64,000 nt of DNA from Ectothiorhodospira haloalkaliphila ATCC 51935 (lineage in GTDB: Bacteria > Pseudomonadota > Gammaproteobacteria > Ectothiorhodospirales > Ectothiorhodospiraceae), in contig NZ_KK214998.1 of NCBI RefSeq assembly GCF_000633935.1, forward strand, positions 410,046-474,045. The letters run 5' to 3'. The position numbers and the translations under genes are program-made. This document shows positions 1-64,000 of this stretch, piece by piece (position 1 is the stretch's first letter; the number at the start of each line of letters is the position of its first letter). The notes under the pieces are model-generated. The model was not told the DNA's origin and ran no database searches. It worked only from the letters and a program-made list of their open reading frames with translations.

Positions 1-2
1 TG

Positions 3-488
3 GCGGCCTGCCAGTGGGTGAAGGAACACCTCAATATCCTCATCACCGGCCCCACCGGGGTTGGCAAAACCTGGCTGGCCTGTGCCTTGGCCCATAAGGC
101 CTGCCGAGAGGGACACACCGCCCACTACGTTCGTCTAACCCGTCTGTTGCGGGACCTGAGCATCGCCCAGGGGGATGGTCAGTACGCACAGCTTCTGGCC
201 ACCCTGGCCAAAGTGGATGTCCTGATTCTCGCCGACTGGGGGCTCATGAACCTCAATGCTGAAAACCGCCGTGACCTCCTGGAGGTGTTGGAAGACCGCC
301 ACGGCAGACGATCCACCATCGCCACCAGCCAACTGCCCATGGACCAATGGCACGACGTCATCGGTGATGCCACCCTGGCTGATGCCATTCTGGATCGCTT
401 GGTTCACAACGCCTACAAGATCAATCTCAGAGGGGAGTCCATGCGAAAAACCCAGTCCAAGTTGACCGACACCGCAACGTCGGAGTAA
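3..488 (+). CDS. istB: IS21-family helper ATPase IstB, 3' part (5' end outside the window)
   Basis: AAA ATPase that assists the IstA transposase of IS21-type insertion sequences in target selection. The reading frame is open to the left edge, so the gene starts upstream; the visible part opens with residues ACQWVKEHLN, a typical IstB context. Walker A is GPTGVGKT, and a Walker B-like strand VDVLILADWG follows about 50 residues later; the late motif SQLPMDQWHDVI is also IstB-like. About 160 residues of an expected ~250 are visible. The IS end with its repeats lies about 100 bp downstream. The istA partner must be left of the window, so completeness cannot be judged. The family assignment is firm. 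Confidence 0.9.
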   Translation, partial: AACQWVKEHLNILITGPTGVGKTWLACALAHKACREGHTAHYVRLTRLLRDLSIAQGDGQYAQLLATLAKVDVLILADWGLMNLNAENRRDLLEVLEDRHGRRSTIATSQLPMDQWHDVIGDATLADAILDRLVHNAYKINLRGESMRKTQSKLTDTATSE

Positions 489-517
489 GAAGGAAAACCC
501 CGCGTCGCTACGCTCCG

Positions 518-594
518 ATGGGTGGCAGCTTTGCCCCGGTCCGGGTGGCAGGCTTCACGTGGAATGGGTGGCAACCTTCAGCGGTCTACGCACA
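518..594 (+). mobile_element. Right terminal region of the IS21-type insertion sequence, with three spaced repeats
   Basis: Three imperfect copies of a GGGTGGCAnCTT motif begin near 518, 541 and 564, exactly 23 bp apart, and the block ends in CTACGCACA at 586-594. IS21-family ends carry several transposase-binding repeats of this kind and terminate in CA. The precise last base is inferred; a target duplication cannot be tested because the left end is outside the window. Confidence 0.7.
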
Positions 595-628
595 CCAGGG
601 GTTAAAGGTGTGATCGGTCCATGCAATC

Positions 629-1327
629 TCAGTTGTGTCGGCCATGATCGGTTTCCTCTCTCAGCCAGATATTGGCGGCCCTGCGGCCTCGGTTGTCGCG
701 CTTGTGCGGGATAGGCTCAGCGGCGGATGCCTCCAACCAGCGGTTGGCGTACTCCTTCAGCAGCTCGGCCCGGTCGCTGCGGCCCTGGACTCGAGCCAGG
801 ACGAACGTCCAATCGCCGTGAAGCATCGGCAGGTCTGCCAGCGGCCCGGGATCTTCGCGTTCTGGAGGAGGGGGTGGTTCGGGCGGTGAGGCCTCCCGGA
901 TCATCCCTTGCTGGAGGGCGTCGGCCACGGCCAGGTCGGCCAGGTCTGGGTTATCCGCCATGTCCTCGAGACAGTCCTCGGTGTACCAGTCGAGAGCGGA
1001 CTCGAGGCAGGCACCATGGCGGTCACAGGCAGCCTCCAGGCGCTGCCGGCCAACGGCTTTGGGGCATGCAACTTCCCCCGGAAACGATGCAACTTTTGGG
1101 GTGCTTTTTGAGGCCCCGAGTTGCATGGGTTGCTGGCCCTGAGTTGCGCTCGAGTTGCATGCGTGGTTGCGCTTTAATGCCTTGATTGCCAAGGCTTTGA
1201 GGCCTGTGGGTTGCACTGGAGTTGCATCGGTGGTTGCGCTCTCAGGGGTGGAAAGTTGCATGTTGCATCTACTAGGGGGTGCAACCATGCAACTCGAGGA
1301 GTTGCGGGGCGTGGTTTTGGCCATCAT
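629..1327 (-). CDS. Accessory protein of the integrated element, unknown function
   Basis: Predicted 232-residue protein that I do not recognise. It is the last gene of the leftward operon, and its ATG overlaps the end of the upstream AAA ATPase gene by 4 bp (ATGA), which supports translation. The N-terminal ~90 residues are low-complexity (Met-Gln-Leu, Ala-Thr-Pro and Cys-Asn stretches) because the DNA there is a dense array of GCAAC motifs. The middle has a proline run (PPEPPPPPE), and the C-terminal ~60 residues are charged, with aromatic residues. The stop codon lies 35 bp from the IS21 end, so the natural 3' end may have been altered by the insertion. The C-terminal half looks more protein-like than the N-terminal half. 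Confidence 0.5.
   Translation of the reverse strand: MMAKTTPRNSSSCMVAPPSRCNMQLSTPESATTDATPVQPTGLKALAIKALKRNHACNSSATQGQQPMQLGASKSTPKVASFPGEVACPKAVGRQRLEAACDRHGACLESALDWYTEDCLEDMADNPDLADLAVADALQQGMIREASPPEPPPPPEREDPGPLADLPMLHGDWTFVLARVQGRSDRAELLKEYANRWLEASAAEPIPHKRDNRGRRAANIWLREETDHGRHN
1066..1306. repeat. Array of 15 GTTGC/GCAAC motifs, helically phased (iteron-like)
   Basis: The pentamer starts at 1068, 1089, 1120, 1129, 1143, 1154, 1166, 1210, 1221, 1233, 1255, 1262, 1281, 1289 and 1301, in both orientations, most often as AGTTGCAT. Many spacings are 11-12, 21-22, 31 or 44 bp. A three-motif block (1143-1170) recurs 67 bp later (1210-1237). In the gene that overlaps the array the motif falls in all three codon frames, so it is kept at DNA level. 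It probably binds a protein; a replication origin or partition site is an inference. Confidence 0.6.
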
Positions 1328-2406
1328 TTGCGCCTCCCTCCCGACTGCTCAGCCGTCAAGAATCCTCCCTCCCTTGCCCTCCTGGCATGCCGCGAAACGG
1401 TGGACTTGTTCAACTCCAGCTCGGTCGCCACCTCGGCCTGAGAAAGCCCTTCGTTGAGGAGATCAACCACCTTGTCAAAGGTGCTCTCCTCCACAGTGCG
1501 AGTAACCCACGTCTGGCTCCCATCGGGGCCTGTGGTCAGGGTGGCCTCCAGGCTGCTCACGTCCTCCCCGAGAATGCCCCGGGCCTTCTCAAAGTGGATC
1601 TCGAAACAGGCGCCCTGCCTGGGGTCATAGTCCTGCGGACGGGAAAGCCTTATAGACGTGTCGAGCACGTCTTCCCGGCGACTGGTCCCGCGCTGCGCTC
1701 CCCCTTTGCCGGCATGGTGGATGAACAGCACAGACCGCCCCGCTGATCGTTGACGCAGTGCCCACGCTTGGGTGGTGCTCCAGCCATCAGCCTCGTTTTC
1801 GCGTGTCGCGGTGAGGGTGCTGATGTTGTCCACGACAATCAGCTTGTGCTCAGGGGCGAGGATGGCCTCGATTTCATCCTGACCCTGCGCGGAATCCAGG
1901 CGCGGCATCCCTTCGGGTTGCAGGTCGGGGGTGAGAATGTCGAAGGGTGCGGCGGCTTCGTGCTCAGCACTGGCCACGATGGCCGCCAGGCGCTCCTGCA
2001 TCGCCCCTGCGGGCATTTCTCCGTCAAGGTAGAGCACTCCCCTTGGCTCGGGCGCTCTCCATCCAAGGAAGTCCCCACCAGATGCCACGGCGTAGGCCAC
2101 CCCGAGGGCGAAGTGGGTCTTGCCGATGCCTCGCTGAGCAAAGACCATGCAAAGCCCCTGAGACGGCAGCCATGGCGTGAGGAGATTTTCCCGGGGCGGG
2201 AACTCCTGGGTCAGGAAGTCACGCAAGCCAATGAGTTTGACGGGGCGCCCGCGCTCATCCTCCAGCTCGGGCTGCGGCGCCTCCCGGCCTGCCGTCGGCA
2301 TGCGCACCACATGGTCATCCCCGTGGCGGCGCGGTGGACGTTTCCCTGCTTTGGCGCGCTCGACATACTCAGCCGCCAGGTCGAGGGGGTTCTTTTCAGA
2401 TCCCAT
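1324..2406 (-). CDS. RepA-like AAA ATPase / hexameric helicase with C-terminal HTH
   Basis: A 360-residue RecA/KaiC-fold ATPase of the RepA type found in IncQ plasmids, prophages and integrative elements, where it acts as a replicative helicase or helicase loader. The N-terminal ~80 residues are basic and probably flexible. Walker A is GIGKT in VFAQRGIGKTHFALG, preceded by LTPWLPSQGLCM. Walker B is KLIVVDNIS, and FIHHAGKGG looks like the family's later conserved histidine motif. The C-terminus has a helix-turn-helix (LSQAEVATELELNKSTVSRH), so the protein may also bind DNA, perhaps the motif array just downstream. It overlaps its neighbours by 4 bp (downstream) and 11 bp (upstream), an operon layout. 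The role as element replication ATPase is inferred. Confidence 0.8.
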   Translation of the reverse strand: MGSEKNPLDLAAEYVERAKAGKRPPRRHGDDHVVRMPTAGREAPQPELEDERGRPVKLIGLRDFLTQEFPPRENLLTPWLPSQGLCMVFAQRGIGKTHFALGVAYAVASGGDFLGWRAPEPRGVLYLDGEMPAGAMQERLAAIVASAEHEAAAPFDILTPDLQPEGMPRLDSAQGQDEIEAILAPEHKLIVVDNISTLTATRENEADGWSTTQAWALRQRSAGRSVLFIHHAGKGGAQRGTSRREDVLDTSIRLSRPQDYDPRQGACFEIHFEKARGILGEDVSSLEATLTTGPDGSQTWVTRTVEESTFDKVVDLLNEGLSQAEVATELELNKSTVSRHARRAREGGFLTAEQSGGRRK

Positions 2407-2833
2407 CGCACACCTCCAGGGCTGCGCGCAGCCGGCATGCCGATGTCAGGGCATACTCCATGACCTCGGCGGGAGGGGTGCGGCCCTCGGCCACGTCCTC
2501 CAACACACCAATGACGAGCCACGTCTCGTGCTCCAGGGCGCTCAGGGCGTTGCGGCCCAGCCAGGGGCGGCGGATGGGCTTGTGAGGGCTGTCAGGGGCT
2601 GCCAGGGCCTCGGGGAATAAATCCCCCATCTCCAGGCCCCACGCGGTCAGAATGTCGGTGGTGTCATGCCCGGCGAAGTCATGCAGCAGTACGCGGCCAT
2701 TGTCCAATTCGCGGACGGACACGCTCCCAGTTTTCTGGTCGGGGATCAGCGGAGAGCGAACCATCCACCTCCCGGGACCGCTGCGCTTCACGCCATCGGC
2801 GCGGGCGAGAATGTTCTCAACGGGGCGGGTCAT
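2396..2833 (-). CDS. Primase-like accessory protein (degenerate CHC2-type N-terminal domain)
   Basis: 145 residues. The stretch WMVRSPLIPDQKTGSVSVRE followed by NGRVLLHDFAGHDTTDILTAWGL resembles the zinc-finger/primase N-terminal modules of phage and plasmid primases (pattern: sequence-to-be-copied, K-T/S-x-S-x-S/V, then a hydrophobic fold and D-I-L). The cysteines expected of a CHC2 finger are missing, so zinc binding is unlikely. The C-terminal half is an unremarkable helical segment. The gene overlaps the AAA ATPase gene by 11 bp and the small basic gene by 4 bp, which argues that the three proteins work together. The family call is tentative; the operon membership is clear. Confidence 0.6.
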   Translation of the reverse strand: MTRPVENILARADGVKRSGPGRWMVRSPLIPDQKTGSVSVRELDNGRVLLHDFAGHDTTDILTAWGLEMGDLFPEALAAPDSPHKPIRRPWLGRNALSALEHETWLVIGVLEDVAEGRTPPAEVMEYALTSACRLRAALEVCDGI

Positions 2834-3015
2834 TGGTCACCCTCCCCACGGCCCATCAGCCGGTCCAGGGCGTCCAGATAACCCGCACCCACAGGGGCAG
2901 CCTTGCGGCGCTTCCAGGATCGTTTCGGGCGGCGGGACGCTCGGCTAGGCTTCTGGTAGACTTGCGAGTGGAACTTGGGGTGACTGCTTTGGCGGTTGCC
3001 CTTTTTTTTGCTCAT
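2830..3015 (-). CDS. Small basic protein of the integrated element
   Basis: 61 residues, very rich in Lys/Arg (starts MSKKKGNRQ; later SRASRRPKRSWKRRKAA), ending in an acidic tail. No recognised domain. Its TGA overlaps the next ATG (ATGA), and it begins 3 bp after the alpA-like stop, so it fits tightly in the operon. The charge suggests nucleic-acid binding. Genes this short in such operons are often real but poorly conserved. Confidence 0.5.
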   Translation of the reverse strand: MSKKKGNRQSSHPKFHSQVYQKPSRASRRPKRSWKRRKAAPVGAGYLDALDRLMGRGEGDQ

Positions 3016-3018
3016 GGC

Positions 3019-3225
3019 TCACCCCCCGGTAACGCATTGGCGGGTGTGCTCCTCGAGCCAGTCGTCCAGGTCGGTGACCCGGTAGCGGACGAATCGGCCC
3101 ACCTTCACGAACTTGGGGCCTCGCCCAAGACTGCGCCAGCAGGCAAGGGTCCGCTCGGTCGAGCGGACATAGGTCGCGGCCTCTTTGGGGTTGAGGACCG
3201 GGGTTTGCGCTTTCATAGCCATCAT
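3019..3225 (-). CDS. AlpA-like excisionase / transcription regulator
   Basis: 68-residue MerR-type winged-helix DNA-binding protein (HTH_17/AlpA family). The core LNPKEAATYVRSTERTLACW is the helix-turn-helix and PKFVKVGRFVRYRVTDLDDWLEEH is the wing plus terminal helix. Such proteins act as excisionases and as activators of integrase or early operons in P4-like satellites and genomic islands. It is the first gene of the leftward operon and sits about 400 bp downstream of the integrase gene on the same strand, the usual placement. Two ATGs are possible (3225 and 3219); the first is given. Confidence 0.85.
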   Translation of the reverse strand: MMAMKAQTPVLNPKEAATYVRSTERTLACWRSLGRGPKFVKVGRFVRYRVTDLDDWLEEHTRQCVTGG

Positions 3226-3633
3226 TGACCTCGAAGGTTGATGGCCAGGCGGGGTAGGGCGGCAAAAGATACTGTTAGTCTATACAGTTATATCAACGTC
3301 TGTGATCGTGTGTGACATTGAACGCACTGTGGAACGCATGTATCCTCGTTGTTGCGTACGATCGGAAGCGGTAGCGGTATCATCCGCCTGCTTCCGTTTT
3401 TGCCTCCCGGTCGTGCCTGGCCGGGTTCTGACCCTCGGGGACTCTCACCTCCCCGGGGGTCAACTTTTTGAATGGGATCACCTAGCTCCTTCTGTAGTGG
3501 ATCACTATGTGACCCCTTGACGTAGATCATCCTAGTGGGCCGCTTATTTGCCTGCAACATGGCAGCACTGGATAGACCTTATCTCGCACGGACTCGCAAT
3601 TTCCAAAAAAAATGCGAATGCAGCCTTGCATGG
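3226..3633. promoter_or_regulatory. 408-bp control gap between alpA-like gene and integrase
   Basis: No credible protein gene. It contains the promoter side of the alpA operon, an inverted repeat ACTGT-N8-ACAGT (3271-3288), a second near-palindrome GGATCAC-TAT-GTGACC (3499-3514) with a further GGATCAC at 3475, and a plus-strand promoter followed by two hairpins with T runs (separate entry). This density of operators is typical of the switch region of a satellite or integrative element. The factor binding each site is unknown. Confidence 0.5.
3318..3467 (+). ncRNA. Candidate small RNA unit (promoter plus two hairpin/T-tract signals)
   Basis: A sigma-70-like promoter TTGAAC (3318-3323), 17-bp spacer, TATCCT (3341-3346) would start near 3353. 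The hairpin CGGAAGC...GCTTCCG followed by TTTTT ends near 3401. A second hairpin, GACCC-T-CGGGG with CCCCG-G-GGGTC plus a T run, ends near 3467. There is no plus-strand protein gene to terminate here, so a transcript of ~50 or ~115 nt is the simplest reading. P4-like satellites use a small RNA for immunity in a comparable place; the link is inference. Confidence 0.35.
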
Positions 3634-4908
3634 CTAGGTAGGCCTCCCGTCTTGTGGTGACCTGGCCTTGGCGGCCTGATCGGTGAACCAGTCGGCCAGT
3701 CGCTGCGCCTCGGGCCGGTAGCGGGTCAGGTCGATGGTGTCGTCGTAGTGCTCCATCCGTGTGCTCAACGCGGTGAACTGAGCGCCTTTGCGGTTCGCCA
3801 GCAGCTCGGCGGCCAGCGGATCCACTCCCACGGCGTTGACGCCATCAATCCAGGTTCTGCGCAGGTCATGCGGGGTGATGTGCATCCCGATGGCATTGCA
3901 GCCTGGGGCCATGCCGTCTCGGATCTCGCGGATGTGTCCCTGCCTGGCTCCCGAGAACAGCGCCGCGAAAGGAAAGTCCCCGCTCCCGGTGAGGGGTCGA
4001 AGATCCCGCAGCACCTCCACCACCTGGTCGGCAATCGGGAATGTCCTGGGTGATCGGTGCTTGGTGTCTGCAACATGCAGGGTTCCATCATCCAGATCCA
4101 CGTCCACCCACCTGCGCTCGAGTAAGTCCGCCAGGCGCAGCCCGGTGAGCATCAGCGCCATTGCTGCGCTGGCCTTGATGACGATGCCGGGATGGGAGTC
4201 GGGCGAAGTGCGCGCATCATCCAGTGCCGCCAGGAACGTACCCACCTTGTCCATCGGGATCCTGGTTCTTCGCCCTGGCACATCTCCGCGATACAGACCG
4301 GCATCCAGGATCACGTCCACAGGATTGTCGAGGAGCACATACTCCCCGCTCGGGCCTTTCGTCGTTGCGCGGGTGAATCGGAAGATGGCGGCGAGGATCC
4401 GCATGGCTTGGTTCGCCTGGGCCAGGCTGGCATCCGCAAGCTTCCCGTATCTCCTGGCCACCATGTCTCGGGTGATCTCCCGCAGGGGCAGGTCTTGCCA
4501 GTCCCCAAATGATCCACGGACATGCCGGCGAATGTCGGCCTGGGTGCGATCCGCAAGCGCCTTGCCATCCCTGCGGCGCTTGTTCCGACAGTAGTCCTCG
4601 GCGGCCTGGGCCAGTGTGGTGCCGAGAGCGGCCTCCCTGCGCTTTGTCTGGTTCGGATCCTCACCATCGGTCATCTGCACCAGTGCGGCCCGTGCCCGCT
4701 TGCGCGCCTCATCAGGCATCAGCACACCATAGCGGCCCAGCGTGACGCGCCTTACGGTCCTGTTCACCCGCCCTTGAGCGATGAACGACCGGGCGCCTTT
4801 CGCTGTCACGCGCAACCCGAATCCCGGCAGCCTGTCATCCCAGTACAGGGCCTGGCCGGATTCGGGGATGGGTGCCGACTCGATCGCCTTTTTGCTCCCG
4901 AGATTCAT
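3634..4908 (-). CDS. int: P4-type tyrosine recombinase (integrase)
   Basis: 424-residue site-specific recombinase that inserts and excises the element. The N-terminal DUF4102-type arm-binding domain (LYWDDRLPGFGLRVTAKGAR...) is followed by a core-binding domain (~95-200) and the catalytic domain. Catalytic residues visible are Arg258 (TGLRLADL), Lys283 (TKHRSP), His347 and Arg350 (HDLRRTW) and the probable nucleophile Tyr388 (MEHYDD). The usual second His/Trp before the tyrosine appears replaced (ELLANRKG). The gene starts about 140 bp from the tRNA-Gln 3' fragment, the expected distance from an attachment site. Length and domains look complete, so it is probably functional. Confidence 0.93.
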   Translation of the reverse strand: MNLGSKKAIESAPIPESGQALYWDDRLPGFGLRVTAKGARSFIAQGRVNRTVRRVTLGRYGVLMPDEARKRARAALVQMTDGEDPNQTKRREAALGTTLAQAAEDYCRNKRRRDGKALADRTQADIRRHVRGSFGDWQDLPLREITRDMVARRYGKLADASLAQANQAMRILAAIFRFTRATTKGPSGEYVLLDNPVDVILDAGLYRGDVPGRRTRIPMDKVGTFLAALDDARTSPDSHPGIVIKASAAMALMLTGLRLADLLERRWVDVDLDDGTLHVADTKHRSPRTFPIADQVVEVLRDLRPLTGSGDFPFAALFSGARQGHIREIRDGMAPGCNAIGMHITPHDLRRTWIDGVNAVGVDPLAAELLANRKGAQFTALSTRMEHYDDTIDLTRYRPEAQRLADWFTDQAAKARSPQDGRPT

Positions 4909-5049
4909 GTGTGCGATGCGTTCCGTGTACTCGAATGGAAAGCATCATGGATCAAAAAACATAGATGGTCAACGAACAAGAAAGACGCTAAAGCCTTGCC
5001 AGATAAAGGATCATGTGCTTACATAGATTGTAGGCAAAGGTGCCTCGGG

Positions 5050-5096
5050 GGACTCTGACTCCGTCAACCCAGGTTCGAATCCTGGTCCCCCAGCCA
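5050..5096 (+). pseudogene. 3' fragment of tRNA-Gln(CUG): attachment site of the integrated element
   Basis: The 47 bp hold the anticodon loop CTCTGAC (anticodon CTG), the 3' anticodon stem, variable loop, a perfect T arm (CCAGG-TTCGAAT-CCTGG), acceptor strand TCCCCCA, discriminator G and encoded CCA. No matching 5' half lies upstream: the acceptor partner TGGGGGA and a D arm are absent at the expected distance. This is the duplicate 3' end left when an element inserts into a tRNA gene. The intact gene should flank the other end of the element, left of the window. Confidence 0.85.
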
Positions 5097-5139
5097 TATG
5101 CACAAGAAAGGCCCCCGCGTGGGGCCTTTCTTGTGCATA
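5097..5139 (+). terminator. Long perfect hairpin after the tRNA fragment
   Basis: A 19-bp perfect stem (TATGCACAAGAAAGGCCCC and its complement) with a short CGCG-type loop. It was presumably the natural terminator of the tRNA-Gln transcript before integration; it has no long T run. Confidence 0.7.
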
Positions 5140-5145
5140 TCCGTT

Positions 5146-5172
5146 TGAGAGGCCCCAGGATTTGAACCTGGA
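5146..5172 (-). other. tRNA T-arm-like remnant on the minus strand
   Basis: Read on the minus strand, CCAGG-TTCAAAT-CCTGG is a perfect T arm followed by GGCCTCTCA. No D arm, anticodon arm or CCA is found around it. It could be a decayed tRNA end or scar of an older integration next to the present attachment site, or chance. Confidence 0.3.
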
Positions 5173-5273
5173 AGGTTCGACGAGCGCCGCGTAGCGGCGC
5201 CGGAGAAAAGGTGTCTGTCCCCTTTTCTGTTCCCCAGTTGTCCGTCTGTCCCCGGGTTGCTATCGTTCTGTCC

Positions 5274-6686
5274 ATGACATCACCCGTGAAACCGCCCGCA
5301 TCCTCGGGCCACATGTTTTCACTGCATCAATCACCGCCGCCACTGGTGCACCCGGATGGCCAGCAGGTGATGGAACTCATTCCCGAACCCTTTCTCATCC
5401 TGGATGGCGACCATCGGGTGGTGGCGGCCAACCAGGCCGCGGCCGACCTGTTCTCCCAGACCCGTGGCATGCTGATGGGGCAGGGGTGCCAGGAACTGCT
5501 CTTTGGTCTGTCCGGCGCCTGTCCCGGCGACGATGCCTGTCCGCTAACTCTACAACCCGGCGAGGTGAGGGTGAGTGAGCAGCGGGTTGAGGCCCGCAAC
5601 CATCAAGGGCGGTCACGCCCGCTGAAGATCCGGTTGAGCCGCATGGCGGGCGATGCCGAGGGTCTGGTGGGCTTGCAACTCCTGGCGGAGAACGGTGGGC
5701 AGGAGTCGAAGGGTGCGGAGACATCTCAGGTGGTGGGCCGCTCCAGCGCCATGTCCAGGCTCATGCATGTGGTGGAACGCGTGGCACCCACCAGCGCCAC
5801 CGTCCTGCTGCTGGGGGAAAGCGGCGTCGGCAAGGAGCGGGTGGCCGAGCACCTGCATCGCTGCTCCGAGCGCGCCGACGGCCCCCTGGTGGTGGTGGAC
5901 TGCTCGGCCCTGGGTGAGCAACTCATCGAGGCCGAGCTGTTCGGTTACGAAAAGGGGGCCTTCACCGGCGCCGACCGGCGCAAGATCGGACTGTTCGAGG
6001 CCGCCCAGGGTGGCACCCTGTTCATCGACGAGGTAGGGGAGATGCCCCTGGCCATGCAGAGCAAGCTGCTGCGTGCCCTGGAGGCCTCCCGCATCCGTCG
6101 CGTGGGGGGTACGGACTACATCGATGTGGACGCCCGGGTGGTGGCCGCCACCCATCGGGACCTGGGCGCGATGGTGGCCCGGGGCGAATTCCGTGAAGAC
6201 CTCTACTACCGCCTGGCCGCCTTCCCCGTGGACATCCCGCCGCTGCGGGAGCGTCGGGAGGACATCGTGGCCCTGGCCGAGCACTTCCTCGAACAGGCCG
6301 GCGGCGCTCACCAGTTGCCCCTGTCCCGGTCGGTGGCGGAGCTGCTCACCGAGTATCCGTTCCCCGGTAATGTCCGGGAGCTGAAGAACATCATCAGCCG
6401 CGCCGCCATCCTGGCCGGCTCCGGGCCCGTATTGCCCGAACACATTGCCTTTCAGTCCCGCCAGGGCCCTGCTGCTCCACCTGCCCGTGAAGATCGCGAG
6501 ATGCGGGCCGATGGCAACACCCTGCCTTTCCCGCCGCCGCGCCGCACCCGCAACGGCCTCACCCGGGAACGCATCCGCGCCGCCCTGGAGGCCAGTGACG
6601 GCCATCGGGCCGAGGCCGCTCAGCGCCTGGGGGTGAGCGAGCGCACCCTGTACCGACACCTGCAACGGCTCTCCGAGGTGGACTGA
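5274..6686 (+). CDS. Sigma-54-dependent activator with PAS and Fis-type HTH domains
   Basis: 470-residue enhancer-binding protein that opens sigma-54 promoters by ATP hydrolysis. A PAS sensor domain spans ~33-140 and contains three cysteines (72, 83, 89) in a C-x10-C-x5-C arrangement. The AAA+ domain runs from ~150 with Walker A GESGVGK (181-187), the sigma-54 contact loop GAFTGA (228-233) and Walker B LFIDEVGE. The C-terminal Fis-like helix-turn-helix is [18 protein letters not shown]. There is no receiver domain, so it senses through PAS. I chose the ATG at 5274; an in-frame GTG-type start at 5211 would add 21 residues of poor quality, and ATG 5313 is a shorter alternative. The next gene has a consensus sigma-54 promoter, so this protein is its likely regulator. 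Confidence 0.9.
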
Positions 6687-6811
6687 CGTCCCACGGTTTC
6701 GTGAGTCTCCCTCCTGCCCGCGCCCGCCCCGTGCGGGCGGATCCTGCCCGCGAAAGCGAGCCCTGACCCTCTTCCGGGTCTCGCCCTCCTGCCGGTGGGG
6801 TCTGTATCAAA

Positions 6812-6877
6812 AACACAACAAGCATGCAATGTCATGTCATTGTCATGTTAACGGCAGTTGTGTTGGGCGAGTGTTGT
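6812..6877. promoter_or_regulatory. Candidate upstream activator sites for the sigma-54 regulator
   Basis: AACACAAC at 6812-6819 and its exact inverse GTTGTGTT at 6857-6864 are centred about 75 bp upstream of the -24 element, with a further GTGTTGT at 6871-6877 and three GTCAT repeats between them (6831-6846). Enhancer sites for such activators usually lie 80-150 bp upstream. The binding protein is inferred. Confidence 0.45.
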
Positions 6878-6910
6878 AATTATGCAGCCCATGAATCAGT
6901 CACTTAGCAC

Positions 6911-6928
6911 TTGGCACGGCACCTGCAT
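6911..6928 (+). promoter_or_regulatory. Sigma-54 (-24/-12) promoter of the porin gene
   Basis: TTGGCACGGCACCTGCAT matches the consensus TTGGCACG-N4-TTGCA in nearly every position; GG (6913-6914) and GC (6925-6926) are separated by exactly 10 bp. Transcription should start near 6938, about 54 bp before the porin ATG. Together with the adjacent enhancer-binding protein this is a complete sigma-54 control unit. Confidence 0.85.
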
Positions 6929-6991
6929 TGTTGTGGTTGGCTGACAAGCTCAGACAAATACACAAGAATTCCCTGCAGAGGACTCATTCCA

Positions 6992-8038
6992 ATGAAAAAA
7001 ACCGTACTCGCATTTGCAGTCGCCGCCGCCGTGGGCGTGCCCGCCGCCGCTGCTGCCGACACCACCCTGTATGGCCGTTTGAACGTGTCCCTGGATTTTG
7101 TGGATAACGGTGAAGACTCTTCCGCGCAGTTGGCTTCCAACTCTTCCCGTCTGGGTGTTCGTGGTTCGGAGGATCTGGGATTTGCTGGTCTGCGCGGCGT
7201 GTACCAAATTGAGGCCGCACTGCAGGGTGCAGAAGATGACGTCAACCGCGCTTTTGGCGGTAGCGATCTGACCGCTCGCAACACCTACCTTGGCCTTGCC
7301 GGCAATTTCGGTGAAGTCCGTCTTGGTAAGCACGACACGCCTTACAAAATGGCCACGCTGCCCCTGAATTTCTTTGCGGATACCCTGGGTGACAAGCATC
7401 ACGTGGTCAGTCGCGCTGGTGCTGCTGGCGCCGGTGCCGAGGGTACGTTCTATCGTCGACTGGATAACACGCTGCTGTACATGTCCCCGGATCTGGACGG
7501 TCTGCGTTTCATGGGCTCCTACACCACTGATCGTAACGATGATACTCCCTCTGACACGGCCAATGACCTCGACGCCTTCTCGCTGGCAGCCACGTTCAAT
7601 CAAGGGCCCATGTATCTGGCGGTCGCCTATGAGCAGCACAACTTGGATAGCGATGACATCAAGGCCTGGAAAGTGGGTGGAACCTATCAGATTCAGGATC
7701 TGACCCTGGCGGCCATGTATGAAAACATCGATCTGGATTTTGATGATCGGGATGCCTTCCACCTGGGTCTGAAGTATCAGCTGGGTCAGGCCTATGTGAT
7801 GGGTTCCTACACGCACGCGGGTGAACTGTCAAACGATGACGAAGCCCAGATGTTTGCCGTCGGCGGTGGTTATGACTTTACCCGTCGCACCGGTATCTAC
7901 GCTGTCTATGCTCAGGTCAACAACGATGACTTCGGCGCTTATGGTCTGGCGGGTTCCGGCAAGGGTAAGGGCGTTACCCCCGATGGTGTCGATCAGAACG
8001 TCAAGGGCTTCCAGCTCGGCGTGACCCACAACTTCTAA
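6992..8038 (+). CDS. General outer-membrane porin
   Basis: 348-residue trimeric 16-strand beta-barrel porin of the Gram-negative OmpC/PorB-like superfamily, for diffusion of small solutes across the outer membrane. A signal peptide (MKKTVLAFAVAAAVGVPAAAAA, cleaved before DTTLYG) is followed by the family opening TTLYGRLNVSLDF, the NSSRLGVRGSEDLG motif, alternating amphipathic strands and the terminal strand ending VTHNF, with the C-terminal Phe that BAM recognises. I chose the ATG at 6992 because of the signal peptide and the AGAGGA ribosome site; the frame is open further upstream but overlaps the promoter. The loops are acidic (many Asp). Expression is probably sigma-54-dependent. Substrate is unknown. 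Confidence 0.93.
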   Translation: MKKTVLAFAVAAAVGVPAAAAADTTLYGRLNVSLDFVDNGEDSSAQLASNSSRLGVRGSEDLGFAGLRGVYQIEAALQGAEDDVNRAFGGSDLTARNTYLGLAGNFGEVRLGKHDTPYKMATLPLNFFADTLGDKHHVVSRAGAAGAGAEGTFYRRLDNTLLYMSPDLDGLRFMGSYTTDRNDDTPSDTANDLDAFSLAATFNQGPMYLAVAYEQHNLDSDDIKAWKVGGTYQIQDLTLAAMYENIDLDFDDRDAFHLGLKYQLGQAYVMGSYTHAGELSNDDEAQMFAVGGGYDFTRRTGIYAVYAQVNNDDFGAYGLAGSGKGKGVTPDGVDQNVKGFQLGVTHNF

Positions 8039-8103
8039 GAAGTCGGTCCCAACAACCGACCCGCATACCCGCCGCTTGCCGGCGGGATGCAAGAAGCACT
8101 CAG

Positions 8104-8140
8104 AGCGTGGCAGGGTTCTCCCTTGTCACGCTTTTTTTTT
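8104..8140 (+). terminator. Rho-independent terminator of the porin gene
   Basis: Stem AGCGTG...CACGCT with an inner AGGG/CCCT pair, followed by nine T. It lies 65 bp after the porin stop. Confidence 0.85.
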
Positions 8141-8168
8141 GCTGTCCCCGTGGATCTCTCTCCTAACT

Positions 8169-8323
8169 GATCCCCCATCCCCCCGTAGCAATCCCCCCAT
8201 CCCCCCGTAGGGGCGCTTCGAGAAGCGCCCGGCCGCCGCCAACGATGCCACCTAATCCCCACCCGTCAGGCCATCCACGTGAGCCACCCCGCCGGGGGTC
8301 GTTCGCGAACGACCCGTACGTGG
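8169..8323. repeat. Palindromes and a short direct repeat ahead of the FAD/Fe-S gene
   Basis: The 390-bp gap between porin and the next start holds the porin terminator, two copies of ATCCCCCC(A)TCCCCCCGTAG-type sequence (8170-8210), a hairpin GGGCGCTTCGAGAAGCGCCC (8211-8230) and a perfect 20-bp palindrome GGGTCGTTCGCGAACGACCC (8296-8315) flanked by CCACGT/ACGTGG. Both hairpins are TTCG-centred and resemble REP-type elements. No gene is seen. Confidence 0.55.
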
Positions 8324-8430
8324 CTTGGGGTTGCCGAGAGAGTCCTGGCCAACGCCGGCCCCAGCTTGTCACCCCCGGCTTCCCCCTGCTACTCTGCTCA
8401 GTTCTCTCCGCAATCCCCCTCCCCGCACCC

Positions 8431-11400
8431 ATGACCTCAACCACCCGCATTCGCGAGATTCCCTACAACTACACCTCCTATTCCGATCGCGAGATCGTCC
8501 TTCGTTTTCTCGGACAGCCCATGTGGGATGTCCTCAATGAACTGCGCGGCGAGCGCCGTACCGGTGTGTCCGCCCGCATGTTGTTCGAAGTGCTCGGGGA
8601 CATGTGGGTGGTTACCCGCAATCCCTACATCCAGGACGACCTGATGGCCGACCGCAAGCGCCTGGGCAATCTGGTGGGCGCCATGGACCATCGTGTGGAT
8701 CAGATCATCGCCCGGGCCCAGGGCAATGAGCGTGCCCTTGCCTTGGCCGAAGAGGCTCGTCAGGCCGTGCGCCGGTTCGAGGCCTGGTTCCCGGCGCAGC
8801 GCGAACTGCGCGCCCGGGTGCGCCGGCGCTTGATGAAGTACACCCGCAAGGACAACATTCAGTTCGATGGCCTGGCCCGGGTGTCCCATGTGACCGATGC
8901 CACCGACTGGCGTGTGGAGCTGCCCTTTGTGGTGGTGAATCCCGATTCCGAGGAAGAGATGGCCGCGATTGTGGCCGCCTGCCTGGAACTGGGGCTGACC
9001 GTCATTCCCCGTGGCGGCGGCACCGGCTATACCGGCGGCGCCGTGCCACTCACCGACGATGCCGCGGTGATCAACACCGAAAAGCTGGATGCCGTGGGCG
9101 AGGTGGAATTCCTGCGCCTGCCCGGCGTGGATCAACAGGTGGCCACCGTTCGCGCCGAGGCCGGGGTGGTCACCCGCCGGGTGGCCGAATCCGCGGCTCG
9201 GGGGGGGCATGTGTTCGCCGTGGATCCCACCTCCCAGGATGCCTCCACCATCGGCGGCAACATCGCCATGAATGCCGGCGGCAAGAAGGCCGTGCTCTGG
9301 GGGACCGCCCTGGACAACCTGGTCTCCTGGCGCATGGTCACTCCCGATGCCCGCTGGGTGGAGGTGGAACGCCTGAACCACAACCTGGGCAAGATCCACG
9401 ACCAGGAAGAGGTGACCTTCCGGGTGAGCCGTTACCAGGCCGACGGGCGCACCCTGGACGGCGAGCCCCAGATCCTGTCCTTCCCCGGCAAGACCTGCCG
9501 CAAGGAGGGGCTGGGCAAGGATGTGACCGACAAGCGTCTGCAGGACCTGCCCGGGGTGCAGAAGGAAGGCTGCGACGGCCTGATCACCTCGGCCGTGTTC
9601 GTGGTCCATCAGATGGCCGCCCATATGCGCACCGTGTGCCTGGAGTTCTACGGCACCGACCTGCACGAGGCGGTGCCCGCCATCGTCGAGATCAAGGATG
9701 CCCTGGAGGCCGATCCCAAGGTGCAGCTGGCGGGGCTGGAACACCTGGACGAGCGCTATGTGCGCGCCGTGCGCTACACCCCCAAGGGGGCCCGCCGCGA
9801 ACGCCCCAAGATGCTGCTGGTGGCCGATCTGGCCTCCGAGGACGAGAAGGCGGTGGCCGAGGCCGCGTCGCGCATGGTGCGCCTGGCCAATGCCCGCAAC
9901 GGCGACGGCTTCATCGCCATCAGCCCCGAGGCCCGTCAGCGTTTCTGGGCCGACCGCTCCCGCACCGCAGCCATCGCCGCCCACACCAACGCCTTCAAGA
10001 TCAACGAGGACGTGGTGATTCCCCTGGATCGACTGGGCGAGTACAGCGAGGGGATTGAACGCATCAACATCCAGCAGTCCATGGCCAACAAGCTGCGCAT
10101 GGCCGAGGAGATCCTGGCCTGCCTGGCCAAGGACCACAAGGCCCTGGTGGATAAACTGGGACTGGACAACGACGAGGCCCGCACCTGGTTCGAGAAGCGT
10201 CGTCGCGCCGCCGAAGACCTGGTGACCGCGGTACGCGACCGCTGGCAGGCGATCCGGGATCACCTGGAATCCGATGCCCGCGAACATGACGTCCTGCTGG
10301 ACGACAAGGCCAGGGAAGACTTGCGGCCCGGAGATCGACTGATCCAGCTCATCCTGCGCCGCAGCCTGGTGATCTCCTACCGGCGCGAGATCGAGGATCC
10401 ACTCTACGAGATCTTCGATGGCCGCGATCTGGACCCGGTGCGCCAGAACATCCAGCAGATCCATGACCGGGTGCTCACCAGTCGCCTGTTCGTGGCCCTG
10501 CACATGCACGCCGGCGACGGCAACGTGCACACCAACATCCCGGTCAACTCCAACGACTACGCCATGATGCACGAGGCCGAGCGCATCGTGGATCAGGTGA
10601 TGGACCTGGCCCGCCATCTGGGCGGTGTGATCTCCGGTGAGCATGGCATCGGGCTCACCAAGATGCAGTATCTGGAGCCCGAGGATGTGGAGGCCTTTGC
10701 CGAGTACAAGCGCCGCGTCGATCCCCAGGACCGCTTCAACCGCGGCAAGCTGCGCGCTGGCTCCGGCCTGACCACCGCCTACACCCCGTCGCTACGGCTG
10801 GTGCAGGAGGAGGCCCTGATCCTGGAGCAGAGCGAGCTGGGCGACCTCAACGATGACATCAAGGACTGCCTGCGCTGTGGCAAGTGCAAGCCCGTGTGCA
10901 ACACCCATGTGCCCCGGGCCAATCTGCTGTATTCGCCGCGCAACAAGATCCTGGCCACCGGGCTGATCATCGAGGCCTTTCTGTACGAGGAGCAGACCCG
11001 CCGCGGCCTGTCCTTCCGGCATTTCGATGAACTCAACGATGTGGCGGATCACTGCACCGTCTGCCACAAGTGCCTCACGCCCTGCCCGGTGGACATCGAC
11101 TTCGGCGAAGTCACCTCCCGGATGCGCGCCATCCTCATGGATCGTGGTCAGCGCAAGACCAGCCTGGCGGCCCGGGTGTCCATGGCCTTCCTGAATATCA
11201 AGGACCCGTCCACAGTGAAGGTGATGCGCAAGGCCCTGGCCCAATGGGGCTTTGCCGGTCAGCGCATGGGGCATCAGGTGTTCCGTCGCCTCGGGTTGCT
11301 CAATGGGAACAAGCGCCCGTCGGCCACCACCGGCAAGGCGCCCATCCAGGAGCAGGTCATCCACATGGTGAAAAACCCCTTGCCGGCGGGGCTGCCCAAG

Positions 11401-12276
11401 CAGACCACCCGGGCCATGCTGGGTCTGGAAGACCCGAGCCAGGTGGCGATCGTCCGCGATCCGGCCCAGGTGGAAGAGAACGGCGAGGCGGTGTTCTATT
11501 TCCCCGGCTGCGGCTCCGAGCGGCTGTTCAGCCAGGTGGGCCTGGCCACCCTGGCCATGCTCTATCGCACTGGCGCCCAGACCGTGCTGCCTCCGGGTTA
11601 CCTGTGCTGCGGCTATCCCCAGGAAGCCGCCGGTGACAAGGCCCGAGGGCGTGCCATCACCACCGAGAACCGGGTGCTGTTCCACCGGGTGGCCAACACC
11701 CTGAACTATCTGGACATCAAGACGGTGGTGGTGTCCTGCGGTACCTGCATGGATCAGTTGCTCAAGTACGAGTTCGAGCGTATCTTCCCCGGTTGCCGTC
11801 TGCTGGACATCCACGAGTATCTGATGGAGAAGGGCGTGAAGCTGGAGGGCGTGGAAGGGGTGCAGTATCTCTACCACGACCCCTGCCACAGCCCCATGAA
11901 GACCTACACCCCCACCGAGGTGGCCGGCGACCTTCTGGGTCAGCCCGTGACCCTGTCGGATCGCTGCTGTGGCGAGGCGGGCACCTTCGCGGTGAGTCGC
12001 CCGGACGTGGCCACCCAGGTGCGTTTCCGCAAGCAGGAGGAGATCCACAAGGGCGTCACCCAGCTCAGCGGCGAGCCCGTGGCCGTGGGCGGCAACGTGA
12101 AGATGCTCACCGCCTGCCCGGCCTGTCAGCAGGGCCTGTCCCGTTATCGTGAGGATACGGGGACGGAGACGGATTACATCGTCGTGGAGATGGCCAATGC
12201 CCTGATGGGCCAGAGCTGGCAGCAGGAGTTCATCCAGAAGGCGCGCAGCGGCGGGATCGAAAAAGTGCTTCTGTAA
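8431..12276 (+). CDS. Giant FAD-binding / 4Fe-4S / CCG-domain oxidoreductase (DUF3683 type)
   Basis: 1281-residue fusion related to D-lactate, glycolate and D-2-hydroxyglutarate dehydrogenases; probably oxidises a 2-hydroxy acid and passes electrons through Fe-S clusters to the quinone pool. An N-terminal ~170-residue domain is of the DUF3683 type. The FAD_binding_4 domain follows ([10 protein letters not shown] near residue 194), then the FAD-oxidase C domain ([23 protein letters not shown]). Two 4Fe-4S motifs follow: [11 protein letters not shown] near 813 and [12 protein letters not shown] near 875. Finally come two CCG cysteine-rich domains (FPGCG near 1026, CCGYPQ, SCGTCMD, HDPCHS near 1149, CCGEAG). 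In GlcDEF or LldEFG these parts are separate subunits. The ATG at 8431 is the first that gives family-like sequence; upstream residues come from repeats. Substrate is not determinable here. Confidence 0.9.
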
Positions 12277-12287
12277 CCAAAACCAAG

Positions 12288-12397
12288 AGCCCCTCTCCCC
12301 TAAGGGGAGAGGGGTTGGGGTGAGGGGAGGGCAAACCCGGCACCACGCCCGCCGCCGCCCCTCATCCCCGGCCCTTCTCCCCGGAGGGGAGAAGGGA
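12288..12397. repeat. Family A intergenic hairpin pair, copy 1
   Basis: CCCCTCTCCCC/GGGGAGAGGGG hairpin, a spacer, then CCCTTCTCCCC/GGGGAGAAGGG hairpin, bounded by CCCCTCA-type arms. It fills the gap between the FAD/Fe-S gene and uppP. Similar units occur at 15799, 28027, 28871, 52918 and 62949. Confidence 0.8.
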
Positions 12398-12432
12398 GTT
12401 TCATACCAACAACCAAGACAGCAGGATCCCAC

Positions 12433-13290
12433 ATGGCTCTATGGATAGCCGTGCTCCTGGGCATCATCCAGGGCGTGTTCATGTTCCTCCCCGTCAGTTC
12501 CACCGCCCACATGGTGCTGGCGGAACACTGGCTCATCGGCCGTGGGGAATCCCTGCCGCCACCGGACAGCCCGGAGATGATCCTGTTCGCCCTGGTGGTG
12601 CATGTGGGTACCCTGGTGTCCATCATCGTGGTCTTCTGGACCAGCCTGTGGCGCTTCACTCTGGGGGCCCTGGGCGGGGCCTGGCAGTGGGCAGGGCAGG
12701 GGGGGCGGGGGCCGGCGCCCCTGTACTGGCGCCTGTTCTGGCTGGGGATGTTCTCGGTGCTCTGCACCGGCCTGCTGGGCCTGGCCTTCAAGGCCGCCTT
12801 CGAGCAGATATTCGCCCATCCCTGGATGATCGCCATCACCCTCACCCTGACCGGCATCCTGCTGTGGTGGACGGATCGCCTGTCGCCGCGAAAGCGGGGC
12901 CTCAAGGGCATCAACTGGCGGGTGGCCGGGGTCATCGGTCTGGCCCAGGGGCTGGCCCTGATGCCGGGGCTGTCGCGCAGTGCCATGACCATCATGTTCT
13001 CCCTCTTCGCCGGCCTCAAGCGACGCTGGGCGGCGGAGTACAGCTTCTTCCTGGCCATCCCCACCATCTGCGCCGCCACGCTGGTGCAGGCCATCCAGGT
13101 CCATCGGGCCGACGAGCCCGTGGTCATCGGCCTGGCGCCCCTGGCGGTGGGCTTCGTGGTGGCGGCGGTGGTGGGGATCATCTCCCTGAAGCTGGTGATC
13201 TACTTCCTGTATCGGGCGCAGTTGAAGGTGTTCTCGTTCTACGTCTGGTTCCTGGCCCTGGCGGTGGCCATGGGGTGGCTGGGGGTATGA
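12433..13290 (+). CDS. UppP/BacA-family undecaprenyl-diphosphatase homologue with altered active site
   Basis: 285-residue polytopic membrane protein of the family that recycles undecaprenyl pyrophosphate to the lipid carrier for peptidoglycan and O-antigen synthesis. The first helix carries IIQGVFMFLPVSSTAHMV. E. coli BacA has glutamates at the positions occupied here by Gln13 and Met17 (EGLTEFLPVSSTGH), while Ser23 and His26 are kept. The second motif MPGLSRSAMT keeps the conserved arginine (Arg182). The overall fold and length match the family, so it is either a divergent active lineage or has changed function. No other family member is in the window. It stands alone, convergent with the DUF2905 gene. 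Confidence 0.85.
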   Translation: MALWIAVLLGIIQGVFMFLPVSSTAHMVLAEHWLIGRGESLPPPDSPEMILFALVVHVGTLVSIIVVFWTSLWRFTLGALGGAWQWAGQGGRGPAPLYWRLFWLGMFSVLCTGLLGLAFKAAFEQIFAHPWMIAITLTLTGILLWWTDRLSPRKRGLKGINWRVAGVIGLAQGLALMPGLSRSAMTIMFSLFAGLKRRWAAEYSFFLAIPTICAATLVQAIQVHRADEPVVIGLAPLAVGFVVAAVVGIISLKLVIYFLYRAQLKVFSFYVWFLALAVAMGWLGV

Positions 13291-13299
13291 TCGGCGCGA

Positions 13300-13500
13300 T
13301 CAGCGGTTGAAGAACCACAGCACCACCGACAGCAGCACGCTGACGATGATGGCTGTGGTGATGGGGAAGTAGAAGCTGAAGTTCTCCCGCTGGATGATGA
13401 TGTCCCCGGGCAGCCGCCCCAGCCCCAGCTTGCTGATCCAGGGCCAGGCGAGGCCCACGACGATCAGGATGATGCCCAGGATGATGAGTGTGCGTGCCAT
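13300..13500 (-). CDS. DUF2905 small membrane protein
   Basis: 66-residue protein with two transmembrane helices separated by the family signature GLGRLPGDIIIQRENFSFYFPI. Function is unknown. It lies 10 bp downstream of rpiA on the same strand and is probably co-transcribed with it. Length and signature match the family exactly. Confidence 0.9.
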   Translation of the reverse strand: MARTLIILGIILIVVGLAWPWISKLGLGRLPGDIIIQRENFSFYFPITTAIIVSVLLSVVLWFFNR

Positions 13501-13510
13501 GGGGTGGACA

Positions 13511-14170
13511 TCACCTCAAGGTCCGAACGCCATCCTTCCCGCTCAGGATCAGCACGTCCGCCGGACGTCTGGCGAAGATCCCCACGGTGACCACCCCGGC
13601 GATCTGATTCAACTGACCCTCCAGCTCCACCGGGTTGGCGATGTGCAGGTTGTGGATGTCCAGGATCAGGTTGCCATTGTCGGTGGTGAAGCCCTGGCGC
13701 AGTTCCGGCTGACCGCCCATCTTCAGGATTTCCCGGGCCACAAAACTGCGGGCCATGGGGATGACTTCCACGGGTAGGGGAAAGGCCCCCAGCATGCCCA
13801 CCAGCTTGGATTCGTCGGCGATGCAGACGAACTTCTCGCTGGCCGCGGCGACGATCTTTTCCCGGGTGAGGGCGCCGCCGCCGCCCTTGATCAGGTGCAG
13901 GTGCTCGGTGGCCTCGTCGGCGCCGTCCACGTACAGGGGCAGCTGCCCGGCGCTGTTGAGGTCCATCACCGGGATGCCGTGCTTGCGCAGACGCTCGGCG
14001 CTCACCTCCGAGGAGGCCACCGTGCCCTCGATGCGGGCCTTCATGCCGGCCAGCAGGTCGATGAAGTGGTTGGCCGTGGAACCGGTGCCCACGCCCACGA
14101 TCATGTCGTCTTCCACGTATTGCAGGGCCGCTTCGGCGGCGGCCTTTTTCAGTTGGTCGGCATTGCTCAT
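13511..14170 (-). CDS. rpiA: Ribose-5-phosphate isomerase A
   Basis: 219-residue enzyme interconverting ribose 5-phosphate and ribulose 5-phosphate in the non-oxidative pentose phosphate pathway (and the Calvin cycle if present). Family motifs: [14 protein letters not shown] (phosphate loop), [21 protein letters not shown] (with the catalytic Asp) and [14 protein letters not shown]. Length equals the E. coli enzyme. It is divergent from ilvA with a ~100-bp gap. Confidence 0.96.
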
Positions 14171-14274
14171 GCTCGGGTCTCTCCTCTGGTTTTGTGAGGG
14201 GATTCTACGCAGGAGACGGGAGGATAAGCCAGCCCGCCTTGCGGCCCTTGAACCCCCCGCTGTATCTTGAGGGG

Positions 14275-15789
14275 ATGTCCTATCCCTACCTGCAGAAGAT
14301 CCTCACAGCCCGGGTCTACGATGTGGCGCGCGAAACGCCGCTGGACCCCATGCCCACCCTCACACGCCGCCTGGGTAACCAGATTCTGCTCAAGCGGGAA
14401 GACCTGCAACCGGTCTTCTCCTTCAAGCTGCGCGGCGCCTACCACAAGATCGTCAACCTCCCCAGGGAAGTCCGCGAAAAGGGGGTGATCTGTGCCTCGG
14501 CCGGCAACCATGCCCAGGGGGTGGCGCTGGCGGGGAAACGGTTGGGCATCAAGGCGGTGATCGTCATGCCCCAGACCACGCCCTCCATCAAGGTGGAAGC
14601 CGTGCGCGCCCTGGGTGGGGAGACCATCCTGCACGGGGATTCCTACGATGATGCCTACCAGCTCACCCAGGAGTTGATGGAAAAGCATGGCTACGCCTTC
14701 ATCCATCCCTTCGACGACCCGGATGTGATCGCAGGCCAGGGCACGGTGGCCATGGAACTGCTGCGCCAGCACCCCGACCCCCTGGACGCGGTGTTCATTC
14801 CCGTGGGTGGCGGTGGCCTGGCGGCGGGTATGGCGGTGTACATCAAGGCCCTGCGCCCGGACATCAAGGTGATCGGCGTGGAGCCCGAGGACGCCCCCTC
14901 CATGCACGATGCCCTGGAGAAGAAACGGCGCATCATCCTGGATCAGGTGGGCATCTTTGCCGACGGCGTGGCCGTGCGCCAGGCAGGCAAGGAGAATTAC
15001 CGGATCTGCCGGGAGCACATGGACGAGGTGATCCTGGTCACCACCGACGAGATCTGCGCCGCCACCAAGGATGTCTTTGACGACACCCGGGTGATGGCCG
15101 AGCCGGCCGGTGCCCTGTCGGTGGCAGGGCTCAAGAAATACATCGAGCGTGAGGGTGTGCGTGATGGCCGCTACGCGGCGGTGCTCAGCGGCGCCAACAT
15201 CAATTTCGATCGCCTGCGGCATGTGACCGAGCGGGCGGAGTTGGGTGAGCATCGGGAAGCCTTGTTCGCGGCCACGATTCCCGAGCGCCCCGGGAGCTTT
15301 CGCGCCTTCTGCGAGGCCATCGGCAAGCGCGGCATCACCGAGTTCAACTATCGCTATGCGGACCGGAACGAGGCCCATATCTTCGTGGGGGTGCAGCTCA
15401 GCGGCGGCGAGCCGGAGGGCCGGGCCCTGCTGGAGGACCTGCGGGCCAAGGGCTACCCCATCGAGGATCTGAGCGGCAACGAGATGGCCAAGGTGCACCT
15501 GCGCCACATGGTGGGCGGGCACGCCGGTCATGCGGGAGATGAGATGATCTACCGCTTCGAGTTTCCCGAGCGGCCGGGGGCGTTGATGCGTTTTCTGTCA
15601 CAAATGGGGCAGGACTGGAACATCAGTCTGTTCCACTACCGTAATCACGGGGCTGCCTACGGGCGGGTGCTGGTGGGCATCCAGGTCCCGCCCGGGGACA
15701 AGCAGCGGTTTCGGCGGTTCTTGAAGGAGCTGGGGTATACCCACTGGGAAGAAACGGAGAATCCGGTGTACCGGTTGTTCCTGGGTTGA
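14275..15789 (+). CDS. ilvA: Threonine ammonia-lyase, biosynthetic
   Basis: 504-residue PLP enzyme making 2-oxobutyrate from threonine, the first step of isoleucine synthesis. The PLP lysine lies in [11 protein letters not shown] near residue 50; NHAQGVA and the glycine loop [11 protein letters not shown] bind the cofactor phosphate. Two ACT-like regulatory domains (~325-405 and ~420-504; [14 protein letters not shown] and [14 protein letters not shown]) mediate isoleucine/valine control, the arrangement of E. coli IlvA rather than the catabolic TdcB. ATG 14275 is preceded by TTGAGGGG; the frame extends upstream without homology. Confidence 0.96.
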
Positions 15790-15798
15790 GGAAGGACA

Positions 15799-15904
15799 CC
15801 CTTCTCCCCCTTGGGGAGAAGGGCTGGGAATGAGGGGTGGCGGTGGGCAGGGTGCCTGGGTTTGCCCCTCACCCCAACCCCTCTCCCCGGAGGGGGAGAG
15901 GGGC
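15799..15904. repeat. Family A intergenic hairpin pair, copy 2
   Basis: Same two-hairpin unit, here in the inverse order (AGAAGGG half first, CCCCAACCCCTCTCC half second). It separates the convergent ilvA and the 107-residue gene. Confidence 0.8.
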
Positions 15905-15909
15905 TCTGG

Positions 15910-16233
15910 TCACTTTGCCTTCAAGGCCTCCTCATTGAAGGCGTCATCAATCCCGGTGATGGTCTTTTCCACCATCCGGAAACCCTCCACCGGGGCATCG
16001 TCCCCCATGTACTTGAGCCGCAGGGGTCCGAGGGCCTTCACCGCCTGGGCCCGTTCGATGAGGGTCTGTGCATCCCGTTCACCGTCTCCGCCCAGGGCCT
16101 TGACGATCTCCCCGGCAATGGGGCCCGTGTGTTCCCCATCCCGGGCCTTGTCCAGGGTCTCCTGGGGCGAGCCATCCAGCAGCCCCAGCCCGGTGTGTGC
16201 ATCCAGGTGGCTCAGCAGTTCGCTCAGGGTCAT
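15910..16233 (-). CDS. Hypothetical protein, 107 residues
   Basis: Not recognised. From ATG 16233 the protein reads MTLSELLSHLDAHTGLGLLD... and ends EEALKAK; it is mostly helical, without signal peptide, membrane segment or cysteine. A longer frame to 16290 adds 19 unlikely residues. Codon use looks like its neighbours, and a family A repeat lies immediately downstream, as after other real genes here. It is divergent from the brnT gene. Confidence 0.6.
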   Translation of the reverse strand: MTLSELLSHLDAHTGLGLLDGSPQETLDKARDGEHTGPIAGEIVKALGGDGERDAQTLIERAQAVKALGPLRLKYMGDDAPVEGFRMVEKTITGIDDAFNEEALKAK

Positions 16234-16365
16234 GGCAGGGCGCTCCCGGTTGCATCTGTCTGGCCCCGAACATGGCACGAGGCGCGGCACGATTCAACCA
16301 CGGGATTTGCCGGTCAATCGCCGCCTGAACTGGTCCGGTTGGAAACTTGTCCATACAATAAGCTC

Positions 16366-16641
16366 ATGAGGATCGACTTCGACCCATGCAAGAGCGAGCG
16401 GAATGCCAGGGAGCGTGGGTTACCATTCACGGCCGTGAAACATTTCGATTGGGAAAACGCGGTCTTCTGCGAAGATCAGCGCTTCGACTACCCCGAAATG
16501 CGTTTCATCGGTCTCGGCAAAATCGGGACGCGTGTGCATGTGGTGTGCTTTACGCCCGTTGAGGGCGGCATTCGCGTGACCAGCCGGAGAAAAGCCAACC
16601 CGCGGGAGGTGAGGCGCTATGAAAACGCCATTGACGGATAA
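16366..16641 (+). CDS. brnT: BrnT-family ribonuclease toxin
   Basis: 91-residue type II toxin (DUF497), an RNase of RelE-like fold that inhibits translation. Recognisable elements: the start MRIDFDPCKSERNARERGLPF, the conserved F-D-x-x-x-A pair (HFDWENAVFCEDQR), and the end VTSRRKANPREVRRYEN with the basic catalytic helix. ATG 16366 follows a TACAAT -10-like hexamer at 16354. Its 3' end overlaps the antitoxin gene by 23 bp, the usual toxin-first order of brnTA. It could be chromosomal or a relic of transfer; nothing mobile is seen beside it. Confidence 0.9.
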   Translation: MRIDFDPCKSERNARERGLPFTAVKHFDWENAVFCEDQRFDYPEMRFIGLGKIGTRVHVVCFTPVEGGIRVTSRRKANPREVRRYENAIDG

Positions 16642-16900
16642 GGACGGTGAGGTGCGGGAATTGACGGATGATGACGTGAGCCGGATGCGCCCTTTGAAAG
16701 AGGCTTTACCGGAAGCCCTGCAGCGCTCCATTGGCCAGCGGGGCCATCAGCGCAGACCCGCAAAAGTGAAGACCTCCATTCGTCTGTCACCAGAGGTGGT
16801 GGAGCATTTCAGGGCCGAAGGTCACGGCTGGCAAAGTCGTATAGACCAGGCACTCAAGCAGTACATTCAGGAGCATGGCGAAGGCAAAAGCCGTCCCTGA
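16619..16900 (+). CDS. brnA: BrnA-family antitoxin
   Basis: 93-residue partner that neutralises BrnT and represses the operon. The N-terminal part is charged and probably binds the toxin; the C-terminal ribbon-helix-helix is KTSIRLSPEVVEHFRAEGHGWQSRIDQALKQYI, typical of BrnA. It overlaps brnT by 23 bp, so the two are translationally coupled. The assignment rests on both the domain and the pairing. Confidence 0.9.
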   Translation: MKTPLTDKDGEVRELTDDDVSRMRPLKEALPEALQRSIGQRGHQRRPAKVKTSIRLSPEVVEHFRAEGHGWQSRIDQALKQYIQEHGEGKSRP

Positions 16901-16916
16901 TGCCCACCCAAAGCTT

Positions 16917-17378
<462 letters not shown>

Positions 17379-17392
17379 GGTGTGGCGCTCCT

Positions 17393-18004
17393 TCAGGTGA
17401 TCATGCCAGTGCGACCGGCCCCGGCAGGCCAGCGAATCATGCCCCGCTCGGTGGCCACCGCATCCAGGTTCACGTCCCAGGGACGGCGGGGGAGGGTGTC
17501 CACCTGCTGGAAATCATAGGCCAGGCCCAGCAGACGGGGGCGATGCCAGTGGCGATGACGGTTGCGGTGGGCGAAGGTGGTGTCGTAGAAGCCACCGCCC
17601 ATGCCCAGACGGGTGCCCTTATCATCAAATCCCACCAGAGGCGTGATGATCAGGTCCAGGGCGCGGGCCGGCACGCGGTGGCGCTTGCTCACCGGGGGTT
17701 CGGGGATTCCGAAGCGATTGGGGATCAGGCGGGTGTCCGGGTCCCAGGCCACGAACCACAGCAGCCTGGGGTGAATGGGCGCCAGCACCGGCAGATAGAG
17801 CCGCTTGCCAGCCGCCCGGGCGGCTGCCATCAGGGGGGTGGGGTCCACCTCACCGCGATCCGGCAGGTACACGGCAATGCGCCGGGCCGAGGTGAACAGG
17901 GGGGTGTGCACCACCTGGCGGGCAATACACCGTGAACGGGCCGCGCGCTCTGCAGGGGGCAGGGCGAGTCTTTGTGCCCGCAGGGTGCGTCGGAGGGTTT
18001 TCAT
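17393..18004 (-). CDS. fau: 5-formyltetrahydrofolate cyclo-ligase
   Basis: 203-residue enzyme converting 5-formyl-THF to 5,10-methenyl-THF with ATP. Motifs: the opening LRAQRLALPPAERAARS, IAVYLPDRGEVDPTPL, and the glycine-rich G-x-G-G-G-F-Y-D-x-T (MGGGFYDTTF). Start at ATG 18004; a longer frame runs into the 6S RNA terminator and is not protein-like. It lies directly downstream of the 6S RNA, the conserved ssrS-fau (ygfA) unit, and ahead of the EVE gene. Confidence 0.95.
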   Translation of the reverse strand: MKTLRRTLRAQRLALPPAERAARSRCIARQVVHTPLFTSARRIAVYLPDRGEVDPTPLMAAARAAGKRLYLPVLAPIHPRLLWFVAWDPDTRLIPNRFGIPEPPVSKRHRVPARALDLIITPLVGFDDKGTRLGMGGGFYDTTFAHRNRHRHWHRPRLLGLAYDFQQVDTLPRRPWDVNLDAVATERGMIRWPAGAGRTGMIT

Positions 18005-18034
18005 GGCCTGGCGTGAGTGCAAGTGGAATCCCAT

Positions 18035-18066
18035 GAAAAAGGCCGGACCCGTGACAGGCCCGGCCT
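18035..18066 (-). terminator. Terminator of the 6S RNA
   Basis: On the minus strand a GGCCGG...CCGGCC stem is followed by five T, 15-20 bp after the predicted 3' end of 6S RNA and just before fau. Read-through would give the known ssrS-fau transcript. Confidence 0.75.
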
Positions 18067-18081
18067 TGCTTGCAAGAGGAC

Positions 18082-18265
18082 ACACTCCGCGAATGCCGTG
18101 GCAGACTTTCGACCTTGAACCAGTGGTTCAAGTGGGTGCCGACGCAGTGAATCAAGGCTTTCCGCTACGGGGCGGACATGCACAACATCACTGCAGAGTG
18201 GCTCCCGGGGTAGTTCATTAGGCTCAAGGATAATACCCAGCCGCTCACGAACACCGCAGAGGTGC
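18082..18265 (-). ncRNA. ssrS: 6S RNA, regulator of sigma-70 RNA polymerase
   Basis: About 184 nt, as in E. coli. The closing stem pairs CTCTGCG (5' side) with CGCGGAG (3' side). The conserved CACTTGAACC-ACTGGTTCAAGG hairpin and the GTCCGCCCC...AAGCCTTGA stretch line up with E. coli 6S. The gene lies between zapA and fau on the same strand, the standard gammaproteobacterial position. It mimics an open promoter and holds RNA polymerase in stationary phase. End positions are approximate. Confidence 0.92.
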
Positions 18266-18326
18266 CCAAACCGTAAAATCGTTGTTGGTGCAGGGTTTCA
18301 CCATACCACAGTCCCTGAGCCAGATC

Positions 18327-18350
18327 TTCGCGGCCAAGGGCCGCTCCCAT
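18327..18350. repeat. Family B REP-like half site
   Basis: TTCGCGGCCAAGGGCCGCTCCCA, the inverse of the GTGGGAGCGG-type REP seen elsewhere, lies between zapA and the 6S RNA gene. Confidence 0.7.
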
Positions 18351-18357
18351 CTGATTG

Positions 18358-18660
18358 TCAGTGTCCTTCGGCTTCCTTGTCCAGCGCCGAATCGACCCGC
18401 GCCCGCAGGGCTTGAATGCGCTTGTCCATGTCTGCCTGCTGATCCTTCAGCGTGAGCAGCTCGTGGGTGATGTTCAGGGCCGCCATCACGGCGATCCGGT
18501 CTCCACCCACCACCTTGCCTGTGTCCCGTATCTCCTTCATGCGACGGTCCAGCAGGTTGGCCGAGGCGATCAAGGCATGGCGTTGTTCTTCGGGGCAGGC
18601 CACCCGGTATTCCTTGCCCAGGATCTGAACCGTGACCGGTTCAGCAACGGTCTCCGTCAT
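18358..18660 (-). CDS. zapA: Cell division protein ZapA
   Basis: 100-residue FtsZ-ring stabiliser. The N-terminal globular part (VTVQILGKEYRVACPEEQRHALIASANLLDRRMKEI) and the C-terminal coiled coil (LKDQQADMDKRIQALRARVD) are the family layout. It overlaps the upstream coiled-coil gene by 4 bp and precedes ssrS. Confidence 0.95.
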   Translation of the reverse strand: MTETVAEPVTVQILGKEYRVACPEEQRHALIASANLLDRRMKEIRDTGKVVGGDRIAVMAALNITHELLTLKDQQADMDKRIQALRARVDSALDKEAEGH

Positions 18661-18890
18661 ACGGCCTGCTCCATGGACTTGAGACGGTTGATCATGGATT
18701 CCACCTTGATGCGCGCCTGCTCCCCCCTTTCGGTGAGTATGGACCGTTCCGTGAGTAATTGCTCGTTTTGCTGCCGAAGCATGTTGTTCTCATTCCGCAG
18801 TCGGTCGCAGGCACGGGCCAGCGCCTCGATGCGGGTTTCCAGATCGCGCAGGGTGCGGTCGGCCTCGGCGCTGTGGTGAATGGCGTTCAT
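18657..18890 (-). CDS. TIGR02449-type small coiled-coil protein (ZapB-like)
   Basis: 77 residues, almost entirely coiled coil (LRDLETRIEALARACDRLRN, LRQQNEQLLTERSILTERGE). Proteins of this type are encoded directly upstream of zapA in many gammaproteobacteria and are thought to act in cell division, but the function is not proven. Start at ATG 18890; a 12-residue longer version is possible. Its stop overlaps the zapA start. Confidence 0.85.
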   Translation of the reverse strand: MNAIHHSAEADRTLRDLETRIEALARACDRLRNENNMLRQQNEQLLTERSILTERGEQARIKVESMINRLKSMEQAV

Positions 18891-19058
18891 GGGGTCAATA
18901 TAGGCCTGTGCCCTGGGGGGCGTCAACGGGGCCGGTCCGCCCCTCCTGCGCGATCACGATCGGACCCTGCGCACGCGCTCCGCCCGCTGCCCGCGATGGC
19001 CTAGCGCCACGTGAGCTTGCTAGACTCCAAGGCCCCAGGTCTTCACGGATTCGCGAAC

Positions 19059-19361
19059 ATGCCCCCGGATGACGCCCCCGACTTCGCGCCGGCTCCTGAA
19101 GGTTCTGTGGTGATCGAATCGGTCACCCGCGGGGGTAAGCCCTGTCGCATCGTGGATACCACCGGGTTGGTTCCACGGGATCTCCTGGCATCGCTGCTGG
19201 AACAGCTGATCACCGAGCGGCGTTTCGGCCTCTCTGCGTTGTCGGAGGCGGGCAGTGGGGTGATCAACCTGGGAGAACCTCAGTTTGCCCACGTGCAACT
19301 GGACGAAGCTTTGTACCGTCTGATCCTGCTGCCCGACGAGGCGCGGCTGGAGCCTTTCTGA
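19059..19361 (+). CDS. Hypothetical protein, about 100 residues
   Basis: Not recognised. From ATG 19059 it reads MPPDDAPDFAPAPEGSVV..., with a central VTRGGKPCRIVDTTGLVPRD and a helical second half ending LILLPDEARLEPF. A GTG at 19011 would add 16 residues. It is divergent from the zapA operon and precedes ygfB by ~100 bp. The amino-acid pattern is plausible for a small soluble protein, but the gene call is moderate. Confidence 0.5.
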   Translation: MPPDDAPDFAPAPEGSVVIESVTRGGKPCRIVDTTGLVPRDLLASLLEQLITERRFGLSALSEAGSGVINLGEPQFAHVQLDEALYRLILLPDEARLEPF

Positions 19362-19465
19362 CTGCCTCGGCCTCAGGGCCGATGACACCCTGTTGACACT
19401 GATCGGCCCGGAACCGCTTGCCACCGATTGTTGTCCTGATCGCTATCCCGTGATGAGATTGCCCC

Positions 19466-20014
19466 ATGTTGCCCCAATATCAGACCGTTGAAGACGCCCT
19501 GCAGACTGCGGGTGCCACCGCCGGCGCCGCCGAAGTGCATGGCACCCTGTGCGGGATGCTCAGTGCCAATCTGGGCGCCGGCGTGGAGGCCTGGATGCGC
19601 GAACTCTTCCCGGAGGAGCAGCCCGGTGAGATGCCCACCGGCGAGCCCCGGCAGTTGCTGGGTCAGCTGTTCGACGAGACCCGTACGCAGCTCTCGGATG
19701 CCCTGCTGAGCTTTGAACTGCTGCTGCCGGGAGATGAAGACGACCTGGATGGCCGCGTGTCGGCCCTGGGCCACTGGTGCCAGGGGTTCCTCTACGGCCT
19801 GGCCGTGGCCGGTGTGACCGATCCGGGCAAGCTGCCGGAAGACTCGGCGGAATTCATCAAGGATCTTTCCGAGATCGCCGGCACCGGTTTCGACGTGGAG
19901 GAAGATGAGGAAAACGAGGAGGCCTATCAGGAGATCCAGGAGTACATCCGCATGGGGGTGCTGCTGGTCAGCGAGGAACTCCAACCCTTGAAGGGTCCAT
20001 CGCGGATCCAGTAA
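19466..20014 (+). CDS. ygfB: UPF0149 family protein YgfB
   Basis: 182 residues. The signature AAEVHGTLCGMLSAN and SALGHWCQGFLYGLAV with an acidic tail (DVEEDEENEEAYQEIQEYIRMG) matches YgfB. In Pseudomonas YgfB modulates expression of ampDh3/alpA; its general role is unclear. It heads the ygfB-pepP-ubiH-ubiI-like run, with pepP starting 15 bp downstream, as in E. coli. Confidence 0.93.
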   Translation: MLPQYQTVEDALQTAGATAGAAEVHGTLCGMLSANLGAGVEAWMRELFPEEQPGEMPTGEPRQLLGQLFDETRTQLSDALLSFELLLPGDEDDLDGRVSALGHWCQGFLYGLAVAGVTDPGKLPEDSAEFIKDLSEIAGTGFDVEEDEENEEAYQEIQEYIRMGVLLVSEELQPLKGPSRIQ

Positions 20015-20029
20015 CCGGGACCAAACCCC

Positions 20030-21355
20030 ATGCCCCTGAACAAGACCCAGCAAAAGGAATTCGCCCGTCGCCGCCGCCAGCTCATGCGCGCCATGGGGGA
20101 GGGCGGCATCGCCATCATTCCCGCCGCCCCGACGCGGTCGCGCAATCACGATGTGGAATATCCCTACCGGCAGGACAGCGATTTCTGGTACCTGACCGGC
20201 TTTATCGAGCCGGAATCCGTAGCCGTGCTGGTGCCGGGCCGGGAGCAGGGCGAGTTCATCCTGTTCTGCCGTGAACGGGATCCGACCATGGAGACCTGGA
20301 ATGGCCGACGCGCCGGCCAGGACGGTGCCGTGAAAGGCTTTGGCGCGGATGATTCCTTCCCCATTGGCGATATGGAGGAGATCCTGCCGGGCCTGCTGGA
20401 AAATCGGGAACGGGTGTACACCAGTCTCGGTCGCGACCCGGACTTCGACCGAAAGCTCATCGGCTGGGTGAACCACATCCGCGAGAAGGTGCGCTCGGGC
20501 GCACGTCCGCCCCACGAGTTCGTGGCCCTGGAATACCTGCTCCACGACATGCGCCTGTTCAAGTCCGCCTTCGAACTCAAGGCCATGCGCCAGGCGGCCA
20601 GGATCACCAGCGAGGCGCATGTTCAGGCCATGCGGGCCTGTCGCCCCGGCGCCTGGGAATACCAGGTGGAGGCGGAACTGCTCTACGCCTTTCGCCGCGC
20701 CGGCACCGAGCCTGCGTATCCCTCCATCGTGGGGGGCGGGGAGAATGGCTGCATCCTGCACTACACGGAGAACGAGGCCCAGCTCAAGGAGGGCGACCTG
20801 CTGCTGATCGATGCGGGTTGTGAATACCAGGGCTATGCCAGTGACATCACCCGCACCTTTCCGGTGAGCGGCCGCTTTTCCGGGCCTCAGCGGGAGGTGT
20901 ACGAACTGGTGCTGGAGGCCCAGAAGGCCGCCATCGCCCAGGTGGTCCCCGGCAATCATTGGGATGACCCTCACGTGGCGGCGGTCAAGGTGCTCACCAA
21001 GGGGCTGGTGAGCCTGGGGCTGCTCAAGGGCAAACCCGCCAGGCTCATCAAGGATGAAGCGTATCGCCCGTTCTACATGCACCGCACCGGTCACTGGCTG
21101 GGGATGGATGTGCACGATGTGGGCGATTACAAGCTGGGAGATGCCTGGCGGTTGCTGGAGCCGGGCATGGTCATGACCATTGAGCCGGGGCTGTATCTGA
21201 GCCGTGCCCTCAAGGGGGTGCCCAAGGCCTACCGGGATATCGGCATCCGCATCGAGGATGACGTGGTGGTGACCAAGGAGGGGCACGAAGTGCTCACGGC
21301 AGAGTGTCCGAAGGAACCCGATGAACTGGAATCCCTGGTGGGGACTCAGCCATGA
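20030..21355 (+). CDS. pepP: Xaa-Pro aminopeptidase (aminopeptidase P)
   Basis: 441 residues, the same length as E. coli PepP. Removes an N-terminal residue before proline. The N-terminal creatinase-like domain (~1-170) is followed by the pita-bread metallopeptidase domain with metal ligands Asp/Asp/His/Glu/Glu in LLIDAGCEY, SDITRTFPVSG, HRTGHWLGMDVHD, MTIEPGLYL and IRIEDDVVV. It overlaps ubiH by 4 bp, so the operon is translationally coupled. Confidence 0.96.
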   Translation: MPLNKTQQKEFARRRRQLMRAMGEGGIAIIPAAPTRSRNHDVEYPYRQDSDFWYLTGFIEPESVAVLVPGREQGEFILFCRERDPTMETWNGRRAGQDGAVKGFGADDSFPIGDMEEILPGLLENRERVYTSLGRDPDFDRKLIGWVNHIREKVRSGARPPHEFVALEYLLHDMRLFKSAFELKAMRQAARITSEAHVQAMRACRPGAWEYQVEAELLYAFRRAGTEPAYPSIVGGGENGCILHYTENEAQLKEGDLLLIDAGCEYQGYASDITRTFPVSGRFSGPQREVYELVLEAQKAAIAQVVPGNHWDDPHVAAVKVLTKGLVSLGLLKGKPARLIKDEAYRPFYMHRTGHWLGMDVHDVGDYKLGDAWRLLEPGMVMTIEPGLYLSRALKGVPKAYRDIGIRIEDDVVVTKEGHEVLTAECPKEPDELESLVGTQP

Positions 21356-22554
21356 CCCAGCCTCTGCCCGACGTGGATGTGGCGGTCATCGGGGGCGGCA
21401 TGGTGGGTGCCACCCTGGCCCTGGCAGCGGCCCGTACCGGGTTTTCCGTCCGTGTGATCGAGGCGCATCCGCCGGGGGTGGACGGCCAACCCAGTTACGA
21501 CGATCGAGCCACGGCGCTCTCCTGGGGCAGTCGCCGGATGCTTGATGACCTGGGTATCTGGGCGGACCTGGCGCCCCACGCTGAACCCATTCGCCGGATT
21601 CATGTGTCCCAGCGCGGTTATCTGGGGGCCACTCGCATGGATCATCATGACTCTGGTGTGGAGGCCCTGGGCTATGTGCTGATCAATCGGCATCTGGGAC
21701 CGGTACTGCATCAGGCCCTGGAGGCCAGTGGCGCGGCCGTGACCACCCCGGCGCAACTGCTGGATTACCAGGAGGGTGAGGATCACCTGATTCTCAAGAT
21801 TCGCCAGGGGCAGGAGGACCGGTCCCTGGGGGCACGTCTCGTGGTGGGCGCCGATGGCACCGGCTCGCGCCTTCGGGCCCTGGCCGGGATCGATGTGCAT
21901 GAATCCCCCTACGAGGGATCAGCCATCATCGCCAATGTCACACCGGGTCAGGATCACCAGGGGGTGGCCTATGAGCGATTTACCGATGAGGGGCCCATCG
22001 CCCTGCTGCCATTGACCCGCGGGCCGGATCATGAAAGGCGCTGCTCTCTGGTGTGGGTGCGCCCCCAGGAACAGGTGGCCCGGACCCTGGGCTGGAGTGA
22101 CAGGGAGTTTCTGGCCCGGTTGCAGGAGCGTTTTGGTCATCGCCTTGGATGTTTTCGCAAGGTGGGGCAACGGGCGGCCTATCCGCTGAGTCTGATCCGG
22201 GCGAAACGGGATACGGCCCCCCGTGTGGTGCTGGTGGGCAATGCCTCCCACACCATTCATCCGGTGGCGGGGCAGGGGTTCAATCTGGGGCTGCGGGATG
22301 TGCGCACCCTGGCGGATCTGTTGGCCCAGGCCCGGGTGGATGGCGAGGATCCGGGCTCCCCGGCCTTGCTGAGTGACTATGCATCCCGCCGCGAGGGGGA
22401 TCTGAACACCGTGATCCAGGCCACCGATGCCCTGGCGCGATTGTTCGCCACCCCGTTTTCGCCGCTGGCCCACCTGCGTGGTGCCGGCCTGATGCTGCTG
22501 GACCTTTGCGGGCCCCTGCGTCGGCGGGTGGCCAGGAAGGGAATGGGTTTGTAA
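21352..22554 (+). CDS. ubiH: Ubiquinone biosynthesis FAD hydroxylase UbiH
   Basis: 400-residue flavoprotein monooxygenase hydroxylating the ubiquinone ring. The N-terminal GxGxxG-type dinucleotide fold (VAVIGGGMVGATLALAAA), the DG motif VVGADGTGSRLR and the FAD motif VGNASHTIHPVAGQGFNLGLRD mark the UbiH/COQ6 family. Position directly after pepP identifies UbiH. Two adjacent paralogues suggest division of the hydroxylations between them. Confidence 0.92.
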   Translation: MTQPLPDVDVAVIGGGMVGATLALAAARTGFSVRVIEAHPPGVDGQPSYDDRATALSWGSRRMLDDLGIWADLAPHAEPIRRIHVSQRGYLGATRMDHHDSGVEALGYVLINRHLGPVLHQALEASGAAVTTPAQLLDYQEGEDHLILKIRQGQEDRSLGARLVVGADGTGSRLRALAGIDVHESPYEGSAIIANVTPGQDHQGVAYERFTDEGPIALLPLTRGPDHERRCSLVWVRPQEQVARTLGWSDREFLARLQERFGHRLGCFRKVGQRAAYPLSLIRAKRDTAPRVVLVGNASHTIHPVAGQGFNLGLRDVRTLADLLAQARVDGEDPGSPALLSDYASRREGDLNTVIQATDALARLFATPFSPLAHLRGAGLMLLDLCGPLRRRVARKGMGL

Positions 22555-22588
22555 CGCCGTCCTGGCGGAAGATACGGAGAGAACACGC

Positions 22589-23788
22589 ATGTCCCACGCG
22601 AAGACCCCGGAGTTTCACACCATCGTCGTTGGCGGCGGCATGGTGGGCGCTGCCCTGGCGGCTGAACTGGCCCAGTCCGGGCATCGGGTGGCCCTGGTGG
22701 AGGTCCAGCCGCCAGGGGCGTTTGACCCCGGAGGCGACCACGATCTGCGTGTGTCCGCCATCAATCGTGCGGCGCAGCGGGTGTTCCAGTCCCTGGGTGC
22801 CTGGGAGGGCATGATGGCCCTGCGGGCACACCCCTATCAGGCCATGGAGGTGTGGGATGCCGCCGGGTCGGGGCGCATCCGCTTCGAGGCCAGGGATCTG
22901 GCAGAGCCGGACCTGGGGCACATCATCGAGAACCGCGTCGTGCAGCGCGCCCTGTGGGATCGGCTGGAGCAGGACCCCATGGTTGAAATCATCGCCCCCG
23001 ACACCCTCATGGGGCTGGATGTGCGGCGCAGCCATGCAGAGATCACCCTGGCCAGCGGGCGTCGTCTCAAGGCCCTGTTGGTGGTGGGTGCCGATGGCGC
23101 CCGCTCGCGCCTGCGGGAATTGGCGGGCATTCGCGTGAACAGCCGGTACTACGGTCAACAGGCTCTGGTGGCCACCGTGCGTACGGCCCTTCCCCATGAG
23201 GACACGGCCTGGCAACGCTTCCTGTCCACGGGGCCACTGGCTTTTCTGCCCCTGGGGGATGGACGCTGCTCCATTGTGTGGTCGGCGGACGATGCCCGCG
23301 CGGAGGAGCTTCGGGATCTGAATGACGAGGCCTTTTGCCAGGCCCTTGCAGACGGGCTGGACTATCGTCTGGGGCAGGTGCTTGAGACATCCAGGCGGGC
23401 AGCCTTTCCCCTGCGCGGCTCCCAGGCGGAGCATTATGTGCGGCCCCGTGTGGCTCTGGTGGGGGATGCGGCCCATACCATCCACCCACTGGCGGGGCAG
23501 GGGGCCAACCTCGGTTTTCAGGATGCCCATGCCCTGGTCAGTGCGGTCTGTGCCCCGGGTGTGACTGATGCCGGAGAGCTTCGGGTGTTGCGTCGTTATG
23601 AGCGGGCCCGTCGCGGCGACAATCTGATCATGATGCGATCCATGGAGGGTTTCAGGTATCTCTTCGGTAGCGAACAGCCCCCGCTGGCGGCCCTGCGGGG
23701 GCTGGGCCTGAACCTGGCCCATCAGGTGACGCCGCTGAAGCACCTGTTGATGCGCCATGCCCTGGGCCTGGGCGAGCACCGAACCTGA
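22589..23788 (+). CDS. ubiI: Second ubiquinone FAD hydroxylase (UbiI/VisC-like)
   Basis: 399-residue paralogue of the preceding gene: FVVGGGMVGAALAAELAQ-type fold at the N-terminus (after TIV), VVGADGARSRLRELAGI, and GDAAHTIHPLAGQGANLGFQDAH. The last motif with GANLG is characteristic of UbiI/UbiF-type members. In E. coli visC (ubiI) follows ubiH, as here. Which ring position it hydroxylates cannot be read from sequence. The gap to ubiH is 34 bp. Confidence 0.9.
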   Translation: MSHAKTPEFHTIVVGGGMVGAALAAELAQSGHRVALVEVQPPGAFDPGGDHDLRVSAINRAAQRVFQSLGAWEGMMALRAHPYQAMEVWDAAGSGRIRFEARDLAEPDLGHIIENRVVQRALWDRLEQDPMVEIIAPDTLMGLDVRRSHAEITLASGRRLKALLVVGADGARSRLRELAGIRVNSRYYGQQALVATVRTALPHEDTAWQRFLSTGPLAFLPLGDGRCSIVWSADDARAEELRDLNDEAFCQALADGLDYRLGQVLETSRRAAFPLRGSQAEHYVRPRVALVGDAAHTIHPLAGQGANLGFQDAHALVSAVCAPGVTDAGELRVLRRYERARRGDNLIMMRSMEGFRYLFGSEQPPLAALRGLGLNLAHQVTPLKHLLMRHALGLGEHRT

Positions 23789-23811
23789 CCCATCTGTACT
23801 GATGCTTTTTT

Positions 23812-23985
23812 TGTGGGAGCGGCCCTTGGCCGCGATGCTTTTCAGGCAGGGCGCCGCTGTCGCGGCGCATCGCCGGCAGGCCGGCTCCCACGGGGGGGGT
23901 GGCTCGTCCTTGTGGGAGCGGCCCTTGGCCGCGAAGCGTTTTAAACGGGCCACCGCGGTCTCCGCGACTCGCCGGCAAGCTGTAC
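23812..23985. repeat. Family B REP-like elements, one full pair and one half
   Basis: GTGGGAGCGGCCCTTGGCCG at 23813 and its inverse GGCCGGCTCCCAC ending 23891 form one pair with an inner GCGCCGC...GCGGCGC hairpin. A second GTGGGAGCGGCCCTTGGCCG follows at 23912 with a decayed partner. The unit fills the gap between ubiI and the methyltransferase gene. Confidence 0.8.
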
Positions 23986-24026
23986 AATGGGCTTTTCACC
24001 ACTGGGTGCCACGGGGACGATTCGTC

Positions 24027-24629
24027 ATGAAAGAATTCTGGGATACCCGCTACTCCGGTTCGGAGTACGTCTACGGCACGGCCCCCAATGCCTATCTGCT
24101 GGCGCACCACGGCCTGTACCAGGCCGGGCAGACGGCGCTGGCCGTGGGCGATGGAGAGGGGCGCAATGGCGTCTGGCTGGCATCGCGGGGGCTGTCGGTC
24201 ACCTCGGTGGACTTCTCCCAGCAGGCACTGGCCAAGGCCCAGGCCCTGGCACAGCATCAGGGCGTGATCCTGGAAACGGTCTGGGCAGACCTGGTGGGCT
24301 GGAAGTGGCCCAAGGGCGAATTCGACCACGTGATCTCCATCTACGTGCATCTGCCTCCCGCTCAGCGTCGCCAGGTGCACCAGTCCATGCTGGAAGCCCT
24401 CAAACCTGGCGGCTGGTTACTGCTGGAGGCCTTTCATCCCGAACAGATCCATCACGAAAGCGGTGGCCCCCGTGAACCCGACATGCTCTACAGCAGCGTG
24501 ATGCTGCGGGAAGATCTGGCCGGCGCCGAATTCATGGAGCTGGCCGAACTGGCGATTCAACTGGATGAGGGGCCGGGCCACCGGGGCCGGGCTGCAGTGA
24601 CCCGTGCCTTGATTCGTCGTCCTGAATAG
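24027..24629 (+). CDS. Class I SAM-dependent methyltransferase (TehB-like)
   Basis: 200 residues. The opening FWDTRYSGSEYVYGTAPNAYL, the SAM-binding motif ALAVGDGEGRNGVWLASRGLSVTSVD, the acidic end of strand 2 (VDFSQQAL) and motif LKPGGWLLLEAFHPEQ place it near TehB/thiopurine-type methyltransferases. Substrate is unknown; tellurite or small-molecule detoxification is possible. ATG 24027 is used because the upstream frame is REP sequence. Confidence 0.88.
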   Translation: MKEFWDTRYSGSEYVYGTAPNAYLLAHHGLYQAGQTALAVGDGEGRNGVWLASRGLSVTSVDFSQQALAKAQALAQHQGVILETVWADLVGWKWPKGEFDHVISIYVHLPPAQRRQVHQSMLEALKPGGWLLLEAFHPEQIHHESGGPREPDMLYSSVMLREDLAGAEFMELAELAIQLDEGPGHRGRAAVTRALIRRPE

Positions 24630-24733
24630 CCTCAGTCTATCCCCCATATGAAGTTTATATGTCCATAAGTCCTTCCGAACCCGGGGCCGCTGGGTTATAG
24701 TGAGGTCATTGATTCGGGTGCCACGGTGCCCAG

Positions 24734-24910
24734 GCAGTGCGGGAGAGACCCCCACAGGGGGCGCCGAAGGCGCAACTTCCGCCCGGAAACGCTCAGGCAA
24801 AAGGACCGCGCTGCCACATATCGACTCTGGAGAGTGGCCTGTTTTCAGGCCCACCGAAGGGGATAATCGGGCATTTGCACCGGTTTAATCTCTCAGGTTT
24901 CAGGACAGAG
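24734..24910 (+). promoter_or_regulatory. Tandem glycine riboswitch controlling the gcv operon
   Basis: Two glycine aptamers in series. Aptamer 1 (24734-24814) has the outer stem GCAG...CTGC, GGGAGAGACC, GCGCCGAAGG and AACGCTCAGGCAAAAGGAC. Aptamer 2 (24824-24910) has CTCTGGAGAG, CCACCGAAGGGG and ATCTCTCAGGTTTCAGGACAGAG cores. These are the conserved GGAGA, CCGAAGG and CTCAGGCAAAAGGAC signatures of the class. It precedes gcvT and ends against a terminator, so glycine binding should allow transcription of the cleavage genes. Confidence 0.95.
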
Positions 24911-24951
24911 GGGCGGTCGACACACAACACGTGTCGGCCGCCCCTTTTTTG
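24909..24951 (+). terminator. Expression-platform terminator of the glycine riboswitch
   Basis: AGGGGCGGTCGACAC and GTGTCGGCCGCCCCT form a 15-bp stem (one G-T pair) followed by six T, directly after aptamer 2 and 20 bp before gcvT. The left arm overlaps the last bases of the aptamer stem, which fits an ON switch by terminator disruption. Confidence 0.88.
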
Positions 24952-24970
24952 TTTTCCGGGAGCCGAAAAG

Positions 24971-26080
24971 ATGACCACACTCAAGCAGACAACACTCCAT
25001 GACGCCCACGTCGCCGCTGGCGCCCGCATGGTGGATTTCGCCGGCTGGTCCATGCCGGTGCACTATGGGTCCCAACTGGAAGAGCACCACGGTGTACGCC
25101 GCGAGGCCGGGATGTTCGATGTGTCCCACATGACCGTGGTGGACGTGGCCGGCTCCGGGGCGCGGGATTACCTGCGCTACCTGCTGGCCAATGATGTGGA
25201 CAAGCTCAAGGAAAACGGGCGCGCCCTGTATAGCTGCATGCTCAACGAGCAGGGTGGGGTTCTGGACGACCTGATTACCTATCGCCGTGAACAGGGCTAC
25301 CGGGTGGTGGTGAATGCCGCTACCCGCGACAAGGATCTGGCCTGGATGCAGCAGGTGGCCCGGGATATGCCGGGTGCGCCCCAGGTGTCCGTGCAGGAAC
25401 GGGACGACCTGGACATGATCGCTGTTCAGGGCCCCAAGGCCCGGGAACTTTGCCTGCCGCTGTTGCCGGAGGCCCTGCGTTCCGACGTGGAGGCCCTGTC
25501 GCCGTTTCGAGCCTGCGAATGGCAGGACTGGTTCGTGGCCCGCACCGGCTACACCGGTGAGGATGGATTCGAAGTGGTGCTGCCCAAGGGCGAAACCCGC
25601 GCCCTGTGGGATGCCCTGGCCGCCGCCGGTGTGCGCCCCACGGGCCTGGGTGCCCGCGACACCTTGCGCCTGGAGGCCGGCATGAACCTCTATGGCACCG
25701 ACATGGATGAGCAGGTGAGTCCCCTGGAATCCGGCCTGGGCTGGACCGTGGCTCTGGCACCCGCCGACCGTGATTTCATGGGGCGTGCCGCCCTGGAGAA
25801 GCAGAAGGCCGAGGGCGTGCCGCATCGTCTGGTGGGTCTGGTGCTTGAGGGGCGTGGCGTCCTGCGTGGCCACATGCCGGTATCGGCGGGTGAGGCCGGT
25901 CAGGGTGAGACCACCAGCGGCAGTTTCTCCCCCACGCTGGGGGTGGCCATCGCCCTGGCGCGCATCCCCGCTGGCGCCGGCGAGCAAGTTCAGGTGGAGA
26001 TCCGCGGCAAGCAGGTGCCGGCCCGGGTGGTCAAGCCGCCGTTCGTGCGCAACGGTCAGGCCCTGGTCGAGATCCACTGA
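24971..26080 (+). CDS. gcvT: Glycine cleavage system T protein (aminomethyltransferase)
   Basis: 369 residues; releases ammonia and transfers the methylene group from lipoyl-aminomethyl GcvH to tetrahydrofolate. The start [39 protein letters not shown], the folate-site [11 protein letters not shown] and [17 protein letters not shown] are hallmarks. ATG 24971 lies after the riboswitch terminator; an upstream in-frame extension would run through the riboswitch and is rejected. First gene of the gcv cluster. Confidence 0.96.
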
Positions 26081-26179
26081 GCCCCCAGACGGTTTATATT
26101 CCCGGGAGGGGCCATTGCCGGCCTCTCTCGTTGTCCCTTTGTCACCTTATCCTCGATTTCATCCTTCGGAGAAGATCCC

Positions 26180-26572
26180 ATGAGCAATGTCCCTGCTGAA
26201 CTGAAATACGCCAAGTCCCACGAATGGGTACGCCAGGAGTCCGACGGCACCCTGACCGTGGGTATCTCCGATCATGCCCAGGAACTACTGGGTGATCTGG
26301 TCTTCGTGGAGACTCCGGAAGAGGGGTCCAGCCTGGAGGCCGGTGCCGCCTGTGCCGTGGTGGAATCCGTCAAGGCCGCCTCGGATGTGTACGCCCCCGT
26401 GAGCGGCGACGTGGTGGCCGTGAACGAACAATTGGGCGATAGCCCGGAACTGGTGAACAGTGATGCCTACGGCGAGGGCTGGATCTTTCGCGTCAAGCCC
26501 GCCAACACCAGCGAACTGGATGCCCTGATGGACGCCGACGCCTACAATCAGCACCTGGAGGCCGAGGGCTGA
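26180..26572 (+). CDS. gcvH: Glycine cleavage system H protein
   Basis: 130-residue lipoyl carrier. The lipoylated lysine is Lys65 in [44 protein letters not shown] is the family core. Follows gcvT by 99 bp and precedes gcvPA by 66 bp. Confidence 0.97.
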
Positions 26573-26638
26573 GGCGGGCCAGTCAGCGCCGCTTGCCCCC
26601 AAACCCGCCGCCAGCAGCCCGGAGACCCTCGACAAGCC

Positions 26639-27994
26639 ATGCCCTTCATTCCCCATACTGAATCCGATGTGCGCGAGATGCTCGACGCCATTGGCGCCGA
26701 CAGCGTCGAAACCCTTTTCGACGAAATCCCTTCCGCCCTGCGCGTGGACGGCCTGCGGGGCGTACCGCCGGCGATGAGCGAAATGGAGGTCACCCGGCTG
26801 ATGGAGGCCCGGGCTGGCGAGGACGCCACCTGCCTGAACTTCATCGGGGCTGGTGCCTACGAGCACCATATCCCGGCGGCCGTGTGGCAGATCGCCACCC
26901 GCGGCGAGTTCTACAGCGCCTACACCCCCTACCAGGCCGAGGCCAGCCAGGGAACCCTGCAGCTCATTTACGAATACCAGACCATGATGAGCCGGCTCAC
27001 CGGGCTGCCCATGTCCAATGCCTCCTTGTACGACGGGGCGTCGGCCCTGGCCGAGGCAGTGCTCATGGCGGTGCGCGCCAACCGCAAGTCCAAGGCCCGC
27101 AAGGTGCTCATGCCCACCAGCGTGCATCCGGCCTATCGTGCGGTGACCCGCAGCATCGTCGGCAGTCAGGGAATCGATCTGGTGGAGGTGCCTTTCGATC
27201 CAGACACCGGTCGAGTGGACGTGGCCTCCCTGTGCGACTTCGAGGGCGGGGATGTGACCGCCCTGGTGATCCCGCAACCCAACTTCTTTGGTGTGATGGA
27301 AGAAGTGGATGCCCTTACTGACTGGGCCCATGCCCAGGGCGCCCAGGCCATTGGCGTGGTCAATCCCGTCTCCCTGGCCCTGCTCAAGGCCCCCGGTGAA
27401 TGGGGTACCAAGGGGGCCGACATGGTGGTGGGTGACGGCCAGCCCCTGGGCGCGCCGCTGTCCTCCGGCGGGCCCTATTTTGGCTTCATGTGCTGTCGCA
27501 AGGAGCATGTCCGCCAGATGCCGGGGCGCGTGGTGGGCCGCACGAAGGACGCCGACGGTCGCGAGGGGTTCGTGCTCACCCTGCAGGCCCGGGAGCAGCA
27601 CATCCGCCGCTCCAAGGCCACCTCGAATATCTGCACCAACCAGGGGCTGGTGGTCACGGCTGCCACCATCCACATGGCCTTGCTGGGGCCGGAGGGCCTG
27701 GAGCGGGTGGCCAGCACCTGCATGAACAACACCGCCGCCCTGGTGGACAAGCTCAAGGCCAGGGGCTTCGATGTTGCCTTCTCCGCTGAGCGCTTCCACG
27801 AAGCGGCCATCCGTCTGGGCACCGATGCCGAGAAGGTGATGCAGCGCATGTCCGAGGAAGGCGTACTGGGCGGGTATCCTCTGGGCCGGGATTATCCGGA
27901 TCTCAAGGATGTCCTGCTGTTGTGCGTGACGGAGACCAAGACCGAGGCGGATCTGGATGCCCACGTGGAGGCCTTGGAGAAGGCGGTCTCTTAA
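26639..27994 (+). CDS. gcvPA: Glycine dehydrogenase (decarboxylating) subunit 1
   Basis: 451-residue N-terminal half of P protein in its split form. It carries the family opening [49 protein letters not shown] and [28 protein letters not shown]. It lacks the PLP lysine, which is in subunit 2, encoded 1.1 kb downstream after tpx. Split P proteins form an alpha2beta2 complex. Confidence 0.96.
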
Positions 27995-28026
27995 CGTGAA
28001 AGAACCCAGGTTCAGCTACGGAAGCT

Positions 28027-28132
28027 CCCTTCTCCCCCTGGGGGAGAAGGGCTGGGGATGAGGGGGCGGGGGAGGCACTGTGCCGGTCCTCGCCCCTCAC
28101 CCCAACCCCTCTCCCCTGAGGGGAGAGGGGCT
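28027..28132. repeat. Family A intergenic hairpin pair, copy 3
   Basis: CCCTTCTCCCCC/GGGGGAGAAGGG hairpin, GCTGGGGATGAGGGG, spacer, then CCCCTCACCCCAACCCCTCTCCCC/GGGGAGAGGGG. It begins 33 bp after gcvPA. The remaining ~220 bp to tpx hold only short GC-rich palindromes (for example CTTGGGGAGG...CCCCCCAAG) and the tpx ribosome site. Confidence 0.8.
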
Positions 28133-28354
28133 CGTAATGTATCTTTCATCATCGGGGGTGCCTCACCACCCTGATGCATGAGAGTTAGGGCGGGCCCACT
28201 GAACCCGGGTCGGGCCGGGATTGCCCAAGACCTGAGCAAGGTTGACCGCTGCATTCCCGCCCCCATGCCGGCAATGGGCTGGCTTGGGGAGGGTATGCGG
28301 CACAGATCGGGGGCAAGCCCCCCAAGCAGACCAAAAGACCGGAGGAGACTCTCC

Positions 28355-28855
28355 ATGGCCAAGATCACCCTGCAGGGCAATCCCATCAACACCAGCGGCG
28401 ACCTGCCCCAGGTGGGCAGCAAGGCACCCGCGTTCACCCTGGTGGACATCGACCTGAATGACGTGAGGCTCAGCGACTTCAATGGCAAGAGGAAGATTCT
28501 CTATATCACGCCGAGCCTTGATACACCGGTCTGCGCGCTGGCCACCAAGAAACTCGATGCATGGGTTGCCGAACGCGACGACGTGGTGGTGCTGACCGTT
28601 TCGGCGGACCTGCCCTTTGCCCAGGGTCGGTTCTGTGGCAGTGAGAGTGTGGAACGGGCGAAGACCCTTTCCATGATGCGGTCGCGGAATTTCGCCAAGG
28701 ACTATGGCGTGCTGATCGTGGATGGCCCCCTGGCCGGCATTACCAGCCGGGCGCTGCTGGTGCTGGATGAGAAAGATACCGTGGTCCACACGGAACTGGT
28801 GCCGGAGATCGCCCAGGAGCCGGATTATGACAAGGCCTACGCCGCCCTTGGGTGA
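28355..28855 (+). CDS. tpx: Thiol peroxidase (atypical 2-Cys peroxiredoxin)
   Basis: 166-residue peroxiredoxin reducing lipid and alkyl hydroperoxides with thioredoxin. The peroxidatic cysteine is Cys60 (PSLDTPVC) and the resolving cysteine Cys94 (GRFCGSES), one residue off the E. coli pair 61/95. The region after Cys60 (ALATKKLDA) differs from the usual SVRxFN stretch. Start at ATG 28355 behind GGAGGAGA; the frame upstream is not protein-like. It sits between gcvPA and gcvPB, flanked on both sides by family A repeats, so it may be a later insertion into the gcv cluster. Confidence 0.93.
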   Translation: MAKITLQGNPINTSGDLPQVGSKAPAFTLVDIDLNDVRLSDFNGKRKILYITPSLDTPVCALATKKLDAWVAERDDVVVLTVSADLPFAQGRFCGSESVERAKTLSMMRSRNFAKDYGVLIVDGPLAGITSRALLVLDEKDTVVHTELVPEIAQEPDYDKAYAALG

Positions 28856-28870
28856 GCGGGCCGCCGCATG

Positions 28871-29042
28871 CCCCTCACCCCAACCCCTCTCCCCTGGGGG
28901 GAGAGGGGCCAGACGGTTGCACTCTCTTCTCCCTTGAGGGGAGAAGGGCCAGACGGTTGCACTCCCTTCTCCCTTGAGGGGAGAGGGGCCAGACGGTTGT
29001 ACTCCCTTCTCCCCTCAGGGGAGAAGGGCCGGGGATGAGGGG
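28871..29042. repeat. Family A cluster, copy 4, with three 40-bp tandem units
   Basis: Starts CCCCTCACCCCAACCCC and ends GGGCCGGGGATGAGGGG like other copies. Between them a 40-bp unit beginning CCAGACGGTTG and ending in a CTTCTCCC/GGGGAGA hairpin is repeated at 28909, 28949 and 28989 with few changes. It fills the gap between tpx and gcvPB. Confidence 0.85.
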
Positions 29043-29111
29043 GGAGCGGTGGGCACAGTGCCATCACCGCCCCCTGTACCGAACATTATTTCCCAGACTC
29101 AGGAGCAAGGT

Positions 29112-30581
29112 ATGTTGATCTTTGAACTCTCCCGTCCCGGGCGTCGGGCCACCAGCCAGGCGCCGTTGGCCGAGCCCGCCGCGCCGGCGGTGCCCGAACG
29201 TTTCCGGCGGGGCAGCCGGGTGCCTTTGCCTGAGGTCTCGGAACTGGACGTGGTACGCCATTACACCCGGCTGTCCCAAAAGAACTTCTCCATCGACACC
29301 CATTTCTATCCCCTGGGCTCGTGCACCATGAAGTACAACCCGCGGGCCTGCAACAGCCTGGCCATGCTGCCGGGTTTCATGCGCCGTCACCCCTATGCCC
29401 CCGAGCAGGTGAGCCAGGGCTTCATGGCCTGCATGTACGAACTGCAGGAAATGCTCATGGACGTGACCGGCATGCGTCAGGTCTCGCTGACCCCCATGGC
29501 GGGCGCCCAGGGTGAATTTGCTGGTGTGGCCATGATCCGTGCCTATCACCAGTCCCGTGGGGACGATGCCCGCACGGAAATCATTGTCCCCGACGCGGCC
29601 CACGGCACGAACCCGGCCACCGCCACCATGTGTGGCTACACGGTGCGGGAAATCCCCACCGATGCCGACGGGGATGTGAACATGGAGGCCCTGAAGGAAG
29701 CCGTCGGGCCGACCACGGCAGGCATCATGCTCACCAACCCCTCCACCGTGGGTGTGTTCGAGCGGCGTATCAAGGAGATCGCCCAGGTGGTCCACGATGC
29801 CGGTGGCCTGCTGTATTACGACGGCGCCAACCTGAATGCCATCCTGGGCAAGGTGCGCCCGGGCGACATGGGCTTTGACGTGATCCACATGAACCTGCAC
29901 AAGACCTTCTCCACCCCCCATGGGGGCGGTGGTCCGGGTGCTGGCGCCGTGGGCGTGAGCGATCGCCTGCGTCCTTTCGTGCCCGTGCCGGTGGTGGACA
30001 AGCAGGGTGATGAATACCGCTGGCTGACGGAGAAGGATTTGCCTCAGAGCATCGGTCGCCTGTCAGCCTTTGCCGGCAACGCCGGTGTGCTGCTGCGGGC
30101 CTATGTGTACATGCGCCTGCTGGGTCGGGAGGGGATGCCCCGGGTGGCAGACTTCTCCACCCTGAATGCCAACTATGTGATGGCCCGCCTGAAGGAAAAG
30201 GGTTTCGATCTGGCCTTCCCCAACCGCCGTGCCACCCACGAGTTCATCGTCACCCTGCGCCGTCAGGCCAAGGAGAATGGGGTGACTGCCATGGATGTGG
30301 CCAAACGCCTGCTGGACTACGGTTTCCATGCGCCCACCACGTACTTCCCGCTGCTGGTGCCCGAATGTCTGCTGCTGGAGCCCACCGAGACGGAGAGCAA
30401 GGAGACCCTGGACGGCTTTGTGGAGGCCATGGGGCAGATCCTGGACGAGGCCCGTAACGATCCCGAAAAGGTGAAGGGTGCCCCTTACACCCAGCCCAAT
30501 CGGCGTTTTGACGAGGTGCGCGCCGCCAAGGAACTGGACCTGGCCTGGACGGGCTCGACACGCGAGGCGGCAGCCGGCTGA
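29112..30581 (+). CDS. gcvPB: Glycine dehydrogenase (decarboxylating) subunit 2
   Basis: 489-residue C-terminal half of the split P protein. The PLP lysine is in [20 protein letters not shown] (the motif is split by my limit at 20 residues). [28 protein letters not shown] and [11 protein letters not shown] are further family motifs. ATG 29112 gives [13 protein letters not shown], the usual start. The TGA overlaps the dgkA ATG by one base (TGATG). Confidence 0.96.
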
Positions 30582-30943
30582 TGGCCCACAGTGGCCACCG
30601 GGGCCTGACACGGATCATCAAGGCCGCCGGTTATTCCTGGAAGGGGCTGCGCAGCACCTTCAAGCACGAGGCCGCCTTTCGCCAGGAATTGATGGCCATG
30701 CTCATCCTGGTACCCCTGGCCCTTTGGCTGGGGGACACCGGGGTGGAACGGGCCCTGCTTCTGGGGTCCTTGCTGCTGGTGCTCATCGTGGAGTTGCTCA
30801 ACAGCAGCGTGGAGGCCGCCATCGACCGCATCGGCGAGGAGTTGCATCCGCTCTCGGCCCGGGCCAAGGATATGGGCTCGGCGGCCGTCTTCCTGGCCAT
30901 CGCCCATGCGGTGGTGGTCTGGGTGCTGGTGTTGTGGGGATGA
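30581..30943 (+). CDS. dgkA: Diacylglycerol kinase
   Basis: 120-residue three-helix membrane kinase recycling diacylglycerol to phosphatidic acid. The motif VELLNSSVEAAIDRIGEELHPLSARAKDMGSAAVFLA is diagnostic. It begins inside the gcvPB stop codon, so the two are translationally coupled, although their functions are unrelated. Confidence 0.96.
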   Translation: MAHSGHRGLTRIIKAAGYSWKGLRSTFKHEAAFRQELMAMLILVPLALWLGDTGVERALLLGSLLLVLIVELLNSSVEAAIDRIGEELHPLSARAKDMGSAAVFLAIAHAVVVWVLVLWG

Positions 30944-31059
30944 TGTCCTGGAGAGATTGATCTTTCTCAGTGACGCGTTCCCGTCTACACTCTGTCAGGC
31001 ATGTGAAGGCACCGGCCATGCATCGGTGCCCATCTGACCTACACCCAGAGGAGAACAAC

Positions 31060-31563
31060 ATGAAACGCATCTCGGCAACCCTTGCTGCTGCCTCGCTCGC
31101 CCTGGCGATGGGCTCCGTCGCTCAGGCTCAGGAATCCCCCGCCATTGATTTCAAGATCATGACGCTGGATACGGCCTATGAGCTGGCGCGGGCCACCCTG
31201 GAGGCCTGCCGGGAGGAGGGCGTCAATGTGGCCGTGACCGTCGTGGATCGTGGCGGCAACACGCAGGTGGTCCTGCGCGACACCCTGGCCATGGACATCA
31301 CCCTGGCCATCAGCCAGCAGAAGGCCTACACCGCCATGTCATTCAATGGCCCGCTCTCCGAGATGGAGGATCGCTTCACCAAGCCCTTCCAGGTGGGCAA
31401 GGTGGAGGGCCTGGTGTTCTCCGCCGGTGGTCTGCCCATTCACGCGGCGGGCCGCATCGTCGGTGGCGTGGGTGTGAGTGGCGCCCCCTCGGGCGAGACC
31501 GACGAGATGTGCGCCCGCGCGGGTATCGACGCCGTGCAGATGGATCTGGAGATGATCCAGTAG
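31060..31563 (+). CDS. Secreted GlcG/HbpS-like heme-binding family protein
   Basis: 167 residues. The signal peptide MKRISATLAAASLALAMGSVAQA targets it to the periplasm. The mature part has the GlcG/HbpS pattern: LTLDTAYELARATLEACREEG-type helix, VAVTVVDRGGNTQVVLRDTLA, and PIHAAGRIVGGVGVSGAPSGETDE. Members bind heme or corrinoids, but the physiological role is usually unknown. ATG 31060 follows AGAGGAGA. A monocistronic gene, with REP-like repeats directly downstream. Confidence 0.88.
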   Translation: MKRISATLAAASLALAMGSVAQAQESPAIDFKIMTLDTAYELARATLEACREEGVNVAVTVVDRGGNTQVVLRDTLAMDITLAISQQKAYTAMSFNGPLSEMEDRFTKPFQVGKVEGLVFSAGGLPIHAAGRIVGGVGVSGAPSGETDEMCARAGIDAVQMDLEMIQ

Positions 31564-31590
31564 GGCTTCACCCTGTAAAGGCACATTCTT

Positions 31591-31822
31591 GTGGGAGCGG
31601 CCCTTGGCCGCGAAGGCCGCTGTCTCCGGAGCCCCCCTTTCGCGGGCAGGCCCGCTCCCACCCACGAGGTCTGCACAGAGCAGCAGGCACCGGATGCGGC
31701 GCAAGCCCCCGTGGGAGCGGCCCTTGGCCGCGAATGCCGCTGTCTCCGGAGCTCCCTTTCGCGGGCAGGTCCGCTCCCACACACGAGGTCTGCACGGAGC
31801 AGCAGGCACCGGATGCCGCTAC
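31591..31822. repeat. Tandem 120-bp duplication of a family B REP pair
   Basis: Unit 1 starts at 31591 and unit 2 at 31711; each has GTGGGAGCGGCCCTTGGCCG, a TCCGGAG centre, the inverse GGCAGG(C/T)CCGCTCCCAC and the spacer ACGAGGTCTGCACnGAGCAG. The two units differ at only a few bases. They fill the 311-bp gap between the GlcG-like gene and the convergent znuA. Confidence 0.85.
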
Positions 31823-31874
31823 ACTCCCACTGGAAACCCGATGCTCCTGGGCTTGAAATGCTCTCTGGCAGCCA

Positions 31875-32930
31875 TCACGACTGGCCTGGACTCAGACATT
31901 CCACGAGGCTGTCCGCCAGATTCTCCAGCAGGCGGTAATAGCTCTCTTCGCCGGCCGGCAGTCGGGCGCCGAGGGGATCCAGCTCACCCACCCGGGCCCC
32001 GGTGCCCTCGGTCAGGGTTTCCACGATGGCCGGGCGGAACTGCGGTTCGGTGAACACGCAGATGGCATCGGATTCGCGGATGCGTTCCCGAAGCGCCTGA
32101 ACCCGCTGGGCACCGGGGCTGCGGGACGGGTCCACGGTGATGGAGCCGGCGGGGGTGAGGCCGTAGTGCTTCTCGAAATACTGGTAGGCATCGTGAAAGA
32201 CGATGAAGGGACGATCACTGACCGGATCCAGCCGTGACTTGAGTTCCTCGTCCAGGGCCTCCATGCGCGATAGCATCCGATCCCGGTTTTCCTCATAGCG
32301 ACCGGCATTGTCCGGATCCGCGTCGGCCAGTACCTGGGCCACCTGACGCACGATGGCGGCGGCATTGTCCGGGCTCAGCCAGATGTGGGCATCCACATGA
32401 TGGCCGTGGGAGTGACCATGATCATGATGACCCTCATCGCCATGGGCGTGATCGTGGTGGTCATCGTGGCCATGATCGTTGTCGTGGTGATGATGCTCAT
32501 GCTCATGCCCGTGGTCGTGACCGTGATCTCCATCGTGGGAGGAATGGTCATGGCGATGGGCTTCCCAGACGCCCCCCTCTCGGCCTGAGTGCACGGTCAG
32601 ATCCGCGTCCTTGAGCAGGGTGACTTTTCGGACCGACTCTGGCAGGGTCGCGATCGGGCGCTCCAGGAAGGTTTCCAGGTGGGGGCCGACCCAGACGAGG
32701 ACATCGGCGGATTGCATTTGTCGCCGATCCGATGGGCGCATGCTGTAGCTGTGCGGCGAGGCGCCCGCCGGCACCAGCAGGGTGGGTTCCCCGACGCCAT
32801 CCATCACGCCACTCACCAGGTTATGGATGGGCGGGATGCTCACCACCACCTGGGGGGCGGCAGAGGCCGTAACCGGCCCGATCAACAGGGCACCGAGGAC
32901 AGCAGAGATCGTCAGGCGTGACAGTTTCAT
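31875..32930 (-). CDS. znuA: Zinc ABC transporter periplasmic binding protein
   Basis: 351-residue cluster A-I substrate-binding protein. A signal peptide (MKLSRLTISAVLGALLIGPVTASA) precedes PQVVVSIPPIHNLVSGVM. Zinc ligands are expected at His60 (ASPHSYSM), His182 (VDAHIWLS) and the histidine in IVFHDAYQYF. Residues 125-182 form a long His/Asp-rich loop, typical of zinc chaperoning in ZnuA. It is transcribed away from znuCB across a shared control region with a Zur-like palindrome. Confidence 0.95.
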   Translation of the reverse strand: MKLSRLTISAVLGALLIGPVTASAAPQVVVSIPPIHNLVSGVMDGVGEPTLLVPAGASPHSYSMRPSDRRQMQSADVLVWVGPHLETFLERPIATLPESVRKVTLLKDADLTVHSGREGGVWEAHRHDHSSHDGDHGHDHGHEHEHHHHDNDHGHDDHHDHAHGDEGHHDHGHSHGHHVDAHIWLSPDNAAAIVRQVAQVLADADPDNAGRYEENRDRMLSRMEALDEELKSRLDPVSDRPFIVFHDAYQYFEKHYGLTPAGSITVDPSRSPGAQRVQALRERIRESDAICVFTEPQFRPAIVETLTEGTGARVGELDPLGARLPAGEESYYRLLENLADSLVECLSPGQS

Positions 32931-32975
32931 GTTGATTCCTCTTGTCTTTTTTCAGGCGAAACCCGGATGTATCCG

Positions 32976-33117
32976 AACCTCGTCGGGGCCGTGTCCTCGG
33001 GAGCGGGTGTCAGCCGCATGGATGCGGCTGCCAAGCCTTCAGGGATGAATTCACGGCGTCCCGCGGACGAAGACACGGCCCCGTCGAGGTTCACCCCGAT
33101 GCCAGAACCCGGGCAGC
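32976..33117. repeat. Family C palindromic element, copy 1
   Basis: The arms 32976-32999 and 33068-33091 pair at 22 of 24 positions; the core between contains GCGGGTGTCAGCCGCATGGA, the GCCGCAT/ATGCGGC hairpin and a GGCGTCCCGCGGA end. A conserved flank with AACCCGGGCAGCC extends it to 33117. The other copy is at 37211-37349 in the opposite orientation. Confidence 0.8.
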
Positions 33118-33122
33118 CGATG

Positions 33123-33165
33123 TTGGGCATCAAAAAAAGGGCCGTCCCCTTTCTTTGATGCCCAA
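33123..33165. repeat. 19-bp hairpin bounded by CCCGGGCAGCCG repeats
   Basis: TTGGGCATCAAAAAAAGGG pairs with CCCTTTCTTTGATGCCCAA with one mismatch around a CCGTC loop. Copies of CCCGGGCAGCCG flank it (33109 and 33168). It has no protein content. A family B half site follows at 33195-33219. Confidence 0.7.
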
Positions 33166-33260
33166 GCCCGGGCAGCCGGATGCCCGGAAAGGCCTTTCGC
33201 GGCCAAGGGCCGCTCCCACGGGGAGACCGATGGTATTTACACTATCATTCTTCAGTCTTG

Positions 33261-33284
33261 AAAACGATATACTATAACGAGTCA
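33261..33284. promoter_or_regulatory. Candidate Zur box between znuA and znuCB
   Basis: GATATA-C-TATAAC (33266-33278), extended by AAAAC and GAGT, resembles the Zur consensus TGTTATA-n-TATAACA with one internal mismatch. It lies ~30 bp before znuC and ~330 bp from znuA in the shared upstream region. Zinc-dependent repression is inferred; the zur gene is not in the window. Confidence 0.6.
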
Positions 33285-33306
33285 GCAGGAAACCGGTTGT
33301 CATCCA

Positions 33307-34110
33307 GTGTTTGAATTTTTCAGGAAGCCTCAGCCAAAAACAGCCCTGCAGGGCCGTCTTCTGGATGCCCGGGGGATCAGCCTGCAGCTCAGCGGGCGGC
33401 GTGTCCTCGAAGATGTGGACCTGTCGGTGGAGCCCGGGCAGATCACCACCATCATCGGCCCCAATGGCGCCGGCAAGACCACGTTGCTGCGCATCCTGCT
33501 GGGGCTGCAGACCCCCAGTGCGGGGCGGCTGCTGCGTCGCCCGGGGCTGCGCGTCGGCTACATGCCTCAGCGCATCGTGGTGGACGATGTGATGCCCATC
33601 ACCGTGCGGCGTTTCATGGCATTGGGCGGCCGGGCGCCTCGGGATGAGCTTCGCCGGGTGCTGGCCGAAGTGGGGGTGGAACACCTGCTGGAGCAGCCGG
33701 TGCAATCGGTGTCCGGGGGGGAGATGCAGCGGATCCTGCTGGCGCGGGCCCTGCTGCGCCGGCCCCATCTGCTGGCACTGGATGAACCGGCCCAGGGTGT
33801 GGACGTGTCCGGGCAGGGGGAGGTGTTTCAGTTGATCGCCGCCCTGAGGGATCGTTACGGCTGCGGCGTGGTGATGGTGTCCCATGAACTGCATCTGGTG
33901 ATGGAGGCGGCCGACTCGGTGATCTGCCTGAATCAGCATGTGTGCTGCACGGGGCGCCCGGAGGCGGTCAGTCAGGATCCGGCCTATCTGCGCCTGTTCG
34001 GGCATTCCGTCCCGCCCGGCGTGGCGGTGTACACCCATCATCATGATCATCGCCATGACCTGCATGGAGATGTGGTCAAGGATGCTGTGAAGGAGCACGA
34101 GGAATGTTGA
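33307..34110 (+). CDS. znuC: Zinc ABC transporter ATP-binding protein
   Basis: 267-residue ABC ATPase. Walker A GPNGAGKTT, signature SVSGGEMQRILLARALL, Walker B LLALDEPAQGVD and the switch histidine in VMVSHELHLVM. The C-terminus is histidine-rich (YTHHHDHRHDLHG), as in many ZnuC proteins. GTG 33307 is the likely start. It overlaps znuB by 7 bp. Confidence 0.95.
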   Translation: MFEFFRKPQPKTALQGRLLDARGISLQLSGRRVLEDVDLSVEPGQITTIIGPNGAGKTTLLRILLGLQTPSAGRLLRRPGLRVGYMPQRIVVDDVMPITVRRFMALGGRAPRDELRRVLAEVGVEHLLEQPVQSVSGGEMQRILLARALLRRPHLLALDEPAQGVDVSGQGEVFQLIAALRDRYGCGVVMVSHELHLVMEAADSVICLNQHVCCTGRPEAVSQDPAYLRLFGHSVPPGVAVYTHHHDHRHDLHGDVVKDAVKEHEEC

Positions 34111-34922
34111 TGGACGATTTCATCTTCCGGGCCCTGCTGGGGGGGCTGGCCGTGGCCCTGGTGGCCGGTCCGCTGGGCTCTTTCGTGGTCTGGCGGCGCA
34201 TGGCCTATTTCGGCGATACCCTGGCCCATTCGGCCCTGCTGGGAGTGGCCCTGGGCTTTCTCATCGGCATCAGCGTGAATCTCACCGTCATTGTGCTGTG
34301 CGTATCCCTGGCCATGCTGCTGGTGCTGTTGCAGCGCCAGCGAAGGCTGGCCTCGGATACGCTTCTGGGCATCCTGGCTCACAGCGCCCTGTCCCTGGGT
34401 CTGGTGGCCATTTCCTTCCTGGAAGGCGTGCGGATCGACCTGATGGCCTATCTCTTCGGTGACATCCTGGCGGTGTCCTGGAACGATGTGTGGTGGATCT
34501 TCGGGGGCGGCCTGCTGGCGCTGGTGTTGCTGCTGGTGCTTTGGCGTCCGCTGCTGGCGGTGACCGTGCACGAGGATCTGGCCCGGGTGGAGGGGGTACG
34601 GGTGAGCCTGGTGAGCATCGGTTTCATGCTGCTCATCGCCCTGGTGATCGCCGTGGCCATGAAGGTGGTGGGTATCCTGCTGATCACCTCTCTGATGATC
34701 ATCCCGGCGGCGGCCGCCCGTCGTCTGTCATCCACTCCCGAGCAGATGGCCCTGCTGGCTGCCGTGATCGGCTCGCTGGCGGTGGCCGGTGGGATCTGGG
34801 GTTCCCTGGAGTGGGATACCCCCACGGGCCCGTCCATCGTGGTGGCGGCGGCGGCGTTGTTTGCGGTGATCTTTGCCATGCCCGGGATGGACATGTTGCG
34901 TCGGGGGGCTGCGCGCCGTTGA
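34104..34922 (+). CDS. znuB: Zinc ABC transporter permease
   Basis: 272-residue integral membrane protein of the ABC-3 family with about eight helices. FGDTLAHSALLGVALG near the start and VGILLITSLMIIPAAAARRLS near the end are family motifs; the latter includes the ATPase contact region. It completes the ZnuABC importer with the divergent znuA. Confidence 0.95.
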   Translation: MLMDDFIFRALLGGLAVALVAGPLGSFVVWRRMAYFGDTLAHSALLGVALGFLIGISVNLTVIVLCVSLAMLLVLLQRQRRLASDTLLGILAHSALSLGLVAISFLEGVRIDLMAYLFGDILAVSWNDVWWIFGGGLLALVLLLVLWRPLLAVTVHEDLARVEGVRVSLVSIGFMLLIALVIAVAMKVVGILLITSLMIIPAAAARRLSSTPEQMALLAAVIGSLAVAGGIWGSLEWDTPTGPSIVVAAAALFAVIFAMPGMDMLRRGAARR

Positions 34923-34953
34923 GGGGCGCGCCCTGGCACGGTGAGGCGACGGA

Positions 34954-35469
34954 TCAGCCTCGGGCCATTGCGGATCGTTCCAGGGTGATGAACCGGTAAG
35001 GCCAGGCATTGCGCGCATCCGGCTCGTGCGCCTCTTGGTTGACCTCCTGCCAGCCCGCGTCCAGTTCCGGCATCCAGGTGTCCCCCTGGAATTCGTGATC
35101 GATCACGGTCAGGTGCAGGCGCCCGCATTGGGGCAACAGCTGTTCGAACAGCCGGGCGCCGCCAATCACGAAGACCTCCGGCATATCACCAGCGGCGTCC
35201 AGGGCCGCCTCCACAGAATCCACCACCGTGCAACCCTCGGCCTGAAAGCCTGGGTCGCGGCTGAGCACGATGCTGCGCCGCTGGGGCAGGGGGCGGCCGA
35301 TGGATTCGAAGGTGCGCCGCCCCATGAGCAGCGTCCCCCCCAGGGTAAGGCGCTTGAAATGGGCCAGGTCCGCCGGCAGATGCCAGGGCAGGCGGTTGTC
35401 TGCCCCGATCAGGCGCTGGCGATCCATGGCGACCACGCAGGTCAGAACGGGCTGTTGCTGCATCGTCAT
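34954..35469 (-). CDS. folA: Dihydrofolate reductase
   Basis: 171-residue NADPH-dependent enzyme regenerating tetrahydrofolate. Motifs: [31 protein letters not shown], with the catalytic acid corresponding to E. coli Asp27, then [25 protein letters not shown] and [16 protein letters not shown] 35469 overlaps the thyA stop (ATGA). A longer frame into thyA is not protein-like. The thyA-folA pairing couples the dTMP cycle. Confidence 0.96.
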
Positions 35470-36299
35470 ATGGACACCGCTGCCTTGATGTGGGGATGGG
35501 CCTGATAGCCCTCCAGGGTGATGTCCTCGTAGCAAAAATCGAACAGCGAGGTGACCTGCGGATTCAGCACCATTCGGGGCCTGGGGTAGGGCGCACGAGT
35601 GAGTTGCTCCCGGGCCTGTTCCAGGTGGTTCAGGTACAGATGCACGTCGCCGAAGGTGTGAATGAAGTCCCCGGGCTTGAGGCCCGTGACCTGGGCCACC
35701 ATATGGGTGAGCAGCGCATAGGAGGCGATGTTGAAGGGCACGCCCAGGAAGATGTCCGCACTGCGTTGGTACAACTGGCAGGACAGTTTCCCATCGGCCA
35801 CGTAGAACTGGAACAGGCAGTGACAGGGGGCCAGGGCCATGCGGCCGGCCCGGGCATTGTCCTGGGGCGAGATGCCCTCGTCCGGCAGATCGGCCACGTT
35901 CCAGGCGTTGACGATCAGGCGCCGGGAGTCGGGGCGGGTGCGGATCTGCTCCACCACTTCCTTCAGTTGATCCACATGGCGCCCGTCGGGCGTGGGCCAG
36001 GCGCGCCACTGGGCCCCGTAGATGGGCCCCAGGTCACCTTCCTCGGTGGCCCATTCATGCCAGATGCGTACGCCGTGTTCCCGTAGATAGTCGGTTCGGG
36101 TGTCGCCGCGCAGGAACCACAGCAGTTCATGGACGATGGAGCGCAGATGCAGCTTCTTGGTGGTGATCAGGGGAAAGCCGTCCTCCAGGTTGAAGCGCAT
36201 CTGGTGGCCGAACAGGGAGCGGGTCCCGGTGCCGGTGCGATCCCCCTTTTCCGTGCCGTGGTGCAGCAGGTGTTCGAGCAGGTCCAGATAGGGTTTCAT
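35466..36299 (-). CDS. thyA: Thymidylate synthase
   Basis: 277-residue enzyme making dTMP from dUMP with methylene-THF. The nucleophile is in [43 protein letters not shown] and the C-terminal IKAAVSI are further signatures. It overlaps lgt upstream and folA downstream by 4 bp each: lgt-thyA-folA is one operon, an order that includes the known lgt-thyA pair. Confidence 0.97.
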
Positions 36300-37081
36300 C
36301 TCGACCCCCGGTAGGCCCAGGCCATGATGGCGATACCGCCCAGGATCATGGGCAGGCTGAGTACCTGACCCATGGTGACCCAGCCGAAGGCCAGATAGCC
36401 GATATGGGCATCGGGTTCACGCACGAATTCCACCAGGAAGCGGAACAGGCCGTAGAAGATCAGGAACAGCCCCGAGACTGCGCCCACCGGATGCCAGCGC
36501 CGGGCAAAGAGCCAGATGATCAGGAACAGCACCACGCCCTCCAGGAAGGCCTGGTAGAGCTGGGAGGGATGGCGGGGCAGCATGTCGACGGCGGGGAAGA
36601 TCATGGACCAGGGCAGCTCGGCCGGCTTGCCCCAGAGTTCCCCGTTTATCCAGTTGCCGATGCGTCCAGCCCCCAGGCCGATGGGGATCAGCGGGGCCAC
36701 AAAGTCGGTGAGCTGGAAGAAGGAAACGCCCAGCTTGCGGGCGAACAGGGCGCTGGCGACGAGCACGCCGATCAGCCCTCCATGGAAGCTCATGCCCCCC
36801 TCCCACAGGCGGATCAGCAGCAGGGGATCACTGGCCAGGGCCTCCAGGTTGTAGAACAGCACGTAGCCCAGTCGCCCACCGATGATGACGCCGATCACGC
36901 CGTAGAAGAGCAGATCGCCCAGTTGCGTGGCGTTCACGGGACTCCAGGGCTGGCGTACCTTGGCCATGCCCAGCAGCCAGAAGGCTGCGAAGCCCACCAG
37001 ATACATGAGGCCGTACCAGTGGATATCCAGCGGCCCGAGGCTGATGGCGACGGGGTCGATGAAGGGGTGCGTGGGATACAT
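36296..37081 (-). CDS. lgt: Prolipoprotein diacylglyceryl transferase
   Basis: 261-residue inner-membrane enzyme that adds diacylglycerol to the lipobox cysteine of prolipoproteins. The signature [17 protein letters not shown] and the [12 protein letters not shown] motif with the essential histidine are present, with seven predicted helices. Start codon ATG 37081. First gene of the lgt-thyA-folA operon. Confidence 0.96.
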
Positions 37082-37169
37082 GAGAAAAGGAACGCTCTCT
37101 GGACTGTGAGCGGGGAGGTCTTGAGCGGGAAGATCTTAACATGAACCGATGACCGATACAGTTGCCCCC

Positions 37170-37400
37170 GTGGGAGCGGGCCTGCCCGCGAATGGGCGCG
37201 CATGGATGCGGTGCCCGGGTTCAGGCATCCGGGGGAACCTTGGTGGGGGGCACCTCCGTCCGCGGGACGCCGTGAATACGTCCATGTAGGCTTGGCAGCC
37301 GCATCCATGCGGCTGACACCCGCTCCCGGAAGTGCCCCCCACCAAGGTTCGGTTGCCGCATGGGCTTCGAGAGTCCATTCGCGGGCAGGCCCGCTCCCAC
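37170..37400. repeat. Family C element copy 2 nested between inverted family B half sites
   Basis: The 363-bp gap between lgt and the PrcB-like gene holds GTGGGAGCGGGCCTGCCCGC (37170), a CCCGGGTTCAGGCATCC flank, the family C palindrome at 37236-37349 (perfect 18-bp arms AACCTTGGTGGGGGGCAC and complement), and the inverse family B site ending in GCTCCCAC (37400). The element core is the same as at 32976, inverted. No gene is present. Confidence 0.82.
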
Positions 37401-37444
37401 GGAATCCATGTCGGAGCAATGGGAGAAAAGAGGACTGTTCCTCT

Positions 37445-37960
37445 TCAGGGTTCGAGGGGGGCTTCGTCCAGGAGGGTGCCGTGCTGGTCTCTGATCTGGA
37501 GGGATTCCATGGGGTGATGTTCCATGGCCAGGAGCAGGCAGGGGCTGCTCAGGGCCTGGGCCACGATGGCGTCCGCGGGAGGCTCGCGGTTGAGGACCTG
37601 CAGGCGCCCGACGCCGTTGACCATGCGGACCGAGGTGTCGGCCAGTTCCAGGCTGTAGCCCAGGGTGGGCTTGAGGCCCTGGTGGATCAGTATGGCCGAC
37701 TCACGCTGAAAATCCGGCGGCTCGGTCTCCGTGATACGCAGGCCTGTATGATCCAGGACCTGTTGCAAGGCAGCAGGATCCCGGAGGATCTGGAGGCGAG
37801 GCTCGGGCTGGTCATGGTCGCAATGGGCCCCCGAGGCGAGCATGCGCACCGGCGTCGTCTGGGATGGGGCGCTTTCTGTGAATGCACCGGGACAGCCGGT
37901 CAGCGCGGGCAGGATGACCAGGCAGGCGGCGAGCAGCAGGATCTGGCGGATACGGGTCAT
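37445..37960 (-). CDS. PrcB-like lipoprotein
   Basis: 171 residues with a lipoprotein signal ending LTGC (cysteine near position 23). The C-terminal part (FQRESAILIHQGLKPTLGYS..., VLNREPPADAIVAQALSSPCLLLAM) resembles the PrcB_C protease-complex stabiliser domain seen in small Gram-negative lipoproteins. Maturation would need Lgt, encoded just upstream. Monocistronic. The domain call is from pattern, not a search. Confidence 0.75.
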   Translation of the reverse strand: MTRIRQILLLAACLVILPALTGCPGAFTESAPSQTTPVRMLASGAHCDHDQPEPRLQILRDPAALQQVLDHTGLRITETEPPDFQRESAILIHQGLKPTLGYSLELADTSVRMVNGVGRLQVLNREPPADAIVAQALSSPCLLLAMEHHPMESLQIRDQHGTLLDEAPLEP

Positions 37961-38038
37961 GTTGCCCCTCGTCGATGGTGGCTTTGGTTGCGGTCTCCTT
38001 AGTACGATTCAGTATAAATCCTCACTGAAGCGCCGCCC

Positions 38039-38842
38039 ATGAGACTGATCCGACGACTCTACCGCATCCTGCTCCTCCTGCTCCACGTGCCGCTCGGCGT
38101 GCTGATCACCCTGGCCCTGGGGCGGCCTGACGAGGCGGGCCTGCCCCGGCCCCGATTTCGCCGCGCCATCCTGCTCTGGTATCGGGCTTTCTGCCGGATC
38201 ATGGGTTTGCGTATCCATGTGCAGGGCGAGCCGTCTGCGCAGACGGTGCTGTCGGTCTCCAATCATGTGTCCTGGCTGGATATTCCTGTGCTGGGGGCGC
38301 ATGTGCCCGCCGGGTTTCTCTCCAAGTCCGAGGTGCGGCAGTGGCCGGTGATCGGCTGGCTGGCGCAGCGTAACGGTACGGTGTTCATTCGCCGTGGGGA
38401 GCATGGGGCCGCCAATGAGGTGACGGACAAGATGACCGACCACCTGAAGGCGGGCGGGAGCGTGCATGTCTTTCCAGAGGGCACCACGACGGTGGGCGAG
38501 TCGGTGCGCCGGTTCCACTATCGCCTGTTCTCCGCTGCACAGCGCTCGCAGTGCCCGGTGCAGCCGGTGGGACTGTATTACCGCCCCCTGCCTGACGGCA
38601 GCGACTCGCCCATGCCCTTTGTCAACAATGACAAGCTGGTGCCTCACACCTGGCGCGTGTTGGGGGAGAAAAGACTGGAAGTGGACCTGGTATTCAAGCC
38701 GTTGATCCCGGTGGAGGGCGCGGATCGGCGAACGCTGGCGCGCACGGCGGAGCAGGCGGTGGCGGAGGTGGTCACGGCCGGTCAGCAGGCAGCCGGGCGG
38801 CTGTCCCCGTCGGGGGACAGTGGCAACGGCGCCGACCGGTGA
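38039..38842 (+). CDS. 1-acyl-sn-glycerol-3-phosphate acyltransferase family protein (PlsC-like)
   Basis: 267-residue membrane-anchored acyltransferase. A hydrophobic N-terminal helix precedes the catalytic block NHVSWLD (NHx4D) and the glycerol-phosphate motif VFPEGTTTVGESV. Probably acylates lysophosphatidic acid or another lyso-lipid. The tail contains a perfect CTGTCCCC/GGGGACAG hairpin at 38801-38820 inside the coding region, facing the convergent apaH. Confidence 0.88.
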   Translation: MRLIRRLYRILLLLLHVPLGVLITLALGRPDEAGLPRPRFRRAILLWYRAFCRIMGLRIHVQGEPSAQTVLSVSNHVSWLDIPVLGAHVPAGFLSKSEVRQWPVIGWLAQRNGTVFIRRGEHGAANEVTDKMTDHLKAGGSVHVFPEGTTTVGESVRRFHYRLFSAAQRSQCPVQPVGLYYRPLPDGSDSPMPFVNNDKLVPHTWRVLGEKRLEVDLVFKPLIPVEGADRRTLARTAEQAVAEVVTAGQQAAGRLSPSGDSGNGADR

Positions 38843-38851
38843 TGCGGAGGA

Positions 38852-39682
38852 TCATCCCGGCGGCTGGTGTGTGGGGCAGCGCAGCTGGCTGACTTCCGGC
38901 TCCGGGGTATCCAGGCGTGCCAGGGTCATCTTGCCGCCCCAGATGCAGCCCGTATCCAGTGAGAGCACGTTGTGCTCGAAACGGTAACCCAGGGTGGACC
39001 AGTGGCCCACCACCAGACGATGGTCGCGGGTGAGACGACCCTCCACGGCGTGCCAGGGGACCAGGTGCGCAGGTTGTTTGCCCGGGGCGCCCTTGTAGTC
39101 CATGTCCAGGCGGCCATCCCGGGTGCAATAGCGCATCCGGGTGAAGCTGTTGGTGATGAATCTGAGTCGTGACCAGCCGGTGAGGGCGGGATCCCAGCGA
39201 TCCGGCTGGTCGCCGTACATGCGCTGCAGCAGTCGGGTGTGCTCGGGGCCACGCAAAACCTGGTGGAGCTCATCGGCGCAGGCCAGGGAAGTCTCCAGAT
39301 CCCATTGGGGTGGCAGGCCGGCATGCACCATGGTCCAGCCCAATGAGGCGTCGTGATGGAGGACCGGCCGGTGGCGTAGCCATTCCATCAGTTCCTCGCG
39401 ATCCGGGCTGTCCAGAATGGACTGGACGGTGTCCTTGCGACGCGGCTTGTGCAGGCCGGCATGGATGGCCAGGAGGTGCAGGTCATGGTTTCCCAGAACG
39501 CTGACGGCTGCATCGCCCAGGTTCCGCACGAAACGCAGGCATGCGAGGGACTCGGGTCCCCGATTGACCAGGTCACCCACCAGCCAGAGCCGGTCCTGGG
39601 CCGGGTCGAAGTCAACCCGGTCCAGGAGGCGTTTCAGGGGGTCAAGACAGCCCTGCAGGTCGCCGACGGCATACAGCGCCAT
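38852..39682 (-). CDS. apaH: Bis(5'-nucleosyl)-tetraphosphatase (symmetrical)
   Basis: 276-residue metallophosphoesterase cleaving Ap4A to two ADP. Metal motifs: AVGDLQGC, GDLVNRGPESLACLRF and LGNHDLHLLAI, then MVHAGLPPQWD. Its ATG overlaps the stop of the methyltransferase gene (TAATG). In E. coli apaH follows apaG directly; here a methyltransferase gene lies between. Confidence 0.96.
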   Translation of the reverse strand: MALYAVGDLQGCLDPLKRLLDRVDFDPAQDRLWLVGDLVNRGPESLACLRFVRNLGDAAVSVLGNHDLHLLAIHAGLHKPRRKDTVQSILDSPDREELMEWLRHRPVLHHDASLGWTMVHAGLPPQWDLETSLACADELHQVLRGPEHTRLLQRMYGDQPDRWDPALTGWSRLRFITNSFTRMRYCTRDGRLDMDYKGAPGKQPAHLVPWHAVEGRLTRDHRLVVGHWSTLGYRFEHNVLSLDTGCIWGGKMTLARLDTPEPEVSQLRCPTHQPPG

Positions 39683-40344
39683 TACGCGGCCGGATTGTCC
39701 TGGGTCGCGGCGGGCTCAGGTGCCGTTTCGGGAGTGGTTTCCCCTGTGGCGGGTTTTTCCAGGGTGATATGCCGGAACCAGCCGCGCATCATGGCCGGGC
39801 TATCTTCCAGAACCTTGAGTTCCTTGCGCTTTTTCATCAGGGACTCGAAGACCACGTCGGTGCGGGAGGCCACTGGCCCGGATACCAGGCCCAGCAGGCG
39901 GCGGAAGGGGGCGCTCTCGCCAGGCTTGAGGAACTTGTCCATGATCAGGATGCGGCCGCCAGGCTTGAGCACCCGGGAGGCTTCGGCCAGGGCCAGATGG
40001 GGCTTGGAAACCACGGCCAGGATGGTGTGCAGGATCACCACATCGAAACTTTCATCTTCGTAGGGCAGGTCCATGGCGTTGCCCTGGCGCATGTTGATGG
40101 AGAGATTCAGGTTGGCTGCGCGTTCCTCGGCCTTTTTCAGCATCGCGGGGGTCAGGTCAAGGCCATGGTAATCGGCTCCCTGGGGTAGGTGCGGCAGGTC
40201 CAGGCCCGTGCCAAGGCCGACAATCAGGATGGTTTGACCCTCCACGTTGCCTAGTCTTTCCAGACTGCGCCGCCGGACGTTGAGAGTGGGTTTTTCGACA
40301 ACACGATCGTAGATGGGGGCCCAGATGGTGTATGGAATGCGCAT
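39682..40344 (-). CDS. SAM-dependent methyltransferase (PmtA/UbiE-like) in the apa operon
   Basis: 220 residues. The N-terminus RIPYTIWAPIYDRVVEKPT resembles phospholipid N-methyltransferases. The SAM motif ILIVGLGTGLDLPHLP is followed by YHGLDLTPAMLKKAEERA, NAMDLPYEDESFDVVILHTIL and LKPGGRILIMDKF. The C-terminal 30 residues are a Pro/Glu/Ala tail. It overlaps apaH by 1 bp. A phospholipid or small-molecule substrate is possible; a link to Ap4A metabolism is only contextual. Confidence 0.85.
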   Translation of the reverse strand: MRIPYTIWAPIYDRVVEKPTLNVRRRSLERLGNVEGQTILIVGLGTGLDLPHLPQGADYHGLDLTPAMLKKAEERAANLNLSINMRQGNAMDLPYEDESFDVVILHTILAVVSKPHLALAEASRVLKPGGRILIMDKFLKPGESAPFRRLLGLVSGPVASRTDVVFESLMKKRKELKVLEDSPAMMRGWFRHITLEKPATGETTPETAPEPAATQDNPAA

Positions 40345-40422
40345 GTGGATTGCCTGTGGTTGGGGTTTGACCTTGCCGATTGTAGTCCTGGTGAATCTCC
40401 CTGTCTAAAGTAGGGTCAAGGG

Positions 40423-40806
40423 TCAGTGCAATACGCGAGGGACCGACAGGGTGAAGGAGGGAATGGGGGCATCGAACTCCACACCATCGTCTCCAACCAT
40501 CCGGTAACTGCCCTGCATGGTGCCCACCGGTGTCTCGATCATGGCGCCACTGGTATATTTGAAGCCCTGGCCCGGCTGCAGATGGGGTTGTTCACCCACC
40601 ACGCCCTCTCCGCGCACCTCCTGCACCTTGCCGTTGGAGTCGTGGATGATCCAGTGGCGGCTGATCAGCTTGGCGGGTTGTTGGCCCTGGTTGTGGATGG
40701 TCACCGTGTAGGCGAAGACAAACCGTCCGTGCATGGGGTCGGACTGGGATTCCACATAGGTGCTCTTTACATCGACCCGGATCGGGTGTTCGCTGCTTGC
40801 CGGCAT
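40423..40806 (-). CDS. apaG: Co2+/Mg2+ efflux protein ApaG
   Basis: 127-residue ApaG-domain (fibronectin-III-like) protein. The core FAYTVTIHNQGQQPAKLISRHWIIHDSNGK, GVVGEQPHLQPGQGFKYTSG and GTMQGSYRMVGDDG is diagnostic. Start at ATG 40806; a longer frame upstream is unsupported. Function is poorly defined (an effect on metal resistance is known). First gene of apaG-MT-apaH. Confidence 0.94.
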   Translation of the reverse strand: MPASSEHPIRVDVKSTYVESQSDPMHGRFVFAYTVTIHNQGQQPAKLISRHWIIHDSNGKVQEVRGEGVVGEQPHLQPGQGFKYTSGAMIETPVGTMQGSYRMVGDDGVEFDAPIPSFTLSVPRVLH

Positions 40807-40854
40807 GGTACGGGGAAGCCTCCAGCCTGGATTGGGGATGTCCCACGGTATCAC

Positions 40855-40888
40855 AAAAAAAGCCGCCACCCGCATGTGCGGGGGCGGC
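40855..40888 (-). terminator. Rho-independent terminator, leftward
   Basis: On the minus strand GCCGCC-CCCGC...GCGGG-GGCGGC ends in seven T, 28 bp after the disordered-protein gene and ~50 bp before apaG. It separates the two minus-strand units. Confidence 0.85.
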
Positions 40889-40915
40889 CATCGGTCCAGC
40901 CGGGGAGGGTGTCCG

Positions 40916-41446
40916 TCAGACCATTTCGTTCACGGTGCTCTGAGCGCCCTGGGCCTGGGTGCTGGCCACATCGAAAGCTCTTTGCAGATCTTCCTGCTGT
41001 TGTCGTGAGGCCATCTGTTCAGCATCGGGTCGGCCGGCCGCGTTGTCCGGGCCCCGTTGGCCGCCCTGAGTCTCACCGGGCTGAGCCTGAGGTGCTTCGT
41101 TGGCAGCCCCCTGGCTCAGGCCGGCCTGATCCGCCCCGAAACCTTCAGGTGTCGGGGTGCCTTCGCGAGGAGCCGCCTCCAGGCGGGCCTGGGCTGCGAG
41201 TTCGGCATCACTGCGCTCAACCACGGCCTGATCATTGGTGGCTTCCGGAGGATTCTGAGTCGTGTTCTGCCCCGGGTTGGCGTTCCCCTGTTCGGTTTGC
41301 CGGGCGTCCGAGACCGGGCGCGTGGTTTCCATCTCCACAGCGGTGCCACCGCCTTCCAGGCGGTCGGTCGGCGTCGGCATCACCGCGTTGGTGGTGGCGG
41401 GCATCACCGGGTTGAATGCGGGCATGTTGACGTTCATGGTATCCAC
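40916..41446 (-). CDS. Disordered Gln/Ala/Pro-rich protein
   Basis: 176 residues, no recognised domain, no signal peptide or membrane helix, rich in Gln, Ala, Glu, Pro and Gly (for example EGFGADQAGLSQGAANEAPQ), with a short helical end LQRAFDVASTQAQGAQSTVN. It starts 7 bp after the flagellar D0-like miniprotein and shares its terminator, so the two are probably co-expressed. The last helix could pair with the partner's helices. Function unknown. Confidence 0.7.
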   Translation of the reverse strand: MDTMNVNMPAFNPVMPATTNAVMPTPTDRLEGGGTAVEMETTRPVSDARQTEQGNANPGQNTTQNPPEATNDQAVVERSDAELAAQARLEAAPREGTPTPEGFGADQAGLSQGAANEAPQAQPGETQGGQRGPDNAAGRPDAEQMASRQQQEDLQRAFDVASTQAQGAQSTVNEMV

Positions 41447-41453
41447 CTCTTGC

Positions 41454-41690
41454 CTAGACCTTCATATCAATCAGTGTGCCAAGCATCTGGTTCTCCGTTT
41501 GCAGCACCTTGGCGGAGGCCTCCACCTGATTGGCGTTAAGGCGCTGCTCCACCAGAGGCTGTGCCACGCCCCGAGTGCCCTGGCCGCTGAGATTGTCGGC
41601 GCTGGCGATCTCGGCTGCATTGCTGCGCAACCCCTGCATGCCGGACTGAATTCCCGACAGTGCGTAACCGGATGTGATTGAGACGGTCAT
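41454..41690 (-). CDS. Miniprotein with flagellar rod/hook D0-like ends
   Basis: 78 residues. The start SITSGYALSGIQSGMQGLRSNAAEIASADNL resembles the N-terminal helix of flagellar rod and hook proteins (SALSGLxAxQxxLxxxANNIAN), and the end VEASAKVLQTENQMLGTLIDMKV resembles their C-terminal helix. The whole domain between is missing. No flagellar genes are near. Similar short genes occur in other gammaproteobacteria, but I know of no function. Confidence 0.75.
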   Translation of the reverse strand: MTVSITSGYALSGIQSGMQGLRSNAAEIASADNLSGQGTRGVAQPLVEQRLNANQVEASAKVLQTENQMLGTLIDMKV

Positions 41691-41949
41691 GGCCTCCTCG
41701 TAAAAATGTGCATTGATGCTGTTACATCCGTGCCTACTAACAAGTATAGAAGATACACAGCGTCCATGCAGCCCGTCCGGCGGTCAAGCGCCGCCGTTGG
41801 GTTGGCCGTTGCCGGAACGATATTCTCCTGAAGTGGCAAGCCAAAGGCATCTGCCCAACTCTGACCGGGTTGTGGGCCGCTGCGTTCCCTGGTTGGGGGT
41901 GATAATCTAGCCTGCCGTGTTTTTCTCCTTGACCATCGGTTAACCCCTC

Positions 41950-42630
41950 ATGCTTAGAAAGATCCTGATTTTCCTGGCCCTGGCCATCCCCTTTTTCGGC
42001 CTGTCCATGCTGTTGACGGGGCCGCCGCCCCAGCCCAGCGAGGATGAGTTGCCGTGGAACGTGGAAGTGCTGGATGGGGGCAATTCGAGTGTGTTCGGCG
42101 TGACCCTGGAACAGACGCCGCTGAATGAATTGCGCGATCGCCTGAGACTCTTCCCCAGTCTGGGGCTGTTCGTCTCCCCCAATGGCGACCGGCGTCTGGA
42201 GGCCTATTTCGGTTCGGTGAAGCTGGGCCCCTTCGAGACCAATCTGCTGGCGCGCCTGATGGCGGATGAGGACACCCTGGACGCCATGGTCGCGCGCTCG
42301 GTGAACGACAAGCCCATGCCCAGTGGCGCGCGTCGACTGGAGCTTTCGGAACAGGACACCCGTCGGGCCCTGGAGTTGCCGGTGGCCGAACTCTCCTATG
42401 TGCCGCGCGCCCGCTATGACGAACAGACCGTGCTGGAACGCTTTGGCCGGGACCCGCAGAAGCTGCTCATGGACGATGGGCGCCAGTATTACCTTTATCC
42501 CGATACCGGGGTGGCGATCCTGTTGACGGCGCGTGGACGGGATACCCTGCATTTCATTTCTCCCCGGAATTTCGATGATTTGCGTGCCCGCATCGAGGAG
42601 GGCGAGTCCCTTCAAAGGCCGCTACCGTGA
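41950..42630 (+). CDS. Conserved hypothetical protein with N-terminal membrane anchor
   Basis: 226 residues. One N-terminal hydrophobic segment ([21 protein letters not shown]) is followed by a periplasmic domain with [40 protein letters not shown] and [22 protein letters not shown] recognise no named domain. Its stop overlaps the GTG of the YcgN gene, so the two are translationally coupled. It may be membrane-anchored or secreted. Confidence 0.75.
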
Positions 42631-43091
42631 GCAAGGCGATGATTGCGCCGACGGATGGGTACCGATTCTGGGAGGAGTTGAGCCTGGAGGCGATGGACTC
42701 GCAGCAATGGGAAGCCCTGTGTGACGGCTGTGGTCGCTGCTGCCTGCACAAGCTCCAGGACGAGGATACCGACGAAATCTACTACACGGATGTGGCCTGC
42801 CGCCTTCTGGATGCGCATTCGTGCCGCTGTGGGGATTATGCCCACCGGGCCCGGCAGGTGCCCGACTGTGTCTCGCTCACTGCCGGGGAGGTGCAGCAGA
42901 TCCCCTGGTTACCGCACACCTGCGCCTACCGGCTGCTGGCGGAAGGCAAGCCCCTGCCCCAGTGGCACCCGTTGATCACCGGAGATCCTGACAGCGTGCA
43001 TGTTGCCGGGATCTCCGTGCGGGGGCGCATCGTGGATGAGGAGGTCATGACCGGGGACTGGGAGGATCACATCGTCGAGTGGCCCGCCTGA
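42627..43091 (+). CDS. YcgN/UPF0260 cysteine-cluster protein
   Basis: 154 residues with a zinc or Fe-S-type cysteine cluster: [38 protein letters not shown] and [32 protein letters not shown] is the family opening. Function unknown. GTG 42627 is inferred from the 4-bp overlap with the upstream gene. Confidence 0.9.
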
Positions 43092-43127
43092 ACCGCGGGT
43101 CATGACGATGGGGTCGAGACATGGCCC

Positions 43128-43793
43128 CTAGAGGTGGCTGAAACGCTCGGGCCCGTAGCCGTCCTTGCCGGCCAGATAGCGGCTCAGCCGCTCTGGGAAA
43201 TCGGCGGGCACCGAACCGGTAACGGCATCCAGGGCCAGCAACTGCTCTGCCCAGGCCTTGATGCGTGGGAACTCGTCCTCCTCGAACAGGGGCTCTCGGG
43301 CGTTCATCAAGCGGTAACGCATCAGCAGCGGGGCGAAGGCGGCATCCACCAGGGAGAAGTCGGCGCCATTGAACCAGGGGCCGTCCCCCAACTGCCCCTC
43401 AAGGCGGCGCAGTCCGGCCAGGGCAGAGGCCAGGTGGTCTTCCATGTCCTGTTCGGTCTCGGCCATCATGATCCGGTACTGGTCGATGATGGCGCCCGAG
43501 CCGAACTCGATCCAGGCTCGATTGAAGGCCAGCGTGAGGGGGTCGGTGGGTTTGAGGCTGGGCGGGGTGATGTCGTCCACGTACTCGTTGATCACGGCCG
43601 ATTCGAACAGATGGGTGTTGCCGTCCACCTCCAGTACCGGCACCTTGCCCGTGGGTGAAATCTCCAGGAACCAGGCGGGTGGGCTCTCCAGGTCGATGTA
43701 TTCGATCTCGTAGGGGGCTTGCTTGTACCGCAGGGTGATGATGCTGCGTTGCACGAAGGGGCAGAGGTCGAAGCTGATGAGTTTCAAGGGCAT
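43128..43793 (-). CDS. Glutathione S-transferase family protein
   Basis: 221 residues. A thioredoxin-fold N-terminal domain begins KLISFDLCPFVQRSIITLRYK with a CPF motif (Omega/zeta-like active cysteine), followed by the cis-Pro and glutathione-site motifs TGKVPVLEVDG and LFESAVINEYVDD, then a helical C-terminal domain (GADFSLVDAAFAPLLMRY). ATG 43793 chosen; ten further residues upstream are possible. Substrate unknown. Confidence 0.9.
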   Translation of the reverse strand: MPLKLISFDLCPFVQRSIITLRYKQAPYEIEYIDLESPPAWFLEISPTGKVPVLEVDGNTHLFESAVINEYVDDITPPSLKPTDPLTLAFNRAWIEFGSGAIIDQYRIMMAETEQDMEDHLASALAGLRRLEGQLGDGPWFNGADFSLVDAAFAPLLMRYRLMNAREPLFEEDEFPRIKAWAEQLLALDAVTGSVPADFPERLSRYLAGKDGYGPERFSHL

Positions 43794-43849
43794 GGGCAAC
43801 ACGGGGTTTGGGTGTGGCACCACAGTCTAGCAGCCGCAAAGGTGAATCC

Positions 43850-44242
43850 ATGAACGAACCCGGAACTTCAGTGCGCCTGGATAAATGGCTCTGGGCCGCA
43901 CGTTTCTTCAAGACGCGTTCCCTGGCCGCCGAGGCGGTCAGTGGCGGGCGCGTGCATGTGAATGGCGATCGCGTGAAACCCTCCCGCAGCGTGCGTGTGG
44001 GGGATCGCCTGCGCATCAACCGCTCGGGGGAGACCTGGCTCGTGGACGTGCGGGGGCTCAATGACAAGCGTCGCCCGGCCGCCGAGGCACAACAGTTGTA
44101 TCAAGAAACCCCGGAAGGGCGGGCCACACGGGAGCAGGAGGCCGAGGCCCGGCGTCTGGCACGTCTGGCCACGCCCCACACCGACCACCGCCCGGACCGC
44201 CGGGATCGCCGCCATATACGCCGTTTCATTGGCAAGGACTGA
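43850..44242 (+). CDS. hslR: Ribosome-associated heat shock protein Hsp15
   Basis: 130-residue S4-domain RNA-binding protein that recycles stalled 50S subunits with attached tRNA. The S4 core VRLDKWLWAARFFKTRSLAAEAVSGGRVHVNG is diagnostic; the tail is highly basic (HRPDRRDRRHIRRFIGKD). ATG 43850 follows AAAGGTG. The Nudix gene begins 7 bp downstream. Confidence 0.93.
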   Translation: MNEPGTSVRLDKWLWAARFFKTRSLAAEAVSGGRVHVNGDRVKPSRSVRVGDRLRINRSGETWLVDVRGLNDKRRPAAEAQQLYQETPEGRATREQEAEARRLARLATPHTDHRPDRRDRRHIRRFIGKD

Positions 44243-44249
44243 GATCATC

Positions 44250-44660
44250 ATGCCCAGACCCGTCACACCGCTGATTGCCGCCGATCTGATCATTCGTCGC
44301 GAGGATGGTGGCGCGCGCATCCTGCTGATCGAGCGTCGTCATCCACCCCATGGCTGGGCCTTGCCCGGAGGCTTTGTGGATGTGGGGGAAACCGTGGAGC
44401 AGGCAGCCGTCCGCGAGGCCCTGGAGGAAACAGGCCTTGAGGTGAGTCTGGAGGGATTGCTGGGGCTGTATTCGGATCCCGGGCGGGATCCCAGGGGGCA
44501 TACCGTCAGTGCCGTTTACCTGGCCAGTGCCCGGGGTGAGCCCGAGGCGGCCGACGACGCGGCGTCGGTCAGGTGGGTGGATCCAGCGGCACCAGGGGTG
44601 CCGCTGGCCTTCGATCATGCTCGCATACTGGCCGATTATCTGGCTCAGCGAACACGTTGA
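44250..44660 (+). CDS. Nudix hydrolase
   Basis: 136 residues. The Nudix box GGFVDVGETVEQAAVREALEETGLEV fits G-x5-E-x7-R-E-U-x-E-E-x-G-U in full. It resembles ADP-ribose-pyrophosphatase-like short Nudix proteins (IERRHPPHGWALPGG). Substrate unknown. Downstream of hslR by 7 bp; convergent with phaC. Confidence 0.9.
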   Translation: MPRPVTPLIAADLIIRREDGGARILLIERRHPPHGWALPGGFVDVGETVEQAAVREALEETGLEVSLEGLLGLYSDPGRDPRGHTVSAVYLASARGEPEAADDAASVRWVDPAAPGVPLAFDHARILADYLAQRTR

Positions 44661-44692
44661 GTGGCAGCGCGGGTGTTGCCCGTGCTGCCACT
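44660..44692. terminator. Hairpin between convergent Nudix and phaC genes
   Basis: AGTGGCAGC-G-CGGG and CCCG-TGCTGCCACT form a stem of about 14 bp with a TGTTG loop. There is no T run; it may act as a bidirectional transcription stop. Confidence 0.55.
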
Positions 44693-44709
44693 CATCAGGC
44701 TTTGCCTGC

Positions 44710-45783
44710 TTACTTCTCGGTGCGCTCGTCCACCCACTTGCCGATGGCCGGGGGCACCATCTTCTGAGCCTTGCCACTCACGTAGATGCCGATGTGGCCA
44801 CCGGGGAAGGACAGCTCGGTGTAGTCCTTGGAGCCCACCTTCTTGCCCAGGGCCTTGGAGGCGTCGGGCGGCACCAGGTGATCCTGCTCGGCGAAGATGT
44901 TGAGCACGGGCATGGTCACGTTGGCCAGATCCACCTCGTGATCGCCAATGTGCAGCCCGCCGTTCATCAGCTTGTTCTGCTGGTAGAAATCCTTGATGAA
45001 CTGGCGGTAGGTCTCACCGGCCTGGTCGGGACTGTCGAAGATCCACTTCTCCATGCGCAGGAAGTTGTCCAGCTTGTCCTTGTCCTGCAGCACTTCAACC
45101 ATGTCCAGGTACTTCTGCCCCATCAACTGGTAGGGCTTGAGGTTGAGGAAGGTCCAGTTGAGCAGTTCACCCGGGATGTTGCCCATGGTGTCCACCAGGG
45201 TGTCGATGTCCACATGCTTCACCCAGTGGGAGAGAATGTTGCCCGGGGTGTGGAAGTCCACCGGAGTGACCATGGTGATCAGGTTCTGCACCTTCTCGGG
45301 GTTCATGGCGCTGTAGCACAGGCTGAAGGTGCCACCCTGGCAGATGCCCAGCAGGTTCACCTTGTCGACGCCATGGCGCCAGCGGATCTCGTCCACGCAG
45401 CGATCCACATAGCCGTTTAGATAGTCGTCCATGGTCAGGAACCGGTCGGCCCGGTCCGGGTAGCCCCAGTCGATGAGGTATACATCCATGCCGGCATCCA
45501 GCAGGCCCTGCACCGTGGAGCGGTTCTCCTGCAGGTCGGTCATGTAGGGGCGGTTCACCAGGGCGTAGACGATCAGCACCGGTACCGGGTTCTGCACCTT
45601 CGACGTGGAGGGCTGGAAACGGTACAGGGTCAGCTTGTCTTCGCGATAGATGGCCTCCTTGGGCGTGACGCCACTGGGGATGTCGTCGGCCTCGGCCAGG
45701 TTCTGCAGACCGGTGGTGAGTTTCTTCTGGAACGTGGAAATCTCATCCAGCACCTGATCGGGGCGGATCTGAATCGGGATCAT
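44710..45783 (-). CDS. phaC: Class III poly(R)-hydroxyalkanoate synthase, catalytic subunit
   Basis: 357 residues, the length of class III PhaC (Allochromatium type). The nucleophile is Cys148 in the lipase-like box GICQGGTFSLC; Asp in AEQDHLVPP and His in FPGGHIGIYVSG complete the triad. It polymerises hydroxyacyl-CoA on PHA granules with PhaE. It is 14 bp downstream of phaE in one leftward operon. Confidence 0.97.
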   Translation of the reverse strand: MIPIQIRPDQVLDEISTFQKKLTTGLQNLAEADDIPSGVTPKEAIYREDKLTLYRFQPSTSKVQNPVPVLIVYALVNRPYMTDLQENRSTVQGLLDAGMDVYLIDWGYPDRADRFLTMDDYLNGYVDRCVDEIRWRHGVDKVNLLGICQGGTFSLCYSAMNPEKVQNLITMVTPVDFHTPGNILSHWVKHVDIDTLVDTMGNIPGELLNWTFLNLKPYQLMGQKYLDMVEVLQDKDKLDNFLRMEKWIFDSPDQAGETYRQFIKDFYQQNKLMNGGLHIGDHEVDLANVTMPVLNIFAEQDHLVPPDASKALGKKVGSKDYTELSFPGGHIGIYVSGKAQKMVPPAIGKWVDERTEK

Positions 45784-45797
45784 GTCCTGTCTCTCCT

Positions 45798-47003
45798 TTA
45801 CTTCTTGGGCTCGTCGGCCTTCTTGGTGGTGCTCGCACTCGGTGTCTTGGCGGTAGAGGATGCGCTGGTGTTGCTGGCGCTGGAGCTGCCCGCGCTGGAG
45901 CTACCGGTGCTGGTGCTGTCCGCCTTGGCCGAGGACTGGGTGCTGGCGGCCTTTTCCTGTGTACCGGCGCTGCTGGATTTGGCGGCGCTGGACCGGGTTG
46001 ATGAGGACTTGCGGCTGGAACTGGCCTTGGCCTTTTCCTTTTTCTCTTCGTGCTGCATCTCGCGCAGGGCCGCCTTGATCTGATGCATCTCGCGACGGCT
46101 TTCCTGCAGACGACGGTGCAGGGTGTTCACCTCACGGCGGGTGGGCATGTTCAGGCTTTCGGTGACCTCATCCATGAGGCGGGTGCCCTGGCGTTTCACG
46201 GCCATGAGGCTGTTCACCATGTCGCCATACACCTTGGCGTATTCCTCGGACATGACGAACTCGCCATAGACCTCTTCACTCACATCCACCCATTCGTCGT
46301 ACAGGGCGCGCATGGAGGTGATGGGGGTGTCCTGGCGGCCAGCGTCGTCAAGGCGAGCGCGGAACCGGTCCACCGAATCCAGGCCCACCTTGGCGAAGGC
46401 CTGCTGGTATTGTTGCATGGCCTGCTGGTACTCCATCATCAGCTTGGCAAGGTCCTGATACTGTTCCTGGGACTCGCGGGTGTAACCCACACCCGGCACG
46501 GAGAGGAAACGGTCCATCTGTTCCTGCACGACATCGCCGTAGGGCGGACGTGCCGCAGGGCGCAAAGCCTGCATGAAGTCGCCCGGCATGGGCATGAAGC
46601 TGGAACCGGCGCGGCTCCAGGTGTCCATGGGCATCTGCCAGAAGGGGTTGATGTCCTTGCCCGGTGCTTGCCCCAGGCCCATGTTCTTGAAGGCGCTGGT
46701 CATCTGGTCCAGCCACTGGGTGACGGCCTGGGTGGCATCTGTCTGGCCGTTGGCGCCCTTGTAAAAGTTCTCCGCCATGGCGAAGTAGTTGCGGCTCATC
46801 TGCATCATCTGATCCATCATCTGATTATTGCCGCCGGGCATGCCCTGGGAGGCAATCTGCCACCATTGATCCAGCCCCTGTGGCCAATTGGGCTGGTTGC
46901 TCTGGCCGCCCATGGCCTTGCGGCTCATGTCCAGCCAGGCGTCCCAGTACTTGCGCTGAGCATCCAGCCATTCATCGGGAGCAAAAGGGTTCGAATCAGC
47001 CAT
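45798..47003 (-). CDS. phaE: Class III PHA synthase subunit PhaE
   Basis: 401 residues, larger than most PhaE proteins because of a C-terminal ~80-residue Ser/Ala/Thr/Lys tail (KASSSRKSSSTRSSAAKSSS and similar). The N-terminal part (WLDAQRKYWDAWLDMSRKAM), GVGYTRESQEQYQDL and the helical DEWVDVSEEVYGEFVMSEEYAKVYGDM are PhaE-typical. PhaE activates PhaC and controls its oligomer state. First gene of phaEC, divergent from the thiolase. Confidence 0.94.
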   Translation of the reverse strand: MADSNPFAPDEWLDAQRKYWDAWLDMSRKAMGGQSNQPNWPQGLDQWWQIASQGMPGGNNQMMDQMMQMSRNYFAMAENFYKGANGQTDATQAVTQWLDQMTSAFKNMGLGQAPGKDINPFWQMPMDTWSRAGSSFMPMPGDFMQALRPAARPPYGDVVQEQMDRFLSVPGVGYTRESQEQYQDLAKLMMEYQQAMQQYQQAFAKVGLDSVDRFRARLDDAGRQDTPITSMRALYDEWVDVSEEVYGEFVMSEEYAKVYGDMVNSLMAVKRQGTRLMDEVTESLNMPTRREVNTLHRRLQESRREMHQIKAALREMQHEEKKEKAKASSSRKSSSTRSSAAKSSSAGTQEKAASTQSSAKADSTSTGSSSAGSSSASNTSASSTAKTPSASTTKKADEPKK

Positions 47004-47157
47004 TCAGTGTTCTCCTGTGGATCCTGTCATCGCCGGGAAAGGCCCCGGCGGGTCGGGTTTGCGAGTGTATGAAGCCATTGGTCAGTCGCCAAGCATAACG
47101 GCAAAAGCCAGGAACCCAACGCTTACCCGGCTTGGTCAGTCAAGATTAGCATACTGG

Positions 47158-47252
47158 TTGTGCACTGCAACAATTCCACTTGCGCCGATCGTGGGTTCAT
47201 TGGTCACGCGCGTCCCGGTTCTGGTATAAACAGCCTGTTGTGCACGACAACA
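47158..47252. promoter_or_regulatory. phaE / thiolase divergent control region with two PhaR-like palindromes
   Basis: Within the 322-bp gap, TTGTGCACTGCAACAA (47158-47173) lies on the phaE side, and TGTTGTGCACGACAACA (47236-47252) lies just downstream of an extended -10 (TGGTATAAA, 47222-47230) of the thiolase gene. Both share GTGCA/TGCAC half sites also found at the phasin promoter. Binding of PhaR, encoded 1.4 kb away, is inferred. Confidence 0.6.
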
Positions 47253-47325
47253 TTGTAGATGTTCGCTCGCGCGGTGTGTGTCGTGTTGCGAATTTTTCGA
47301 TAACGATTCCAGAGCAGGAGGATTT

Positions 47326-48513
47326 ATGGCTGATTCCACGGTCATCGTCGGTGCCGCCCGCACCCCCGTTGGTACGTTTAATGGTTCCCTGGCGAAGATT
47401 CCCGCTTCCACTTTGGGGGCGCTGGTCATCAAGGGGTTGCTGGAACGGTCGGGCATGTCCCCTGAGCAGGTGGATGAGCTCATCCTGGGGCAGGTGCTGC
47501 AGGCCGGCGTGGGCCAGAACGCTGCCCGTCAGGCAGCAGTGGAGGCGGGCATCCCGTATACGTCCCCGGCCATGACCATCAATAAGGTGTGCGGTAGCGG
47601 CCTGAAGTCGGTGCAACTGGCCTGGCAGGCCATTCGCTGCGGCGATGCCGGCGTCGTCATCGCTGGAGGTCAGGAGAACATGAGCGCGTCGCCGCACGTG
47701 CTGCCGAACTCCCGTCAGGGCACCAAGATGGGCGACTGGAAGATGGTGGATACCATGATCCGCGATGGCCTGTGGTGTGCCTTCAATGACTATCACATGG
47801 GCACCACCGCCGAGAACGTGGCCACCGAGTTCAAGATCAGCCGCGAGGAGCAGGACGCCTTTGCCGCTCAGTCGCAACAGCGGGCCGAGGCGGCCCAGAA
47901 GGCCGGTCATTTCAAGGATGAGATCATTCCTGTGGAGGTGCCCGGTCGCAAGCGGGGTGAAACCGTGACTTTCGATACCGACGAGTTCCCCCGGCATGGC
48001 ACCACCGCCGAAGGTCTGGGCAAGCTGCGCCCCGCCTTCAGTCGCGATGGTACCGTGACCGCCGGCAATGCCTCCGGCATCAACGACGGCGCCGCCGCCG
48101 TGATCGTCATGTCTGAATCCAAGGCCCGTGAATGGGGGTTGACCCCGCTGGCACGCATCGTGTCTTTCTCCTCGGCGGGTGTGGACCCGGCCATCATGGG
48201 CACCGGCCCCATCCCGGCAGCCACCCAGTGCCTGGAAAAGGCCGGCTGGAAGCCTGCAGATCTGGACATGGTGGAAGCCAATGAGGCCTTTGCAGCTCAG
48301 GCCATTGCCGTCAACAAGACCATGGGGTGGGACCTGTCCAAGGTGAACGTCAGTGGTGGCGCCATCGCCATTGGCCACCCCATCGGTGCCTCCGGTGCTC
48401 GTGTGCTGGTCACCCTGCTGCATGGCATGAAGCGCACCGGCGCCCGGAAGGGTCTGGCAACCCTGTGCATTGGCGGTGGTCAGGGCGTGGCGCTGGCGGT
48501 GGAGAGCGTCTGA
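47326..48513 (+). CDS. phaA: Acetyl-CoA C-acetyltransferase (beta-ketothiolase) of PHA synthesis
   Basis: 395 residues. Catalytic Cys89 (NKVCGSG), His351 (AIGHPIG) and Cys381 (LCIGGGQG) are in place. It condenses two acetyl-CoA to acetoacetyl-CoA, the first step of PHB synthesis. ATG 47326 follows AGGAGG; a 16-residue extension upstream is not homologous. First gene of the rightward PHA run. Confidence 0.95.
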
Positions 48514-48560
48514 TTCCAGGCCTTGTGAAAACCTTGTTTCAAGGGCGGCCTGGCCGCCAC

Positions 48561-48600
48561 GACGGGCGGTGCTTGCGGGTGCCGCCCGTCAACGTCTTTT
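48561..48600 (+). terminator. Rho-independent terminator after phaA
   Basis: GACGGGCGG and CCGCCCGTC form a 9-bp stem; TCTTTTT follows seven bases later. It lies 48 bp after the thiolase stop, so phaR may have its own promoter. Confidence 0.65.
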
Positions 48601-48631
48601 TGCAAAACCAATCTGTAGATGGGAGAGGCCG

Positions 48632-49204
48632 GTGAACGAGCCGCGAATAGTCAAGAAGTACCCCAACCGGCGCCTGTACGACACGGAAGAGAGCCGTTAT
48701 GTCACCCTGGCCGATGTGCAGCAACTGGTGCGGCGTGGGGTCGAGGTGAAGGTGATCGATAGCCAGTCGGGCAACGATATCACCCGGGGCATTCTGATCC
48801 AGATCATTACGGAGCAGGAGACCGGGGGGGAACCCCTTTTCACAACGGAGATGCTGGTCCGCTTCATACGCTTTTACGACGAGGCCGTGCACGGCGCCTT
48901 CTCCAACTACCTGGATCACAGCCTGAAGTTCTTTGCCGATCAGCAGCGGGAATTCAATGAGCGGATGCGCGACGTCCTGGGTGGACGGGCCGCCTGGGAC
49001 ATGGCCGAAATGACGCGCCGCAACCTGGAGTTCTGGAAGGACATGCAGGGGCAGTTCTTCAGCGCGAGGGTCTTCAAGGACGAGGATCAAGGCTCTGGCG
49101 AGTCGGCCAAGGACGGCGGCAAGGATGGCGGCAAGGATGGCGGCAAGGATGCGTCGGCTGAGGACAAGAGTGGGAAGCCCCCGGGTTCGAATAACAGGAA
49201 TTAG
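48632..49204 (+). CDS. phaR: Polyhydroxyalkanoate synthesis repressor PhaR
   Basis: 190 residues. The N-terminal PHB/PHA accumulation regulator DNA-binding domain is RIVKKYPNRRLYDTEESRYVTLADVQQLV; the following domain has GNDITRGILIQIITEQE and FIRFYDEAVHGAFSNYLDHSL. PhaR binds DNA near phasin genes and also nascent PHA, releasing repression when granules form. GTG 48632 with GGGAGAGG is the start. The tail is Lys/Gly/Asp-rich with three GGKD repeats encoded by a 12-bp tandem repeat (49105-49150). Confidence 0.95.
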   Translation: MNEPRIVKKYPNRRLYDTEESRYVTLADVQQLVRRGVEVKVIDSQSGNDITRGILIQIITEQETGGEPLFTTEMLVRFIRFYDEAVHGAFSNYLDHSLKFFADQQREFNERMRDVLGGRAAWDMAEMTRRNLEFWKDMQGQFFSARVFKDEDQGSGESAKDGGKDGGKDGGKDASAEDKSGKPPGSNNRN

Positions 49205-49238
49205 TCCGCAAATCGGGAGTTCAGGCCGGCTGTTGGGC

Positions 49239-49300
49239 TTGACGGGAAGGGGGAGTAAGGTTATATGTTGCACTGCAGTAATGACGCGGTGCAGCAAAAG
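49239..49300 (+). promoter_or_regulatory. Phasin promoter overlapped by PhaR-like operator
   Basis: TTGACG (49239-49244), 17 bp, TATATG (49262-49267), with TGTTGCACTGCAGTAA (49266-49281) starting at the -10 and GGTGCAGCAAAAG (49290-49302) just downstream. The motif resembles the two sites ahead of phaE and phaA. Its position over the start site fits a repressor. Confidence 0.6.
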
Positions 49301-49338
49301 CAGCCCGCGCCCCTTTCAGCAAACAGGAGGCTTGACCC

Positions 49339-49707
49339 ATGAATGAAATGTTCGAAACCTTCAACAAGGCCAACCAGTCCATGTTCGACACCCTGCGCAA
49401 GGTGAACGACATCAACCAGAAGGCCCTGGAAAAGCTGCTGTCCCAGCAACTGGACTTGACCACGGCCATGGTCGATGTGAGCATGAAGAACGTCGAGCTG
49501 GTCTCCAAGGCCAAGGGCTATCAGGAACTCCTGAGTGGCCAGGCCGATCTGGCCCGCGATTGCAGCCAGACCCTGATGACCAGCTACAAGAATGGCCACG
49601 ATGTCCTCAATGAGGCTCGTGAATCCATGACCAAGCTGATGGACGAGTCCGTGAAGTCCGCTGAAGAGACCGTCAAGCAGGCCACGAGCATCAAGAAGGC
49701 TGCCTGA
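49339..49707 (+). CDS. phaP: Phasin family protein (PHA granule coat)
   Basis: 122-residue amphipathic helical protein with the phasin_2-type pattern (MFETFNKANQSMFDTLRKVND, LDLTTAMVDVSMKNVELVSKAKGYQELL). It covers PHA granules and limits their fusion. The preceding promoter carries a putative PhaR site. Precedes phaB by 56 bp. Confidence 0.92.
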   Translation: MNEMFETFNKANQSMFDTLRKVNDINQKALEKLLSQQLDLTTAMVDVSMKNVELVSKAKGYQELLSGQADLARDCSQTLMTSYKNGHDVLNEARESMTKLMDESVKSAEETVKQATSIKKAA

Positions 49708-49763
49708 GCACGGTGACCGTCAGCCTTGATGGCCATAACCCCAAAGACTAGGAGCCTGAAATC

Positions 49764-50510
49764 GTGAGCAAACGAGTAGCATTAGTGACCGGCGGTACCG
49801 GTGGTATCGGTGGCGAAATCTGCAAGAAGCTGGCCCAGCAGGGCCATAAGGTAGTGGCCAACTACCTGCCTGCCCTGAAGGACGAGGCAGAGGCCTGGCA
49901 GAAGCAGATGAAGGATGAAGGGTTCGAGATGGATATCGCCTCTGGCGACGTGTCCTCTTTCGAATCCTGCGCCGAGATGGTCAAGGACGTGGAGTCCCGC
50001 GTCGGTCCCATCGATATCCTGGTGAATTGTGCCGGTATCACCCGGGACAAGACCCTGCGCAAGATGGAAGAGAAGCAGTGGACGGACGTCATCAACATCA
50101 ACCTGAACAGCGTGTTCAACACGACGCGTCAGGTGGTGGAAGGCATGACCTCCCGCGGCTTCGGTCGCATCGTCAATATCTCTTCCGTCAATGGTCAGAA
50201 GGGTCAGTTCGGTCAGGCCAACTACTCGGCCGCGAAGGCAGGCATGCACGGCTTTACCATGGCTGTCGCTCAGGAGACTGCCGCCAAGGGTGTGACCGTG
50301 AATACCGTGTCCCCCGGCTACACCGCCACGGCCATGACGGATGCCATGCCCGAAGATGTGCGCAATGCCATCATCGCGCAGGTGCCGGCAGGTCGCATGG
50401 GCAGCACCAAGGACATCGCCTTTGCGGTGGCCATGCTGTGTGATGAGGACGCCGGCTACATCACCGGTGCCAACCTCCCGGTGAATGGCGGCTTGTTCAC
50501 GTCCTTCTGA
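49764..50510 (+). CDS. phaB: Acetoacetyl-CoA reductase
   Basis: 248-residue short-chain dehydrogenase producing (R)-3-hydroxybutyryl-CoA with NADPH. TGGTGGIG cofactor loop, NCAGITRDKTLRKM, catalytic SSVNGQKGQFGQANYSAAK (Tyr-x3-Lys) and a C-terminal ITGANLPVNGGLF. GTG 49764 start. It completes the acetyl-CoA to PHB route (phaA-phaB-phaEC). Confidence 0.96.
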   Translation: MSKRVALVTGGTGGIGGEICKKLAQQGHKVVANYLPALKDEAEAWQKQMKDEGFEMDIASGDVSSFESCAEMVKDVESRVGPIDILVNCAGITRDKTLRKMEEKQWTDVININLNSVFNTTRQVVEGMTSRGFGRIVNISSVNGQKGQFGQANYSAAKAGMHGFTMAVAQETAAKGVTVNTVSPGYTATAMTDAMPEDVRNAIIAQVPAGRMGSTKDIAFAVAMLCDEDAGYITGANLPVNGGLFTSF

Positions 50511-50944
50511 GTCGTGGTTGTTCGGTCGACGCTGATCCGCGTTGGCCAGTCTGTTCGGCAACGGGCCCCTGATGGGGCCCGTTGTCCGTTGCCTCCCCCG
50601 CCTTCTCTCTGTGCATCCAAAGGACCTGCTCCCGTTGGGACCCTGGGCGGCACCGAGCAATTTTCCCCTTCCTGCGCCTCTTTACCTGAAAAACTTTGTT
50701 CAAAAAAGTGAAAGTCGTCTGATAAAAAGGTTTTGGTCGCAATTGATTTGAGGATCATTATTCTCATTCATGGGGCCTTAGTGTTATTCTCCGGCCTGTC
50801 TTGGGGTATTTGACTGCTCACCCACGTGGCAGCCGAAGAGTCAGGCCATGGTGCTGCGGTTCCGGTCGGGATCTGCCCGGGGCGGTGTATTCGGCTGCCC
50901 GAAGTGGACCCCAGACGGTTGATTCCAAGAACAACGGGGGCACC
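50511..50944. promoter_or_regulatory. 434-bp gap after phaB: hairpin and Fur-like box
   Basis: CAACGGGCCCC-TGAT-GGGGCCCGTTG (50559-50584) is a strong hairpin stop for phaB without a T run. The AT-rich stretch 50685-50770 looks promoter-like and contains GATCATTATTCTCATTC (50754-50770), whose reverse (GAATGAGAATAATGATC) resembles the Fur consensus. Nothing else is recognised up to the M23 peptidase start. Confidence 0.45.
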
Positions 50945-52450
50945 ATGCCGTTTGCCAAATCGCGTCTGAAGGCGCCAAGCTTCAAGACCGTCATGGCCGC
51001 GCTGGCCGTCGGCCTCATCATCACAGCGGTTTATCCCAAGATTCTCTCCGGGTTCGGTGTGGACGAATCGGACATGTCCGAGCGCATGGTCCAGTCCCTG
51101 GCGTTGCCCGTGGAAGGGGCGGGCGCCAGTGCTCACGCCCAGGTGGCCGTGGCCCGTTCGGCCCGGGATCAGACAGCCCTGCACAGACCCTCCGGTTCTC
51201 TGGATAATCCCGCACGTGCGCAGCAGACGGCCATGATTCAGCAGGATGACATCCATACAGACCTGGGTGCGCCGGAGAACCCGACTTCGTACGAATCCTT
51301 CGAACTGGAGGCGGCGGAAGGTGAACGACCGGCATGGAACGAATATACGGTGCGGCGCGGGGATCGTCTCTCCGCGCTCTGGACGAATGACTGGGATCTA
51401 CCCCGGGCCACCTTGTACCGCCTGCTCAACGACAAGGACAACGCACGGGTGCTCAACCGGGTGCGTGACGGTCAGCGTGTGGAGTGGCAGACGGATGAGG
51501 AGGGCTATCTCACCCGCCTGCGCATCTGGACATCCCGTACTGAGGGCACCGAGTGGCAGCGGCAGGAAGATGGCTGGGACTTCACCCGAAGCACGGTTGA
51601 AAACCAGGGCGAAATCAGTCACCTGGTGATTACTGCCCGTGTGGATGGCAGTATCTCCGCCGCGCTGGCGCAGCGCCAGGAACTGTCCGGGCGGGCCGCT
51701 GGCGCGCTGGCCGTATTGCTGGATCGACACCTGCCGGTGCGCGCCCGTGCTCGCACGGGCGACACCTTCACTCTGCTGGTTGAACAGGAAACGCTCCCGG
51801 GTGAGGATGAGCCCCATCAGCTGCGTCTGCTGGCTTTTGATTACAACGGGGAGCAGTTGAACACCACGGCGGCTCGGCATACCAATGGTCGCTTTTACAC
51901 CCCGGATGGCGAGGGCCTGTTGCCACCGTTCGACCGTCGTCCCTTTGCGGGCCATTATCGTATCAGTTCACCCTTTGACACCCGCCGCCGGCATCCCGTG
52001 ACCGGTCGCGTGGCGCCCCACCATGGTACCGACTTCGCCATGCCCATCGGCACGCCCATCCTGGCACCGGCGGACGGTCGAGTGACCCGTGTGGACAGTC
52101 ATCCCCTGGCCGGGCGTTTCCTGGTCATTGAACACGGGCAGGGGTACACCACTCGCTACCTGCACCTGAGCCGCCCCCTGGTGCGACCGGGGCAGACGGT
52201 GGAGCGAGGCGATCGCATTGCCCTCTCCGGCAACACGGGCCGCAGCACCGGGCCGCATCTCCATTACGAGTTGCATGTGAACGGGCGCCCGGTGGACGCC
52301 ATGCGTGCCGAGTTGCCAGAAAGTGATTCACTGGCTGGAGAGGAGCTCAGGCGCTTCAAGGAAATCAGCAGTGCGCTGCTGGCCGAGGTGAAGCAATCCG
52401 GCGAAACTCGCAGAGTGGCCATGTCCCCCTTCTCCGATATGGCCATGTAG
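50945..52450 (+). CDS. M23-family peptidoglycan endopeptidase with OapA/LysM-like domain
   Basis: 501 residues. N-terminal membrane anchor (MAALAVGLIITAVYPKIL), an OapA/LysM-like domain (WNEYTVRRGDRLSALWTNDWDL), and a C-terminal lysostaphin-type metallopeptidase: HHGTDFAMPIGTPI (zinc ligands His and Asp), YTTRYLHLSRPL, and HLHYELHVNG (HxH). It resembles MepM/YebA, a DD-endopeptidase that opens crosslinks for cell growth. ATG 50945 used. A Fur-like site lies ~180 bp upstream, which would be unusual control for such an enzyme. Confidence 0.92.
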   Translation: MPFAKSRLKAPSFKTVMAALAVGLIITAVYPKILSGFGVDESDMSERMVQSLALPVEGAGASAHAQVAVARSARDQTALHRPSGSLDNPARAQQTAMIQQDDIHTDLGAPENPTSYESFELEAAEGERPAWNEYTVRRGDRLSALWTNDWDLPRATLYRLLNDKDNARVLNRVRDGQRVEWQTDEEGYLTRLRIWTSRTEGTEWQRQEDGWDFTRSTVENQGEISHLVITARVDGSISAALAQRQELSGRAAGALAVLLDRHLPVRARARTGDTFTLLVEQETLPGEDEPHQLRLLAFDYNGEQLNTTAARHTNGRFYTPDGEGLLPPFDRRPFAGHYRISSPFDTRRRHPVTGRVAPHHGTDFAMPIGTPILAPADGRVTRVDSHPLAGRFLVIEHGQGYTTRYLHLSRPLVRPGQTVERGDRIALSGNTGRSTGPHLHYELHVNGRPVDAMRAELPESDSLAGEELRRFKEISSALLAEVKQSGETRRVAMSPFSDMAM

Positions 52451-52496
52451 AGGGCCTGCGATCCGTTACGGCTCAATTGAGATGGCGTGTGAAGGC

Positions 52497-52526
52497 TTGA
52501 CACTCCTGCGGACGCGCCCCTATGTT
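52497..52526 (+). promoter_or_regulatory. Sigma-70 promoter for the coiled-coil protein gene
   Basis: TTGACA (52497-52502), 18 bp, TATGTT (52521-52526), ending 87 bp before the ATG. Confidence 0.6.
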
Positions 52527-52612
52527 CCTCGTCAGGACGAACGCGGGGATCAAAAGTTCTTCTACCCGCAGAGTCCGGATGTTTCATTCAAACCAGATCG
52601 GAGGGATACAGG

Positions 52613-52903
52613 ATGAGTGAACGTGACGAGTGGGTTCAGAAGATGCAGGCCAAGCTGGATGAATGGCAGGCCGAAATCGACAAGCTGTCTGCCAAGGCGG
52701 AGCAGGCCGAAGCAGATGCCAAAATGAAGTACAAAGAGCAGATAGAAGAACTCAAGAAGCAGCAGGAAGAGGGCAAGCAAAAGCTTCGTGAGATGCAGGA
52801 CGCCAGCGAGGATGCCTGGGATCGCATGCGGGAGGGCATGGAGTCGGCCTGGGATAGCATGAGCCAGGCGTTCAAGGACGCCATGAAGCGCTTCAACAAG
52901 TAG
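52613..52903 (+). CDS. Small coiled-coil protein
   Basis: 96 residues, nearly all charged amphipathic helix (VQKMQAKLDEWQAEIDKLSA; EQIEELKKQQEEGKQKLREM), ending AWDSMSQAFKDAMKRFNK. It resembles short stress-type or sll1863-like coiled-coil proteins; no catalytic motif. AGGGATACAGG lies before the ATG, and a good promoter is upstream. It is monocistronic, with a family A repeat after it. Confidence 0.8.
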   Translation: MSERDEWVQKMQAKLDEWQAEIDKLSAKAEQAEADAKMKYKEQIEELKKQQEEGKQKLREMQDASEDAWDRMREGMESAWDSMSQAFKDAMKRFNK

Positions 52904-52917
52904 GGGATCCCTCACCA

Positions 52918-53027
52918 CCCTCACCCCAACCCCTCTCCCGCTGGCGGGAGAGGGGCTCTCATCCCCTGTATTCAGGTACCGATTCTCCCTTCTCCCCCGA
53001 GGGGGAGAAGGGCCGGGGATGAGGGGG
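52918..53027. repeat. Family A intergenic hairpin pair, copy 5
   Basis: CACCCCAACCCCTCTCCCG/CGGGAGAGGGG hairpin, spacer, CCCTTCTCCCCC/GGGGGAGAAGGG hairpin and GGCCGGGGATGAGGGG. It separates two convergent genes. Confidence 0.8.
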
Positions 53028-53048
53028 CGGCGGGCACCACACCCGCCA

Positions 53049-56000
53049 TCAGCCCGCCTCAGCTCGCTTGCGATCCCGCCGCTCCCTGCGCCAGGTGGCG
53101 GCATCGTCCAGCAGCTTGTAGAACAACGGCACGAACAGCAGGGCCAGGGTGCTCGCGCCCAGCATGCCGCCCACGGCTACGGTGCCGATCTCCTGGCGGC
53201 TGGCTGCACCCGCCCCCGTGGCGAATACCAGGGGCAGGGTGCCGATGATGAAGGTCAGCGCCGTCATCATCACTGCCCGGAAACGCTGTCGGGCCGCTGC
53301 CAGGGCCGCCTCGGTGGATGTCATGCCCTGGGCCCGGTTCTGGGCCGCAAACTCCACGATCAGGATGGCATTCTTGGCCGCCAGGCCGATGAGCACCAGC
53401 AACCCCACCTGGAAGTAGATGTCATTGGGGAAGTCCCTGATCAGCGCGAACAGGGCCGCCCCCAGCACCCCGAAGGGTACGGCCGATACCACCGCCAGCG
53501 GCAGGGTCCAGCGCTCGTACTGGGCCGCCAGGATCAGGATCACGAAGAGCAGCCCCATGGCAAAGGCTGCGCCGCCGGCCCCCGAGGCCACCTCCAGCTG
53601 ATAGGCCTCGCCGATCCATCCCATCACGGTGTTGGCCTCGTCCTGCATCTCCAGGGCAACCTGGTCCAGGGCATCCTTGGCCTGCCCGGTGGTAAAGCCC
53701 GGCGCCGGGTCGGCCATGATGCGGGCAGCGGGGAACAGGTTGAATCGGTTGATGATGTCGGAGCCTGATTCCCGCGTGAGGGTGACCAGGGAACTGATGG
53801 GCACCATATCGCCGGAGTCGGAGCGGACGAACACATGCCGCAGATCATCCGGATGGCTGCGGAAATCCCCTTCTGATTGCAGGTTCACCTGCCAGAGCCG
53901 GCCCTGACGCGTGAAGTCGTTCACGTACATGGAGCCAAAGGTGGCCTGCATGGTGTTGAACACCGCGTTGATGGGTACACCCGCCGCCTTGGCCTTTTCC
54001 CGGTCCACCTCCGCACGGTAGCGGGGGATGCGGGTGTCCAGGGTGGTGCGCACATTGGCCAGTTCGGGACGTTCATTGGCCTTTTGCACCATGCGCTGAA
54101 GCAGGTTGTCCATCTCCCGGGCGGACATGTCATCGCGAACCTGCAGGAAACCCTCCACGCCGCCGGTGAGTGACAGCCCCGGGATGGGCGGTGGCACGAA
54201 GGCAAACACGTTGGCATCCTGATGACCAAAGCCCATGCCCATGGCCTGCTGGGCCAGGGCCGACGCGTGCTGGTCGGGGCGGCGTCGCTCGGACCAATCG
54301 GTGAGGTTCATGAAGCCCACCATCGCGTTGGTGCGCAGTGAACCCGCCATGATGTCGAAGCCGGCAAAGGCCGTGAACATATCCACCTCCTCCAGGGAGG
54401 TGAGTTGTGCGGAGAGCTCGTCGCGGAACTGTTCCGTGCGCGCCAGGGCCGAGGTGGGAGGCAATTGCGCCACCACCAGGGCAAAGCCCTGATCCTCCTG
54501 GGGCACCAGACCCGAGGGCAGGCGATCCATCATCAGGACCGCCGCGCCCACGCACAGGGCAAACAGTCCGACGCCCAGGGTGCGGTTGCGCAGCAGGAAG
54601 CCCACGGCCCATACAAAGGCGCCGGTGATGCGCTCAAAGCCCCGGTTGAACAGTTCGAAGGGCTTGGCAACGTGATGGGTCTGCTTGTCCAGGAGCATGG
54701 CGCACATGGCCGGTATCAGGGTGAGGGCCACCACCCCCGAGACCACGACGGATACGGCGATGGTCACTGCGAACTGCCGGTAGAGTTCGCCGGAGAGGCC
54801 TTCGAGGAAGGCCACCGGTGCGAACACGGCCACCAGCACCAGGGTGGAAGCCACCACGGCCCCAGCCACCTGCTGCATGGTCTCGATGGAGGCCTCCCGG
54901 GCGCGCAGGCCCTTTTCCCGCATGAGGCGTTCCACGTTTTCCATCACGATGATGGCGTTGTCCACCACAATGCCGATGGCCAGCACCAGGCCGAACAGCG
55001 TCAGCAGGTTGATGGAAAAGCCCAGGGCCAGCATGCCGGCGAAGGTGCCGATGAGCGACACCGGGATCGCCGCCACCGGAATCAGGGTGGCCCGCAGGTG
55101 TTGCAGGAACAGGAAGGTGACTGCCACCACCAGGACGATGGCGATGAACAGGGTGATGAACACCTCGCGGATGGAGACCTCCACGAACTCGGTGGTGTCA
55201 TAGGGGATGACGTACTCCATGCCCTCGGGGAAGCGTTCGGACATCTCCTCGAAGGCACGCCGGGCGCGCTCCGCGGCATCCAGGGAGTTGGCGCCGGGCG
55301 CCTGGTAGATGCCGATGGGCACGGTGGGCTCGCCGTTCATGGTGGCCGAGAAGGCATAGTTCTGGGCCCCCAGTTCCACGCGGGCCACGTCCTTCAGACG
55401 CAGGGTGCCCCCGCTGTCGTCGGCCCGCAGGATGATGTTCTCGAACTCCTCCACATCCGCCAGCATGCCCCGGGTGGTCACGGTGAGGGTGAATGCCTGG
55501 CCGGCGGGCGCAGGCTCGGCACCCATCCGCCCGGCGGCAAACTGGGCGTTCTGCTCGCGAATGGCACTGGCCACGTCGCTGGGCGTGAGGTCGTACTGGG
55601 CCAGGGCATCCGGACGCAGCCACACGCGCATGGAGTAGTCCTGGGCGCCGAACAGGGAGGCATCCCCCACGCCTGGCAGGCGGACCAGTTCATCGATCAC
55701 GTTGAGCAGGGCATAGTTGCTCAGGCTGATGGTGTCATGACTGCCATCGGGGGAGCGCAGCACGGCCACCATGAGGATGTTGGTGGAGCGGGCCTCCACG
55801 CGCACGCCCTGTTCGCGAACCTGTTGGGGCAGGCGGGGCAGGGCGGCCTGCACCCGGTTGTTGACGTTGATCTCGGCCTGATCCGGGTCGGTGCCCATGG
55901 CGAAGGATACGGCGATCTGCAGGGTGCCCGCATCCGTGCTGGTGGACTGCATGTAGATCATGTCGTCCACGCCGTTGATCTCCTGCTCCAGCGGCGCCGC

Positions 56001-56183
56001 CACGGCATCGGCCAGCACATCGGCACTGGCGCCCGGATACTGGGCGCTGACGACAATCTCCGGGGGCACTACATCGGGATACAGTTCAACCGGCAGGGCG
56101 CGCAACCCCGCCAGCCCGGCAAAGACGATGATCAGTGAGATGACCGAGGAGAAGATCGGCCGGTCAATGAAGAAACGCAGCAT
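53049..56183 (-). CDS. RND multidrug efflux permease (HAE1, AcrB/MexB-like)
   Basis: 1044 residues, full length for an AcrB-type trimeric proton-drug antiporter. [24 protein letters not shown] start, two large periplasmic loops, two sets of six helices. In helix 4 the motif is [20 protein letters not shown]: the first of AcrB's two aspartates (407) is kept, the second (408) is Asn. The helix-10 lysine is kept ([14 protein letters not shown]). It lies 5 bp downstream of its adaptor gene. No outer-membrane partner follows, so it probably uses a shared TolC/OprM-type channel. Confidence 0.94.
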
Positions 56184-56188
56184 GCCGG

Positions 56189-57337
56189 TTACTCCTCGTC
56201 GCCAGAGGCATCACCGGGATTCACGGTCATGCCGTCGTCCACGGCCACGTGCCCCCGAACCACCACTTTCTCGCCTGGCTCCAGGCCCTCCAGGATCACC
56301 CGGCGCCCCTCGTGCACCGGGCCCAGGGTGACGTTGCGTGCATGGGCCACGTTGTCCTCGTCCACCACGAACACCCGCGGGCCCTCATGTCCCTCGCTGG
56401 CCACGGTCTCATCCACCACCACGACATCCTCCAGCCGCTCCAGCACCAGGCGAACCCGCAGGAACTGACCGGGCACGACGCGACGGTCCGGGTTGGGGAA
56501 CACGGCCCGGGCGGTCACACTGCCGGTGCGCGGTTCGATGGTACCGGCGGTGAAGTCCACGGTGCCCGTGTGTTCGTAATCGCTGCCATCCGCCAGCCGC
56601 AGTGTGGCCTCGTAGCGATGGTGCTCCCCGGCAGCAATGCGGGCCTGGCGGGCCGCCCGTTGCACGGCAGCATCCCCTTCGGGCAGGGCGAAACGGATGT
56701 GTATCGGGTCATGCTGGGTGATGATCGTGAGCAGCGTGCCGCGCTCCACCAGGCTGCCCTCGGGCAGGACCTCCAGTTCGGTGGCCCCGGTGATGGGGGC
56801 CTCCACACGGGTGTAGCTCAGGTTGCGGCGAGCATCGTTGACGGCGGCGGCGGCCACTTCCATCTGTGCCTCGGCCAGTTCCTTCTCCGACAGGGCCCGG
56901 TCGCGCTCCCGCTGACTCACGGCATCGCGTGCATACAGGGAGGATATCCGGTCCCATTCGCGTTGGGCCTGGTTCAGCGCGGCCTGGGCATTGGCCTGCT
57001 GGGCACGGGCATGCTGCAGGGCGATCTGGTAGGGCTCCTCCTCGATCCGGAACAGGGCCTCACCCCGGTCAACGGCCTGCCCCTCCACGTAGAGACGCTC
57101 TTCCAGAATGCCACCCACCCGGGCACGCACCTCCACCTCCCGGGACCCGCGCGCTCGACCGGCGTATACGCCCTGCACTTCAACCGAGTCCACCTGGGCG
57201 GGTTGCAGCGTGACGGGCGGCGGTGGGCGGTCCCCCTGCTGGGCGGCGACCGGGGCCATCGTCAGAATCAACGCCACGCACAGGCTCAGGGCTGCCAGGT
57301 GCCGGGAACGCGGGTAGGGGGGGCGATATGGAACCAT
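56189..57337 (-). CDS. RND efflux periplasmic adaptor (AcrA/MexA-like)
   Basis: 382-residue membrane-fusion protein. A signal sequence ([18 protein letters not shown]) lacks a lipobox cysteine, so it is not a lipoprotein, unlike AcrA. Next come the barrel-sandwich segment [29 protein letters not shown], a coiled-coil hairpin (~95-165), [20 protein letters not shown] and a beta-barrel. First gene of the leftward efflux operon. Confidence 0.92.
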
Positions 57338-57388
57338 AGTGGATGCCTCGGGAGGGGGCTGGCGCGACAGAGGAAGCTTTCGATTTTA

Positions 57389-57410
57389 ACATACAACCAT
57401 GAAGGTATGA
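57389..57410. promoter_or_regulatory. Candidate operator of the TetR-type efflux repressor
   Basis: ACATACAACCATGAAGGTAT-GA carries inverted CATAC / GTATG arms separated by 10 bp, like the AcrR operator (ACATACATTTATGAATGTATG-type). It lies between the divergent efflux operon and the repressor gene and could control both. Confidence 0.65.
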
Positions 57411-57444
57411 ACTACGCCCCCTCGATCGTGGCAGAATACTCATT

Positions 57445-58068
57445 ATGCGCAGAACCAAAGAACAGGCAGAACAGACTCGTCAGCAATTGCTGGATGCCGC
57501 CGAACGGATGTTCCTGAAAAAGGGTGTGTCGGGCACGACCCTGGCCAATATCGCCGAGGAGGCAGGTCTGACCCGAGGGGCCATCTACTGGCACTTTCAG
57601 GACAAGGACGATCTGTATAACGCCATGGTGCGTCGTGTGGTCTTTCCCCTGGAGGCCATCGACGCTGCCTATGCCCGGGACGTGGGCTGCGATCCCGTAG
57701 CCGCACTGGAGAAGGTGTGCCTGTCGGGCATCACTCATCTGCTGACCGACGCGCGCGCCCGTCGGGTCTACACCATCGTGCTGCACCGCCAGGAACGCTG
57801 CCCCGGAGAGCCGCAGCCGGCAGGCGAGGTGGAAAAGCGCCAGCAGGGCGAGGAATTATTCCGCCATTGCTTTGAATCCGTGGAGCGTGCCGGACGATTG
57901 CATCCCCTGCTGAGCGTCGATGCGGCAGTGGATGGCCTGATGGCCTTCTTCACAGGGCTGATCTACCGCTGGTTGCTGGAGGCGGGAAGCATGAACATGG
58001 CCGACCAGGCGCGGCCGCTGTTTCGCGTGTTTCTGGAAGGCATGATTCGCCCAGCCTCCCGACCCTAG
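57445..58068 (+). CDS. TetR/AcrR-family repressor of the efflux operon
   Basis: 207 residues. The N-terminal HTH is RQQLLDAAERMFLKKGVSGTTLANIAEEAGLTRGAIYWHFQDK, nearly identical in style to AcrR/TtgR/MexL regulators; the C-terminal ligand-binding domain of ~150 residues matches TetR_C_2-type (AcrR-like). It is divergent from the RND operon with a shared operator, so local control is very likely. Confidence 0.93.
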   Translation: MRRTKEQAEQTRQQLLDAAERMFLKKGVSGTTLANIAEEAGLTRGAIYWHFQDKDDLYNAMVRRVVFPLEAIDAAYARDVGCDPVAALEKVCLSGITHLLTDARARRVYTIVLHRQERCPGEPQPAGEVEKRQQGEELFRHCFESVERAGRLHPLLSVDAAVDGLMAFFTGLIYRWLLEAGSMNMADQARPLFRVFLEGMIRPASRP

Positions 58069-58126
58069 CCCCGGTATTGCATTCGATAACACCGCGCAAT
58101 CCTCAAGAAAGCCCGAAGCTGTTATC

Positions 58127-59512
58127 ATGCGTAAGTCCATAAGCATCACGATGACATGCGTGCCCGAAGAATCCCGCTCCAATCCCTCTGAACAGCGCTC
58201 CCCCCGGGTGTACGCCCGCGCCGAACACGGCATCTCCCGCGCCAATATCAGTGACAATGCCCTGAAGGTCCTCTACCGCCTCAAGGATGCGGGCTTTCGC
58301 GCCTGCCTGGTGGGTGGCGGGGTGCGCGATCTCCTCCTGGGACGAGAGCCCAAGGATTTCGACGTGGCCACCGACGCCCATCCGGAAGAGGTGCGCAAGG
58401 TCTTTCGCAACTGCCGCCTCATTGGACGTCGCTTTCGCCTGGCCCATGTGTATTTCGGCCGCGAAATCATCGAAGTCGCCACCTTCCGTGCGCCCCACGA
58501 AGACTCCACCGACGATCCGGATCTGGAATCCGACGACGCCGGCAGCCGTCAGGCCCTGGTGGAGGATGGCCGCATCATTCGCGATAACGTGTACGGCACC
58601 ATCGAGCAGGATGCCTGGCGTCGTGATTTCAGCATCAATGCCTTGTACTACGACATCAGCGACTTCTCCGTGGTGGATTACACCGACGGCATGGAGGACC
58701 TCAAGGAAGGGGCCCTGAGGTTGATCGGTGACCCGGAGGTACGCTTCCGGGAGGACCCGGTGCGCATGCTCCGGGCGGTACGTTTTGCCTCCAAACTCGG
58801 ATTCCGCCTGGACCCCGCGGCCGAGCAGGGGATTGTCAAGCTGGGTGATCTGCTGGAAGACGTGGCACCGGCACGGCTGTTCGACGAGGTGGTCAAGCTC
58901 TTTCACGGTGGTCATGCGTTGCAGACCTTCGAGATGCTGCGCCACTATGATCTGTTCCAGTACCTGTTTCCCCTCACCGAAGAGTCCCTGGAACACGAGG
59001 AGCAGGGTTTTCCCATCACCTTCGTGGCCAATGCCCTGAGCAACACGGATGATCGCATCCAGTCCGGGAAAGGCGTCAATCCGGCCTTCCTCTATGCGGT
59101 GCTGCTGTGGGAGCCGGTGCGCCACCTGGCGGAACAGTTCATGGATGACGGTGTTTCCGAACTACCCGCACTGCAGCGGGCGGGTGGTCAGATCCTGGCC
59201 GAACAGGCCCGGTTCATTTCCATCCCCAAGCGCTTTTCCCTGCCCGTGCGCGAAATCTGGGAAATGCAGCCCCGTTTCGAGATACGCCAGGGCGTGCGAC
59301 CACTGAAACTGCTCACTCACCCGCGTTTTCGCGCCGGCTATGATTTCTACTGCCTGCGTGGCCGCTCCGGTGAGGCCCTGGAGGATGGATGTGAATGGTG
59401 GACGCGCCTGCAGGAAGTGAGCGAGGCGGAGCAGCGGCGCATGGCCGAGCCCCAGGGCAAGTCCGGCCGCTCCAAGCGCCGCCGGCGGCGCCGCAAGCCT
59501 GCTGCCACATGA
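58127..59512 (+). CDS. pcnB: Poly(A) polymerase I
   Basis: 461 residues. The nucleotidyltransferase core is LVGGGVRDLLLGREPKDFDVATDAHPEEV (GG at 63-65, DxD at 77-79), then RNCRLIGRRFRLAHVYFGREIIEVATFR. RRDFSINALYYDI and the poly(A) polymerase-specific long C-terminus with a basic tail (KSGRSKRRRRRRKPAAT) separate it from CCA-adding enzymes. ATG 58127 or 58151 could be the start. Adds poly(A) to RNA 3' ends for decay. It overlaps folK by 4 bp, the usual pcnB-folK pair. Confidence 0.95.
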   Translation: MRKSISITMTCVPEESRSNPSEQRSPRVYARAEHGISRANISDNALKVLYRLKDAGFRACLVGGGVRDLLLGREPKDFDVATDAHPEEVRKVFRNCRLIGRRFRLAHVYFGREIIEVATFRAPHEDSTDDPDLESDDAGSRQALVEDGRIIRDNVYGTIEQDAWRRDFSINALYYDISDFSVVDYTDGMEDLKEGALRLIGDPEVRFREDPVRMLRAVRFASKLGFRLDPAAEQGIVKLGDLLEDVAPARLFDEVVKLFHGGHALQTFEMLRHYDLFQYLFPLTEESLEHEEQGFPITFVANALSNTDDRIQSGKGVNPAFLYAVLLWEPVRHLAEQFMDDGVSELPALQRAGGQILAEQARFISIPKRFSLPVREIWEMQPRFEIRQGVRPLKLLTHPRFRAGYDFYCLRGRSGEALEDGCEWWTRLQEVSEAEQRRMAEPQGKSGRSKRRRRRRKPAAT

Positions 59513-60000
59513 GCCCGGTGACCGCCTATGTGGGCGTGGGCGCCAACCTGGATGACCCCATCGCCCATGTGAGTCGGGCCCTGGATGAGTTGGGCCAGCT
59601 GCCTGACACAACTCTGGTGAGTCGTTCGGCTCTGTACCGCAGTGCCCCCATGGGTCCACCGGATCAACCTGACTACATCAATGCCGTGTGCGCCCTCAGC
59701 ACGGGTCTGTGCGCCGATGCCCTGCTGGATGCCCTGCGGGCCCTGGAGGCCCAGCATGGCCGCCTCCGGGACGGGACCCGCTGGGGGCCGCGCACCCTGG
59801 ACCTGGACATCCTGCTCTATGGAGACGAATCGATTCAGGCAGAGCACCTCAAGGTTCCGCATCCGGGCATGGCCGAGCGCGCCTTCGTGCTCTACCCCCT
59901 GGCGGAGATCGCCCCGGATCTGAACGTGCCCGGGCTTGGCACGCTGCAGGGGTTGTTGCGATGCTGTCCGCGGGATGGACTGCAACCCATTCGCGGTTGA
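59509..60000 (+). CDS. folK: 2-amino-4-hydroxy-6-hydroxymethyldihydropteridine diphosphokinase
   Basis: 163 residues. TAYVGVGANLDDPIAHVSRAL opening, SRSALYRSAPMGPPDQPDYINAVC and the signature RDGTRWGPRTLDLDILLYGD with the ATP/Mg ligands. It transfers pyrophosphate in folate synthesis. ATG 59509 overlaps the pcnB stop. Confidence 0.95.
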   Translation: MSPVTAYVGVGANLDDPIAHVSRALDELGQLPDTTLVSRSALYRSAPMGPPDQPDYINAVCALSTGLCADALLDALRALEAQHGRLRDGTRWGPRTLDLDILLYGDESIQAEHLKVPHPGMAERAFVLYPLAEIAPDLNVPGLGTLQGLLRCCPRDGLQPIRG

Positions 60001-60088
60001 ACAGGGCGGGCTGGCTTTGCCCCGCGCATGCCTAGTAAGATCCGCCCCATAGACCCCTCGTGCCAATAACGCCCCGATACCCCCTGCC

Positions 60089-60751
60089 ATGAACCAGACT
60101 GAATTGACGGAACCGAGCCTGATTGCGGTGGAAGGCCCTATTGGTGTGGGCAAGACCAGCCTGGCCACACGCCTGGCCGATACCCTCGGGGCCGAACTGG
60201 TGCTGGAATCCCCGGACCACAATCCCTTTCTTGAGCGCTTTTACCAGGACCCTCGTCATCAGGCCCTGGCCACACAGTTGTTCTTCCTCACCCAGCGTCT
60301 GGACCAATGGCAGGGGCTGCGACGGGATGCGGGTGACGCGCCGGCCCTGCGCGTGACCGACTTCGTGCTGGACAAGGACGACCTCTTTGCCCAGGTGACC
60401 CTGGAGGAGGAGGAATATCGCCTCTACCAGCGTATCCGTCAGGGGCTTCAGCGGGATGTTGCCCGCCCTGATCTGGTCATCTACCTGCAGGCCCCCGTGG
60501 AAATCCTTCGGGAACGCATTGCACAGCGTGGGCGATCCTATGAAAAGCTCATGGATAGCGTGTATCTTCAGCGGCTGAGTGATACCTATGCGAGTTTCTT
60601 CTATCATTATGCAGAGGCGCCCCTGCTGATCGTGAACGCCGGAGAGATCGACTGGGTCAAGCGGGATGAGGATTTTCAGCAACTGCTGGATTTCATGCGC
60701 ACGATCCGTGCGGGGCGTCACTACTTCAATCCCCTGCCTTCTGCCGTCTGA
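60089..60751 (+). CDS. Deoxynucleoside kinase family protein
   Basis: 220 residues. Walker A is EGPIGVGKTSLA; the LID region and DRL-like element (DFVLDKDDLFAQVTLEEEEYRLY) and LIYLQAPVEILRERIAQRGRSYEKLMD fit the dGK/dCK-type deoxynucleoside kinases. This gene is common between folK and panB in gammaproteobacteria. Its nucleoside preference is not known from sequence. Confidence 0.9.
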   Translation: MNQTELTEPSLIAVEGPIGVGKTSLATRLADTLGAELVLESPDHNPFLERFYQDPRHQALATQLFFLTQRLDQWQGLRRDAGDAPALRVTDFVLDKDDLFAQVTLEEEEYRLYQRIRQGLQRDVARPDLVIYLQAPVEILRERIAQRGRSYEKLMDSVYLQRLSDTYASFFYHYAEAPLLIVNAGEIDWVKRDEDFQQLLDFMRTIRAGRHYFNPLPSAV

Positions 60752-60800
60752 ATGGCCCCGGGGTACCGCCCCTTCAAAGTTCATAACCCGCGGATAAAGC

Positions 60801-61616
60801 GTGAGCGTACAGACTCAGACAAAGCGACTGACCCTGCGCGACCTGCAAGGCCTGCGAGAACAGGCCGAGCCCATCGCCAGTCTTACCGCCTATGACGCCA
60901 CCCAGGCCCGTCTGCTGGATGAGGCGGGAGTGGACGTGGTTCTGGTGGGTGACTCCCTGGGGATGGTGGTGCTGGGCCATGACACCACCATCCCCGTCAC
61001 CGTGGATGACATGATCTACCACACCCGGGCCGTGTCCCGGGGGCTGAGTCGCGCCCTGCTGATGGCAGACATGCCCTTCATGAGCTACGCCAGCGTGGAT
61101 CAGGCGGTGACCACCGCCGCCAGGCTCATGCAGGAGGGCGGTGCACAAGTGGTCAAGCTGGAGGGCGACGCCCAGCAGGTGGCCGTGGTCAGTGCGCTCT
61201 CGCATCACGGCATTCCGGTATGCGCGCATCTGGGCCTGCGGCCGCAATCGGTTCACAAGCTGGGTGGGTATCGGGTGCAGGGTCGCGCCGCCCCCGAGGC
61301 GGAACGGATGCTGAAGGACGCCATGGCCCTGGAAGAGGCCGGTGCCGATATCCTGCTGCTGGAGTGCGTACCCTCGAAACTGGCCGCCGAGATCCGCTCC
61401 ATGGCCCGCATTCCGGTGATCGGGATCGGTGCCGGCGCCGACTGTGACGGGCAAATCCTGGTGCTGCAGGACGTGCTGGGCATGACGGCGCGCGCGCCCC
61501 GTTTCTCCCGCAACTTCCTGGCCGGTCAGAACAGCATTCAGGATGCCCTGGCCGCCTATGTGTGGGCGGTCAAGCGTCGCGAATTCCCCACGGCGGAACA
61601 CGCTTTTTCCTCCTGA
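60801..61616 (+). CDS. panB: 3-methyl-2-oxobutanoate hydroxymethyltransferase
   Basis: 271 residues. SLTAYDATQARLLDEAGVDVVLVGDSLGMVVLGHDTTIPVTVDD is diagnostic, with the metal ligands at DSLG and GGAQVVKLEG. First step of pantoate synthesis. GTG 60801 start. It is followed 2 bp later by panC. Confidence 0.96.
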   Translation: MSVQTQTKRLTLRDLQGLREQAEPIASLTAYDATQARLLDEAGVDVVLVGDSLGMVVLGHDTTIPVTVDDMIYHTRAVSRGLSRALLMADMPFMSYASVDQAVTTAARLMQEGGAQVVKLEGDAQQVAVVSALSHHGIPVCAHLGLRPQSVHKLGGYRVQGRAAPEAERMLKDAMALEEAGADILLLECVPSKLAAEIRSMARIPVIGIGAGADCDGQILVLQDVLGMTARAPRFSRNFLAGQNSIQDALAAYVWAVKRREFPTAEHAFSS

Positions 61617-61618
61617 CC

Positions 61619-62479
61619 ATGGATATCATTCATTGTGTGACATCACTGCGCCAGGTGCGCAACGGCTGGCGCGACGCGCGTGAGTCCGTTGCCCTGGTGC
61701 CCACCATGGGCAACCTGCATGCGGGGCATCTGGCGCTCGTGCGTCAGGCCCGTCATCAGGCGGATCGGGTGGTGGTGAGCATCTTCGTCAATCCCCTCCA
61801 GTTTGACCGTCCGGAGGACCTGGCCGCCTACCCGCGCACCCTGGCCGAGGACTGTGAACTGCTGGCCCAGGAGGGCGTGGATCTGGTCTTTGCCCCCGGG
61901 GATGAGGAACTCTATCGTCGCCCCCGAAGCGAAATCACCCGAGTGGAGGTGGCCGGCCTGTCGGATCTGCTGGAAGGCGCCCACCGGCCCGGGCATTTTG
62001 CCGGCGTGGCCACAGTGGTGTGCAAGCTCTTCAATCTGGTGCAGCCGGACCTGGCCATCTTCGGAGAAAAGGATTTTCAGCAACTGATGCTGATCCGCCG
62101 CATGGTGGACGATCTGGATATCCCGGTCGAAGTGCTCAGCGGCGCCACGGTGCGTGAGCCTGACGGTCTGGCCTTGAGTTCCCGCAATGCCTACCTGGAT
62201 GCGGCCCAGCGGGAACGGGCTCCGGGGCTGTATCAGGTGCTCTGCGAACTGGCGGGGCAGGTGACCTCAGGGGCGAGGGATTACGACCTTCTGGAGGCCA
62301 AAGCGATGAAAGGGCTTGAAATACGAGGCTTTGAGCCTGATTATGTTGCAGTGCGGCGAAGCGCCGACCTGTTGCCCCCCGGGGCACAGGATTCTCAACT
62401 GGTGGTGCTGGCTGCAGCCTGGCTTGGCCGGGCCCGCCTGATCGACAACCTGACGATGGACGTGCAGACCGGGGCCTGA
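61619..62479 (+). CDS. panC: Pantothenate synthetase
   Basis: 286 residues. The HIGH-like motif [56 protein letters not shown] and the KMSKS-like DGLALSSRN are present. ATP-dependent ligation of pantoate and beta-alanine. Start ATG 61619, 2 bp after panB. The panBC-panD order is complete. Confidence 0.96.
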
Positions 62480-62546
62480 ACACCCGGCATCACGTGGGCC
62501 CCGCGGATCACCAAGGGGGCCGAAGACCTGGAGGATGTGTTTACCC

Positions 62547-62927
62547 ATGTTTCTGACCCTGCTCAAGTGCAAGCTCCACCGCGCCGCGGTCACCCATGCG
62601 GAACTGGATTATGAAGGTTCCTGCGCCATTGACTCGGATCTGCTGGAGATGTCCGGCATCCGTCCCTATGAACAGATCCAGATTTACAACGTCACCAATG
62701 GTGAGCGTTTCACCACCTATGCCATCCGTGCCGAGGCCGGCAGCCGGGTGATCTCGGTGAATGGCGCTGCCGCCCACAAGGCCAGCCCCGGGGACCGGGT
62801 GATCATCTGTGCCTACGCGCAGATGAGCGAGGAACAGGCAGAGTTGTTCAAGCCGACGCTGATCTACATGAACGAATCCAATCACGTGACGGGGACGGGC
62901 GACGAGATCGCCACCCAGGCGGCCTGA
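62547..62927 (+). CDS. panD: Aspartate 1-decarboxylase
   Basis: 126 residues, same length as E. coli PanD. It makes beta-alanine and matures by self-cleavage at Gly24-Ser25 ([13 protein letters not shown]) to form the pyruvoyl group. ATG 62547 gives the standard [13 protein letters not shown] start; the in-frame ATG at 62535 sits too close to the GGAGG. Confidence 0.95.
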
Positions 62928-62948
62928 GGGGTTCTCTTTCCTTTCCTG

Positions 62949-63127
62949 CCCCTCACCCCAACCCCTCTCCCCGGAGGGGAGAGGGGCTCATGATGATTTC
63001 TCCGGAGGGGAGAGGGGCTCATGATTGTTTCTCCGGAGGAGGAGGGCTTCCCTGGCGCTTGGCTTATGAGCAGCGGGCACGCCCTCTCCCTTCTCCCCCT
63101 GGGGGAGAAGGGCCGGGGATGAGGGGG
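62949..63127. repeat. Family A intergenic cluster, copy 6, with tandem partial units
   Basis: CCCCTCACCCCAACCCCTCTCC and GGGCCGGGGATGAGGGG bound the block. Inside, CTCCGGAGGGGAGAGGGGCT-type pieces recur at ~62970 and ~63000 and again in degenerate form near 63031. It fills the gap between panD and the SAP gene. Confidence 0.8.
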
Positions 63128-63154
63128 GGCGGCGGGCACGATGTTCAGTGTAAC

Positions 63155-63352
63155 TCAGCGACGCCGTGACCGCCTCAGGCAGTCCTCATGCCAGTGGCAT
63201 TCCACCTCCCTGCAGAATCCTTCCTCGGCGGTCGCAAAGCAGGGCGCATTGCCCTCGTTGATCTGTATCGTCCGGATCAGCTCCTGCTTGCACAGCGAAC
63301 CCGGTGTAACCCCTTTGTTCTGGGCAATGTAACGAACGGTGGCAAGGTTCAT
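63155..63352 (-). CDS. SAP-domain-like small cysteine protein
   Basis: 65 residues from ATG 63352: MNLATVRYIAQNKGVTPGSLCKQELIRTIQINEGN is a SAP/Rho-N-like helix-extended-helix, and the C-terminal CFATAEEGFCREVECHWHEDC holds four cysteines. Short proteins with this layout are common in proteobacteria, function unknown (nucleic-acid binding likely). A 16-residue longer start is possible. Confidence 0.8.
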   Translation of the reverse strand: MNLATVRYIAQNKGVTPGSLCKQELIRTIQINEGNAPCFATAEEGFCREVECHWHEDCLRRSRRR

Positions 63353-63543
63353 GGGTCGGGCATCCTCAATGACGGTGAGCCTGCCTCGCCGAGATGGCAC
63401 CCTGTCTCAGGATGCGCCCCACCGGGGCGGGTGGCATGGGCGAGAGTCTTGATTGCCATGGGTGAGTATGGCTTTTTCTCCCGTCGACGCCAGGATTTTC
63501 CCTCCTATCCCCATGTCATTCGTCGGTTTTTCAGGTCCGATGA

Positions 63544-64000
63544 TCAACCCGTGTTGCGCATGCCCGCGGCAATGGCGTTGATGGAGCGTAACAGCGGCGA
63601 TATCCAGGGGTCTTCGGCCTTCTCGCCCTGGGCGTGCAGGGCACGATACCGCCTGAGCAGGATGATCTGGATGTGGTTCAAGGGATCCAGATAGGGGTCA
63701 CGACGGGTCAGTGACAGGGCCAGGGTGGGATTTTCCTCCAGCAATGATCCGGCCCCCGAGACCGCCAGCACCTGAGCCACCGTGCGCTGGTACTCATCCC
63801 GGATCACCTGATAGATCCGCTGAGCCTGGTCCTGATCCTGGCACAACTCCGCGTATTCCTGGGCAATGCCCATGTCCGCCTTCGACAGGGACATCTGGCA
63901 GTTGGACAGCAGTGAATGGAAGAAAGGCCATTCCCGGTACATGGATTGCAGTTGAGCCAGTCGCTCAGGATCCTCCCCATGCCAGGTCTGCAGGGCCGTG
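63544..64000 (-). CDS. ppc: Phosphoenolpyruvate carboxylase, C-terminal part (5' end outside the window)
   Basis: About 152 residues of the C-terminus are visible. MYREWPFFHSLLSNCQMSLSKADMGIAQEYAEL, SLTRRDPYLDPLNHIQIILLRRYR and the terminal SINAIAAGMRNTG are PEPC signatures, the last binding allosteric effectors. It replenishes oxaloacetate. The reading frame is open to the right edge. Confidence 0.96.
   Translation of the reverse strand, partial: TALQTWHGEDPERLAQLQSMYREWPFFHSLLSNCQMSLSKADMGIAQEYAELCQDQDQAQRIYQVIRDEYQRTVAQVLAVSGAGSLLEENPTLALSLTRRDPYLDPLNHIQIILLRRYRALHAQGEKAEDPWISPLLRSINAIAAGMRNTG

Follow-up and report, generated by a model that had tools for sequence, protein, structure and literature searches.

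Directly behind the repA gene of a small satellite-like integrative element lies an array of 15 copies of the pentamer GTTGC/GCAAC, which is probably the iteron origin of replication of this element and would be read by the helix-turn-helix (HTH) domain of the element's own RepA helicase. The analysed stretch of DNA, 64 kb in length and in the following called the window, belongs to contig C4 of a genome of 3.45 Mb. The array occupies 238 bp (1068 to 1305, minus strand) and has sites on both strands, at positions 1068, 1089, 1120, 1129, 1143, 1154, 1166, 1210, 1221, 1233, 1255, 1262, 1281, 1289, and 1301; when read in the direction of repA, most copies have the orientation GCAAC. The number of copies had been noted before by inspection of the window, and the recount confirmed it. 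In dinucleotide shuffles of the array region (n = 2000), the mean was 1.3 copies and the maximum 6, and none of the 2000 shuffles reached 15, which rules out chance or base composition as the source of the array. The rest of the 64-kb window contains at most 4 copies in any 240 bp, and in a scan of the whole own genome for three neighbouring GTTGC, the array in the window was the sole match.

Within the array, a block of three sites (1143/1154/1166) recurs exactly 67 bp further on (1210/1221/1233), as originally predicted; the two blocks together extend from 1143 to 1237 (plus strand) and have internal spacings of 11-12 bp. The largest gap between iterons (1171 to 1209) is a possible melting region. 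Its AT content of 49% differs weakly from the 44% of the array in the window; in relatives, the comparable gap exceeds the AT level of its locus in 45 of 57 cases.

Place behind repA, phasing, and the four-site core

The repA gene (1324 to 2406, minus strand) encodes a protein of 360 aa, assigned by profile and fold to the RecA-fold hexameric helicases of the RSF1010 RepA type and extended by an HTH at its C-terminus. The stop codon of the gene and the start of an ORF of 232 aa (629 to 1327, minus strand) overlap, and the translation of the array makes up the N-terminal third of this ORF. About 100 related repA loci were gathered from genomes and from IMG/VR (genome searches at family and at order level gave an identical set of 47 genomes), and 104 were usable for counting the densest word. 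Among hexamers lying at most a few hundred bp from the repA stop, the densest attains at least 8 copies in 52 of these 104 loci, as against 5 of 104 elsewhere in the same loci. In the 57 array-bearing loci, the array starts at a median of +12 and ends at +228 from the repA stop. The position behind repA is conserved across the relatives, whereas the word is varied: GTTGC, GTCCC, GTCGC, GTTTCC, GTTTAC, GGACCA, TGAATCA, and GTAATCA are found, as well as GGTTGTA, GGTTAA, GTGAGAA, CATTTCA, GTGTAC, GTGTTCA, and others. By the word test, roughly half of the loci lack a strong array; 30 of these keep the HTH, and some possess the core described below only. Concerning plasmids, two weak tblastn matches were the only relatives obtained and none was found by DNA, and phage records likewise yielded weak matches only. 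In one viral contig (L065), 25 copies of CAGTCG are situated within 300 bp around position 2701, far from repA.

The spacing of the sites had been interpreted as helical phasing. In the window alone, this holds in part (z of 2.7 at 11 bp and of 3.6 at 11.5 bp), and spacings of 7, 8, 9, and 14 bp are also present; over all relatives, the phasing is strong, with a period peak of the pooled loci at 11 bp (z 12.9) and a z of 6.7 in the 19 loci with less than 45% identity in the body of the protein. Neighbouring sites on the same strand are 7-9, 11-12, or 21-23 bp apart in these relatives. Many phased direct copies of one word, as they characterize an iteron origin, are what the loci contain.

Besides the phased repeats, the relatives have a dyad of four sites in common. 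In the window, this core (1255 to 1293) consists of a direct pair (1255 and 1262), a centre (1267 to 1280, CCCCCTAGTAG on the minus strand), and an inverted pair (1281 and 1289). A core of this kind, with the sites of the direct pair 7-9 bp apart, is found near the repA stop in 45 of 99 loci, compared to 14 of 1026 control windows. Its centre is CCCTAG(g) or close to it, with CTAG in 15 of the 45 cores (background, 1.5% per 16 nt), and it is much alike in loci with GTTGC, GTCGC, GTCCC, GTTTC(A/C), and TTCTCA, such that the four sites vary while the middle is constant. An RNA hairpin formed from the core was set aside as an explanation, since the iterons beyond the core are mostly direct repeats that lack an inverted counterpart. 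The repA locus of a chlamydial MAG (L006, 5911-5951) exhibits the minimal core only (TTCCGATTTTCCGATT...AATCGGAA), without a longer array.

The core was also used as a query in its own right: three patterns composed of words only, with genes ignored, were run against IMG/VR and returned 28 contigs, 7 of which were already in the set. In 6 of the 21 new contigs, an ORF of the RepA family lies on the right strand and ends 52-157 bp ahead of the core, and the helices in new contigs include NKSTITR beside GTTGC and GKSTVSR beside GTCCC. No clear RepA gene is situated beside the core in 15 of the 21. Cores of GTTGC or GTCCC without an adjoining gene of the RepA family are those of L119, L121, L122, L124, L128, L130, L131, L133, and L140, and several of the cores in RepA-less viral contigs carry a centre resembling CTAG or TATAG. 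In such contigs, the same kind of site may be used by another initiator.

Place and core bear on the question whether the array, although bound by RepA, could instead act in the control of copy number, in handcuffing or incompatibility, or in operon autoregulation, while the element replicates from an origin at another of its sites. Arrays on iteron plasmids often have such control roles, and the array studied here coincides with the operon's 3' end and with the beginning of the gene that follows. However, it is situated at that 3' end and hence away from the promoter, it includes a dyad core with a conserved centre, and in most loci no second dense cluster was seen near repA; its place furthermore matches that of the SaPI and PICI origins (PMC6092414, PMC7581432). 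A control site of this kind is unlikely on balance, though it is the alternative to be taken most seriously.

RepA and the variation of the iteron word

The classification of RepA is based on several comparisons. Against Pfam, it matches AAA_25 (E 7.8e-29), and its profile against PDB finds RSF1010 RepA (1g8y, E 1.6e-9). With the AlphaFold model (pLDDT 87, pTM 0.81) as a query, the four best Foldseek matches are RSF1010 RepA (1g8y/1nlf/1olo; E 1.2e-12, TMt 0.74). Given this best match both in sequence and in predicted fold, RepA falls into the RSF1010 RepA helicase family. In the model, the RecA-fold part is followed by a C-terminal three-helix HTH (residues 305-346; 1369 to 1494, minus strand), in which residues 334-346 (1369-1407, minus strand) constitute the predicted recognition helix.

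The residues of this helix and the iteron word co-vary among relatives. Helices of the type NK/HK/NR-S-x-V/I-S-R are paired mostly with GTTGC, those with SKS followed by V/I/A-N/H/A/G-R with GTCCC, SQ-x-x-V-N-R with TGATTC, and DR[SA]TVYR with TGTCGC, while SKG or TKG-x-V-S-K is paired with GTTTCC and the same helix ending in R with GTTTAC. Three proteins with bodies of 25-32% identity combine SKG[QY]VSK or TKGQVSK with GGAAAC, and two with bodies 29% identical combine SKGYVSR/TKGMVSR with GTAAAC. The common GGAAAC in distant proteins of the SKG/TKG-VSK type suggests convergence or exchange of an HTH-iteron module.

Over 56 loci, similarity of the motif and similarity of the helix are correlated (r 0.43), also when the identity of the ATPase body is taken into account (partial r 0.34, permutation p 0.0005), and in pairs with bodies 55-90% identical r amounts to 0.82. 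Motif similarity is likewise correlated with the identity of the ATPase body given the helix (partial r 0.37), such that common descent accounts for part of the pattern. In a scan of 262 usable RepA columns in which the HTH was not singled out, S338, R339, and T336 rank first, third, and fourth. As far as can be judged from sequence comparison, the iteron word tracks the residues of the RepA recognition helix; concerning the binding by an initiator that belongs to an iteron origin, it is this co-variation of word and helix that was observed. Moreover, the HTH is present in 54 of 55 array-positive loci and in 30 of 44 array-negative ones (Fisher p 3e-5).

These results also make it rather improbable that the array is bound by another protein of the element, either the AlpA-like or the 232-aa protein, and merely adjoins repA. 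The element does encode an AlpA-like HTH protein, yet the word co-varies with the recognition helix of RepA, the presence of the array goes along with the RepA HTH, and a frame through the array is missing in about half of the loci. More improbable still is that the ATPase binds the array for partition, as a centromere-like site, or for plasmid maintenance, as phased repeats adjoining an ATPase gene might indicate: the ATPase is a RecA-fold hexameric helicase with 1g8y as its best match and not ParA or ParM, no conserved partner gene follows directly downstream, and 28 of 57 arrays are not traversed by an open frame. Partition of the ParA type was rejected on the grounds that the ATPase is similar to RepA helicases by both profile and fold.

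The original prediction had left origin and partition or binding array side by side and placed either in an integrative element. The iteron-type array it proposed is borne out by the fixed place behind repA, the 11-bp phasing, the core, and the co-variation of word and HTH, and from these we infer that the array is bound by RepA and that it serves as an origin, not as a site of partition or control. According to this origin reading, the HTH of RepA would read the word GTTGC, RepA units would align on one face of the helix in 11-bp steps, and the dyad core around CCCTAG would set two RepA assemblies head to head. The DNA would open in or near the core or in the AT-richer gap, with RepA being loaded on both sides, and the primase-like neighbour and host enzymes would then begin synthesis.

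Beyond the single array, the comparisons support a family of RepA-HTH/iteron pairs with apparently changing specificity. A wider proposition, for which the chances appear evenly divided, is that a RecA-fold helicase of the RSF1010 class acts as its own initiator: its HTH would read the iterons behind its gene, the CCCTAG dyad would load two rings head to head, and lineages would re-code a few residues of the helix and all iterons together, giving rise to many incompatible replicons and to a natural HTH-DNA code. Such a replicon would be compact and widespread, with origin and initiator matchable from sequence alone. The more than 50 HTH-iteron pairs constitute a dataset for learning and testing a recognition code, the system would be a simple model of self-loading by a RecA-fold helicase that has no separate initiator, and it would aid in finding and delimiting satellites and integrative elements in genomes.

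The reading frame through the array

Since the array is part of an ORF, it had been argued from the distribution of the motif over the codon frames that selection acts on DNA and not on protein. The motif indeed occurs in all three codon phases of ORF 629-1327 (6/5/4). An alignment of relatives, which had been put forward as a check, agrees with this claim, in that motif and spacing persist and the bases in between change. Compared to the nearest relative found, Ectothiorhodospira lacustris (L003; RepA 80% identical), 1 of 75 motif bases differs, as against 76 of 188 others, and motif columns are 99% identical versus 54% for other columns. At third codon positions within the motif, none of 24 differs. 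At non-motif positions of the array, 27 of 63, 21 of 62, and 28 of 63 differ at codon positions 1, 2, and 3, respectively; since these differences are even across codon positions, the protein in the array part appears to be almost unconstrained. In six further relatives with GTTGC, 80-93% of the motif columns and 32-51% of the other columns are identical. The alignment leans on the motifs themselves, but copy order, orientation, and spacing are visibly kept. Close relatives have an open frame through the array as well, and in 28 of the 57 array-bearing relatives no such frame exists. With the motif kept at all codon positions and the frame absent in these 28, selection on DNA is supported.

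The C-terminus of the same ORF is conserved and matches phrog_852 and phrog_31018 (function unknown). This part (629-760 in the window, WLEASAAEPIPHKRDNRGRRAANIWLRE) is conserved in E. lacustris and in other relatives, unlike the array part, which varies as protein.

That constraint on the protein, with its repetitive N-terminus (NAT/MQL/VA), produced the repeats as a by-product, as the position of the array inside an ORF that is open also in close relatives might suggest, is scarcely credible and was rejected, given the occurrence in three codon phases, the invariant third positions, the missing codon-position bias outside the motif, the lack of a frame in about half of the relatives, and the unrelated words carried by others.

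The island and its comparison with known systems

The element that carries the array measures 11.9 kb, as delimited by a duplicated 29-bp 3' end of tRNA-Gln and the intact tRNA-Gln at its left end. The right repeat (5068 to 5096, plus strand; G000:C4:415113-415141) is identical to G000:C4:403187-403215. From the right end, the genes are arranged in the order integrase (tyrosine type with an Arm-DNA-bind_3 domain; 3634 to 4908), AlpA/excisionase-type HTH protein (3019 to 3225), a 61-aa protein, a primase-like protein of 145 aa (2396 to 2833), and repA, with the array in the start of the 232-aa ORF; all genes with coordinates given here are on the minus strand. The neighbours are those named in the original prediction, i.e., a RepA-type ATPase with a C-terminal HTH and a primase-like protein, whose similarity is to the N-terminal part of a phage primase (phrog_6088, E 3e-5). 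We take the latter to resemble the zinc-ribbon N-terminus of phage primases with the usual cysteines replaced, as judged by eye.

Farther left, the island contains an IS21 copy, a DUF5131 protein, a ProQ-domain protein, HTH proteins, a DUF1441 gene, and a head protein. The IS21-type element (istA-like ORF and istB, matching IstB_IS21; 3-488 in the window, 16269-17046 in locus L115) separates repA and the array from the left half of the island, and the terminal part of L115 is masked (N). Within L115, the major head protein and a DUF1441/terminase-small-subunit-like gene are situated at 11857-12975 and 13677-14216, and a ProQ/FinO-domain RNA-chaperone gene at 14820-15476. The head protein is of the Phage_capsid_4 or Mu-like gpT type (PF25209, E 1.7e-24); large terminase, portal, or tail genes were not seen among the element proteins scanned. 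The island has the appearance of either a reduced prophage or a phage satellite, possibly a capsid-encoding one. Its size and its integrase, AlpA-like, primase-like, and repA genes together with the array correspond to the layout of a PICI; because a structural (head) gene is present, and PICIs are characterized by the lack of phage structural genes (PMC6092414), it was not filed as a classical PICI.

Concerning replication, the origin of SaPIs and Gram-negative PICIs directly follows the initiator gene on its 3' side and has two sets of iterons flanking an AT-rich stretch, and the rep plus ori of these elements replicates a plasmid (PMC6092414). For SaPIs, binding by the initiator helicase occurs via the C-terminal domain (Ubeda et al. 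2007, cited in PMC7581432). The element described here is similar in having iterons directly 3' of a helicase gene in an element of satellite size (theirs being roughly 12-15 kb). The initiators differ according to their descriptions, those of SaPIs and PICIs being Rep or Pri-Rep (in SaPIs, relatives of Cch2), whereas an RSF1010-RepA-type helicase with a small HTH is found here; in the available parts of these descriptions, neither the four-site CCCTAG core nor the range of words was found (PMC6092414, PMC7581432). In SCCmec, the C-terminal domain of Cch2 binds AAGTG iterons downstream of its own gene (PMC7581432). Cch2 is likewise a helicase with 5-nt direct repeats downstream of its gene, the binding being predicted in the present case; it is, however, a relative of SaPI Rep, is discussed with the D5 helicase family, and has three iterons only, without an 11-bp phased array (PMC7581432).

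The RSF1010 (IncQ) system comprises RepA, RepB', and RepC, with a separate RepC reading the oriV iterons (PMC4234260). It shares with the element iterons and a RepA helicase that agrees in fold and family. Unlike in RSF1010, a single protein is both helicase and probable reader here, and of the element proteins that were compared with Pfam and PHROGs, none gave a RepC-like match. RepA- or DnaB-type helicases with winged-helix domains are described for PrimPol families of integrative elements and phages, where they are fused to the primase; an iteron partner or a specificity code was not found in the available part of that description (PMC5862659). A paper on a helper-satellite pair of Pseudomonas AH14 (PMC4936722) mentions neither RepA nor iterons.

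In the searchable literature, outside of which most subscription papers lie, the precedents of SaPI, PICI, and SCCmec were found and an RSF1010-type RepA-HTH version was not; this version, its core, and its varied specificities appear to be undescribed there. The four-word core presumably resembles the origin of SV40 T-antigen, with four GAGGC in two inverted pairs and a double hexamer, which is regarded as a lead only; T-antigen belongs to an unrelated helicase superfamily and to a eukaryotic virus. Rep proteins with iterons just downstream of their genes are already known from SaPI, PICI, and SCCmec, in each case with other helicases.
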